The notes under the pieces: generated by a model
Told to the model about the DNA's origin: nothing
Database searches by the model: none
What the model saw: the letters and a program-made list of their open reading frames with translations, nothing else
Program-made: the position numbers and the translations under genes
Shown here: in pieces, positions 1 to 64,000 of the stretch
Layout: each line of letters opens with the position of its first letter
Numbering within the stretch: the stretch's first letter is position 1
NCBI GenBank assembly: GCA_002189035.1
Contig: CM007991.1
Location: 62,001 to 126,000 of the forward strand
Reading direction: 5' to 3'
Source: Utricularia gibba
Taxonomy: Eukaryota; Streptophyta; Magnoliopsida; Lamiales; Lentibulariaceae
DNA length: 64,000 bases

Positions 1-61
1 AGAAAGAGCAGCGCCTTGTAATGGATTCGAGAAATGCTCAACTTTTTTCCTGGAACTACAG

Positions 62-662
62 ACCGATGCCTATCAAACCACAGGATGCTACAATTTGCTG
101 TGTTCAGGATTTGTTCAAATCAACAACAAAATAGCAATGGGAGCAGCCATATCCCCAAGGTCATCCTACTCAGGGCGCCAGTTCGATATCCGCATCATGG
201 TTTGGAAGGTAAGAACGACTTCCTTCATAGAAGGTACCCTGTGGTTGCTGAAGTGAGCGCATTGCATTGGGTGTCATGTTTCAGGATCCGAAACACGGGC
301 ACTGGTGGCTCGAATTCGGGGAGGGATTGCTCGTCGGATACTGGCCATCCTTCCTGTTCAGCCACCTGCAAAAGCACGCGAGCATGATACAGTTCGGAGG
401 GGAAATAGTGAACGCCGGATCCACAGGATCTCACACATCCACCCAGATGGGAAGTGGGCATTTTGCAAGTGAGGGATTTGGGAAAGCTTCCTACTTCAGA
501 AACCTGCAAGTCGTGGATTGGGACAACAGCTTGAGCCCGACGAACAATCTGCATTTCATGGCCGATCATCCCAACTGCTACGACATCAGAGGAGGAAAAA
601 ACAATGCATGGGGCAACTACTTCTACTATGGGGGCCCTGGAAGAAGCCACGGATGCCCCTGA
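62..662 (+). CDS. Neprosin-domain (DUF239) protein, C-terminal part
   Basis: The last two exons of a plant neprosin/DUF239 protein are visible: about 62-208 (acceptor at 60-61) and 285-662, separated by a 76-base GT-AG intron. The family is related to neprosin, the prolyl endopeptidase of pitcher-plant fluid; most members are secreted and uncharacterised. The reading matches the typical C-terminal half: TDAYQTTGCYNLLCSGFVQ, then HWWLEFG, a Gly-rich segment, and an ending with the conserved HPNCYDI and GGPGR elements. Cysteines typical of the domain are present. The N-terminal exons, with the signal peptide and propeptide, lie left of the window, so enzymatic competence cannot be judged. Whether bases 1-61 are intron is an inference from the acceptor and the loss of family similarity upstream. 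Confidence 0.85.
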
Positions 663-977
663 AGTGGAGCAAGGAAAAGGATTTACCTTGGTTTATTACT
701 ATTTATTTAATATTTTTAAAATTCATTATTATAATTTAGTCGTATGATAAACACGTTTCAAAGAGTGAATCAGATTTAAGAACCTGTACTTACTAATTTT
801 TAGTAGTTAATAATCATTTCCGATTTATTGCGTCACGCCTGGTGGGTGCATACTGAAATTTGTAGTTTCCCGCCAACGACTGTCACCGTGCATGAATCCC
901 CAAATTCTAGGGTTTGTGTAAGGAATCATCTCTAGTCGCGCAATTCCTAGTTTGTGTGTCTTTTAAGGCATTGAGAA
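663..977. other. Intergenic, PCH2 upstream region
   Basis: This holds the 3' flank of the neprosin gene (AT-rich with runs of T, about 700-800) and the PCH2 upstream region and 5' leader. An aaattctagggtttgtg stretch at about 901-917 resembles the short interstitial telomere-like motifs common in housekeeping plant promoters. No gene is seen. Confidence 0.5.
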
Positions 978-3928
978 ATGGAAATGACGGCTCCGATGGA
1001 CATTTCTGGGCCTAATCCAGGAGATATTCTTGTCCATGAGCAACAAAAGGATGGTTTTGACCAACCAGCTGTCTCAACTTCGCCTGGGCCTCCGCCTCCG
1101 AACTTCAACGAAGATAAGGTTCTTGTTTCAGGTACTCAATCGATGTGAATCCCCTTTCAAGACGCGAAATTTGTGAAATCAGTGTCTTGATTTAACGAAA
1201 GGTTTATTTTTCGCCCTTGACTCCCACCTGTGTTATCTGTTCCAGTCGAGGCGTTGTTGAAGCCGTGTAGCACAGCTAGGACTGATGATGTCCGGTTTGC
1301 AGTTGAAAGGTAAATTTGGTAAGAATGGGCATCGGTTTGACTGGTTTATCCTGATGAAAATTAAAGGTACAATGCTCTGGCCTTTTTTGGTGTAGAATGC
1401 TGGAGAAGAGATGCATGAGCTACGTCGATGGACCAGTACCCATTCCGAAGGATGATCCGTTTCTAGTGGAGAATGTGCAAAGAATATGTATATGTGATAC
1501 AGGTTTATTAAAGTTATTACCAGTAAAGTCTCTTTTCACTGGATTTGGATCAAGGGAGTAAGCCAATTTTCTGATGTTTCATGAGTTCTATGTTACACGG
1601 TATTGATGATTGACTGAACAGGAGTGTGGGTGGACAACCATGGTGTGCTTTTATTCTGGCAAGTCAAACCTGTTGTGCATGTCTTCCAGGTTAACAAATT
1701 TTTTTCTCAGGACCTAAAGTTTATCTTATATTCATTGCATATTTATGAAAAATGTCTGGTGATTGTGAAGCTAAGAAAAGTTTTTAGTTCGGTCGGAAGA
1801 GATTACATACGGATGAATAGCCAGAGTTCCGTAAAATCTTGGAAATATTTCCGTTTGTCTTCATTTCTCATTAAACGTGGCATACCAGACTGTAGTTTAT
1901 TATTCTCTTTCTTCCCGAATTTAAAATTAGGCTTAGCAAATGGTAATGTTTAGTTTTTACGCTATATTGCTTATCATCATTAGCTTAGCGAGGAAGGGCC
2001 TTGTGAAGAACTTAGCAATGAGGGGCAATTGGCTAGCTTCAACGAATGGATTCTTCCAGCGAAGGAGTTTGATGGGATGTGGGAAAGGTCTGTTGTGCAA
2101 AATACAGTATGATTGTTGTCATGTAGAAACTCAATGCATATCTAACTCTGCATTGCAGCTTAATTTATGAATACGGTCTCAAGGAGAGGTTGCTGAAATA
2201 TGCAGCAAGCGCTTTACTTTTTACTGAAAAGGGTGTCAATCCTTTCCTTGTGTCATGGAATCGGTAAGTGGTTGTTTTCTGTCGCCAAAAAAAAAACGGC
2301 ATGATTTCAAGTTCCATCATTGCACTTCTTTACATTCGTCTATTATTTTTTGAAGTTTAATAGAAACACATGTCATTTGCCCACTGATACTGGAAAAATA
2401 ATGCAGCATAGTTCTTCTTCATGGACCTCCAGGCACTGGAAAAACATCTCTATGCAAAGCTTTGGCACAGAAACTCTCAATACGCCTGAGTTCAAGGTTA
2501 TCTCGAACTGTGTTACGGTTTTCTTCATTTTCATGATTCTCATTTTCTTTGATTCCTTTATTTCCTCACCTTGTATAAATTCTTTCTAATCAGATACCCC
2601 CAGTGCCAATTAATTGAGGTCAATGCTCATTCCTTGTTTAGTAAATGGTTCTCTGAAAGTGGAAAACTGGTAAAAGTCATAAGCTATTTGTGTATTCGTT
2701 GAACATTCTATATTATGCAGATACTTTTATGGTGGTTTTTTTTCCTTTGTAACCAGGTTGCAAAACTCTTCTCTAAAATTCAAGAAATGGTCGAGGAAGA
2801 AAACAATCTGGTATTCGTCTTGATCGGTGAGCATATTTACATGGCATAGATGCCTCCTTTCTTGGAATAATAATTTGATGTATAGTAGCCTTATATTCTT
2901 AAAATATACAGATGAAGTTGAAAGCCTGGCCGCTGCGAGGAAGGCTGCTTTATCTGGATCTGAGCCCTCAGATTCTATAAGGGTAAACGCCTTTAGATGA
3001 CTTCATATTCACAGTTTGTACCTTCTGTAAGCAGGAACGTTCCTCCAGGTTGTCAATGCTCTACTGACCCAGATGGACAAATTGAAGTCTTCACCAAATG
3101 TAATCATTCTCACCACGTCAAATATAACAGCAGCTATTGGTAAGACAGCTGTTTTGCCTTGAAAAGAATTTCCTACCTTGCATGATTCTACTCCTTTCCT
3201 CAAGCTAGTATGTTAATATGCTGGCAGACATTGCCTTTGTTGATCGAGCTGATATAAAAGCATATGTCGGCCCTCCTACACTTGAAGCGCGTTATGAAAT
3301 TCTGAAATCCTGTCTACTCGAGCTTTCAAGGACTGGAATACTTGTGAATCCTCCCCACTCCAAGGTTTCTTCTTATTCTTCTTGCCTCTACTGGCTTCCA
3401 GTTGATTCAAACTCAATATCCATCTGTCGGAACTTCGTAAAGTTAAATTCATGCAGGACGATGAGCACGTGTTTTTCCCAAGTTTCAGCTGCTTGAAGGA
3501 ACGCCTGAATACTGAACCTCCCGAAGCTGTCAACCAATTGGAACTTTGTAAACAATTGCTTGAAACTGCAGTTGTATGTGAGGTAACGTTTGTCTTAGTA
3601 GTTCTCAACTTCAGCAATCTTGAACATGGGCTTGTTTTGTGTATATTTCATGTGCTTGCCTTTTGACCCAAGATTCCAAAAATCGTGCATTTCCATGTAA
3701 AAGGATAAAATCTGAATAAATGTATGGGCAACTCTCTGCATCATATATTCGTCTAACCTCGACCAACATTGACATGCTCATTTTCAGGGGCTGAGTGGTA
3801 GAACACTGAGAAAGCTTCCCTTTCTGACGCATGCAGCAATGCCAAATCTTTTTGGCTGTACAGCAAGCAAATTTCTGAGTAAGATGATCGAAACAGCGAA
3901 AAGAGAACGCTCGGAGGTACCCGATTGA
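978..3928 (+). CDS. PCH2: Pachytene checkpoint protein 2 (PCH2/TRIP13), AAA+ ATPase
   Basis: Fourteen exons (978-1131, 1246-1309, 1396-1502, 1622-1689, 1984-2087, 2159-2263, 2407-2496, 2594-2669, 2757-2826, 2912-2982, 3049-3139, 3228-3364, 3457-3582, 3788-3928) join in frame to 467 residues, the length I recall for Arabidopsis PCH2. An N-terminal HORMA-binding region ([28 protein letters not shown]) precedes the AAA+ core. Walker A is GPPGTGKTS, Walker B is [15 protein letters not shown], sensor I is LTTSN, and the arginine-bearing [17 protein letters not shown] follows. In known systems PCH2 remodels the HORMA proteins ASY1 and MAD2, removing ASY1 from synapsed meiotic chromosomes. The ATG at 978 opens a Pro-rich leader and is the first in-frame start. 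All catalytic motifs are intact and I see no lesion. One acceptor (exon 5, 1984) was chosen over two nearby AGs because it restores LSEEGP. Confidence 0.93.
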
Positions 3929-4337
3929 AGAACCCGTCGGATCTAATCTTCTCCAGTCTCATGTGGACAGTCCCAAGTCATGATACAATGCAGCAGACAC
4001 TGCAAGTTGCACAAAAAGGATCAGTCAACTTTTTAGAAGAGATGCCCCAAAGGCGTGAACTTGAATTGTGATTCTTGATCTGGGGTCAGTGACGTAGATT
4101 TATAAATAACAATCAATGTTGATTAGGCGAAAATTACTTTGATTCAAAATTTCTTCAGACTTATTTTGTGTGAGAAAAATATAAAATAATTGTGTAAAAC
4201 TACATGAATACTGACTGGTACGGGGTGGGTCACTCACAAAGCCGTCATCAGCGTTCGCCGTCAAGCTTCGTTTTTCTCCCCTTATCCTCATTTTCCTTCC
4301 CATCTCTTGCTGCGACTGCGCAGGGAGCTTCTAAGAA
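3929..4337. other. Intergenic between PCH2 and cpRNP
   Basis: This gap of about 410 bases holds the PCH2 3' flank and the promoter and leader of the chloroplast ribonucleoprotein gene. It is AT-rich around 4100-4200. No further gene or repeat is seen. Confidence 0.5.
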
Positions 4338-6230
4338 ATGGCCTGTGCAGCGAAATCTCTGGTGAATTGTGTGTCAATGTCAAAAACTGGATGTTTCGTC
4401 TCCTCGCCGACGTTCTTCGGCTCGTCGATAACGCCGTACCCACAGGCGCATCTCTCAATCATCACCAGACCCATTAATACCCAGCTCTCTTGTTCGTATA
4501 CTCCTTTCCGCTCGTTCCCCTCTTTAGGGCTTCTGAAGAAGCAAGGGCCTTTTATGAGAGTTGCATTCATTGCGGCTCAGCAAGAGGGGAAGAACCCTGC
4601 TTTTCTTCATGACCAAGAATCTGAAGGGAGTTTCAACTGGGGTGAGCCGGGAAGTGAGGATGAAGGGCAATCAAGCGATGGAACTGCAGAACCTTTAGGG
4701 GATGCAGACGAAAACGATGATGAATATGTTGAACCACCGGAAGAGGCCAAGATTTATGTTGGAAATTTGTCGTATGATGTTGATAGTGAGAAATTGGCTA
4801 AGTTATTTGAGCAGGCTGGTGTCGTGGAGATTGCTGAGGTAATAAACGTATCAAGATTGAATTTTGGATGATCCCACATCGAATCTCGAGGATGGATTTC
4901 GCATCGCAGTAGCTGCTATGCTCTTTTTTTTTCCTTCGTTTAACCGGTCAGGTTTCTAAGATTCAACATTTATCTCTGCGCATTGCAGGTTATATACAAC
5001 AGAGAGACTGATCGGAGCAGAGGGTTCGGTTTCGTTACAATGAGCACAGTTGAAGAAGGGGAGAAGGCTGTTGAGATTTTTAACGGATACGTAAGACTTA
5101 ACGCCTCATTTCAATTAGTTTGGTTTTTCCAATCAAGATTTTATGCCACGCATAGCATGCAACAACTTTGTGGTTGGATTATTGTAGAAGGGAACCACTT
5201 TGTTTCAGTTATCTGTTTTCCATGTATGGTGCTGGTGCGTTTTTTAGGTTGTTTTGTGCCTAATGGTGTGGGTGATTTTCTAATTCCAGAATATTTAACC
5301 TGCGATTATGAGCAGATCAATGTTGCTTCTATGTTATTGTTTTCGGCATATGAATAATGAGGTTTAGTATCATCACCGTCTGTCATGATCATGTTGGATT
5401 TTACTTTTTCGGCTGTTTATTCATCTGCCTTCAACGTCATCTATGGTGGTTGAGGAAGTTGATCATGCTTTTAGGAAAAGAAGCAAGCCTGTATTGTATA
5501 AAGGGAATGAAAAGTGTTACTTGGACACAAAATTACCTTGAAGATGCACAGAGAAGTCAAAAAGTGCTACCATATTTATGCATTATGTGCTGATGGTGAA
5601 CTTATACGATCATCTCTGTGTCCAACAGGAATGGAATGGCAGATCTTTAACTGTCAATAAGGCTTCTCCAAAAGGATCAAGGCTGCCACCTCGTGCTTCT
5701 GCACGTACTGAGAGAATATATGTCGGCAATTTGCCCTGGAGCATCAGTGATGATCGCCTTGAACAAATTTTTAGCGAGCATGGTAAAGTAGTGAGTGCTC
5801 AGGTGATCCTCGATAGAGAAACCCGGAGATCACGAGGTTTCGGCTTTGTGGTTATGTCTAGTGCATCAGAAACAAATGATGCCATAGCAAACCTTGATGG
5901 GCAGGTATGCCATTTCTGCTTAACATTATGATTATTCTTCTTGGGAGTTCTTATGCATTACCAGACTATCTAGCAGAAGTTGAACCTAATGAACTGTATG
6001 CAGTTCTTTGAGAATTTCATTTTTTTAATTGCGTTCTTCTAGTTGAATAAAGTTTTTGTGAATGTTGGATCGAGGTCAAGTGCTCCATTTTCACCAGTAA
6101 CATGAATTTTTTTGGACACAGTTTTGAATTTAGGTACTAACGGTTTGCGTTGAACTGAATACAGAACTTGGATGGTAGAGCAATCAGAGTCAATGTTGCT
6201 CAAGAAAGGCCAAGGCGCGGTGCTTTCTGA
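4338..6230 (+). CDS. Chloroplast ribonucleoprotein with two RRMs (cp29/31/33-like)
   Basis: Four exons (4338-4838, 4989-5090, 5629-5904, 6165-6230) give 314 residues. The first 75 or so are Ser/Thr-rich and poor in acidic residues, as in a plastid transit peptide. A short acidic stretch follows ([16 protein letters not shown], about residue 110-140), the hallmark of cpRNPs. Then come two RNA recognition motifs: RRM1 with RNP2 IYVGNLSY and RNP1 [10 protein letters not shown], and RRM2 with IYVGNLPW and [10 protein letters not shown], ending in [12 protein letters not shown]. The family binds chloroplast mRNAs and supports their stability, processing and editing. The RNP1 aromatic residues are present in both domains. 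The 538-base second intron carries no gene. I cannot assign it to cp28, cp29, cp31 or cp33 with certainty. Confidence 0.9.
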
Positions 6231-6552
6231 GAGAGGCATGCTGCAGATGACGAAAAGCCCTTTTGTTGAGTTTTAGGGTGGTAGAGTGGTTCATTTTCTG
6301 TTGTAGATTTATCGAAATTTGTTGGCTTTGTTTGAGTTTATGCACCCTCTCCCCTCTCCCCTCCCCCCTCCCCCCAAGAATCCGAATACAGGTATGGAGG
6401 TCTGAGTGCTCTCGATTTTGGATACACATGAACTGTTCCAATATCTGCGTGAAGCAAAGTTAATACAATCAAGTGCTCAAGTATAGATAGGACTCATCCA
6501 CCCTCTTTTCAGTTGCAGCAATCAAGTAAAGTTGACATAGTGAGAGCTCTAG
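6231..6552. other. Convergent 3' flanks with pyrimidine-rich tract
   Basis: The cpRNP gene (+) and TDX (-) end towards each other here. A C/T-rich tract at about 6344-6376, made of ctctcccc-like units running into a C-run, is the only distinctive element. No gene is seen. Confidence 0.5.
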
Positions 6553-8927
6553 TTATCTGGCATGCTGTGCCACCTTCATCTCTAGCTTGGCCTTGTCTGC
6601 TCCCACAACTTGATCTACTTCGTCGCCATTTTTGATGAAGAAGAAAGTTGGAACACTGCTGATGTTTCTCTCAGCAGCCGCATCATTTGCCTCATCGATA
6701 TCTACCTTTAGGAATACAACTTTAGGAAACTTCTTTGCTAGGCTCGTATATTCGGGGGACATGTATCGGCATGGACCACACCATTTTGCTGTGAAATAGA
6801 CTACTGCAAGTCTTGATGCTTTTGATGCAGCATGGAGCTTAGCTTTTAGCTCTCTGGCGGAGTGAATGCTGATCACCTCCCCTGGACAACGAACGAATTA
6901 GAAGTTGTTGCACAGATAAAAAGTTTTATGAAGCATCTTGAAAAAAAAAAAATTAATGACACACTTTTGGTACACCCGGGATACAAACTGAGCAATCAAT
7001 AAATCAACATACAGGGTAGGGTATACAAAAAAGATACCATCAGTGAAAGCAGAAGCAGCCTCAGCTTTCTGAAAGATGCAAGGCGCGGAAAAGGTGAGTA
7101 TTGAAAGATAAGAGATTATCATTTTGTTAAGGACAATACCTCAGCGTTTGACTTCGCTTGCTGCTTCTCCTTTTCAATCCTAATCCTTTCCTGCTCCTTG
7201 TGATTTCTCACGCGTTCATATTTTCGGCGGTGCTCTTCAAGTCTTTTCGCATTTGGTTCAACCTGAAAATGTCCCATCAAGAATACCTCCATATTTTTAG
7301 CACATCTACAGAAGAAGAACATAGAAAGAAAATGAAATCAAGTGAGAGAAAAAGAAGACCTTTCTTAGAACCAAACCAATCTCCTCATCAAAATCTAGTT
7401 TTGATGCCAAATGCAAATCCGAAGCCGCAGCTTCCCACAAGCCCAACAATGCTCTTGCCATTCCTCGAGCTTTATATCCCTTAGCAGAGTCAGGGTTTAG
7501 CTGTACAACAAAACGTGTATTTCATCATGACTCTGTAGTGACATGCCAATGACAAATTGTGAACACCCTAACTGGATGAGTTGAAACATTTGGAGTCCTT
7601 TGAGGCTATGACGAGCAAAATTTATTGGGTTTGTGAATAAGGTGTGCATTAAGCGCATGTCTTGAATTGGTTAAGCCGATTAAGTCATATAGCACACTCA
7701 AGGCTTACTCAAACAAGGTCAAATGATAGAGATTTCTCAAAGCAAACTAAGAATAAGGAAGGAGCACATAAACAACCTTCAGAGCAAAATCTGCATCACG
7801 GATCCCGGCATTGGGTTTTTTGAGCTTGACGAAGACACTTGCTGCATATGTCCAGTGACAAAATAAATCCAGGAGAGAGACATTGAAGCAGGAATTTCCT
7901 CCAGCCTTCATACGTGTTGGCTAACTAGTGTAATAAAGCTAATTACCTCGATTTGCATATAATATTGCTGACTTGGGGTTCAGCAAAATTGCCTCTGTTA
8001 GGCAATTTATGGCATCATCAAACTTGCCTGGAATAAAAAAAAAGTATCTGACTGCAAGTACATTTTTTCCGAAACAAAGAATATATATAGATGTGGGTAC
8101 CATCCACAATCATGTCCAAAGCTTTTGCTTTTAATAATTGAGCAGGTTCTCGTTTTTCCTCCGACTCTTCAGCAGAAAGGTCTCCCATCTTCAGAGAAAA
8201 ATTAAAAAAACAAAAACCTTATGGATTTACAACATCAAATTCGCACGCATTCTCCTGTTCAACATATTCAAAGCAAAAAACGCATTAGGTGAAAATATGC
8301 TTTGTAAAAAGGAGATTAAGACCCTTTGAGGAACATCACTGTCAGGTTCCACAACATCCGAATCATCCAACTCAACATCGGACTCAACAATATCCTCAAT
8401 TGTCTCATCATCCTTCGAAAGATTAGGGGCTTCGCCGGCAGATGGCTTTGTTTCTCGATCACCCTGTATCGGAATCTTGCTTATAAGAAAGAATTCAACT
8501 CTGCATCATGATCTACCAAACAAATACTACTGAAAGCAACCACACCTTATTACATCTTAAAGTCTAAAATAATCCAAAACGACCATTAAACTTCTAAAAA
8601 AGATAATGTCAGAACTTGAGACCAAATCGCACCAAATACTCAAGTATCAGAACAAGATCGATCATATGGAAAACGCAGAAACTTACAGAGGCACCCGACT
8701 CCGGAATCCGAGCACCCAAGCTGAAAAAAAAAATGTTGCAGCATGATAAGTGAGTAATCTTGCTGAAATAACCCCAAGCCCGAAATTGCACGTACAACGC
8801 AATCCGGGAAAATAAACCTTCGGAGAAAATCCCGGAAAAAGGAAAGACTACTGGTGTGTAGGATTGAGGGGTTGCGCTCGCAGTACTCCACGAAATTCTT
8901 CAGCTCGTCAACCTTTTGCTGCTCCAT
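6553..8927 (-). CDS. TDX: TPR repeat-containing thioredoxin TDX (HIP-like)
   Basis: Ten exons read on the minus strand (8927-8818, 8720-8687, 8463-8323, 8188-8101, 8027-7947, 7841-7777, 7500-7360, 7262-7140, 7068-7038, 6881-6553) join to 380 residues, the usual TDX length. The order is: an N-terminal HIP-type dimerisation segment ([18 protein letters not shown]), an acidic linker, three TPRs (from [17 protein letters not shown] to [15 protein letters not shown]), a charged helix ([20 protein letters not shown]) and a C-terminal thioredoxin domain. The redox site KWCGPC and the cis-Pro loop SVPTFF are intact. TDX acts as a disulfide reductase and Hsp70/Ssb2-binding cochaperone that becomes a holdase under heat. 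The start at 8927 gives the conserved HIP N-terminus. Its upstream region faces the decayed kinase gene, so the two probably shared a promoter. Confidence 0.93.
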
Positions 8928-9513
8928 TTCGCTCGTCCATTCTTTCCGCTACGCTTGCGAACAATTATACTATTTATTTATTTATTATTTGGGAATTGCA
9001 GGTCATGGGCCCCCATAAATTTGTTAATTTATGAGCCGGCCCATTTACTAAAAGTAAGGTTCATTAGAAAGTGAGGAGCATACCCATGGCCATGGCCCAT
9101 ACAAACCACACCTTGTACTCCAGAAAGGCACAGTCAACCGATCCGATGCGTAGGCAGGATCACGGCATCCCCAAAACCTCGCGGTCGGCGTAACGAAGGC
9201 GCAAGATCAAGAGGGCAAACCATGGGTTCCAGCGGCTAACGCGCCTTCAAGTCACTTGTACCGGTGTCACTGAGATCAAATGAACCTCCCTTAGCGCACA
9301 GGGCGCCAGCCTCGACAGTTCCTGCCTTTACTCAACACATCTTCAGCAGATAAAATGCCGATATCGCCGTGAAGCCCGTCGGCAAGGGATTAAAAACCGA
9401 GGGAGATGAGAGTCTGCGAGACTTTCTGGCTCACAAAACCTGATTCCCCGACAATGGAGAAGATTTTGGAAGACGAGAGGCAGAAGGATCGAGATTTCGG
9501 AAGAAATGATTAA
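8928..9513. promoter_or_regulatory. Divergent promoter region: TDX and kinase pseudogene 5' UTR
   Basis: TDX starts leftward at 8927 and the kinase pseudogene runs rightward. The interval has gggccc and ggcccat elements near 9007 and 9040 (site II-like, frequent in housekeeping promoters). At about 9400-9513 there is a likely 5' UTR exon of the kinase, ending at a gtaatt donor near 9514. Assignment of this exon rests on position and the splice signal only. Confidence 0.45.
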
Positions 9514-10428
9514 GGTAATTCGGCTGGCATTTTCGGATTCTTGATCGCCTTCTTCTGGATGCCCTAAACAAGTATCAAAATTTTGAGTTTTTGGTTGCTA
9601 AATTTTAAATCTTGCTACCTGCTGCATTATTTTACAGCCTTTGTAACATGGAAGTACCCTACCCGTTAAATTCTCGAAGTCATTACGAAGAATGGGGAGA
9701 CAGAACAAAATTATGAGGATGTAATAGCGAAATAAAATCAAGATTTGAGGAGGAATTGAATGGGACCATTTTGGCATTCACTGCCGAAAGGATTGGAGCA
9801 AAGGGGGAAGGGGGTTCATAGCTGTGGGTGGATTAAGCGCGTACTTGGTGGACAAAAAATAACTGTTTTTTTCTGGTGAAAATGAAAAGGAGTTTCGAAA
9901 GTTTATTCTGGTTTCTGGTGTGGCGTGGAGCAGGGGTGAATTCAGCTGCAACCACTTGGGATAATTCAGAGTACAGGAACTACCAATTGGTCGATCTGTG
10001 AGTATGCCATTTTCGAGGATTTGCTCTTCAGGCGTTTGGTTTTAAAGGGTAATTGTTTCCTGAGCGGGATTGTTCGTTTTAGGACATCGGAAAGCTTGGA
10101 TCTTTATGCAGTGTTGCTGTTTGTCGAATCCCAAAGTAGGCATTGGATTTTTTTTATTAGTCGATGCCGTTCTGTGGTTTGGGATGTACAGCTGGCTTGA
10201 TCGTTTTTCAGTCTTACTTTTATGGGCTGCGTTTGATTTTCTTGTTTTGGAGGAAGGTGGAACACACGGTCTTTTAAATATTTCGATGTGCTGAAGCTTT
10301 CGTTGTACTTATATTTGGGTTGCGTTAAGAGTTCCGAGTATAATGTTTTAATTTTCATTGTTTCAGGATTGCTTGATTGGTGTAGCCAGAATCGTGTTCA
10401 CTGGGCTAATTTAAGTATTTGTACATGA
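9514..10428 (+). other. Probable 5' UTR intron and leader of the kinase pseudogene
   Basis: Between a gtaatt donor near 9514 and a tttcag acceptor near 10366 the sequence is T-rich and non-coding, as expected for a 5' UTR intron. About 60 bases of leader then precede the old ATG at 10429, after an out-of-frame ATG at 10425. No other gene is visible. Confidence 0.4.
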
Positions 10429-11000
10429 ATGGCTGATTCGGATCATGTAGATGTTGTCCTAGAGTTCCTAGAAAACATAAATTTTCCAAAGCTGAGTCCG
10501 CGTTGAGAAATGAATTGGGTAGCAGACCAGACTTGAATGGAATTCTGCAAATGCTTTCCCTTTCTGATCAGGATTCAGGGACTGATTGAGCAAGAAATGC
10601 TTGCCAAAGGAAGGGATACATACAAATACTTCACAAAAAGCCACATGCTTTACGAAAGAAACCAGGTAGCTGCTCTTTTCGCTTCCATTTGTTCGTGTCT
10701 TGTTGCACCTCTCCTGGAGTGGATTCTGAAAAGTCCAAGTTTTGGATTTACTTGCGTGCCCTGTTCCCGCACCCAGGTTCCACTAAACTTGTGTACTTTG
10801 CACCACCCGCAGGATACTGCAAGACTGGAATACCTTATACAAAAAAGTCATCCTTGAGGCATCGGCTAACGATGGGCGACCAGGGCTTCATCGAGTTCGT
10901 TGATCATCTTCTAGAAGTAAACCCCAGGAAACGGTCCTCTGCTGCAGAAGCTCCGAAACATCCTTGTTTGCAGTACCCATAGGAACCAATATCGTCATGA
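10429..11000 (+). pseudogene. DYRK-type protein kinase pseudogene with internal deletion
   Basis: Both ends of a plant LisH-containing DYRK-family kinase gene survive. The 5' part (10429 to about 10565) encodes the N-terminal LisH region (ADSDHVDVVLEFL, then KFSKAESALRNELGSRPDLNG), with a one-base shift near 10470. At about 10569 it passes directly into the C-terminal part of the kinase (IEQEMLAKGRDTYKYFTKSH). An ordinary GT-AG intron follows (about 10665-10812), then DTARLEYL and, after another one-base shift near 10845, LRHRLTMGDQGFIEFVDHLLEVNP. A TAG at 10979-10981 interrupts the usual YPYEPISS ending; the old stop lies at 10998-11000. No VAIK, HRD or DFG region remains. A likely 5' UTR intron (about 9514-10366) ends in tttcag. 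Retained introns show it is a decayed genomic locus or duplicate, not a retrocopy. Confidence 0.85.
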
Positions 11001-12203
11001 GCAGGAAGTGTTGTCCCCCGCAGGAAGCACCAGGATTCGACGCTGCCCCCTCCTCTCTGATCTGAGGCGCCAGGTGAATTGCGATCACTGACGCTGGCTG
11101 GGAGCCTGGGACGTGTGTATTAGAGTAGCTCACGACGTCAATGCTCTCGTAATCTTTGTTGTTGTGGAAGGAAGGAAGAAATGCGTTGCCATGCTTGTGT
11201 GGGAAAATGTAGCTATTTATCCCCTCAGAAATGCAAACGAGCACGTTCCTAGACACGTGGTATGAAGTGGAGATGGAGGTAACTGGACAGTGCGATGGTC
11301 TGGACTCTGGTCCAGGAGAGAAGCCACACGTGTGCCTGGAATTTGTAGGAAGGTGGTAAATGGTTTTACGATGGAAGGGCAAACCGCAACGAGGAGCCTT
11401 CTTTCTTTTTGTTTTATTTGGTAAATCATTTGGCTGCGGAACCTTCCAAATAGAAGGAAGAGCTTTTTAGGGTAATTACCCTAAAGTGCGTGTTCCCCCC
11501 CCCCCCCCCCCCCACTTCCCACACCGCAACCAATACCTACCCACTCAGGTTCAGGTTCGATATTTCCGGAACCGGATGGTTTGGAACACGCGGACACCTT
11601 TTTTTTGTTTCTGCAAATTAAAAGCATAACTCGAGTCACAGTGTGAGATTTTAATAATTACTCTTTGGGCCCTAAACTTTTGAAATGTTCAACAACAACC
11701 ACAATCTGCGAAAACAGATTTTCTCGAGGGAAGGAAATAAATCCAATCCATTCACGCCTCCACTCTGCTGAGCCTAAAAGAAGCATGGTTTCCAAGTTGC
11801 AACGCTTTCTTTTTTTCTTTTCTTTTTGCTTGGGGTTTGTTCTCAACTGTCTCTGTTTTGGCTCTGTTCATGCGCCTGTCTCGTAATAAAAAGAATGAAG
11901 GAACAGTGTTTCTAAATTACATATTCGTTGGTCTTCCAGCTTTGGTTGTGCAACAGTGGCGCATTTGAGAACGACAAAGTGTTCATAAGCCTCTGAGGGC
12001 AAGGGGCTTCTTCCATAAAACGTTTCTGCGAATCTGAAAAAGAGAAATTAAAAATTAAAGTTGGGAATGGACTCAAAGAGAAAGGGCCTTGGACCCCTTA
12101 TAAGCTACCACATAGCACAAGCACGCCTTATGATCGACCGTTCGCCTTGTTACACCATTTCTTTCTCTCTCCGGGCTCAACTTAGCAGGCGGTGCTCGCC
12201 CTC
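11001..12203. other. Intergenic, pseudogene 3' flank and NAC promoter
   Basis: The first 480 bases look like the old 3' UTR of the kinase. Then come a 19-base C homopolymer at about 11495-11513, a T/C-rich stretch at 11810-11830 and, close to the NAC gene, an ttataag element at about 12097-12103 that could serve as TATA box. The long minus-strand open frame here is antisense to the pseudogene and is not a gene. Confidence 0.45.
11495..11513. repeat. Poly-C tract, 19 bases
   Basis: An uninterrupted run of 19 C follows tgtt. Such a run is hard to call correctly, so its length is uncertain. Confidence 0.9.
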
Positions 12204-13908
12204 ATGTCTCCGGTAGGACTCCCGCCCGGCTTCCGCTTCCATCCTACCGATGAAGAGCTGGTGAACTACTATCTCAAGAGGAAGATCCATGGCCTTGAGA
12301 TTGAGCTCGACATTATTCCTGAAGTTGATCTATACAAATGTGAGCCTTGGGAGCTCGTTGGTGAGTACAAATTTTAAATCATAGAATGTTGATCTTGATC
12401 AAGGTTTTCTTTTTCATATCTGATCATAAAGGTGACCCCAAGTGTCTTGTTGTAGAGAAATCGTTCTTGCCTAGCAAGGATCCGGAGTGGTACTTTTTCG
12501 GGCCAAGGGACCGGAAGTACCCGAACGGATTCAGGACAAACCGAGCGACCCGAGCAGGATACTGGAAATCCACAGGGAAGGATAGGAAAGTGACGAGCCA
12601 GAGGAGGGCGATCGGCATGAAAAAAACTCTTGTTTACTACAGAGGAAGAGCGCCCCAGGGAATAAGAACTGACTGGGTCATGCATGAGTATCGTCTCGAT
12701 GACAAGGGATCGGATGAAGCTTCCGGGATCCAGGTAGCCGCCAGTGTGCTTAAACTAATCAAACAAGTAGCATCTTCATATTAACCAAATATCTCTTTTT
12801 TTGTCCATTCTTTGTTCAAGTAAGAAGATTATTACAAGTATGGATTACTCCTCGTGCTGTTCCTTTTTTTGTCGATATCCAGCCTGTTCTTCGCTAGGGT
12901 TTTTACTATACAAATAGGTCTTCGGTTTTACGAAGAGTAAGAACCCTACTATCTGTGTTTTCTTGTGACTGAAACAACTTCATAGATGCCACCATTTGGC
13001 TCTAAAAGTCCCATTTTCAGGAAACCCTGTTTTTTCTTTTTTCGAATGGTGGATGAAAAGAAAAAGACAACATGGGTTTTTCTCTAAATTTTCACACTCT
13101 TTTTTTCTCACTTGCTTCAAAGTATTGGTATAAAAGAGGAGGATCACTGAGCTTTTAACATGTGCCCTCCTGCCCTAATTCATTTTCATTTTGTGATCCT
13201 TTCTCGCTTGGAAATAACTGGAGAATTTATTACAACAAGATGCGACGAATTTGCCTGCCATGAAAACCCTGAAAGAGGGAAGCATGATTCTTTTCTTGTA
13301 GAACCATTTCTCAAATATGTCTTGAGTGACAAAGCAGGGTTTCACTTTGCCTTTGAAAGAACCAGACAAAAAGCATGATCCTTCCACATGACTGAATCAT
13401 CTGATCTGATCTAGTTCAACCATCAATTTCTCCAGTCTTCCTTCCGCTTTCCATGCTTATCGTTTTCTTTTTCGATGTGATAGTCTTTAGATAAGCGTTG
13501 GGCTGCTTTTTTCCTACCAGATTGCAACGCAGTACGTATCAGGGGAAAAAAAAAAGAGAAGGCATTGGTCTTGTTTTTCGTGTCCAAAGAGTTTTAACAG
13601 AATGCTGGTGTTTGCTTCTGCAGGAGTCGTACGCATTATGCCGTGTTTTAAAGAAGAACTGGCTAAGCACGGAGGTAGAAGGTCAAGGTCAGTCCAGCAA
13701 CCTGCTGTTGCTTGATCTCACGCCGACGGAGAGCGAGACGCTGTCGCCGGAACTTCCCATGGCATCATCATCATCAAACATTGGGAACATGGAGGAAGAA
13801 GACGGAAATGGCAAGGAGGATGATGAGGATGAGTCATGGATGCAGTTCATCAGGGATGGTGTGTGTTGTGGTGATGAGCTCTCGCAGATGGTCTTCACCA
13901 ACAACTAA
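12204..13908 (+). CDS. NAC-domain transcription factor
   Basis: Three exons (12204-12360, 12456-12733, 13624-13908) give 239 residues. The NAC domain fills residues 1-160: subdomain [54 protein letters not shown] with [36 protein letters not shown] with VMHEYRL, and [12 protein letters not shown]. The C-terminus is Ser-rich then strongly acidic (about residues 195-225), a likely activation region ending in [11 protein letters not shown] proteins bind CACG-containing promoter sites as dimers in the nucleus. I chose the acceptor at 12455 because it yields [13 protein letters not shown], the family form; an upstream AG would add eight residues. The protein is short for the family. The group (SHR5-, NAC074/NAC86-like or other) cannot be fixed by eye. 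Confidence 0.9.
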
Positions 13909-15300
13909 ATTAAAGATTGCAACATATATATATATTTATACATTATTTCTTTCTCTGCAGATTTTAAAGAGGTGCCACATGGGCTAAATAGTAAATAGTG
14001 GTGAGAGAGTTATCATACTTGAAATCTACTGTTGTTTTAAATACTTTCAACCATTAAAATAATATTTTAAAACAATCTTGTAAATAATTTTACACACTAA
14101 TGTTATAACAAATTCATTTGATTCTAATGAGTTTTATTCTTTGGCTATTAATTATACGTTTTTTTACCATTAAAGGGTTATTATGCTAATTTCCTGAAAA
14201 TGTCAATACAAAAATAAATGAAATACCACATGATATTTAATGAATAAAAAGTGATGGTATGTAAATACTATGGGCATGGCTGGCTTCGTCAGAAAATGTA
14301 ATCTTGTTGATAATATGTACAGTAAATATTTTAAATAATTGTTTACAAAATTAAATACGAATCTATACCCATGCAATAAATAAAAATATATAATATGACT
14401 ATCAATGATATCGTTAATTTACATATCAATAAATAATGCAATACTTAGCAATATACATTTTTAATTTATATACCAATAAGACATACAAGATTTTATAATA
14501 TAAAGTATTTAAAGAAAAATTTAAAAAAATAACCAATACATTGATTATTGGTATGTAAATTGACAATTTAACAGTTACGTCTTAAAAAACATACCCCTAA
14601 ATGCTGCATGAGCCATGTGTATCGGCCACCAATTATAACAATTTACATATATTTTTCGTATGACTTTTCAGGAATCATTACATGCAAATGCATTAGTCAT
14701 AACATTAAACGATGTGTATTGTAAATAGGTACAATTCCGTTAATAACAATAATTAATTTTATTTTATCGATAAGTTGTGTATGACTATTATTATTATTAT
14801 TATTATATTGGTGAAAATGACATGTATTGATATTTATTTTTTAAAATTTACGTATTTATTTTTAATAAAAATATAAAAAGAAGGTAAATATTAATTAATG
14901 TTGAAATATAATTAAGATGAATATTTTTGTAATTGGTTGAGGGGAGTGGGTAGTTTTGTAACTTGAAAGAATTGGAGTGGGAAGTTTGAGAATAAGATTT
15001 GTTTGGGTCGGTTACAGTTCCCGAAGCCAGCCAGGCTGGGGCTGGGCTGGGCGACAATTTGAAGTTTGAGGCGTCGGCGCGCTGCGGACCTAGGAGTAGG
15101 AGTAGGATAATCCTTTGACAGTGGATTTTTGGGGCCGGGGGCGGTGGGGTGTGTCCCTAATCATTATACTGACCGGCGGCGGGAGTTTACTGCAGGATAA
15201 TATTTATTAATTAATTAAGAATGGTGGGAGGGAGTGAGGTGAGGTGAGGTGAGGTGAGGGAGGAGGAGAAACATCGAGCGCCGCCGCCTGGGCTCAAATA
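13909..15300. other. AT-rich intergenic region
   Basis: From about 13920 to 14930 the sequence is very AT-rich with no coding signal. It includes an imperfect inverted repeat (about 14408-14438 against 14548-14580) and an ATT microsatellite (14785-14806). From about 15010 base composition rises sharply to GC-rich DNA leading into the Argonaute promoter, with a (GAGGT)5-like tract at 15235-15259. Confidence 0.5.
14408..14580. repeat. Imperfect inverted repeat, possible MITE-like hairpin
   Basis: The arm gttaatttacatatcaataa (about 14413-14432) is nearly the reverse complement of ttattggtatgtaaattgac (about 14553-14572), with two mismatches, separated by about 120 AT-rich bases. It could fold as a hairpin. 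No clear target-site duplication was identified, so calling it a MITE is only a guess. Confidence 0.35.
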
Positions 15301-15515
15301 GGCGCGATCGTGGCGTGGGATAATTTAGGGATTTCGCGCTTACTGGACCCCACCCCACTTTTGCGTTCGTGAATACTTAGCCGTTACGCTACGCATCCCC
15401 CAGACCTCAGTCAAGAAGGCGCGTGTTTCGTGGGTTGGGATAAATTAGGGATTTCGCACTTACTGCACCCACTTTTTCGTTTATTAATACCTAGCCGTTA
15501 CGCATTCTCACCCAC
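15301..15515 (+). repeat. Tandem duplication in the Argonaute promoter
   Basis: Two copies of about 95 bases, offset by about 117, share ggcgcg, tttagggatttcgc or attagggatttcgc, cttactg, then accc, cacttt, and tagccgttacgc. Copy 1 covers about 15301-15398 and copy 2 about 15419-15515. They lie just upstream of a 5' leader whose intron starts near 15558, so the duplicated part probably includes core promoter DNA. Confidence 0.8.
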
Positions 15516-15557
15516 AACATCATCGATCAATCCGAGATTAGGGCTTGCTGATCACAG

Positions 15558-15798
15558 GTAAATCTTGTCGCCAACTACGCTTCTTTCTCGGAAACTGCGT
15601 CTTAACTCGCGCCCTTTCCCTTTTGTTCTCCTGGTTTTTGTTCGCCGGAAGTAAATGATCCCGAGTATGTGTTGTGCCGGTTCTTTCTCTTCTCTTTCTC
15701 ATGGGTGGGGATTTGTCGTCGAATGCGTTTTAACTTTTGGTCTCCCGTTTCGGATAAGTAGTGATCCCGATGTTTCGCTTCATTTTGATATTACGTAG
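15558..15798 (+). other. AGO1: 5' UTR intron of the Argonaute gene
   Basis: A cacag|gtaaat donor at 15557/15558 and an acgtag acceptor at about 15798 bracket 241 non-coding, T-rich bases just before the ATG at 15809. A leader intron is common in plant AGO1 genes. The call rests on the splice signals and position. Confidence 0.55.
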
Positions 15799-15808
15799 TT
15801 TGTGAACA

Positions 15809-18800
15809 ATGGTGAGGAAGAGGAGGAGTGCTTTGCCTGCAAGTGGTGGATCTGAAGCGCAGGAAGGCAGTGGCGACCGTGCCGATGAACAGCCTCGACA
15901 AATGCAACAGCCGACGCTGCCTCCATCGCAAGGTGGGAGAGGATCGGCTCCTCAGCCTGGAGCATATACTGGGGCTGCTGGTTTAACCGGAAGAGGATTT
16001 GCGCCTCCTGGGCATCAACAAGGGCTGGGTGCTGTGCGTCAGCACGAGGTCCCTAGTGTAGCGGCGGTTTCCGGTGCGCCGGCAAGGACACCGGATCCGG
16101 AGTTGCACCGGTCGACGCATGAAAGGCCTATAGTCGCATCTTCTCATCAACAAGGAGGATCTGTAGAAACTGGGACTTCCGATCAGTTGCACCAACTGTC
16201 TCTGCAACCTCCGTCACAGCCTGCATCAAGCATGTCCATGAGATTTCCATCCAGACCAGGGCTGGGAACTAAAGGTACCAAATGCATGGTGAAGGCTAAC
16301 CATTTCTTCGTTGAGATACCTGATAAAGATCTTCATCACTATGATGTAAGTTTTTTATATTGAGTCGTGCTTCTGTTGTTATTATGATCCATTTGTTGAT
16401 GTACCGTTGGAATGTTGGGAGATATGAATGATACGATTTGCAGGTGACCATAACACCTGAGGTTAAACGTGCAGCCTCTCGGCTAGTTATTGGTGAATTG
16501 GTGAACCGGTACAAGGAATCTAGCTTGGGGAATAGGCTCCCGGTTTATGATGGAAGGAAGAGTCTGTACACTGCTGGGCCCTTGCCCTTTGGGTCAAAGG
16601 AATTTGAGGTTACTTTAGCTGATGAAGATGATGGCCGTAGCAACACCATGAGGTTCGCTTCCATGGACTACTCTTATGTTGAACTATGATTTTTCTTTTC
16701 TCTCATGATACTCTTTGAGTTGAATTCTGTGAGCAGGAGGCAGAGGAAATTCAAGGTTGTTATAAAGTTTGCTGCTCGAGCTGATTTGCACCATTTGAAA
16801 ATGTTCTTGTGTGGAAGACAACCTGATGCACCTCAAGAGGCGTTACAAGTCTTAGACATTGTTTTACGTGAACTTCCCACTTCAAAGCATGTCTCTTTCA
16901 CGCCTTTTCATTACGTTTTCTTCTAGTCTCCACCTTTCTCCTTAACTCTCTTTTTCTCTAGGTATTGCCCTGTTGGTCGTTCCTTCTATTCTCCAAACTT
17001 GGGTAGGAAACTGCCCCTGGGTGGTGGACTTGAAAGCTGGCGTGGCTTTTATCAAAGCATTCGGCCAACTCAGATGGGATTGTCACTGAACATTGGTAAT
17101 CAGTTGGCTTGGTGAATCGGATTAATGAATTGAGCCAAGCCCAAGAGCCTTATTGGTTGTGTTTATGATCATTGTTGATCGTTTTCTTTTTTTCAATAGA
17201 CATGTCATCCTCTGCTTTCATGGAGGCAATCCAAGTAATCGACTTTGTATGCCAACTCTTGAATAAAGATGTTTCGGCAGGGCCGCTTTCTCGTGATGAC
17301 TATAAGGAGGTTTGTTCTGCTGTTTTCTGCAAAAAGAAAAAAAAAAAGAAACTGATTGTTTTCTATAGTTTTCTGATTATTGTCCCTTTGCATCTTTTTC
17401 ATCAGATAAAGAGAGCTCTGAGAAATGTACGAATTGAGGTTACCCACAGAGGGAGCCTGCGGCGGAGGTACCGCATCTTTGGTTTGTCATCACAACCAAC
17501 TAGAGATCTAAGGTTGGCGTTAGAATTATTTCGCAGCAATTCTGTTAGGAGTGTGGATCCAAGTTTAGTACATTTGTGGATATGAGTGTTGTTACATCTT
17601 TGGGATTATCTGGTGATGTTTTTTTGTACGGTGGCTTGTAAAATTTGTCCCTTTCTCTGATTATAAAATTTGTCTCTGGCTTCTCATGCATTCTGTTGTT
17701 CAGGTTCCCTATTGATGAAGGCGGGACAATGAAATCTGTAGTGGAGTACTTTAGTGAGACGTATGGGTTTTCCATACAGCACACTCAATTGCCATGTCTC
17801 CTCGCCGGCAATCCTCAAAGGCCTAGTTTTTTACCGATGGAGGTTTGCAAGTTACTTTGAGATAAGCGTGTTTTTTATGTATGCTATTGCATTATTTTTC
17901 GTTTTTTTCATGCTTAGGTATGTAAGATAGTTGAAGGTCAAAAGTATTCCGCGAGACTAAATCAAAAGCAAGTTACCGCACTGCTGAAGGCCACTTGCCA
18001 ACGCCCTCAGGATAGGGAGAATGACATAATACGGGTTGACATAACTTTTACCTTATTTGACTGCATCTCGTCTTAGAAGCATTATATTTTTCCTGATCTT
18101 CTTAACAGACTTTCAGGCGTAATAATTATGCAAATGATCGTTTTGCTATGGAATTTGGAATAAGAATTAGAGACGAAATGTCCGAGGTGGAAGCTCGTGT
18201 TTTGCCTCCTCCTATGGTAAGCATAACCTCTATTCTTGTTTTTCTAGTTCCAAATCCCATTTTCTTTGTTCTAATTGCGTTACAGCTGAAATACCATGAT
18301 TCTGGCCTAGAAAAGCAATGTCTCCCTGTAGTGGGACAATGGAGTATGGATAATAAGGTATATTTCCAATTTCGTTTGCTTTTAATGCCGTTTAGTCTTG
18401 AATACACGTTCTTCTCAATTTGATTAAAACTTGGGCTGTTGTTCCATCATATGGCGGTTAATTGTCATGTAGAGGATGGTGAATGGTGGGCAGGTGAACA
18501 GTTGGGCCTGTATTAACTTTGCTAGAAACATACCAGCCAATGTTGCACGTAAATTTTGCAGTGAGCTTGCTGCTGTGTGTGCGGCTTCTGGAATGGTTTG
18601 GCAAAACCCTTCTTGTTTTTTTTTTTCCTCAAGTTGGTTTCTTAACTAGATATAATATGGGGTATTTTTTTCAGGTTTTTAATCCCAATCCCATTGTGCC
18701 ACTTGTTACTGCTCGTCCTGATTGTCTAGAAAATGTTTTGAAGTCAACGTCTCATGATGCAATGCAGAAGTTACCACCTGAGAAAAAAGAGCTTGATTTA

Positions 18801-20549
18801 CTGATTGTTTTGCTGGCAGAGAGGGGCTCGTTGTATGGTGAGGTTAATTTCTGTAACTTAAAGCATTGAAGCTCTTAGATGAATGGGTTCATAACTTGTC
18901 CAGGTGATCTGAAGCGGATTTGTGAAACTGAGCTTGGTATCGTGTCACAATGTTGCCTTCAGAAGCATGTATTTGAGATGAAGAATCGGTACTTGGCCAA
19001 TTTGGCTTTGAAGATTAATGTTAAGGTCGGAGGAAGGAATACTGTGCTCTGTGATGCAATTTCAAGACGAATACCTCTTGTCACTGACGTTCCTACTATT
19101 ATTTTTGGTGCTGACGTCACACACCCGAGTCCTGGGAGGATTCCAGCCCATCCATTGCAGCAGTATGTTGTATTTTAAATTCTTTTATCTACATTCTTTT
19201 TTAAGTTTGTTTATACACCTGTTTTTTCTCAAGGTTGTTGCATCTCAAGATTGGCCAGAAGTTTCAAAGTATACTGGTTTAGTATCTGCTCAAACTCATC
19301 GTCAGGAGCTTATCCACGATTTCTATAGAACCTATCAGGATCCTAAGAAGGGGACTTGCCATGGTGGCATGGTAAGGTGAGATGAAATACATGTGATTTT
19401 GATACTCATTTATGTTTCCTTGCTTCCCTTGCTTTTACGGATTTCCTCACCTGATTTGTTTGTTATTTTACAGGGAGCTGCTTGTATCATTCTTCAAAAC
19501 TACCGGGCAAAAACCAAAACGGATTATATTTTATAGGTCAGTTGTCAAAAAGAGGCTGGATTAGAATGCTTTTTAAAGTACATTCGATTGATACCACGTA
19601 TCTGTTTGCCTTGCATCTGTACATTCTCTCTATTTGCAGGGATGGTGTTAGTGAAGGGCAGTTCTCTCAAGTACTGCTCCATGAAGTCGATGCTATACGC
19701 AAGGTAATGTTCAGTTTGAATTTTTCCCGTATTGATGTGGTGAAAAGATGCTAGTTTTATGACACGGTTAATCAACTGCTATCACGTGTGTGTTGTCAGG
19801 CGTGTGCTTCTTTAGAACCTAACTATCAACCGCCTATTACATTTGTTGTGGTTCAAAAGCGGCACCATACTCGCTTGTTTGCTAGCAACCATGGTGACCG
19901 TAGGACTGTTGATCGAAGTGGTAACATCTTACCAGGCACGGTTGTTGATTCAAGGATCTGCCATCCAACCGAGTTTGATTTTTATCTATGTAGCCATTCT
20001 GGCATACAGGTAAAGGTTCTTGACCCGCGTATGCATTTTATGTTGATGGCTGATACGTTTGATTTAATAACAGGGCACTAGTCGCCCTGCCCATTACCAT
20101 GTATTGTGGGATGAAAACAATTTCAGTGCTGATGGCCTTCAACTACTGACTTATAGTCTATGTTACACGTAAGTTCTTGATTGATTGTGCTTGTTTCTTA
20201 TACTTTTGTTTTTCATGTGCCCCACATTGTGTTTGCAGCTACGCGAGGTGCACACGGTCGGTTTCCATCGGTACGTGTAATCATGATCATTCAGTCTTCA
20301 AGCTTTGCATGCTTTTAGGGCGTTGTCTTTAGTTAAGAGTTCTGTTCCCCTCAAACAGTGCCTCCTGCATACTATGCTCATCTAGCTGCATTTCGTGCTC
20401 GCTACTACATGGATCCACAGTCATCAGACAGTGGTTCCATATCCGGCGGACGTGGTGCCAGAAGTTCTAGGGGCCCGGATTTCGATGCTGGTGTGAAGCC
20501 GCTCCCTCAGGTCCGTGAAAATGTGAAGAGGGTTATGTTCTACTGTTGA
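15809..20549 (+). CDS. AGO1: ARGONAUTE1-type protein, with one-base frameshift in PIWI
   Basis: Twenty coding exons from 15809 ([14 protein letters not shown]) to 20549 (RVMFYC, the invariant AGO end). Order: a Gly/Gln-rich N-terminal region, the N domain ([35 protein letters not shown]), PAZ (near [17 protein letters not shown] and [19 protein letters not shown]), MID ([20 protein letters not shown]) and PIWI. Catalytic residues are visible: Asp in FGADVTHP, Asp in [11 protein letters not shown] and His in [10 protein letters not shown]. The sequence fits the AGO1/5/10 clade and most closely AGO1, which loads miRNAs and slices targets. Exon 13 (18904-19162) is one base short: after HPSPG the frame leaves the conserved EDSSPSIAA and would stop in the next intron, while all later exons read normally. 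Intron 3 has a GC donor (16887). As written the gene would give a truncated protein; a consensus error is a strong alternative. Confidence 0.88.
16095..16115 (+). promoter_or_regulatory. AGO1: Degenerate miR168-complementary site
   Basis: AGO1 mRNAs carry a miR168 site over the codons for PELHQ. Here the same place reads PELHRST, and the DNA keeps the central ttgcacc core. From the miR168 sequence as I recall it, about seven of 21 positions differ from full complementarity, two of them G:U wobbles, including a mismatch in the miRNA 5' region. Position and peptide context support homology; function as a target is doubtful. Confidence 0.5.
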
Positions 20550-21741
20550 GGGAGGGGCGTGAAGCGTGAAGTTATCTCAAATAGGTGGTCGGTCTCTGTA
20601 CCTCAGTTGATATATGAACTGAGGTTTTTTGGGCTTGAAGTTTTTTGTGCTTCATACCCCTGCTAGGCCTGGCTAATGGGGTCTGCTTTTTGCTCTTCCC
20701 TTGTGGCTGTGTGCCGCGTTATACCAACTCAACCACGAGTTGGAGTTCATCCGGTTTTTATTTGGTGATGAAAGAAAGAAATATGTATGTTTTTAGGGTG
20801 GTATTTAACAGTGCTTTCCCTGATGGATAACTTGGAGAAATGGGTTTATATTGGTGTGAATTGGGGAGTGTGAAGAAGGCTCCCACGCCACCAATCGACC
20901 AGTGACCCTGCTAATAATCATGGCACCGCACAGCACCATTGCTTTTCTGAAACTCCCCAAAAGGAATCGACATTATCAAGAATCGTGTAAAAGAGAAAGA
21001 GTAAAGTTGAAAACCAAGCGTAGAATAAAGACCCAGAAGACACAGCCAGGCAGCCAGCCCAGCCCCACGCCGAAAAAGCAGGAGGGAAGAAAAATAATAA
21101 ACACCTGTTCTTCTGGGCACTGTAAAACTCTCCTCAACTCATGTTCAGGGTTCTTGTTCACTGAAAGGAGAATGATTAGCGAGTGAGTGTGTTGTCATCA
21201 TAAATGTAAGTAAATGGTTCTTACAACATCTGTGGTCGACTCGGAAGGACACTTGTCCCCTTTCGAATTCCTTTCATAATTCTCTGCTTTTACACTTCTT
21301 CCTTTAGGACCCCTCATCTGCCCCTCTAAGCTAAGTTGCTGCCTCCCTGCATTTCCCAATCAATAGCTGCCTCTGCCTATTCTCTTCCGCGTTTTCCATC
21401 AGGGCGTTGTGTCCCTCATTCAAGTTTCATGCTTAATGCCTGCTAGCTCCATTTTGAGAGGTTTAAGCTTTTTTGCGGTTTTGATCTGTTTGCTGGTTCC
21501 TTGTTGGTCGCTGCTTCATGGGAACTTTTTACGGTTTCTTCTCCGTTTTCACTGACTGGCTGCTTCCTTCAATGAAAAAAGAGGCGCTTCTACCCCCCGA
21601 AATGATGAAAGCTTGTTTTTCGATACCTCCTACTTTAGACATGCATTGCTTCAATTTTATCTTGCCCTTGCAAAGTTTTGTATTTGTGGGCTTGGGTGTG
21701 TGCCAAACGACGGGGACTGAATTTCTGTCTTGTAGGTGTGG
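20550..21741. other. Intergenic between AGO1 and GH17 gene
   Basis: This holds the AGO1 3' UTR (to about 20880) and the GH17 promoter and leader. A T/C-rich segment at about 21380-21560 may be leader or a 5' UTR intron ending in tgtag near 21735. Nothing else is recognised. Confidence 0.45.
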
Positions 21742-23384
21742 ATGCTTAAAATGTGGCTTCGAGTTGTCCTGCTATTTTGTGGAGTTATCGCACTTCCAGC
21801 TGCAGGTTCAGCCCTAACAACAAGTCGTGCTTGATTCAAGAGCACATCCTGTGGTTATCTCATTATTGTTGCATTTTGACTGCAGATGGTTTTGTTGGGA
21901 TAAACATCGGGACGGAGGGTTCCAACCTACCTACTCCTTCTGAAGTTGTTGCGATTCTCAATGCTCATCAGATAAGTCATGTCCGTCTGTTCAATGCGGA
22001 TGCTCGAATCCTAACCGCCCTCTCAGACACAGGGGTTGAGGTCATGGTGAGTGTTGCCAATGAGGAAGTTCTTGGGATCGGGGAATTGCCCTCAAGAGCT
22101 GCTGCTTGGATTAGTCGAAACGTAGCAGCTTACTTGCCCTCCACAAATATTACCGCCATTGCTGTAGGCAGTGAGGTCCTTACATCCATCCCACATGTTG
22201 CCCCTGTTCTTGTTTCTGCCATGAACAACTTACACAAAGCGCTTGTAGCATCCAATCTTGCCTCCGCAGTGAAAATTTCGACTCCGCATTCCATGGATGT
22301 TATTCCTTTCCCCTTCCCACCTTCATCAGCCACCTTTAACACATCCTGGAGATCTACCATGTTTCAGATCCTTCAGTTCCTGAGAAATACCGAGTCCTTT
22401 TATATGCTCAACGCTTATCCATACTACGAGTATGTGAAAGGTAAGGGCATATTTCCTCTCGAATACGCCCTTTTCAGAGAACTGCCATCTGCCAGGCAGA
22501 TAGTTGATCCCAATACCCTCTTGCTCTATAATAGCATGTTTGATGCTTTGGTTGATGCTACTTACTACTCTATAGCTGCTCTGAACTTTTCGGGTGTCCC
22601 TGTTGTTGTCACCGAGACGGGGTGGCCTTCATTCGGCGGCGCCAGTGAACCTTATGCTACACCTGAGAATGCCGAGACATACAACAACAACTTGATAAAG
22701 CGAGCAGCCAACGACACCGGACCACCCAGTCAGCCGTCGATTCCTGTCAATGCCTACATCTATGAGCTATTCAATGAGGATCACAGACCTGGTCCTTCCT
22801 CGGAGAGAAACTGGGGGATACTTTTCCCCAACGGCAGCGCTGTGTATGAACTGAGTTTGATTGGACCAGGTGTTGCCTCTGGGAACTCATCATCTGGTTT
22901 CTGTGTGGCGAGGCCGAGTTCCGACGAGGGCTCCTTACGGAAAGGACTGAACTGGGCCTGCGGTCCTGGCCGTGCTGACTGCGCTGCTATTCAGCAAGGG
23001 CATCCTTGCTTCGCCCCGGATACACTGCAGAACCATGCTTCTTACGCATACAATGACTACTTTCAAAAGATGCAGAGCTCCGGAGGAACCTGCGATTTCG
23101 GCGGCACGGCCATGATCACCACCGTTGATCCAAGTAAGCTTCTAAAGTTGCTTCTGATTCAGGATCGATTATAACAATCTCGTTGGCATGATTTGATGTG
23201 TGCAGGCTATGGATCATGTAGATTCAGTGGAGCATCGAACGCCACCAGCACACAGTTATCGTCGCCAGGGATCGGACCGGCGAGATCAGATTCCAGGAGG
23301 TCCAACAATGGTGAGCATTTACTCTGCTTCAACACAGTCATCGCAGCAGTGGTGAATACGGGTTTCCTTTGGATAGCGTGGTAG
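21742..23384 (+). CDS. Glucan endo-1,3-beta-glucosidase (GH17) with X8/CBM43 domain
   Basis: Three exons (21742-21805, 21886-23133, 23206-23384) give 496 residues. Exon 1 encodes the signal peptide (MWLRVVLLFCGVIALPAA). The GH17 barrel starts at GFVGINIGTEGSNLPTPSEV. The catalytic pair is present: the proton donor region of the family lies near AIAVGSEVLTS, and the nucleophile is in VVTETGWPSFGG, followed by NAYIYELFNED. A CBM43/X8 module follows (GFCVARPSSDEG to YGSCRFSGAS) with six cysteines. A hydrophobic tail (NTVIAAVVNTGFLWIAW) suggests a GPI anchor. Such enzymes cut callose, often at plasmodesmata or in dividing walls. The 64-base first exon precedes a short intron; an ATG inside that intron (21753 frame) is not the start. 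No lesion is seen. Confidence 0.92.
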
Positions 23385-23606
23385 TTCAGTGGCATGGCTC
23401 ACGTTAGCATGGTGCGCATTTTGCAAAAAAGAAAAAAGAAAAAGAAAATCATTGGTTTGGGGCTTTATGCTGATATCGTCGAATTTCATCGGGCTTGGGC
23501 CTGGGGAGCGTACATGGGCCTAGCCAGCCCCATTAGAAATTTCCCGCAATTTAAAGAAAAAATAAACAGAAAATGCATGGGATGCAATCTCACAAGTAAC
23601 AAGAGA

Positions 23607-25371
23607 TCAAACCACCGCCCTGGCGCCGCCGTGCTCCTCCGCGTCCGACAGCCACTCCCCTCCCTCTTCCAACGTTGCGGCGGTGTGTCGGTGTCCTTGT
23701 CCAAACGCCTTTATATGATCCTTCAAGGACCTCTTATGCTTAAAATCGGATCCACAGGAACAATACCACACTTTGCCGCAATTCTTCTCGTGCGTCCTCC
23801 AGTCGCCTTTCACCGCAAACGGCTTCGAACACCTCCGGCAACCAAACGGTTTCGCTCCGTGCTTCCTCTTGTAATGCGTCTGGAGTGTGCGGAAGTCCTT
23901 CAACGGCCGGCCCCTAGGATCCTCCACATTGTGTTTGCATCCCGGCCAGCAGCAGTAACACGGCAGCCGGAGCATCGCCGTGGGCTGAGCGCCGCGGAGG
24001 GATTCCGGACCCTTCCGGTACTGTGAGCCGTGGCCCCACATGTGCATCTGGTGTAATGCAAGACATCTCGACACTGAATTGAATTGAATTATGGCAACCA
24101 CAACAAGGAACACCATTAATAAACACACTTCTATCAACAGCTGCTCCTGACATTCACTTCCATAGACAAAAAAAAAACACCGACTTTGTTTGGGTGTTAC
24201 CCTTTTGACTATTCACATAATTCACCCCATCCATGTCTTTTTTTTTTTATTATTACAGCCTAAGAAAATAGATTCCCGGGTGCAGAAATTGATATTGAAC
24301 CTGAAAGGAAAACAGTATATAGATAAACAAGCATATTGAAAATCGCATGTTGAAGGAAGGAAGCCCTATTGATTTCTATAGCGCTAAGGGGGTTTTGGAG
24401 GAGCTATGATATGTATGCAGGTAACTAGGGCGAGGAGGAGGAATCTGTAATGAACTGCACAAATTTAAAACTTGTTTTGGGTTAGCAGATTCTGAAGCGT
24501 AGGTCAACCCCAGGATTGGTGGGGATTTGTAAGAAGAGTAAGTCAAGTTATGGGGAGTATGTGAACTGATGACAAGCAGTGCAGAAGCCTCCTACTAATT
24601 CAGGAAGATAGGAATCACATCACAGCTGAAGAAGCTTATCTTTGTGTTGGACGGGGAAAACAACGCTGGAGACTTGTGGTAAGGAAAGCCGTGCAGATGG
24701 GAATCTTCACATTCACATCAGAGGTTATATTTGTACGGATAGGGAAAACAATGTTGGAAACTTCTGGATAAGAAGGAAAAGCGCAGTATTTATGAAGTGT
24801 AAAGGGGGTAAGTGAATGTCGAATTTTCATCTGACTGAAAACAGCCAAATATGGAAACTGAATGACACACAAGTCATGCACAGGAATGAATGTTTAGATC
24901 TGAATCTCAGTTTCCTTGTGTTTCAGAAAAGAGCTGGTAATTCGAAAAGAAGCACAGAACAACTAGGGCAAAGATCCTCGCTTCATTCATGAACCACACA
25001 CACACACACACACACGCTCGCACCTGTAAATTATTGTATCTGTTGAAGTTCTTGAAGCAGATTGGACATGAGAATTGGGTAGGGCCAATGAGGATCTGGG
25101 AAGGAGTGGGAATCCAGTACTGACCACCCATGTTAAGGTTGTTCAACGGCAGCCCGGAGAGTATATCAACGCCATCTTTCTCAGCCGCCTGATCGTCCGA
25201 CGAAACCCTGGATCCCAGATCCGAGGGTTTCTGGCTAGCGAGCCCTATTTGGAGGTCTACGGGGGCGTGCTCGTAGTGAGGGGAGAGGAAAGAGTTTGCA
25301 GATTCAACAACTGAAGTGGCGCTGGAATGAAGAGGAAGGAAATTGAAGCACGTTGCTTGGGCATCTCTCAT
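23607..25371 (-). CDS. WIP-subfamily C2H2 zinc finger protein
   Basis: Two exons on the minus strand (25371-25024 and 24047-23607) with a 976-base intron give 262 residues. Exon 1 ends in the first finger ([17 protein letters not shown]). Exon 2 opens with [17 protein letters not shown], completing the finger and starting the signature WIP region, followed by [38 protein letters not shown], then [20 protein letters not shown], and [22 protein letters not shown] proteins (TT1, NTT/WIP2 and others) are nuclear plant regulators of seed-coat flavonoids, transmitting tract, root initiation and leaf veins. The short N-terminus (about 100 residues before the finger) favours a TT1- or WIP4/5-like type, but I cannot place it further. 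The intron carries a (CA)n run at about 24994-25014 next to the donor. Confidence 0.92.
24994..25014. repeat. (CA)n microsatellite next to the WIP intron donor
   Basis: About ten CA units lie within 10-30 bases of the minus-strand donor at 25023. Length change here could affect splicing of the WIP transcript; that is inference. Confidence 0.85.
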
Positions 25372-25900
25372 GATTGAAGGGATGGAAGGGGGTGGGAGGA
25401 GAAGCAGGAGAAAGAGAGGTGGGGATTTTTGGGCCTGGGTGCTGTGAGAGATGGTGATGATGATTGCTGTGTGCGTATTCCTTCACTTGTTGAGTGGCCA
25501 CGCTGTCTCTCTTTCTCTGCATCCGGATATCTACATACATAGACGTTGAAAATGGCAGCACGTGTGCGAGTGAAACCAAGTAAATCAGTCACCTGGTAAG
25601 CTCCATGCCAAGGAGACTGGATTCTCAAGGTCCAATTCGAGTAGCAGTACATTGCCCGCCCTGATGATCCACGATAGAATATGGCAGCAGTAGGGACGGT
25701 AGAAGTGCAAACAAGTGATAGGATTATCTCCAGATTAGCAGCTTAAGTAGCAGTCCAGTGTCAAAATGATCCTTGAAACTAACTTTTTGTGTCAAGAAAA
25801 TAATGACAGCCAGCAGCTTCCCCTTCCCGAGGGTGTCGTCCTTAATGACTAGTATTAGTGATAACATGCTCGAGGTCTGCAATTCCTTGAATAGTGATTC

Positions 25901-25904
<4 letters not shown>

Positions 25905-25931
<27 letters not shown>

Positions 25932-25932
25932 A
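25905..25932. repeat. (AG)n microsatellite, WIP upstream region
   Basis: About 14 AG units on the plus strand, that is (CT)n in the direction of WIP transcription, about 530 bases upstream of its ATG. GA/CT tracts in plant promoters can bind BBR/BPC proteins; that link is inference. Confidence 0.9.
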
Positions 25933-26124
25933 GGGATCTGAGGCTGAGGAGACATGGCAGAGGGGAAAGGGACGTGAGAGAGGGCACTGGGACTGGGAGC
26001 TGCGGTGCGGGGGTGGAAAAGTATAATACCATTAAACTCTGGTGCTGCAGAGGAATAAAATTAAAAACAAAAACCCAGCCAGAGGGAGTGGGAGTGATGA
26101 CGCCGACTCACTCATGGTGCCCCC

Positions 26125-26150
26125 CCTGCCCTGCCCTGCCCTGCCCTGCC
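26125..26150. repeat. (CCCTG)5 pentanucleotide repeat
   Basis: Five head-to-tail ccctg units in a row, in non-coding DNA. Confidence 0.85.
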
Positions 26151-26303
26151 AGTGCCATTCAACTTTCAAGTAACCTTCATTCCATCTCCATGGGACCGAT
26201 TTTAAGATATTGCAATAAGCTGCAGCATTACCCAGCCCATGTGCCATCTACCCACCCCGCTCGCTTTCCATGAAGGTTTCCGGAGGCTCGTCGTCATCGG
26301 AAA

Positions 26304-26324
26304 ACACACACACACACACACACA
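26304..26324. repeat. (CA)n microsatellite
   Basis: Ten CA units in a row, in non-coding DNA. Confidence 0.9.
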
Positions 26325-29199
26325 TATTAATGAGGGAGGGAAGGAGAAGGGATTTGTGTGGTACGTGTTGAGGGGGGTGGGGGAGGGAACAGTGAACAGT
26401 AGTAATATACTACTACTACTACTCGGCTCTCAGGGCTATGTATGTATCTATCTATCTGCTCATTTCATTCCAATCCATTTTGCCTGTGGGACCCCAAGCA
26501 CGTGATCCCGGTGGGACAAATCCCTTGTAATAATCAAAATCAAAACAAGAGCGCAAAAACTGCTCCCCGCAGTTGAAGTCGCAGCAGCGACAACGGCTGC
26601 ACTGCACTGCAGGGAAGACCGGCACCAAGGGCATTCTCGTAATGTGGTTGGTTGGTCACAAGTCGCATACACAACAGACGCCATGAATGCATGTATGTGT
26701 GTGTGCATTCGAGGAACTGGAGCAGCAGAACCAAACTGGACTGACTGGGGGAGAAGCGGGCGCCTGCTCCATTCCATGGCACCACCTTGTCGGGTCGGGT
26801 CGGGTCCCCCTTTGGGCCCATGAAACCCAATCCCTGTATTTATTGTATTTGGTTTCTCCATCTCCACATGGGCTGCTGTCCGCAGCAGCGGAGCGGAGCG
26901 GACGGACGGACATGCACTCACTCAAGCTTCCTTGAGGCGGACGCGTTGCGCTCGTCTAATTCCAAGTCCTCAGGGACAGGGCTGCATTGCATGTATAACC
27001 TTGAGACGGGACACGGGAGACTATACAAAACCCACAATCCGATGCTACTCCATAAACAAACATAACCCTCAAACTTCCAAATATTGACTACTCTGTGGTC
27101 AAGATCACCTCGTAATATCAACTCCAGATGTCTCTCATCCACTGCATTTCAACTATCAACAGTCAAGACGACACCAAATAGGCAACCGGCAATACCGGGG
27201 CAGCGTCCTCTTCCCCACCCACCTTCTCGCACTCGCCGCCTGTTGCCTCGTCCTGGGATCAACGGAGCATGCCGTTCTGGGGTTTGATTAGCTCTTCCTG
27301 AGTGCCGATTCTCTCCCCGCCGATACCTGCATCGACATAACGGATACATCTTCATCTTTTAAACGGCTCCACTGCCAAGGACACTCGAATTGGACTGGAT
27401 CTCGCAGGAAAGCCACTCATGACTCTCCGAGGATTTCTGCCAACGGTCGGTGAGTGGAAGCACGGGCACTTGCGGAAATCACAAATAGACCCCGCAAAAT
27501 ACCGAATTTCCAATTCCCTGTAAGATATTTTGAAACGGAGCCAGGTGGGACCACATCCCCCAGACACCTACACATGGTGTTCGTGCGTGTTTCCCAACAG
27601 TCACCATCGCTGCTAATCGCCCAGACATTTCATGCGCTCGCAGAATTTTCTTTCCCATTGCCGGCTACGGGATCTCAAGCCGGACATTCTCTTCCCTGTG
27701 AAGGCGATTTCACATAAGTTTTCTTGAATTGGCTTCCATTGGGGATGGCAACAATCTATTGCTGCAACACCAATGCTCAAGAAAACCCTAGGGGATGGCA
27801 CCAAGATCGGCACCTCATCGATCTTTACGACGGATGCTGCCAAATAGCCCCTGCAATGCTCCGGCTTTTCAGCGAGGTGTCTCGCTCAAGAATCTCTGCA
27901 GCTCCTCTTTTCGTTCCATGGTCGCTGCCGGGATTACTTTGAGGCGGAAGGTACGGCAGTTATGCGCGATTTTTGAAGCGCATATTGGATCCCCCGACTC
28001 GCTGTCGCCGTCGAAATCGTCAAAAGCATTTCTTAAAAGCATCGTTCTTTCGCCGCCGGATTCCCCGTTCTGCCAACCTGGGACGGACAGAGGATAGAGT
28101 TGTTATACACTACATTAGTCTCCGTGCACCGTGGGATAAGGAAAACATTCAGAAAGCATCCGCATAATTTTTCGTGGGTTTCGAGTGAATCTCGATGAGA
28201 AGGATATATCAATGGACATCGGTTACAAAAAAGAATTGCGGAGGGTTCTTGTGGAAACCATCATTCGTTCATCAAACAGAAATACATTGGCGGCCCTGAT
28301 GTAATAAGGCAGTCGCACGAGAACGATGAGGTCGTGAGATTGATGCCATCGAAGCCATGTGAAGACAGTCCGAAAAGTTTCTTATAAAGACGAAGAACAG
28401 CCAAAGATGCGCCGAGGCAATGAGAATGACTTGGTATGGCCCCCGCTTTGCTGCTTGAGGGTGATGAGTGGCAGCAGGTTCCATCGTTGCTTCAGAACAA
28501 GAGGTGCTGTTCATTTAGTCAATCGGCTGTGGAAGTGCATGGATGCAAGGGTAGGTAAAATCCTGTTTCAGACCCTCTTATTTGCACAGATAACGCAGGA
28601 TGCATACTTTTCATAGGAAGCAAAACCCTGCTGGATTAAAATGCCTCGTGCAGGAAAACCGTTTTGATGCTGTTTTTTTTTTACAGCACTTCATCTCCTG
28701 GATTGCGTCGGCGGATTACAGAGTGCAAAAAATATTGTGATGATTCGGGGTTATAGACAAACTCGAGCACCAAGCCAAGCCTTGTGTTGGTGGGAGTGCT
28801 GGCAGCTTCAGCACATCATACATAAACTAATATAGCAAAAAACAAAAAAGGAACCAGGACCGAATCTGGGGAGGGGAGGAGTAGAGACTTCGCATACACA
28901 AGGTTTTTGTACATGCTTGAAGCACAGGAGCAGGACAAAGCTGCATTTTCCATTGTGTACAAGCAGGAACTTCAAGGTTTATGACATGCTACCTTCATTT
29001 GTTTTTCCTGATGTTGTCTCAAGCTGGAATGCTGGCGGCCAGGCAAAGATTTGTATCCAATGGGGATGAAGATTAAGCTCCTAATGATTCCAGAAGTCTT
29101 AAAATAAGCCATAATGCTGTCATGGGGACGAATAAGAGATGAAAAATTGAGTAAACAGTTAAGATTGTTTGCTGACCTTTCATTCCACCCTAAACTGGA

Positions 29200-31943
29200 T
29201 TAACAGGAATGATAACGAATGGAGGGTGTACTACTTCCAGACTGATTTGAATGGGCTATTGTGCTTGGATATTTCATGCTGTTGGAAGGCATCATCGGAG
29301 TCCTATCTGTAGTGCCCTGGAAGGAATCATCTGCTGCAGTTTTCAACAAAGGCGACACGGATGTCTCGGCTTGTCTTCCCATCAGTTCAGGGCGCCTGTG
29401 GAAAAGCAAATGCGCCACTGTTCGATCTATTGGATTCGTTTCAGTCTCAGCAGGCAGCCTGTTAAACCTGCATGAGGACGACAACGCATAAGCTGGTAGA
29501 ATTTGGTATCCAAACAGCAAGCACCAGTCAGTCCTGGAAAACACAAGGCAAAACTCTGGAAGATTGAAAAGGTTAAATCACTAACCGCTTGCTGTTTACT
29601 ACATCTTTTCTATGGTGCGGTTCATCTACGTTGTTGGCACATGTGCTACTTGTATCATCAGGGCATTGCCGTTGAGTAGCACTTTTGGCTAGACGAAACA
29701 AACTGTCCCGAACAGTAAGTCTTACTCCCATTTCCAACTGCAGGACGTTTGTCATCAGCTCCTCATACACATCATAAAAACCATCGACCTGCTCTGCCGA
29801 CACTAACCTTATGGACGGCATTTTGAAGCTGGTACAAAACTGATTCCTCCATCGAGCAATTGTTGAAGGCCATACTGATATTGCTTGAATTACCCTGTAC
29901 CTTTCCACGTTCGACAGGTGAAACCTGATTACCGAATTGCTGCTGCTGCTTTTGAATAGCAACAATTGCTCTCATTTGTTGCCGTTTTCGCAGCTTCTCA
30001 ATCTTTTCTTTTGGTGTCATTGGAGGACGATTGCAAGAAGCATTCTCAGGATTTTTGGAACAATTTGCATCCGAAGGCAGCGGTTCATAATCAGAGGATA
30101 AAAGCATAGAACGTGCAGGATGGTGAGTGATAATATTGCCATAAAAAGGAGCAGGTAAATTTGAACCGGAGAAGTGGCTTGACTGAACCCGACGATTCTG
30201 GAACGGTGGCCTATGTTGATTACTGGACAGGTTGACGGCCCCGGAAGGCATAGGGTTACCATTAGCATGCTGTAAGGAGTTGCATGAGAAGGTCAAATGA
30301 GCATCGGAATCATTAAGCACACTGTCATCCCTTTTCTCCGACTTCCCATCCTTGGTAAATCTCTTTTTCCTGTTACCCTGAACACAACCAATAACCTGAG
30401 AAAAAAGTTCTCGACGTACTTATGCAGCATCTTAGTATGCCTGTACATACCTTCGGAGCTTCATAGCCAGGAGAAGAAGCCCGACATTGATCCAGGACAT
30501 TGTGATGCTTTATCTTAGACTGGTAATTGGAGCTTGGCGCAACACCAAGTGGGACATTTGAAGAATTTCCAGAAAATGGAGGGAATTCTAAGGGTGGGCT
30601 GGCTACATCTTTGAAAGATGACCATAGCTCTTCAGCATTTACTGCTGCCATGTCTCTGAATATTGAGTCATTGTTACTGCAAAATGGTACTTGTGAGAAC
30701 ACAGAGTAAGACAGAAGATCAGGAAACCATATACTTGAATTCGCTTCACTGAATCACAAGCACAATCAATGCAAAATACGATAAATGATATGAGGTGCAT
30801 AGAACACCAACGCATAGGATGAAAGTAAAAGAATATCGGATTACCTAAATATCCCATCAAGATCATCAAAACTCCCAATATTTTCCAGTCCATGGAAAAC
30901 AAGATCGCTTTCTTCTCCATTCTCTGCAGACTTCTCGCATGCTTCATACGTTTTCTCAAACCCAGATACTTTCTCTGTAGAGATGTGGCGAAAAATACGA
31001 AACAATCCATCATTTATCTGTTGACAGTTAAAAATACACAGAATGATACTTCAAATTACCGTCTAGAGAAATGATCTTCGAACCCTTTTTCAAGTTTTGG
31101 GATGCATCAGTGCACAAAGAATCATGTTCTGTTATTGCAACATTTGAAGAAGATGGTTTAGCGGGAGCATGCAATGAGTCGCTGGAGAAACCTGATGCAC
31201 ATTCTTCACTGACATCATAAGTGCGAAGTCTACCAAACTTCTTCTGTTCAACTGTGCTAATATCTGAGCTTCCTCTGTTCGTTCCCTTCTTGAAGAGATC
31301 ACCTGAGAGAGCTTCAGCACCAAATTGCACAGGATACAAGTCCTTAAGGTTATCGCTTTCATCAGGCTCATCCCATATGATGCTCCTCAACTGAGGAATG
31401 ATAGAAGGTAACAATAAAAAGTTAGGCTACTCGAGACAAAACAGAACAATTTTTCAAAATAAATTGTTGGGCCGTGTAGATGGCCAAGTAGATATAATCC
31501 CAAGGGAGGAGAGAGGAACAAACGATAACTAGCAACAGCCTCACCCATTTTTCTAGTTAATCCATCGCAATAGAGAAGACAAAAAAAGTTCAAAATAATT
31601 GCAATCAAACCAATCAATAAAACAGAATTACCAAAACCCAATCTTCTTCTTCTATGCCCCGGAAACCAGTAAGACATGAAAATTATCACTTAACAGGAGA
31701 GATCAACAACCACATACCCTGTACATCGTACCGTTTGTACAACAAAGAAGAAAACCCAAAAGCCCGAGCAATAAACATAAAGGACGCATCATTAGCAACC
31801 CAGAAGAAAGAACCACACACCACTTCGTCGTTGTGTACACAACGAAGAAAAGCCCTAAACCCTAAACCTCAAAAGGAGCAGCAGCATAGTCGTGAATCAA
31901 AAAAGAGAGACCCAGATACCTCTTCGTCGTCCCAATCGAACAT
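29200..31943 (-). CDS. LNK-family clock coactivator (LNK1/LNK2-like)
   Basis: Seven minus-strand exons (31943-31920, 31390-31060, 30974-30845, 30676-30451, 30377 to about 29808, 29737-29586, 29467-29200) give 566 residues. Exon 1 encodes only MFDWDDEE, and exon 2 continues LRSIIWDEPDESDNLKDLYP, the LNK start. Further marks are GLENIGSFDDLDGIF followed by ELWSSFKD, a basic TPKEKIEKLRKRQQMRAIVAIQ segment with a Gln run, RLTVRDSLFRLAKSA, and NPIDRTVAHLLFHRRP near the end. LNK proteins are light- and clock-regulated coactivators that bind REVEILLE MYB factors and drive PRR5, TOC1 and ELF4 expression. They have no known enzyme domain. The exon 3 acceptor (30974) was picked over one at 31017 because it keeps frame. 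The order of motifs fits LNK2 somewhat better than LNK1, but this is not settled. Confidence 0.88.
31828..31868. promoter_or_regulatory. 18-bp palindrome and telo-box in LNK intron 1
   Basis: Within the 529-base first intron, just downstream of the 24-base first coding exon, tcgttgtgtacacaacga (31828-31845) is a perfect palindrome. Directly after it, ccctaaaccctaaacc (31853-31868) is a two-unit telomere-type repeat (telo-box). Telo-boxes are common near plant transcription starts and bind TRB/Telobox proteins. A role in LNK control is inference. Confidence 0.6.
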
Positions 31944-32718
31944 TTCCAAGCGAATCGAAAACCCCTGATACGTGAAAGCAAGTATGGCTACGAATGCAAC
32001 CAAGCATCGCCAATTTCCTCGTTAAAAAGTTCACGTAGAAAATAAGCAGCAATCGGGAGCACCCACAAGAAGACGACGACTAGTATATATATATATGTAG
32101 GCAAGTGGGGTTCGAGGAGTGAGAATTTACAGCAAGCGAAGCAGCACTACTCCCCCTTGTGATTGATCGGGAGTCTCTTGGAAGTGCGGAATCTAGGGCT
32201 CATCGTACGGCAGGGTATCTTGAACCAGGATCCCTCGGATCAATCCCTGCTTTCCTATTGGCTATCACTGATTTGAAATACCGGGTATTAAATATTAAAA
32301 GATATTCTCATATATCGAAATTACTTAATAATTCTTTACAACATTTATTTATTATTTATCATTCTCAAAATTATAAATTTTATTTATATTTCTATAAATT
32401 CATATTAAAAATCAGAAAAACATATAACTTCTTTATGAAAATAATTTATATCTGTACAAATCACAAAACATTATTTCATCCTATTTTTATTTCTGCTTCT
32501 CTTTTTTTTTTCATTCTCATTTTTTCAGAAATTTATTTTTAAAAATTGTAGCCTAAATTTTCAAGGATGAGTTTTTTCATTTTCGGTAGGATTGGTGACA
32601 AATGACGCGCTGATCAAGTTATATGCTCTTGACTCAAGATTCTCAATGAATGCAGCAGCATCAGCAGGCAACATGAGCCAACAATCAATCCCATGTAGTA
32701 AGTACTTCACTCTTCGGA
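31944..32718. other. LNK upstream region and Yae1 gene 3' flank
   Basis: The first 300 bases are the LNK promoter and leader, with a (TA)-rich stretch at about 32084-32096 and an attgg CCAAT-type element near 32260. From about 32290 to 32560 the DNA is very AT-rich and non-coding; the Yae1 3' UTR occupies the end. The 127-codon plus-strand frame here is AT-rich read-through and is not a gene. Confidence 0.45.
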
Positions 32719-33676
32719 TCAAAAATCTGGAATGAGACTAGTTACCTCTTCCTTCACCCTGAAACTCCCTTGAACCATAGAATCATTAAGAAGGACCTGC
32801 AGCTGCAAACGGTAACCTTCCAGCAATTTTGCTTCAGAATTTGATCCGTTGCTCTTGTCCTCCTCAGATTTCGTCTCCAGTTCTCTGTGGACGAGGTGCG
32901 ACATGCTGGCGGACAAGGACTGACACCGAACAGATTCATGCAGATGCCGAAGCTCCTTCCTGGTTTCCTCATTATCAACCAGCTTTGCCTTTAATCCATC
33001 AGGTAGAGCAGTCATAGCACTTCCATGCAAAAATATGAAAGGTCAGGGTCAGAAAGGCTGCTGAATTTGCAAACTCTTTACCTGAATGGTTGGATGCAAA
33101 AGAAACAATGCCTAACTTCGTACCTAGTAATCCCTCTGATGACTCCCCAGTTGTAACCAGTGATCACTGAATCCCTGAAGCCAACATTGAACCCTTCCTG
33201 TGCTGCAGCTTCTTTTCCGGCAATAAGACCATCACGGTAACCAAGCTAGGACGATAAAAAAAAAAATGCATCAGAATAAGAAACGGAATCAGACTCATGA
33301 ACAACATATATGGAGACCTTTTACTAGGAATTACCGTATGGAAATCATTACGCCTTTTTCGCCACTCTCTATCCATTTCAGATTCCTTAATTACATCTCC
33401 AACAGACTCTTCACAGAAAGATCCATCACTGTACCAGGGATCAGCAGAATCATTTACTGGCAAAAAAAAAAAAAAAAAAACTGTTAGATCCAAGATGTAC
33501 AATACGCGCGAACGAATTCTTGACATGATTCAAATGAAACACACGTTAAACATCATACTGAGGCACAAACCATGTGAAGTTTCACATTCGTCAGCCGTAA
33601 TCCGTGCCCTGTCACGTTCACCATTTGAAGCTTCTAAAATTTCTGAATAGAGCTCGTCGGAGATACTTTGTTTCAT
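32719..33676 (-). CDS. Yae1-domain protein (YAE1/ORAOV1-like)
   Basis: Four minus-strand exons (33676-33571, 33456-33335, 33245-33124, 33019-32719) give 216 residues. The third exon encodes the Yae1 domain: LGYRDGLIAGKEAAAQEGFN and VGFRDSVITGYNWGVIRG, with the deca-GX3 spacing of glycines. In yeast and humans Yae1 with Lto1/ORAOV1 links the cytosolic iron-sulfur targeting complex to the ribosome-recycling ATPase Rli1/ABCE1. Plant members are little studied. The ATG at 33676 sits right after a cag acceptor; a leader exon ending at about 33983 (cacag|gtattt) lies upstream and lacks an in-frame ATG, so the first coding exon is the second exon. The C-terminal third is helical and charged (RKELRHLHESVRCQ), with no known motif. 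Confidence 0.82.
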
Positions 33677-34449
33677 CTGCGTGAAAGGAACACATAGTAC
33701 GATGCAAAAAATATTACTTGGTGTGAACACCAAAGGCTTAAGACAAGAGGTCAGAAATCCTTATAAAGGAAAGCTCCGGAACACAACATAACTTCAAGGC
33801 AGAATCTTTCTCATTAGAACGCAGCCAGCTTTCTTCAAAGATAAAGGAGGGGAAGATTTTACAAGACACCCATGTGTAAACTGGTAATTTGATGAAAACC
33901 CGTGAAGTTTTCAGGGAGGCAACATTTCTTTCAATGAAAAAATCCTACGCACAAGGAGATGGACTTCGTCTGAGAGAAATACCTGTGGACTGTATAAAAT
34001 TGAGTGATCCTTGGCAAATCGCGATCCGACGGCGTGATAATGGAGAATTTAAGTGACGGAGGAAGAATACGCCCTCAAATTCCTTCGCAAATTGAGATTA
34101 GGCAACGTGACAAAGAGGGTTTTAGTGATTGGGAATTCTCGGATGTCGGAAAGAGGAGCTCGGTGAACCCAATCCCCAATTCTGACAGTGTACACGTGGA
34201 TTTCGGGTTTCATTTGGGCCTAACCCCATTTATTGGGCTGCAACAGCTTGAGTTCAGTAAATGTGGCCCAGTGATATCGGACCGAAACGACACCAAATAC
34301 ACAAATATCTCATTATTTATGCATAGTGTTGAAATGGACAACAGGTTATTCAAATTTCAAGGAAGTGATCAACATAATGGAACAGGAGTCTCAACAGAAG
34401 ATGCCACTCTTTATGAAGACCAGCATAACTGCCTCCGGTAATAATTCAA
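33677..34449. other. Yae1 gene leader and promoter, annexin 3' flank
   Basis: The Yae1 gene's leader intron (about 33677-33983) and first leader exon lie here, then its promoter, then the 3' end of the annexin gene. A plus-strand frame of 145 codons (34004-34441) overlaps the leader and promoter in antisense; it has no family similarity that I can see and is not called. Confidence 0.45.
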
Positions 34450-35828
34450 TCAATCTCCTCTTGAAATTAGTGTGAGCAACAGATCTCTGTAGTTTCCATT
34501 AGTTGCTTCTTCAATCTTGTCTCTAAGTTCCACCTCATATTTCTCACAGAACTTCTCTGATATTTCTTTTATGTCATTGTCTGCTCTTGTAACCACAATT
34601 CGAGTTAGCCCTTCTTTACCCACTTCATCCGCGGACTGTTCCAACGATGCGGCCAGTACCTACCACCACAAACTGGATCATAAAGACATGGGATTTCGAC
34701 CATGGTATGCCTGCTGCTGCAGCTTACCTTGCTGAAGTACTTCCTTGGTTTGCATAAGCATAGTGCAGTTTCCTTCATGAAATCATCGACTTCAAGATCC
34801 TGTAAGATAAGGGAAACATGTCTGCATATGCATAGAGCTAACATACTCTGAATCAAGTGGATTAGTGAAGATTGCATACGTCATCTAAGTCATTGCCACT
34901 GATTTCCTTGTAATGCTCATAAACAGCCTTCAGGTGGTGCTTACTCCTTATGGATAAAATCCTCACGATCTCATCATCTTCCATAAGAATCTTTCCATCA
35001 CCAACTTGTTGTATAGCTTCCCAAATGACATTTGCCTCGGACTGTACAGTTTCTTCGTGGAGCTTAGAGCCCTCGTAACGATAAGCACTCACAAGCCCGA
35101 GTAAAAGCTGACACCAGTACAAAAGAGATTCAGCTGGACTCAATCAGGAGCACAAAACAGCATTAGAATTACAACCTGAAATTGGTTTTACTTCTACTTA
35201 CAAAAGATAAATCTCAGAAAGGATTTCGGCTTTACCAACCTTGGTATACGGAGGTTGAACATAGCGTACAACATCTTCCTCGATTGAGCGATCGAACAGG
35301 GAATGATACGCTCTTCTCGCGCCCAGCAGCTCCTCCGATGACCTCGTACAGGCGACCTCAACAAGCACCGTGTAATTATCAGTCCCCTTATGCAGAGACT
35401 CTTTCAGTAGTCGCGCGTCTCGCTCCCATGGATGCATCATCCACAAAACAATCGCATCCTGAAAAAAGCTTGATTATTCGCTTGAAACTCTCAACTCTCT
35501 CGGATGTGGAGGAATACCTTGAATCGCAAGAATTCATTGCGAAGCTGCAGGATGTAGCGGTCGTCCCACCTCTCGAATTGGCGCTCATCTTCGATGAAGA
35601 AATCCAGCGCCCCCTTCCTCAAATCGCGTCTCTGCTCCCAATGCGACTTTCCCAATACGGAAACCAGCGTTTTTTCGTCCACCCCCAATCCTATCCATTT
35701 CATAATTTATTTGAGATTTTATTCACTTAATTGGAGAAAATTGTAATTACAAATCCAGAGGAGGGGGCAAAATGGGATTAACCTAAAAAGGCTCGCGGAA
35801 GTTCTTCCAGCTCCTCCGGGTCTGCCAT
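34450..35828 (-). CDS. Annexin (plant D3/D4-like)
   Basis: Six minus-strand exons (35828-35783, 35690-35518, 35458-35240, 35107-34880, 34799-34728, 34659-34450) give 315 residues, the normal annexin size. It starts MADPEELEELPRAFLGLGVDEKTLVSVLG and carries the four annexin repeats: ALDFFIEDER with AIVLWMMHPWERDARLLKE in the first two, RILSIRSKHHLKAVYEHYKE in the third and LTRIVVTRADNDIKEISEKF in the fourth. Annexins bind membranes in a calcium-dependent way and may transport ions. The canonical type II calcium motif G-x-G-T-D is GLGVDE in repeat I and is not obvious later, so calcium binding may be weak, as in Arabidopsis AnnAt4. Its start is 948 bases from that of a second annexin on the other strand. 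Confidence 0.9.
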
Positions 35829-36775
35829 TTGAAAAACAACTCCGGGACGGACAGTGAAGTTTTTCAGGGGCAAGGTGCTGCTGCTGCCTTTATATTGAGG
35901 TTCAGGGGTATATTAGGCAACACCGTCAACTTTGTGAACTGCCGTTTCCATAAAGGACTTGAATGCCCCCCGCTGACCTACATTGAAATTAGTTGGATTT
36001 AATTTTCAGATGGTAACGCTGATGACAGCTTTTTTTTCATCTTTTAATAGCAATGCTTGGAACTAATGAGAATTGAATTACATTTGTACACATAGTAACG
36101 CTTCCTAAATATATACATCAGATTTAATTGTAAAAATTATATTAAAATTAATTTAACGTCAATGAAACCAATTGGGAATTAATTCAATAGAAACAGAAGA
36201 GGGTTGTGAGTAGGGGTAGATAGCAAAGTAGGTGTCACAAAAAGTCTTGATGGGCAAATGGAGATGGATTGAAGGCCATTTGTACAATGATGATTTTCTA
36301 TGATCCTAATACTTGACTTTTGTGTCACGTAGCTGCACTAATTCATCACACTTTAATAAGATAATAATTTCAATCCTCCTATTTACATCCTGTAAAAATT
36401 GGACACATGCATATGGTGAAACGGTAATTCTAAACATTATTTTTAATTTAAATAGACTAATTATTCTAGTTGTGATTAGAGAATTAAAAATTCCATACGG
36501 AATATTAGAACAGAAACTTGGGGGCAATAGGGTAAATTTACCTGAACATACGTTGCATTTCTACTGCTTTTTTTTCTTTATTCCCATCCTGCCCCTGTAA
36601 AGATGGAGGGAACTCGGAACGCCTTCTCGCCGGAGACGTTCATATACTCCTCTCCAGAAACCGGATGAGCCATCGCCGTTTCTTCTCAGAACTTCAAATA
36701 GCTCGGTTATCTAACATGTTATCAGAGTAAACCCCCCGTGCACTTTCTGAATTCTTCACTTTAGAAGACCGAGCG
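35829..36775. promoter_or_regulatory. Bidirectional promoter between two annexin genes
   Basis: Two annexin genes diverge from this 947-base gap. It has an AT-rich core (about 36040-36560) and GC-richer leader DNA at both ends. A shared regulation is likely from the arrangement only; I see no motif that proves it. Confidence 0.5.
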
Positions 36776-38102
36776 ATGGCGACACTCAACGTCCCAGAAT
36801 TTGTTCCACCTCCCGCTCAGGACTGCGAAAGACTCAACGAAGCTTTCCGGGGTAAATCCATTTCCTTATCCCATTATTCTTTCTCAATCTGAGGGTCTTT
36901 TTGAGGCGAAACGTGGCATTTGGACTTATAGGATCGGGAACAGATGAGAATGATATCATCCAGATTTTAACACAGCGAGATGCTGCCCAGAGGAAAAAGA
37001 TCAGGGAGACTTACCAGGAGCTTTACAATAATTCTCTAATTGATTGCTTGTCGTCCGAGTTATCTGGTGACTTCAGGGTAAAATTCTGGGTGTGTTTGTT
37101 CATCGCTTCGCTTGTACGTTATATTGGAGCGCACTCCTGACTAATTACACCCGGAAAAAAAACCCAGAAAGCTGTTGTCTTGTGGTCATACGATCCGGCA
37201 GAGAGGGATGCGAGGCTAGTGAACAAGGCGCTGAGATCACACAAGGAAGACATAAAGAACTTACAAGTGATAGTTGAAGTCGCCTGTGCTACATCTCCGC
37301 ATCACCTTGTTGCTGTTAGGCAAGCTTATTGTGGTCTCTTTGGTTGCTCTCTCGAGGAAGACATTGCCTCCCGCATCTCCCATCCCATTCAAAAGGTTAG
37401 CTTTTTGTTGTTCGGTCTGAAGTTTTGATAGATACACTGCACTGATGTGAGATTCTTTAGCAGATCTTGGTAAGTTTAGTGAGATCATATAGATATGACA
37501 AGGAAACTGTGGATTCTGACATAGCAAACATAGAGGCGGCCAAGCTGCATGATGCCATAGAGGCAAGGAAATTAGATGATGAAGTTATCATACAGATACT
37601 CAGTACAAGAAACATATTTCAGCTCAAGGAAACATTCAAGCGATACAATGAGAACTACGGGACATCAGTGGATCAGGTTCCAAATTTTCCCTATGTTGTA
37701 TTGATCGATTCACGAATCTCATATGCAACAAAATGTATCAGGACATCATAGCTAGTGGGGATGATCTACTAGAAAAAGTTATGAAGGTGGTTGTTCTGTG
37801 CCTAAACTCACCTGAAAAACACTTTGCTGAGGTAACTGGATTCTGAGCATATTTCTGTACATCCCTTTTCTACCTCATGTTTCATCTTCCGTGATTAGGT
37901 TGTAAGAACTGCGGTCCTAGGACTCGGAACAGATGAAGATGCACTGACCAGAGTTATTGTAACACGAGCCGAGATTGACCTGTGGAACATCAGAGATGAG
38001 TATTTATACAGCTACAAATCTAGCATTGTGGATGATATCATTGATGATACATCTGGGGATTACAAGAGATTCTTAATGGCTCTGCTTGGAGCAAGCATAT
38101 GA
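36776..38102 (+). CDS. Annexin (plant D3/D8-like)
   Basis: Six exons (36776-36851, 36932-37077, 37168-37395, 37464-37676, 37742-37831, 37899-38102) give 318 residues. The start is MATLNVPEFVPPPAQDCERL. Repeat I has GSGTDENDIIQILTQRDAAQ, repeat II AVVLWSYDPAERDARLVN, repeat III IIQILSTRNIFQLKETFKRY and repeat IV GLGTDEDALTRVIVTRAEID. The G-x-G-T-D calcium-site core is intact in repeats I and IV, unlike in the neighbouring divergent annexin. The protein is a cytosolic and membrane-associated calcium-dependent phospholipid binder by family. Exon boundaries match those of the sister gene closely (six exons, similar phases), which supports an old inverted duplication. The end is DYKRFLMALLGASI. 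Confidence 0.9.
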
Positions 38103-38522
38103 TCCAGCGTTTCAAGCCACACACACTCCAACCACTTCCTTCCTGTTTCCAGTTCAAGAAACCAGCATGTGACGACTACGCTTTATAGCGTGTCATTCGT
38201 TGCCTGCCTACTATGCAGACTGAGAATAAAGTGTATGTAGGATGATGATGTAATTGACAATCATGCACAGCTTTCAGCAAATTGCATAAAAGATGTTTGG
38301 TTTTCTAAGTTTTGGCCACATAAAAAAATAAAATAAAATAAACGCACAACAACAATGGAAGGCAGCTTCATATTTTTCCTTATTATCGCCAATCCTTCCC
38401 ACAACTACTACTGCTTGGCCACATGTATCTGAAATCGGATAAACCATCCAAACAAAAACTCTGGAGAAGAGGGTTGTTGAGCATAGTTGAAGGTGAGAGT
38501 GCAGAGAATGGTACCAGCATCT
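38103..38522. other. Convergent 3' flanks (annexin and transporter)
   Basis: This 420-base gap joins the 3' UTRs of the plus-strand annexin and the minus-strand transporter. It has an (AAAAT)-like run at about 38321-38341. No gene is seen. Confidence 0.5.
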
Positions 38523-40050
38523 CTACTCCATCTTCTTCTCTTTCTGAACAGGGTCATCTGGTATCCATTTTGACCACAGGACAGGGAAAACGGTGCACGC
38601 AGCCTGTATCAAAAGGCCTTGCGGCAAGTGGGAGAAATCATCCCCACTGACTCCAACATATGAGGCTAATGCCACACCAAGATACCCACTTACGATAAAT
38701 GCAAGTGCAATAGCGGACATGATGAATGCCATGATGGAACCTTCGCATCCTGGTGGGCAAAGTTTAGCCATTAAAACGCTGAAGGGGAGGATCTTGAAGA
38801 AATAGAGCACCTCCAGCAAGCCTGAGAAGATGATAACATATGCCGAATCCGAAACTCCGAGCTGGTAATAAACTCTTTTGACAAAGAGATAATCAGATAT
38901 CATGAACATCGCCATGGAGACTTGGACAGCTGAGATAAGTTTCCTAGAAGACATGGATTTGAAACACTGGTTGTAGACAATGCCCCATGACAGCATCGCT
39001 GCCTGTCCAAACACCTTAGAGATTCCAAGTAGTGACGAATCAATCTTCAAATGTTGCGTTTGGTAGTAAAACATGGTGCCGGTTAAGGCTGGGATAACAG
39101 CATAAGAGAAAGCGAAGCACAGCACTGGCTTAAGAAGCTCCGGTTTCTTCAGTGCGACTGCTAGTTCAGCAAGCTGTGCGTCGAAGCTAAGCTTTTTCGA
39201 ACTTTTGGGTAGGTCTAAAGAGCTCTCACGAATGAATGAAGTCACTACGAACTGCAAACAAAGCAGAATTCCGTAGATAGAAAACATCATCTGTGGAGAG
39301 AACTGGTTAATGAAAAAACCACCAATGAAATTCCCCATAACTCCACCAATCGACGAGGCCATCCAAACGAATGACTGCAGCCCTCCTGATGAAGAAGTGT
39401 ACGACTTGGCCGTCTCTGCAACCATCGCATCATTCGCAACCTCAACTATAGACGCGCCAAGATTGCCAAGTAGTAGATAAAACGTGATCCAAAAGAATGA
39501 AATTCCTGATCCAGCTAAAGCTGCAATTGCTATCCATGAAATTGCCTGTAAAAACGCTGTAACACCATACAAGGTGTTCAGTGACAGATCCCAAACAAGT
39601 TACAACTACCATCGTGTTGTAATGCAGATGATACCAAATTGATTCAGAAACCCTTTCAAAACGCAAACAAAAGTAAAAATATAACAATTAAATGCACTAG
39701 TTCTCCAGAAACCGAACTGCGCGAGCAAACAAAAAAAGAACACACAGAGACGATAAAAAGGAAAAATTCAAACCTCCAAATGCTACGTAGGGGACGCGGT
39801 GCTGGCCAAAGATGTAACATGAATCAGAGATTATGCCATAAAAAGGTTTGGCCACCATGGGTATATTAGCCGAATTTTGAAGGATTTGAAGAGTCGCAGG
39901 ATCCACTCTGAGCCCATCTTTGAGGAAAAAATTCACACCCATCCACGGGAAACATCTCAACCCCTGCACCCAAAACCCGACTCCCAGCAACAATTTGCGA
40001 TTCCTGGAGACCTCATTCTCACGAACATCAGCCATCTTTATGATATTCAA
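38523..40050 (-). CDS. Folate-biopterin transporter family protein (MFS)
   Basis: Two minus-strand exons (40050-39774 and 39556-38523) give 436 residues, or 431 if the ATG at 40035 is used. It has 11-12 hydrophobic segments (for example WIAIAALAGSGISFFWITFY, FSIYGILLCLQFVVTSFI and IMAFIMSAIALAFIVSGYLG). Family marks are GFWVQGLRCFPWMGVNFFLK and LRVDPATLQILQN near the N-terminus, FYGIISD after TM2 and GNLGASIVEVANDAMVAE in TM4. The family includes the plastid folate transporter FT1 and Leishmania BT1; most of the plant paralogues have no assigned substrate. No plastid transit peptide is visible, so a plasma-membrane or vacuolar location is as likely. The exon 2 acceptor at 39556 was set by keeping the frame of AFLQAISW. 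Confidence 0.87.
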
Positions 40051-40502
40051 TCCCTCAAATGGAGAAAAAAGATCACGCCTTCTCCATAAAACTCCACAAA
40101 CTTAATCCCAAACCCCACCTCCCGCAAGAAATCAACATTACGATACCGGTTTCATCAGATCCTTCAGCGGAAAGAGCAAGACCGTTCCAATTTAAAGCAC
40201 GTTAACGGGAAGGCAGATTCTTCACTCGCCGCTGACTGAACTCGAAGAAGCATAAAAATATTGGAAAGGCATCAGGAACGCCCATTTGTCGAGTAAGGAG
40301 ATGGGCATAAAACCATCTGTCTCGAAAAAAAGCTTCCGAATTCCACCAATCTTTGGACAAGCACCGCGTGGCGCTATAACCGACCCTCTGCTCTCCAGAA
40401 GACAAGAACGGCGTCCTCCATAAGTTTTTTTTTTTTTCTTTTAATTTTAAATGAAATAACTTTTCATTTCCACGTTTTAAAAGAAGTGTACAACAGTATA
40501 TT
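40051..40502. other. Transporter promoter and kinase 3' flank
   Basis: Both neighbours lie on the minus strand. The interval holds the transporter leader and promoter and, from about 40430 to 40502, the T-rich 3' end of the kinase gene. No gene is seen. Confidence 0.45.
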
Positions 40503-43438
40503 CTAGCCAGCTTCCTCGAGATTGTGTGCATTCTCTTGTACAGTGTAAAAGGGCCGACTATGTGTAGGAAAAACTCTGTCTGCCCTCAGATAATCTTCGA
40601 CTGAGATGCCCTGCTCGGTGCTGGAACTAGACTCGGAGTCCTGCTCAAGATTGCGCAAGGCAAGATCCAGGAAGGACTGGATGTTTGCGGCTGACTGATG
40701 ATCATCACCGTCATCGGCTTCATCACAGGTTCGCTGCGCTTCCTCCTTTGCCCATTGGACGACTTCTCGCTCACATTTCAGAAGTCGGAGAATCTGTTCA
40801 TGGAATGTGGTCATGTCAGCATGCATGATCGGAGTGCTGACGGAATGAGGACTGCGAACTATTCCATACCGTGTTGATTCCTGGGCGAGTTTGATGGGAA
40901 GATCTTATACACAAAAATGCAGCTATGGCCATTTGCTCAAACTGATCAGAGTTGCAAGAATCTGCCAACTTGGGGTCCTGCAGTTCGGAAATTTTACCAC
41001 CTCGGAAGATGTGTTTTGCCTGAAACAAGACACCAAAATAACTGTAAGGAGAAAAATGAAATACTTGTTATGTGAATGGCTGAGTTCTTTGACGTGGTCC
41101 AGCAAAACCTAGCTTCTCTTGATACAGGATACGCATGAAGGGGGAGTGAGATGATTACCCACATCACCAAGCTGTTCTGGGCTTTAGGTGATTCACAGTC
41201 AACCGGCTTTCTTCCAGATAAAAGCTCCAGAAGTACAACCCCAAATGCATAGACGTCGGCCTTTTCACTCAGCTTCCCATCGAAAAAATATTCGGGTGCC
41301 AAGTATCTGCAAAAGAAACTTCCAGTTGCATAATTTGGCGATGGTAGACAAGGAAAGAGAGGAAAGTACACCGACCCAAAGGTTCCTGCGACTCCCATGA
41401 TATCCAAACGATGCGAGCTCGTAGAAGCCCCGGTTGCAAGGCCAAAATCTGAGAGCTGTTGCGAAAAAGCAAGATTGAGCAAGCTATAACGAAAAAGCCA
41501 GAAGAGACGAAATAGTAAACAGTGGACCTGTGGTTCAAAATCATCGGAAAGAAGAATGTTCGAAGATTTAACATCTCGATGTATGATTGGTTCTGCACTG
41601 TTATGCAAGTGGTCCAGTGCCTTTGCAACTCCTACGGCAGCCTTATATCTTTCCTTCCAACCGAGTACCCTTGCAGTACCTAATCCATAATAGGATCATG
41701 AGACCAACAGAGTATCATACTAGATTGATAGACTATAATCTACTTAATACAGAAGAACTTCATATGCATACCGTGGAGATTTTGTTCAATGCTTCCTCTA
41801 GATAACAAGTTATAAACCAAGAGCAGCTTTTCCTCCTCAATACAAAGACCAACTAAAGAAATTATGTTTCTGTGCCGCATGGATGCTAGGATCTCAACTT
41901 CTGAAACAAACTGTTCCAAAACATCTTTCGATGGCTTCAGAATCTTCACTGCCAAGGCCATGCCACCTGGCGCACAGCCTCTATATACCAAACAGCTCCC
42001 TCCTTTTCCAATTAAGTTATCTATAAGGCAATAATATATGAGCACATCAGTAGAGAGTTGAATAAAATAAGATGGAAACACCTTTAGAGAGAATACCTGG
42101 CAGGAAGTTGTCGGTTGCTAACAGCAGTTCCTGATAGCTGAACCATTTGCAGGATGTTGAGAACTTAACCCGAATGGCATTTAGTTCTTCCAATAAATTA
42201 TTGTGTATATTAGCATCCCCCTGTGGCTTGAAATTGACGTGGCCATAATCTAGATGGCTTACATCTCCATCAGATGCTGTACTCTGGTTTTGAGTAGCAT
42301 AATTAACAGAATCATGTGGTGGAATTGGTAGTCTCGTTGCCAATGGCGCCATTAGAGCTTTTTTTGTAGATGAGATCCCAAAGGCTCTTTGAGCCACTAC
42401 AGAGAGCGAATGCAGTAATCTCAGTCTTGGTTTAGATTGCAGTAATTTCTGCTTCTTGGAGGGAGCAAATGCACTTGCATGCTCACTATCACTGCTTGCT
42501 GAAGATAAAAGTTCAGGGTGTACATGAGACCCAGAGCTTTTGGGTAAGGTAATTCCTTCCGCTCCAGGCATATCAAGCTTATCATCATCAACAGATATAA
42601 CTGATATACTCTTTGGAAGATTCTTGGCACAATAATCCCCAACTGAAATCTTATCCCTGATCCTGTGATTGACTGCAGAAGTACCAGTGACTAACAACTT
42701 TGTACCACAAGATTTTGCCTCCCGAACCAGGACCTTACGAGCCGAAGACCCTTTACAGATCTTGAACTTTATTTCAGCCTAATGAGGCAAAATAAAAAAA
42801 CGGATATTCAAAAAACAACTGCGTAAGGCGGAGTCACACCACAGGATGACAAAAAGACACTACATTTTAAACTCCAACCGAATGCATCGACAAAATTTTA
42901 AAAACATTAACCTCTAGCGTCGGAGGAATAAGAAATATACCTGGTTCAGGTTGCAGAAACACTCATAGTCATCGGGAATTGAAGCAAAACTCTTCATCAA
43001 CCCATGCAGGGCCAATTCATCTTCGCCGCGGAAACAGAAACATAAAATAGAAAAGATGAGAATTCTGAGGAATTTAAAAACTACAGAAACAACCAAGATT
43101 AACACACGAATGTTACATCAGAAACTACGTTTGTAAATAAGGCGGAATTAAAAGGTCTCAAATTAAAAGAAGCGATGAAGAGTCTACACTAAGCGACGGT
43201 TTCATTATCAACCAAGAAGTCCGCCGTGTTGATACAGCACAAGAGGAAATTCCTTACCGGTGTCAGGGTCCACGACGTGAAGAGCGATGACACGATCCCC
43301 ACTCTGAACCACATTTTCTAACGCCCAAGCCAACAACTCTCTGCCGGGTTTATGCATCTTCATTCCGACCACCACAACCGCTCCTCCCCCGCCACCGGAC
43401 AAGGTAACGACACCGGAACTCGGGGGCACATACCTCAT
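40503..43438 (-). CDS. USP-domain receptor-like cytoplasmic kinase (RLCK VI type)
   Basis: Nine minus-strand exons (43438-43258, 43020-42941, 42778-42097, 42020-41772, 41679-41528, 41455-41376, 41306-41159, 41019-40870, 40793-40503) give 670 residues. Residues 1-175 or so form a universal stress protein domain (AVVVVGMKMHKPGRELLAWA, VIALHVVDP, then LVTGTSAVNHRIR and SVGDYCAKNLPKSISVISV). A Ser-rich linker leads to a complete Ser/Thr kinase: GKGGSCLVYRG, the lysine in LAVKILKP, HRDVKSSN, DFGLA, APEYFFDG and DVYAFGVVLLELLSGRKP. There is no ectodomain or transmembrane span. This matches the RLCK VI_B class, some of which act with ROP GTPases. The last exon adds an acidic tail (DEADDGDDH). The exon 2 acceptor follows a less usual cgaag. 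All catalytic residues are present. Confidence 0.9.
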
Positions 43439-44707
43439 GTTGAGAAACAGAGCAGTTCCAGATCAAGAAACCGCCCAAGGACTCGTCTACAAGTAACCGT
43501 TTCTCCCTCCCTGGGGCTTGTGGGTTTAAATAGACGTCGGGTGAGTGCGCGGGCTACTTAGTTATCCTGTGTGCGCTGGCCTACCTCCATAACATGCGAC
43601 CCAAATGAGCCACCAATAACATAACGCCATTCAAATCTTTCAAAATGATACACCACGAAAATATGGTAACAAATGTCATTAATTACCAGGTGATGTATCC
43701 TCCTTTGGTCTGCTACCCGCCAAAAAAAGGATCACGTGTATCCCGTGTAGATCGAATTTCAGATGTACTTGAAAAGGATATTTAAAATCAAATAAAAATA
43801 CGTCTCCTTGTAGTATGAAAAAGCTCCATGTATTTGGTGCATTTCATATCTATAACTCGGAATTTCATTTTTATGATTTAGAAAAAAATAAAAAATATAT
43901 TTTCCAGGAAAATTACATCAATAATTAAAGCCAGATTCTAGCCGTTGATTGCAGAAATCCAATAAATAGTTTGTGGGCCGGGTCGGGCATGAGCAACCCA
44001 ATTTGGGTCCATCGGGCCACTATCACGGGTCAGGTCCGCATGCCAACATGAATGGTTACAGAAACCTTGTCTGGAATTCGGCATCAATCAAACAAACGAC
44101 CCATTTGAAGTTTTTATGTGAAAGTGTCAGAGTGTAATTTCACGTTTTATTATCTTTTAATCACTTGAAATTATATTTTATATTCATAAAATATCTATTT
44201 TTTGGCTAAAAAAAACTAGCTTGAGCATAGGCCTGTTAATTTTTAGTAGTTATATATAATTCAATAAATCTCCACATAAAAAATAAAAATGGGTAATAGG
44301 AATATAAATAGATCCACGGGCCTATAAATACGGGGCCGGACGCAGCATCGTGGCCCGGAAAACCACCAAACCCTGGGTGAACTCAAGCAAAATGCCTCAT
44401 CAGTTCTGCAGATTTCTTTAGGACCATCATTTCTCCTCCACGTGATCGATGATTAGCAGCAGAGGGGATGGCGGCAGGTGAGCGGGCGACGCTGGAGAAA
44501 GTGCATTTTAGTGTGTGAGTGACATGGAGATTCAAAAGTGTAAACTTGGAAAGATGAATGCTCAAATACATAGGAGAAAGTAAGTATGAAGAAGCTTATG
44601 AGTTGTCAAGCATGCACAGGCTCATAAAAACAACCAGTGCAGCTAAAAAATAAAATGTGCGGAAATTGGAACGTTCCCTTTCACCTGCAATCTCATTTCT
44701 AGGCATT
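43439..44707. other. Intergenic, kinase promoter and 3' flank
   Basis: The kinase promoter and leader occupy about 43439-43700. The middle (about 43760-44350) is AT-rich with ttattatctttt-like runs and carries gggccg and gggcc elements near 43977 and 44030. The 3' UTR of the next gene reaches to about 44590. No open frame here is credible. Confidence 0.45.
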
Positions 44708-46092
44708 TCAACAGTGCATGGTGCTCTGGTATTGCTGTAAAGTCCTGTCCCTCTTTCTGTAACTCTCATTAAACTGCCTTCTATTGTGGTTGAATCTCTG
44801 ACTATGGCCCCACGATTCATTCCGGTCATTCCTCCAACCGCTAGATTCATTATTATTGCCTCTCCATCCCCATGATCTGTCTGTCTCCTTTCTGACCCAA
44901 GATGCATTCTTTTCACCATTCCATCCATTGTTTAGTTTAGAATCATATCCAGATCCTGCACCCGCATTACTGTGGTTCCAACTTGAAATGTTATTTCGTT
45001 TAGATCCCCAACCATCTCGTTGTGCGGTCACATTTTTCTTGCTACTGGAACGAGAACTTCTAAATCCATGATCAAGGAAAGTAAATGACCTCTGCTGCAC
45101 ATCACAGGGTTCATTCCCGGCTTTCCATGCCTGGTTCCTAGATTTGTAACCACTTTGCATACAATCATCATCCTTTTTTAAGGTTACAGAATCATCCCAG
45201 GCACCCCACATATGCAAAGCATCTTTCAGAGTTGTTTGCTCATGATTTTCTTCCCAGGGATTAGTTTTGGTAGATTTAATCTTTTGAGGCTCCAAATTTT
45301 CACCTTCTTGTGCTTTATCAGGATCAAAGTGCAGGCGATCAACTTCAGCCATCATTTCAGGATCCATGAACGGGTTCCAGTCAATTTCATCAATGTACAT
45401 ATTTGGATCCGGCAAAAGACTGCCACAGGGACGACCACTGATCTTAGCCAAATACCGTTCCTTTGCACCTTCTAAAGCTTCCTGGCCAGCTGAGGCGTCC
45501 CAATCTAGAACACTTGGATAACAGAAAATATATCTTTTTGATGCCACAATCTTGTTCCAAGGAACTTTTTCGGAATAGCAATAATCCACTTCCCACGATG
45601 GAATCCCTTTTGTGCCTATAAAACAAAACCCATAAGAATGACGCGCAGTTGACAACACCACTAGTAATCCTTCACGCAAGAACAAAGGAGAACTCTGACA
45701 ACCAAACACCATCATTTCTAGATGAAAGAACAACTGGAATCAGATGCAGAATGAACTTAAACCCTCAAAATCTTGATACAGATTCAACGCATCTTTCCGA
45801 CTAGGCCTCGTTTCAAATCTCCACGAACAAAGAATACATCAAAGAGAAGGAAATACAAAACAGAGAATTCCCAACTCTCACTACCCGCCAATCACGAAGC
45901 CCGAATTCACAAAATTTGTACTTTTTTCAACAAATTTCCAGCAACAGCAGAGGAGGGAGCCAAGAGACGCAGCAACGTACCAGAAAAAGCGCATGAATTG
46001 GCGCGATCCGACGGCAGTGGATTCTCCCATTCGTTGTGTCTGAACTTCTTTGTTCTAGGCAGATCCAGATACCTTCGGTTCCATTTTCCCAT
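44708..46092 (-). CDS. Conserved plant-specific protein of unknown function
   Basis: Two minus-strand exons (46092-45981 and 45615-44708) give 339 residues. The start MGKWNRRYLDLPRTKKF and the block TKGIPSWEVDYCYSEKVPWN, WDASAGQEALEGAKERYLAK, and PDPNMYIDEIDWNPFMDPEM look like a plant protein family that I recognise as conserved but without a known function. The second half is poorly ordered, rich in Asn, Trp, Ser, Gly and Arg (DRSWGWRGNNNESSGWRNDR), and might bind RNA, which is only a guess. I chose 46092 as the start because the ATG at 46029 reads out of the conserved frame at the splice junction. The 5' frame upstream of exon 2 (to 45733) is intron. Confidence 0.72.
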
Positions 46093-46483
46093 TTCCGGAA
46101 TCAAACCCTAGAAGAAGCTTCACCATTCCATACGTTGAATCATGACCCAGTAGTAAAAATAAATTCCACGGAAAAAGCGAAAGCAAATATTATTTATTTT
46201 TTGAAATATCATTTCCTCAATTAAGGGCAGACTTTGATTTATGGATCTGACGTCATAATAAATTTATAGCATCATGAAAAAATCATAATTAAATTATTGT
46301 AATTATGCTTTCTATTTTTACATATTAATTTCCTGGATTAAATGAAATGATATGTTGCCGATTTTGGTTGAATTTCTATTTTTACATGATGGCCATTAAT
46401 CTACGCTCGTGTGTGGACCGTACCGTAGGCTTCATTCAAAGCAAATTGAACATCTGGTAAGAAAAGTGAACCGCGCGTCCTTA
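46093..46483. other. Intergenic between unknown-function gene and IQD gene
   Basis: This 391-base gap on the minus strand is the promoter of the unknown gene followed by the 3' flank of the IQD gene. It is AT-rich at about 46180-46400. No gene is seen. Confidence 0.5.
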
Positions 46484-47803
46484 TCACACGCCCTTGAAGC
46501 TCATGGTTGCCTTCAACCCTGGCGATCTTACGAAAGAGCTGGGTGGCACTTCGCTGTGCATCGACGACACCGGCGAGATTCTCCCGTACGTGTACGGGTA
46601 GTTATTCTCAGAGCACACGTCGAAGCTGAGGTTCCGATTCCTGGGGGTGCTGATCGATCTCGTTTTCGCTCTGGCAGACTCGGTGGCCGCCATGTACGCC
46701 GGCAAGGAAGGAGACCCCATCACCTGAATCTCATCGCCACTCGAGTGCTGTTTCCGATGGCGATGCTGATGCGATCTTCGGGCGCCGGCGGAATTCGGGA
46801 GCTCTAGTGGACGAAGATGTTGTCTCTGTGTTTTGGAATTGGCTTCACTTTTAGCGAGCTGGGTGTCCACCCATTGCTCTAACCAATACCTCTGTTTCTG
46901 GTAGAGCTTGTCGCGCTCTGTATCGGCTGACCTCTGAAAATCACAAGAAGCAGGGGGGTTGACGACAATATTGCGGCAACCATGAGACTAATTTATTGAA
47001 AAGATAGAGAAGGTCGTGGGAACTCACCCGGTGGCTCAAGTAGTCTCTGATAATTCTGTCTTTCAGAGCATTTGGCTCTTTCCTTGATGCTGCATCCCAA
47101 TTCCTTTGGCTGCTCAAGTCTACCTACAGAGTTACAGAGGATTAGTAGAATCTACGACGAAATCCTAGTTGAACAAAGGGGGAAGACTCTGACTACTCAC
47201 ATTTATGTGCTTTTCTCCAAAGCAATGAGAATAGAGGAATTCTTTCGAGTGAAGCCTTTCCATCACCTTCTGGCTTCTCTTGGCACACACTTCTGTCTGT
47301 AAGTTCACAATGGACTGTAGACACTTCAGAGTGTTGAGAGCTTGCTTCCGAACCGTCCAGCCGCGAATCAAAGCTTGAAGCTTTACGATTCCTTTCAGCG
47401 CCCGCAATGCTTCCCGTGCCTGCGATGCCAGTGTTACCAATCCCCACATCGATAACAGGGTCAAGATGCAGAGTGGTACTCACCAGGTAACCTCGAAAAG
47501 CTGCTTGAATTCTAATGACGGCTAACTCATGGGACTCGTAACTGCACGGCGGCGGCCTTGTCCGGAGAGCTATCTTCTTCGGAGTCGATGCCTCAGAAAG
47601 CGGAGCAAGTCTTTTCATCTTCAGTAACCTGAAAATCCATTTCCTCCTCCCCTGTAGGGGAAATCGGGTCGATTCAGATACCGATGACAATCGAAAAGAC
47701 TGGGCCAATTCATCAAGCGATTGTCTACCTTTTCTGCCCCTGGGTGGCGCCCCGATCCGAAAAAACTCTTCACCACGCAGAACCAGGCGGTCTTCTTAGA
47801 CAT
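46484..47803 (-). CDS. IQ-domain (IQD) calmodulin-binding protein
   Basis: Five minus-strand exons (47803-47729, 47651-47484, 47419-47201, 47123-47028, 46933-46484) give 335 residues. It starts with the IQD form MSKKTAWFCVVKSFFGSG. The IQ67 region spans residues 64-110 or so: LAVIRIQAAFRGYLAREALRA, LKGIVKLQALIRGWTVRKQA and LNTLKCLQSIVNLQTEVCAK, with the intron between GYL and ARE, the conserved phase-0 site of IQD genes. The C-terminus has RYWLEQWVDTQL, the SARAKTRS motif (ATESARAKTRSIST) and a short PSYMA-like LPAYMAATES. IQD proteins recruit calmodulin and kinesin light chain-related proteins to microtubules or membranes. The basic N-terminus may target the nucleus or microtubules. No lesion is seen. 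Confidence 0.92.
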
Positions 47804-49836
47804 TGTGCATGAAATTGGTGGAATGCTCAATGGGAGTTAAGCTTCTACGCCATCCCTCACCTGCTATCTTTATCTAGTGACGAAGCTCAATCATTCCTAT
47901 GGAGCATCTTCGTCGCTTTGAGCACGTGGCGGGCCTTGCCTACTTTAGGAGAGAACTTTGTACATGCTCCATCCCCTTTTCGAAAGCACGCACTTTCTAG
48001 ACGTGCGACAGTCTCCCAACCAAAATTACTAAAAAGGAACACCTAATAGGCAACATTTGCTCACACACTCGTGTGTTCTGTTTATAAACCCAGCTCTAGA
48101 ACACGATAATTGATGCCATCTCACTCAAGCGTTGATGGACCGGACCGGACCATCTTCTGCAGGTATTCCAAGTTCTTGGAGTTTTTTTTATAAAGGGGAA
48201 GTGTGGTAGTTGGTGGTGGCGCCATGGTTCATCATTCGTGTACAACTCAGGTTCAGGCACCCACTTTGTGGCTTGGGTGTGTTTCATGTTTGCACTCAGT
48301 GGGCACATGATTGTGCTGCCATCAACCCACACTGCCTGCTGTCAATAAGCACATGCTTCCATGTTGCTTGTGGATGACCCTTCTTTTTTGTTTATTTATG
48401 GCATCTTTGCTATGAATCACCCTTCATTCCCATTTATCTATCGTTGGTTTTCTGATAAAAATGAATGATGGTTTTCTAAAAACAAAGAAATGGGATTCAA
48501 TCAGTGGGCATGCTTCAAGTGCATGGTCATGGAGATGAGGAGTTCAGGTGTGCTTAAAAGCTAATCACGGTATCCCTTCCACTTAAAAAATGGAAGCCAG
48601 AGACACTGTCGACGTCGTAAAGAACCTTATTTTGGAAGCATTCCTTCTGCTAGATTCAGTCTTTTCACCTTTTTTTAAACAAAAAATTGTCAGTGTCACT
48701 GTTCGGATACCAAACACATGTCAGAGTGTGTACTCTCCATTCAATGCAAACCCTTTGGAAAAAATGATCCATTGAATAGTGGGGAGGAGCTGCTGTGTAC
48801 CTTCAGTTTTCATGTCTGATGCTCCTTCTTAAAACCCTCATGTCTACTTGTCTGCTGCGGGACTCGAACAAATGCCATCACAGTTCCCATATGCTGAGCT
48901 CAGAGTCTGTCATGTCTTCATTCCCCTCATCCACAACAACTCACCCACTACGCCGTGTAAATAATTGGATACCACTTTTAACGGAAGGTGGTGAAGAAAA
49001 GAAGAAACTTGGGGTGATGGGTGAGCTTGGGCAGGGTATGTGCGTTTAGGTGGGGACTAGCGGGGAATGAATGAAACTCCATTCATTCATTATTGGAGGA
49101 GGTGGGGAGAGGACTAAACTCTAGGGCCAGGGCCATCAATTGGGAAAGCTTAGCTCCACAGCCGGAAACAACACAGCTGTTCAGGGCCCCCAAGCGTCCT
49201 TCCTCCTTTGAATAGTCAGTCAGTTCAGTCTTCCCTTCTCTTCATTCCCCAGAGTATGAACCAACTCCGATCAAGATACTCCAAATTCCAAACTGAAGAA
49301 CTCCGCGTCTGGTGCTGATGTGCTGTGTTGTGTTTTAGAATCCGATGGTTAAGTACAGTCGACTCGAACCCTGCTGATCTATCGGCCGGTTCATTATCTC
49401 GGGTCGAGTCTACCTTTTGATCGCCAATAAAATCAAATGATCGAACCGGATCGACATTCTGTACGGGCGGGATTGGTATCTTACGTGGGCCTGGTTTGTA
49501 ATGAATTGAATTAGTCTATATTTGGGCCCCCAGGAAGTGACCGGCCCAAATAATGACTACTACCAGGGGCCACTGGCCGCGCCTTCACCGGAGCCGGAGG
49601 TTTGCCAGGATGTTCTAAATATGTACACCAAGATGATGGCGTGCGTCTACGGAAATTGCTTGGCGTTCCTTGAAAATGGACGACCCCTGGGTCACCGCTC
49701 TTCCACCCAAAACGCTAACCTTCACGGTGCGCTACATAAGCTGTTTTGTGGCCTGCCTTTTCTTGATTCCTCCGAAGCTGTGGCCCGATTTTGTCCTTGA
49801 CGCTCGTGGGTTTCCTCCGGGATTATCCACGGCGCC
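47804..49836. other. Intergenic, IQD promoter and makorin upstream
   Basis: Two kilobases without a recognised gene. The IQD promoter faces left. At 49500-49836 lies the makorin leader, which includes ggccc elements and an open frame in another phase (ATG 49676 to stop 49870, 64 codons) that overlaps makorin exon 1. Short plus-strand frames at 48590-49049 show no family similarity. Confidence 0.45.
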
Positions 49837-51333
49837 ATGGCTGAACGGTAATCTTATGGGGATTTCGTAATCTCCGTCGTTTCTTCCCGTTGCTCGTATG
49901 GGTGTTTGTGGTATCCAAAGAATGATTTTTGTTAGTTTTTATGTTTTCTGTTGATGAATCTGTTGTTGTTTACTTTGTTTTTTTCAGCTGAACGCTGTGA
50001 AATAATGGCATGATTGTATATAGATTTAGGATTCTTGGGGACTGGAGATGGCCTGGCTAGGGACGAACCCTTGGTTTTATCACCATTTATTTGATGATCT
50101 GGTTGCTGTTTGATTTGAAACTGTCTAGCTTCCAAAATGTTCGTGTCTTTTACTGCTTTCCTTTAAATTTCTACCATGAAAAATGTGGTATGAACACCAC
50201 CCTGAAATGAATGAGAAATAAAGTAGAGCATTGATCTATGCAATGTCTATCCCTCTTTCAGGGTTCTCTGCAAATTCTTTGCTCGTTGGGAATGTTTAAA
50301 GGGCGAGCAGTGTGAGTTCTCACACTACTGGAAGGTTCCAGCTAACAATGTAAGCTGCTTCTGAATTTAAGAATTTTCTTCTTGACATAAATATCAAAGC
50401 ACGCCTTTTTATCTGCAGGTATGTATATTCTACCAAAAGGGTGCGTGTGCTTATGGTAGCTCTTGTAGTTATGAGCATATAGAAGTTTTCCAATCGCCTT
50501 CCTCGGCTCAACTGGCACCCGAAACTCAAGTAAATGTTGAGGACATTGTTGAAGATGTGGAAGAGGAGCATTCTGCTTCTGATATGTCTTCTCCATCCCC
50601 AGCATTGCGTGGTATGGATGCCTCTGGAAGTGAGCAAAGGCAGAAGCATCTTGATGCACTTAGGCGCAGTCAAGAAATAGAGTGTTGTGTGTGTTTCGAG
50701 CCTGTCCTATCGAAGCCTACACCATCAGAAAGGAAATTTGGGATTCTATCAGAATGTGATCATTCTTTCTGTATCTCCTGTATAAGGACATGGCGTGGTA
50801 GTTGTCGATCATCTGGTGTGAATGCCAGTTCGGCCTCAAGGGCTTGCCCGATGTGTCGAAAAGTATCATACTTCGTCATCCCCAGCATGACATGGTACTA
50901 CTCAGAAAACGAAAAGCAGCAAATAGTGGACAGCTACAAGAGAAAACTAAAGTAATATGTCACCTCTCTTCCTGCTCTCCAGCGCTCCTGTTCACCTTCA
51001 GCATTGAAGCTCATCTGTTTGTTATTCTCCAGGACCATTGACTGCAAGCACTTCAACTTTGGAACTGGAAAATGCCACTTTCGGATGCACTGTTTTTATC
51101 GGGTAAGATCCTTTTATCTCGAACATGAATGTTTGTTGACATTCGAACTCACACCCTCTGCCTATGTTAACCCATCCCTGCGTATGCTTGAGCAAGATGA
51201 TCTTTTCCGAACTCAGTAGCAAGCTATCCCTCATGCAATCTTATATGCTGCATGAGTGTTGCTGGATGTCCATGCGACCATGCACTTGCTGATTTCCTGC
51301 ATCCCCTGTTTCCAACAGCATGCTTATGGATAA
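49837..51333 (+). CDS. MKRN: Makorin-type RING/CCCH E3 ubiquitin ligase, short C-terminus
   Basis: Five exons (49837-49847, 50262-50349, 50419-50951, 51033-51102, 51319-51333) give 238 residues. The 11-base first exon encodes MAE and part of an Arg. Two CCCH fingers follow: [19 protein letters not shown] and [19 protein letters not shown]. After an acidic Ser-rich linker comes a C3HC4 RING ([23 protein letters not shown] and CPMCRK). The last [24 protein letters not shown] plus the His of exon 5, is complete. Exon 5 then reads HAYG and stops, where the family continues HAYPDGR for some 30-40 residues more. Makorins ubiquitinate regulators of development and bind RNA. If exon 5 is not used, the frame runs on to a stop at 51218-51220. 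The RING should be functional. Confidence 0.82.
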
Positions 51334-51704
51334 CCGGATAGGAGCAGCCACTTTTACTCTGGACTCAGTCCAACCAAGATCTAAGAGTGTGGGCTGGTCA
51401 AATTTTTGTAACTTAATGTGCCTTTTTATTCTCACTGTCAGTTAACTTGTACATATTTTATTTATTAATTTGAACTAAAATATGACCATAAAATAAAACG
51501 GGTCGAATATTCCTTTAGAAAGAAAAAGAATAAAGTAATTAAAAGTCAATTATTAATCTCTAAAAAAAAAGTTCACCCGCTGGCCCCTACTACACACAGC
51601 ATGTATGAAACAAGGAGCAGGTATTGATTCGTGTATCAGAGGCCAAAACTGTGGTGCATCATGTCTCTGAACACCGGTTTCTGCTCCGCCTGAGCAGTGA
51701 GTTC
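51334..51704. other. Convergent 3' flanks (makorin and DCAF1)
   Basis: This gap of about 370 bases holds the makorin 3' UTR, an AT-rich segment at about 51440-51570 and the DCAF1 3' UTR. No gene is seen. Confidence 0.5.
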
Positions 51705-54700
51705 TCACAAATGATCCTCGTCCTCATCCTCGTCTCCACTGCTTGATTCCACGGCATCGCTGTCGTCTTCCTCCACCCCCTGCGCCAGAATCTCCAAAAT
51801 GCCACCACCATCGAACCCAATGTCATTCATGAGGAAGTCCCCATCTTCTTCTTCGTCATCGAAGTCACTTGCGCCGCCGTCTTCATCGGCATCACTATCA
51901 CCATTCTCGTCGATGTCGACGTCCAGGACCGAATCGTCGTCACCCTCATCATCCTCTTCCTCTTCTTCACTTTCCGCATCGTCTGGGTCAGAGTCGTCAT
52001 CTGTCGGCTTTCTCCTTCCGATTTCGTACACCCGGACGAAAGAACACATGCCATCCGGCTCGTCATCCACAGTGATTAAACCAACAAAGGAATCTGTTGG
52101 TTCTGCAGCTAAATCAAGCACGCATCTGTCGGCTGAAATTGTTGCAATATCTGAGTAGTTAACTGCATCCACTGTACGAAAAGCAGAGTACAGAGGATGC
52201 TTCTGCCGACGGCTTCTGAATGCAGAGTGCATATCCTCAACCCTCCTCTGGATCGCGTAGATGACATCCCCAGTGGAATTGAATGTTATTTCGGTGTTAG
52301 ACAACGATGGCACGGTCTGCAGAAGCCCGAACTTGCGCAAATCCCACACATCTTTGTCTATAATGACCTGCAGATGTTTCCTCATTCAGAGTAGGAAAAG
52401 ACAAGTCGCCAACATGGCAAGCTGATAAGAATGAAACAAGGAGGCGTACCTGATTCCTGGTTGGGTGAAATCCCCCACCACCATAACTATCAAACTTGTC
52501 GAAACGATACACAGGCTTTGGCTGCCTATAATCCCACAACACTCCATTCCACAGAACACTAGAAGAGTCTTGGCTAAAGTGAATGAGAGAATGCGGACAG
52601 TAGGTGCTGGATGTATCCTTCAGTGTCACATCCAGCTGACAAGTATGAACATCATACAGAAGTATCTCGCCACTGTGTATATCATGCCGTAATGCTGCAA
52701 ACATTGAACCAGAATTATTGAATCTTGCAGCTTTAATACCGTCAAATGTATGCTTGGGTCCTCCAGAGACTGAGAGTGCATCCCATAATCGAACTTCAGC
52801 TTCACTTGACGAGAGCAGCAGTTCAACTTCTCCAGAAAAATGGGACTGGAGAAGAGTTACAGGGGATTGATGGCTGGTGTAACTGTCCAGCAGATTGTTG
52901 GTATTGGATTCAAATACCTTCAGCTCACCACTTTCTCCAGCAACAGCAATTTTAGAAGAATCCCCGAGAAAAGTTATGCAAGTCAAGAAAGTAGCACCAT
53001 CATCTCGGGACGTTCTCCACGGCCTGAATCTACTGTATACAAAGTGGCGATCCTTTCGCTGTCCATGTAGACAACCATACATACTTCTAAACTCACGCAT
53101 ACTGAGCCGAGATGTGACATTTGATGGAGCATCGAAACCTCGCCTGGATTCAGGACAAACATGTGGGTGCAGAAGTGAAAATGGGGGTAAAGTTGTGATT
53201 GGAGAAGGGCACTGCCGGTGTTGATGCTTCAAACACTGAACAACAATAGATTCCAAAGTTTGCCTTTCTGAGCCACAGTGTTGTTGATCGTATGTAGATG
53301 CCTGCTGAGAAGTGTTGCTGACTAGCTGACTTCCATCAAGATTAGAAACCAAAGTATTTGACAAAGGTCGATTTACTTGATCTTTCACCAACGGTGATGG
53401 AGCTAGGGGTTTCGCATCCATCTGCAAGCTGCTTTTACACACAGAATTTGGCGATATAGATTTCATCAAATGCTCACCAGTTGCTGGCTTTTTTGCTGAA
53501 GGAAGAGGCCCACCATCTCTCATTTCAGCCTTCCGCTTCTTTGGCAATGACATTGGTGTCTTAAACTGAACACCCTCATCTACGCCAGGTTTTATTGGAC
53601 TGACTGAAACAGGCCATTTAGCATCAGTCGCCACAGGAGCATCCTGAGAAATGGCATTTCTGGAAAATTTAGATAGTACGGGACTGTCTTCTAATCTCAG
53701 TTGGAGCTTTAGATGACCAGAAACAGCTGATGCAGGCAAGTGTTTTTTCCTCGAAGAAACTAGGAGCGAATCACAACTCCCTTTAGGTTTAGGCTTATCC
53801 ACCAGGAACCCTGAAGCAGCCCGACCAGATGGCAATGGAACTTGTAGAGCTGAATTTTCAGGCTTAGAGCATGGATGCACTGATGATGATTGGGAAGGCA
53901 GAGGTGTCAGATTGGATTCTTTGAGAAGCACTGCTGCACTATGCGGACAACCAACTGCTTGCAAGTGCTCATGAATAAGGAGCAGAAGTTCCCTGGAAAA
54001 AAAAAAAATGAATGCTCATACTGAGTACAATGCAAAGTAAATAAAAAAAAAATTCAAAATCTTACTTTGAATCGTAAGTGATAGGTGTGGCAGCAGTTAT
54101 GGCATCTCTTTCAATACGTCTTAGTGTTGGGGTAGCAGCATCATTTGCTACCAAAGTGCTTGCACGACCAGAATTAGTAATGACCTTCAAATCATCAAAA
54201 TTTTTAACAACTTACATATATTAGTATCTAAATAAATGGAAATGATCAGCGCCCAGATCCCGAGTCTAAGAAAGATTGCACAGAGCAATCAACACTTTTG
54301 CATAGAAGAAAGAGTGACAAGCAATAATAATCCGCGTTCTAACTAAAACATTACCAGCCATGAAAAAAAAATCAGTAAAATGCTAAATCAAACAGATTAC
54401 AAACGAATGTTAAAAGATTCTTTCAGGTGCGAGCTTACCCCAATCAGCTCAACAGCAACTTGGGCAAGCTCAGATTGCCACCTGTTTTGCTCACCACTAG
54501 ACGTCTGGTTCCCAGAATCTCGAATCAGTTCTGAAAGCTTCTCCCGAACCTGTATGACAAGGTTTATCATGTGGTATGTGCGCAAGTTTAACTCGATGAA
54601 TGTAAAGAAACCACTACCCACCTGAAGAATATCAAGCATGCGTGCAATGGTATCATCCCTTGCTAGACCAAGAAGCACACGGCAAGTCAAAGCTCGAAGA

Positions 54701-57700
54701 CAGTCAAGTGCAGCAGGAGATTTTACCATCTGAGGCTGAATAAGCCTTAGGAGAACGCCTATACCATCATTTGCACGAACAGCATCTCTAGCTTGCCGAT
54801 AGCCTTGTTCTATCTGCGCAGAAAGCCCAGCAAATCGTGCTCTAGCACCCAAAGATATACGGCCATCACCGACTAGTCCAGATGGCACTGTCAAAGTAGA
54901 CGGCTCTGTAGGATCACCCTGGCTATGGTTATTGACAGGCTGCCCGGATACATTTCTCTCGATGATTTTATCCCTAGATTCCAAAATAGGAACATTTCCA
55001 CTTTGTGAAGCAGCAGCATGCTGACTTTGCAGAATGTTACTAGGTTTATTGCTGATAGAGGGAGGAGGGCAAACAAGATTTATCAGCACATTTAGTGCTG
55101 GCACAACAACCTGATATCCGGCAGGAATTTTTAATCAGCAACAAAAGAGCCTTACGAATAAAACATAACTGCATAAGGATAATTACCTCAGGCTCAACGC
55201 AACCAGCAACATTTGCAAGATCCAAAATTACTGCTATGCCAATTCTACCATTGCTTAGTGTGGCATTCACAATAGGCTTACGGCTATAAAACGACAAGGT
55301 GACAATGTGCAGTACACCGAGTGCATACTCAAGTAAACCATGCAAGTATCCCTCAACCGGTGGAGCCTATGATAAGAAAAGAAAATTGTTTCTCACACCA
55401 TGATTAGTTCAATAAGGAGGAAAAAAATTAAAGTTAGCAATAGATAAGACTGGGGTACGTTTACAGACCTGACACAACTCCAGCATGGTAATATGACCGC
55501 TTGAAGCAAGAAATCGGTCAACTACATCCCAAGGAGTCCTCACAAGCGCAGGGCCAAGTTTCCTATCCTTATGTATTTGACGAAACAGTGCACTCATTGC
55601 CTCATCACTTATGTCAAGTGGCTTACAGGAAACATTTGGCATGTTTCTTGGTGCATGCCGAACATTTTTTGATGGCCTTATGGTATCAATGAGCAAGAGA
55701 AGATGCGCTTGGAAATATCGACTTAGTGCAAGACATGTATGATAGGCAATTTGTTTCTCAGAGGAGGTCAGAACCACTGCAGGAGAACGGTCACTTCTAA
55801 GTGAGGCTCGGTTATCTGATGGCCCCGAGCAACACCAGATCTAACCAAGGCAGCCTCATGCAAAAGTGAGAGCAACTTTAGCAGACCATTCTGTTTATCA
55901 AATGCATCAATGACGGGTCTGAAAACAAAAACAGCAAAAAAGAACAAAGAGGCATTCTTCCTTGCTGCAGGGTCCTCACACTCAAGCAGTTGAAGAGCCA
56001 ATCGAACGAATTGATAAACTACATTTGAAGAGAGGGCGCACACACGCTCCATTATCCCTGCACAGTGGACGTGAGAAATAAAACAATCTCTTCATAAAAA
56101 AATATATTAATAACCAAATCGTAGGAATTCAATTATTAAATCACCCTACTATTTAGTAGAGCGTATAAATAGTAAGAGACACTACAATGTGAGCTTGCAA
56201 AGAACCATGATTTACTAATAAAATCTAAATCATACAATACGAAACAAGAATGGAAGGAAAACTAGGAAACGAAATATACCTGACTTGACCCAACTGCCTG
56301 CAAGCAGGAAGACAGACCAGAAAATGTCTCGGATGTTCTTGGCACATTCAGGAGTCTTTGAATCCCACCACCATCAACAAACGATGCAGCGAAATTCCGG
56401 TGAGTAGCCAAGGCAGAAATTAACTTCAAAATATCAGGCAAGAGGGTCACTGAATTCAGTTTCACTTGGTCCTTGGAATTGTTAACCAGCAATGAAAGGC
56501 ACACATCCACTCCCATTTCATGCAGTACTGGGCCAAGAACTTCAACATACCCGCCAACAGATCCGAGACATTGGATACAAAACTTCTCCCTCAGTTTTCC
56601 TAAAGTGTAACTATCTGGAATGTAAAATTCAGTATCTTCTTCAAATGCAGGTTCAGCAGGTTTTAGATTTCCAGAATCACACTCAGTATTGGTCGAGTTT
56701 CTAAAAACAGAAGCAAGCACTGATCAGAATAACAAGCCAAAAAAATGAATAGATATAAATACCTCTTGCAATCCAGGAAGGAGTGACCTCATGAGGTATA
56801 AAAAAATGCCAACCTGGAAATATAAACAGCACCAGCAGCATCTATAACAGAGGTTGCAGCTCTCGATGCAGCAGCAACAGCAGCCTCCTCATCATATGAT
56901 TTAGCATATTCCTGAATTGACGCAAAAACCACTTGGTAAAAGATTAATAGACATCGATAGACAAAAGACAAGGGAGCTGACCTCCAATGCAACACTTTTA
57001 ACCATCTCAGCAGCATCATCACCTGCCACCTTAATGGCCTCTGCAGAAGCATTGGCTTCTCTCGCTTCAGCTTCTGCTGCTTGCACAGCTTTTTTCACCA
57101 AGTCACTAATGTCTTTGGATCCAACTTTACATCCTTGAAAACAATCATCATTTTCATGTCTTCCAGGGATAGAGCACTCAATTTTACTAGCATTCCAGTC
57201 ATTACACTTTGAATCTCCTTTTAAATCCAGTTTATTAGTAGCATTCTTAACTTCAGCAGTTTGCACAAGCCCTGCTGTACCACAAGGCGGAGCCAATGGC
57301 AGCTCACTCTCAAGCAAGAATTCGTTGGGCTTTGATTTTCCATGTGACCTTGAAATCCCACGAACTGATCTTCTTCTCAAAGAGCCACCCATCAGATTTT
57401 CATCCGATTCCTCATTTTCGCCAAAGTGATCATAAGAATCAACCTTATGCACTTCACCATCAGGACCTTCTTCATTGGCACGTGGTTGCATACTGAGACA
57501 CCTCTCATTGTCCCCAACAGCATTGTCCAGTTGGAAGGGGTCCCTGCCATGATCCTTGTGCAAGTGTAGTCTTGAGGTCCCTGCATCTGAGGGAGAAGTC
57601 TCTGATCCTGAGCGCAACCTCACCTTTGCCTCATCTCTGGTTCTTTGACAAGCCACATTTGCATGTATTTTACGAATCAATTGACTCCCCTCCTCCTGAT

Positions 57701-59269
57701 GAGTGCTATTGCCACCCAAAATGCGAAGGCGCAGATACCGCATTAGCTTAGCTGATAAGCCAGAAGTAAGGACATCTTCCACAAGTTGGTCAAAACTGAA
57801 ATCATAAGGATATCATATAATTTTTTATGGAAAAAAAAACTCAGAAAAAATACAGTAGGAGAAAACACCAAAGTTCAAGAACATGCCATTCCAAGCATAC
57901 AGCAAGAAGCCCAATAGAGTATGTCAGTAGCATTTCAGAATCTTCCGTCTTCTGTTCATTTGTGTTTACATTGATGTTATGCTCATCATTTGATGACAAA
58001 GTTATCCCTTCCATCACCCAGCCTCTTATGTTAGCCAGAACATCATCATCGAAGATATGGGATACTGCACAGGGAATGCATATTTATCTACATCAGATTC
58101 ATCTGAATAAGAAAACAAGACAAAGAAAATCCTATAGCTGATTATTATTCGTTTTAATATGACACAATGGACAAGCTTGCCATTGGTATACCATCCAGGT
58201 TGGTGAGCAACTGACAAGAAGCCTCACAGAAGCAGCCCGTACAGAAGCTGAATATGTAGTCTCAGTGAGAAACTTTGAAGATATCAGCATAAAAAATTCA
58301 TCATTGTCCTGTAGAAGGGAAAAGGGAATATTTACAAACAGAACATGAATATGCCCACATTCAAAGCACTATTTTCCTACATCACTCTACAAACCAAATA
58401 AGACAGCCACACGGCCTTTCACGGGGTGGAAATACCATCAATAAGGGGAGGAGAAATGGCAAAAAAAAAACCTATTACCCTGATTAGATTCCCAAGTTGT
58501 CCGACAATGTGGGAAGACCGTCCACTACTTGATGATGAATCTGCTGCATCTTCCAAGTATCTAGAAAAACAAGTTACAGACAATAAAAAAAAAAACTAAA
58601 AAACTAAAAATCTTGGGGAAAAGGTGACATCACAAGTCATTTATTGACTGGTATTGAAAAAGAGCTTTATTGAAAAAAAAGCACACATGTGGCGTTCTTG
58701 TTTCACTCATCACAACTTATAATTAGACGTCCAACAACTAACAAAATGACAAATAAGAAGCTTCTTGCTTGAGGAGAAGGTAGCGGGTGCATAAGAACCC
58801 CGTGAACTCATTCAAGGCGAAATCCCAGTGCATGCAACCTCCTAATACACTTATGCAGTTTTCCTTTATGACGATCATTGATGGAACCAGGGGCCTTTTC
58901 CTTATCACCCCAAAAAACAAATATCCAAACATCACCCCACCACATCGCCCCCACGACAAAAATGCAATAATAACGCCAATTAGACGCATGTATGCAAGAA
59001 TTTTAAGTGAAAAAACATCCAATCTCTCATGCACATCATGAGGACAACCTGGCCTCCTGAGTCTCCAGAAGAGTGGACAGAGCATGAAGCACCTTCGGGT
59101 TCGGGTTGTCTGCATTCCCTGTTATTCTTTCAATCAAAGAATGCGCCTTCGCGATGACTACATCATTTTCCAGCTCTTCATTCTGCAGCCTTTCTTCAGT
59201 CGACTCGGGATTAACTTCGTCCTGTGGCTCCATCAAGCCTTCCACAGGACTCTCCATCACGATGATCAC
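51705..59269 (-). CDS. DCAF1: DCAF1 (DDB1-CUL4-associated factor 1), with three one-base frame breaks
   Basis: Fourteen minus-strand exons (first 59269-59049, last 52367-51705) sum to about 1,875 codons, close to Arabidopsis DCAF1. The start is MESPVEGLMEP (ATG at 59257, or 59269). Order: an armadillo-like N-terminal region (IAKAHSLIERITGNADNPNP, GQLGNLIR), a long middle region, a LisH motif (LLLLIHEHLQAVGCPHSAAV) and a WD40 C-terminus with two DDB1-binding WDxR motifs, VLWDYRQ and DVWDLRK, then a strongly acidic tail ending EDEDEDHL. DCAF1 is the substrate receptor of CUL4-DDB1 E3 ligases and is embryo-essential in Arabidopsis. Three exons are one base short: at 58059-58061, at the exon 8 acceptor (56056-56058) and near 55821-55826, each in a C run (G on the coding strand). 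The intron after exon 4 has a GC donor. Everything else reads normally, so base-calling errors are likely. Confidence 0.88.
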
Positions 59270-59931
59270 TTCACAGAGCTACAATCAAGCATTAAAACGA
59301 GAAAAAAACTGTTTACTGCAAGCTTTCCGAGTACTAGAAATGTCTTAAGATGACCGAGATATGATGATTTTAGTCACTAGAAATTAGAAAGAAAGCACGG
59401 CAATAATCGAGATATGCTTTGCACATCCACAAATTTCTGCAAATTCAAAAAAGTTTCCTCACCCCTTGATTTTGGCTCGTGCGGCTCCAACCTAGAGAGT
59501 GGGGTTTGATGGTGGAACTCTGGCGAATTTGAGATCTTTTTTATTTTTCGACGAGAACCTGCTCTCGGATTCTCGCGTCGCGTCTTCAAGGCAGGCGCTC
59601 TGCCTGAAAAGAACAAAAAAAAACAACAGAAAATGGAGAAAAAGAAGAAGAAGCTAGCTTCATCAATTTGATTTAACCCTCGTTCTGCAAAATGGACTAA
59701 TCGGGCCCATATCCATTAACCCAGCCCAACAACAAACCAAGGAAGGTCTAAATCTCCTTCTCTTTCAGTCGGGAACCGGCCCAATGTTCATCATCTTTCC
59801 CAAAATAGACAACCGTTGATAATGGCCGACATTATTTCCACAAATAGACAACAAAAGACTATATTAAAAGGCTCCAAACACCCATCGATGGAAGCACAAC
59901 GCCAGCACACACAACGTAAAGATCCTGTTCA
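59270..59931. other. DCAF1 leader and promoter, AGP promoter
   Basis: DCAF1 transcription starts here leftward; the region 59370-59640 reads like leader DNA, possibly with an intron. Between about 59700 and 59931 lie gggccc and ggccca elements near 59702 and 59780, and the TATA box of the arabinogalactan peptide gene. The two genes are divergent. Confidence 0.5.
59860..59867 (+). promoter_or_regulatory. TATA box of the arabinogalactan peptide gene
   Basis: tatattaa stands 65-72 bases upstream of the ATG at 59932, followed by a C/A-rich leader (cagcacacacaacg) of the sort seen in short plant mRNAs. The position fits a TATA box about 30 bases ahead of a start near 59895. Confidence 0.6.
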
Positions 59932-60093
59932 ATGGAGACGAAGAAGATGGTCATCATCGCCCTGTTGGCGTTCGCCATCGTGAACGCTGTGGCTGCTCAG
60001 GAGGCGGCACCAGCCCCGTCGAGCGCTGCCACTGCCGCCGTGTCGTTCATCGGGGCCTCCACATTGACACTGCTTCTTCTTTACATGCGTTAG
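59932..60093 (+). CDS. Arabinogalactan peptide (AG peptide), 53 residues
   Basis: A single-exon gene too short for most ORF filters. The first 21 or so residues (METKKMVIIALLAFAIVNAV, then AA) are a signal peptide with a likely cut before QEAAPAPSSA. The mature part is ten to thirteen residues with alternating Ala-Pro for hydroxylation and arabinogalactan attachment. The rest (from about TAAVSFIGASTLTLLLLYMR) is a GPI-anchor signal with a small-residue cleavage region and hydrophobic tail. AG peptides are cell-surface proteoglycans with roles in pollen and stress. Size and layout match the Arabidopsis AGP12-16 group. A TATA box at 59860 and a 3' flank with T-rich DNA support transcription. 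Confidence 0.85.
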   Translation: METKKMVIIALLAFAIVNAVAAQEAAPAPSSAATAAVSFIGASTLTLLLLYMR

Positions 60094-61751
60094 CTGCTTC
60101 AAAGACCTTCATAGAAATGAAAATGCCGGGTTGCACCTCAACACACCCAATTCATTCATATCAACCATTCAGAGCACATCCTCCTTTTTTTGAATTTATT
60201 TTTTAAAAAAATGTTAAAAAATAAATTAAGTGGGGGAGCCACTCAATCACAATGTCACAAATCTTGGATACACTATTCAATTAAGCCAGCATGTTGATTT
60301 GAAGTTGAAGTGAAAAAATGAGAAGTAATTTTTATAATTAAACGGCACATTTAATTAGGTTTATCAATAATTATATTTTATAAATCATTTACATAATAAA
60401 TCTTAAAATTTTATTCTATATTATCTTTTAAAGAATGGCAATAATTGCAACTCTTCATAAGAAATAATTTTTGATAAAAAAAGATATTCTTTTTAATTTC
60501 TATTAGAATTGAAATGATTCTTAAAAAATTATTTTCGATAAAAATTGAATTGAATAAATATTTAAAAAGTATAAGCGATTTTTGGAACAAAATAGATAAT
60601 TTGAAGAGGGAGTTAATTTTACAAACGTGACGTAAATTAATCATCCAAATTTATAACTTCCCATACCAACCAATTCATTGAAGCTACTGTGCAATGTTAT
60701 AACTCAGATTGTGGTCGTGAATTGAGACAAGAACACCGTCAAATTCCATCCATATCTCTGTCCTAGGGAATCATGGTGTTTGTTGGAGTGAGATGGTCTG
60801 GCCCAATGAGCGATCCTTGTCGCGGTCTCTGAACTACCGCCACCGCTTTCATAATTCGGATGGATATGGGAAAGACGTAGCAGACACCCCAGAAGCTTAT
60901 CCCATCTCGGGAAAAACCCCAACTCCCTCATCTGCTGCGAAAAATGTGAAACTTTCCCTGGATCGATTCATCACCAAGCATTACCTCACAGAGTACACAA
61001 ATGAAAAATGCAATCAGGTTGCTTCGCTGACTCAACTTGTTACTGCCATCCACTCTCTAAGTCTTTTTACTGTAAACACATGTAAACAGGATCAGATTAC
61101 TGAATGAAAAAAATATTGATGTGGGCAATGGGGTGATTGATTGCTCCTTGACAAGAGGTACTATACAATTTTTAAGGAAATTTTGTCAGCTGCGTCGGCT
61201 CCTCATGAGGCATGTCATGTGGTGGGGGCTCAGAAGACGTGTAGACAGACGTATCTTTTCATTTCCCCCCAAGAGGAGAGATGCAGCAATATCTTTCAAA
61301 GTGCACAGAGCCGTTAATGTTTCCAACTGCCGTCTTCCTATTCTTCTGAATCCACTCCCTGACATGCATTTAAGACACATGCTTGTCTCCCTGGCGCGCA
61401 TTTGCAACCCCAAGATATTCAATGATCGGCAACTGGTAGAGGGTCTGGTCTAAATCCCCACCAGCGCTCTCAACTAAACACGAATCTGCAATTTTATTCA
61501 TTAATTCGACAACCCAACTGACCTCCAAAACCCTACTTTCCTTTTTTCTTCGATTTCCTTCAATCAGTAGTATCCAATAAACAGGTGTAATTTTTTTTTT
61601 ATCTTCATTCCAAGATATCATGTATATGTATATGTATGCGTTCTGGAGTTTGGGTTTCTTTAATGTCAACACGTCCGCATGTTCTTCATCTCTCTTGGTC
61701 ACAGCTTGGTCTTAACTTCATCCTATCCTCGGTAGGCCTCTCACCAGCAGG
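60094..61751. other. Intergenic, AGP 3' flank and ABCG promoter
   Basis: The first 600 bases are AT-rich with no gene. From about 60700 to 61500 the DNA is more balanced; two weak frames (plus 60793-61107, minus 61370-61702) show no known domain. The last 250 bases include a T-run and repeats of gtatat near 61621-61634 and are the likely ABCG promoter and leader. Confidence 0.4.
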
Positions 61752-64000
61752 ATGACTACCAATGAGCTGGCGGCGAGCTCCCTCAGCCGGAGATTCAGCT
61801 TTTCATCGATAAGCTCCCGGCACTTGTCGCCAGCGTTCGGGTTGTCCGGCCGGGATGTCTTTCAGAGAAATGGGAGGCTCTATGAAGATGACCAAGATGA
61901 GCTGGTTTGGGCGGCTATCGAACGGCTGCCGGCGCTCACCGCTGCGAACGCGGAGGAGCGAGGAGTCGATTTCTCCGGAATCGGGGTTCAGGCCAAGCGG
62001 GAGCTCCAGGAAAGTTCGAATAGAATCTATGAAGACGATAACGGGAGGTTTCTCAGGGCACTCAGAAACCGAGCTGAAAGGTATTCGATTATGGAATTTT
62101 TCTTTTTCATTTATTGCAAAAAAGTCTGCATTTTTGGTTATAGGATATGCTTTTTAATTAATTGTTTTACAATTTTTATTTCTTTTTGTTCGCCTACCCA
62201 AATTTTCATGTTGGTTATAGGTTTAATAAAAATTATTAATTTTCAACTCATTACACATTTTAATAAAATATTTTTATTAATAAAAGTACAAAAATTAATA
62301 TTGAAAATAGCCATGGTCACTTTTAAAGTCACATATCTCAGATCTATTCATCATTGAATGCTAATTAATATTTAGAAATTAATGTGTTATTTTATATTCA
62401 TCATTATGTAATGAGCATATGAAATCATGGGAGGATAGAATATTTTTATTATTCTTTTTTAAATTAAACGATTAGAATTAATTATCAATAATTTGAAGTA
62501 ATAATAATGATTATAGTAAAAAAAGAGAGATTTTCCTAATGAAACTCATAATGGGCTACTGATTTGTAACTACGGCCGGGTATGTTTTTGGAGTAGAGTT
62601 GGGATAGATATACCAAAGGTGGAGGTTCGTTACGAGCATTTGACCGTTGATGGAGATGCAGCCGTGGGATCGAGGGTGCTCCCCACATTGTCGAATTCCG
62701 CGCTCAGCTTTGTAGAGGTAATGTGACATGAACCCTTCCCACGTATTCTGGTTTCGGCCTGCTGTTACTCAAAAAGTGGCCGCATTTTGATTCTTCAGGG
62801 AGTGTTTGAGAAATTCGGGATTCTTCAATCAAGAAAAAGGTGTATCAGAATCCTCAACAATGTCAGTGGGGTCATAAAGCCTTCGAGGTAAAAACACTCC
62901 TGTTTCTTGCATATCCATGAAAGGGAATGATTTTCTTGCATTCAAGATTTGAAAGATTTTTTTTTTCTTTGAAGGCTTACCTTGCTTCTTGGCCCCCCTG
63001 GAGCTGGGAAATCTGTATTTCTCAAGGCGCTTGCAGGAAAGTTGGATGAAGATCTCAGGGTGTGTGTTGATTTAGTGTGTGGGGTGCAAATTTCGGCGAT
63101 ACAGTTGCTGATGGATGTCTTGTTCTTGTGTTGTTAGGTAAGTGGGAGAGTTACCTACTGCGGTCATGAGCTTTCAGAGTTCATTCCTCAGAAGACATGC
63201 TCTTATATCAGTCAGTATGATCTTCACCATGGGGAGATGACAGTAAGGGAGACTCTGAACTTTTCAGCTAGATGTTTAGGAGTTGGAAACCACTACAAAA
63301 TCCTTAAGGAACTATTTAGGAGGGAGAAGGAGGCAGGCATTGAACATGACCCTGAGATCGAAGCATTCATGAAAGCTATGGAAGAAGCTGGCCGAGATTT
63401 TGGTCTTATAATAGACCATACTCTTAAGGTATGCATTCATCTACCTGTTTCTCAACGAGGGATTCAACAAATAAAAAGTTCATTTAAACCTGTTTTGAGT
63501 TCAGCATCTTGGGCTAGATGTATGTGCTGATATTCTTGTGGGAGATGAGATGCGACGAGGTATTTCAGGTGGACAGAAGAAGCGGCTCACTACCGGTATG
63601 TGAATGGAATTGGCACATGAGCAAGCTATTCTATCTTCTGGCTTAGTTTTGAGTCATTTTCATCTTTGCATGGCGTAGGCGAAATGCTAGTTGGGCCTGC
63701 AAAGGTTTTCTGCATGGATGATATATCAACTGGTCTTGATAGTTCAACAACCTTTCAAATTGTGAAGTACATGAGACAGATGGTGCATATCATGGATGTG
63801 ACGATGGTCATCTCCCTTTTGCAGCCTGCTCCTGAACTATTCGATCTTTTCGATGATATTATCTTGATCTCTGAAGGAAATGTTTTGTACCACGGTCCTC
63901 GTGAAAGCATACTCCCATTTTTCGAGAGTGTCGGATTCAAGTGTCCCGACAGAAAAGGAGTTACAGATTTTTTGCAAGAAGTAACTTCGATAAAGGACCA
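61752..64000 (+). CDS. ABCG/PDR-type full-size ABC transporter, N-terminal part
   Basis: Seven exons are visible (61752-62080, 62597-62717, 62800-62887, 62975-63059, 63138-63428, 63505-63595, 63679 onward) and the gene runs past the window. The start [20 protein letters not shown] is followed by [20 protein letters not shown] and [20 protein letters not shown], the usual plant PDR leader. NBD1 has Walker [12 protein letters not shown], a Q-loop region in [20 protein letters not shown], signature [12 protein letters not shown] and Walker [16 protein letters not shown]. The glutamate that follows the Walker B Asp in most plant PDRs (MDEIS) is Asp here. The D-loop (GLDSSTT) and SLLQPAPE switch region are typical. 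PDR transporters export hormones, cuticle precursors and terpenoids at the plasma membrane. Intron 1 is AT-rich (516 bases). The membrane domains lie outside the window, so the subgroup is unknown. Confidence 0.9.

Follow-up and report, generated by a model that had tools for sequence, protein, structure and literature searches.

A single-base frame break in an AGO1-type gene of Utricularia gibba most likely lies in the assembly, not in the plant

An AGO1-type Argonaute gene of Utricularia gibba lacks a single base just after its first catalytic Asp, and this frame break most likely belongs to the assembly and not to the plant. The gene lies in a stretch of 64,000 nucleotides (C3:62001-126000, here the window), which we analysed together with the searched genome of 100.09 Mb in 516 contigs. 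Judging from the assembled sequence, the deletion in the G run is very probably a residual PacBio-type consensus error, and the gene would then be an intact third AGO1 paralog encoding a full-length slicer Argonaute. This explanation is strongly favoured because identical lesions are common in the assembly and because constraint is undiminished downstream of the break.

Table 1. Features of the AGO1-type gene and of the region around its frame break (window coordinates)
Feature	Position	Strand	Basis
AGO1-type Argonaute gene, 20 coding exons	15809..20549	+	spliced alignment; PDB matches (7sva and AGO1 MID); ArgoN
Intron 3 donor of GC type, GCATGT	16887..16892	+	spliced alignment
Exon 13, with first catalytic Asp (GADVTHP) and frame change	18904..19162	+	sequence, alignment, paralog comparison
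G run of three G; the C1 and C321 AGO1 paralogs have one base more	19134..19136	+	paralog comparison
Normal donor of intron 13, GTATGT, hexamer identical in the C1 and C321 paralogs	19163..19168	+	sequence, alignment
Weak alternative donor GTTGTA, 4 nt past the normal donor, use hypothetical	19167..19172	+	spliced alignment
Exons 14-20, open and under purifying selection, with catalytic Glu (HRQE), second Asp (YRDG) and His (PAHYH)	19234..20546	+	alignment and codon model
First stop (TAG) of the shifted frame with normal splice sites, exon 14	19280..19282	+	read from sequence

Spliced protein-to-genome alignment traced the gene from start to stop codon, with a product that begins MVRKRR and ends RVMFYC. 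The initial annotation had described all exons other than exon 13 as open and in phase up to RVMFYC, and the 20-exon alignment agrees: the 19 other coding exons contain neither a frame change nor an in-frame stop. The expected Argonaute order of ArgoN, PAZ, MID and PIWI sequence was found, with ArgoN detected in the N-terminal part using Pfam and the PIWI exons matched in the Piwi search, and the product up to the lesion was colinear with plant AGO10 (PDB 7sva) over 599 residues (874 bits). Although family and overall architecture are thus common to the window gene and AGO10, protein identity in the conserved parts was higher to the AGO1 gene on C1 (72% upstream and 85% downstream of the lesion) than to the AGO10 gene on C414 (63% and 79%), and the AGO10-type catalytic-site motif THPENGEESS does not occur in the window gene. 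In addition, the MID domain scored 210 bits to AGO1 versus 129 bits to AGO5, and a NAC gene (at about 12205-13908 in the window) adjoins the gene, as NAC copies do near the AGO1 genes on C1 and C321. By these comparisons, which rest on identity, MID scores and the NAC neighbour, the gene is of AGO1 type, with AGO10 and AGO5 more distant. It resembles the plant AGO1 clade (Arabidopsis AGO1 and the U. gibba paralogs) in its largely common exon-intron layout, its terminal motifs, its NAC neighbour and the four catalytic positions Asp-Glu-Asp-His, all of which are encoded but, with normal splice sites in the assembly, not in one frame.

The initial annotation had proposed looking for a second AGO1 gene elsewhere, and the genome holds two. 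The Piwi search gave eight gene loci, namely the window, C1, C321, C414, C142, two on C2 and one on C451. Their sequences place C1 and C321 with AGO1 and C414 with AGO10; the loci at C2:5.0 Mb and on C451 look like AGO7, and C142 and the other C2 locus fit AGO4 by elimination. This count agrees with the published U. gibba set of three AGO1, one AGO10, two AGO4 and two AGO7 genes, with no AGO5 (PMC8333044). The C1 paralog is intact, whereas the C321 paralog (C321:1654000-1660500) carries its own single-base deletion, which follows RSFYSP in exon 4. At the usual acceptor of exon 4, C321 has CAA, and an alternative CAG 6 nt upstream adds two codons, so that the acceptor appears, from the sequence, to have shifted by that distance. 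The window copy is farther from both paralogs than they are from each other, and differs from them in the GC donor of intron 3 and, in the assembly, in having one base fewer in exon 13. As to layout, two exons of the paralogs match exon 17 of the window gene, and our models of the paralogs split their last exon in two. A GC donor also occurs in the C414 AGO10 paralog, at a different intron.

Since NAC copies adjoin all three AGO1 genes, these genes are probably products of whole-genome duplication. The NAC copy closest to that of the window is a fourth one, on C416 (85-89% identity), beside which we found a relic of AGO exon 10 (KYHDSGHQADRLPGHRQWNMSNKQ, 24 residues; C416:148400-158399, at 7588-7659) that scored 30.8 bits versus 22.7 for the best of 60 shuffles. 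We read this sequence block as a fourth AGO1 duplicate that has truly been lost. With only 24 residues kept, real AGO1 loss is here almost erased, unlike in the window gene.

At the lesion itself, the window reads CCTGGGA where both AGO1 paralogs read CCTGGGGA. This bears out the earlier claims that the gene is broken by one base just after the first catalytic Asp, and that one extra G in the run near 19134-19137 would restore the frame: the window has three G and the paralogs one more. The exon 13 frame is lost at this point, and the conserved EDSSPSIAA lies in the frame reached via a -1 shift. With normal splice sites, the shifted frame would yield a product of ~758 residues that lacks the catalytic Glu, the second Asp and the His. 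Six exons follow the stop-bearing exon 14, and a premature stop in such a position is expected to trigger nonsense-mediated decay. Ribosomal frameshifting was ruled out by inspection, as the site (CCT GGG AGG) offers no X-XXY-YYZ slippery heptamer in frame.

We estimated how often such breaks occur in the assembly from conserved families with long exons, counting abutting matches in differing frames. Among GRAS genes, 48.3 kb of coding sequence held 16 frame changes; 13 were -1, and one of those scored as +1 turned out to consist of two -1 steps. HSP70 genes, cytosolic ones among them, showed 8 in 31.1 kb, all -1, a count that falls to about 6 distinct events once a probable intron and a duplicate locus are set aside. 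Three further breaks in HSP90 were likewise all -1 (from match coordinates, with frames assigned by hand). When HSP70 loci were aligned to an intact copy from this genome, single-base losses and no in-frame stop were seen at five of them (two being apparent duplicates), and one further copy was clean. Read base by base, the GRAS lesions were nearly all -1, many of them in G or C runs, and a C-rich GGPP site was the common break point of several genes, DELLA-like ones included. A clade-specific, biologically conserved GRAS break near profile position 138 was considered and rejected, since this C-rich codon run is broken separately in several genes. An apparent frame break in a DCAF1-like gene of the window (52297-52385) is more plausibly an intron. 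One and the same frame break occurs at two HSP70 loci that appear to be duplicates (C241:16500-18600 and C304:2235400-2237600), and C241, a contig of 31 kb, may be redundant.

Overall, conserved genes showed an apparent change of frame by a single base about once in every 4 kb, almost always -1; the rate is approximate, since introns or real decay may account for a few of the events. At this rate, the calculated probability of at least one such error in a 3.0-kb coding sequence is ~0.5. The same type of lesion is frequent across unrelated, essential genes (GRAS/DELLA, HSP70, HSP90 and the C321 AGO1), and the exon 13 break thus needs no biological cause. It is far less likely that heat-shock and DELLA genes have broadly turned into real pseudogenes, each with one or a few single-base losses but almost no nonsense mutations, than that consensus errors remain. 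The U. gibba long-read assembly was produced from PacBio data using HGAP (PMC5793159). As far as the assembled sequence can tell, its lesions are like the residual indel errors of long-read-only assemblies, being losses of one base, often within G/C runs, dispersed among conserved genes that are otherwise intact.

Selection was examined with a codon model of four AGO1/AGO10 genes in which the window branch was split into the parts upstream and downstream of the lesion. Omega on this branch was 0.19 upstream and 0.07 downstream, and omega = 1 was rejected on both sides (2dlnL of 8.8 and 11.7, respectively), although synonymous change is near saturation on the AGO branches and the test therefore speaks to an old pseudogene and not to a very recent one. 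On this sequence-level constraint an old pseudogene is ruled out. Past the exon 13 break we found neither relaxed constraint (downstream omega of 0.07) nor further lesions in the spliced alignment. The upstream value is higher than the internal-branch omega of 0.07 and, together with the GC donor of intron 3, might be a sign of weakened constraint on the window gene.

The initial annotation had left the choice between a very young pseudogene and a consensus error. The lesion base rate and the downstream constraint strongly favour the latter: the missing base would be a one-base loss left uncorrected in a G run when the long-read (PacBio-type) consensus was made, and the plant DNA would carry the longer run. 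The third AGO1 paralog would have been kept after whole-genome duplication together with its adjoining NAC gene, and a full-length AGO1 protein would be made and would cleave its targets. A very young real pseudogene, in which the plant itself has the one-base deletion, nonsense-mediated decay removes the transcript and its function falls to the other AGO1 copies, seems unlikely. It would accord with the lesion as assembled, with the two other AGO1 genes in the genome and with the C416 block, where AGO1 has gone save for a short relic and which indicates that this lineage can lose copies; yet it must contend with like lesions across the conserved genes of the assembly, with the absence of a second lesion and with downstream constraint that has not relaxed.

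Two readings in which a real deletion leaves a working protein fare considerably worse. Rescue by splicing at the donor 4 nt downstream would give a full-length protein, and an alignment path free of any frame change does exist, the donor at 19167 being the aligner's only way to restore the frame. However, this path takes a weak GTTGTA in place of the GTATGT used by both AGO1 paralogs at intron 13, and it replaces the near-invariant EDSSPSIAA beside the first catalytic Asp with an altered segment of ten residues, all of which makes it very improbable. Least credible, to the point of being nearly negligible, is a functional truncated Argonaute of ~758 residues, comprising N, PAZ, MID and a PIWI stub, that binds small RNA without cleaving. 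The upstream open frame is indeed conserved, but decay is expected from the exon 14 stop with six exons beyond it, and exons 14-20, needless for such a product, are constrained no less than the rest of the gene (omega 0.07). The earlier statement that the slicer triad is lost therefore holds for the shifted frame as assembled, while a slicer-less AGO as its biological meaning is disfavoured by the base rate and the downstream constraint.

These results caution against taking single-base frame breaks in this assembly as gene loss unless raw reads are consulted, as apparent losses of AGO1, DELLA or HSP70 copies would otherwise pass as biology. We consider it improbable that a one-base deletion next to the catalytic centre has just knocked out one of the three AGO1 copies of this minimal-genome carnivorous plant. 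If the lesion were nonetheless real, it would record, in the act, how a very small plant genome loses an AGO1 copy that whole-genome duplication had produced.
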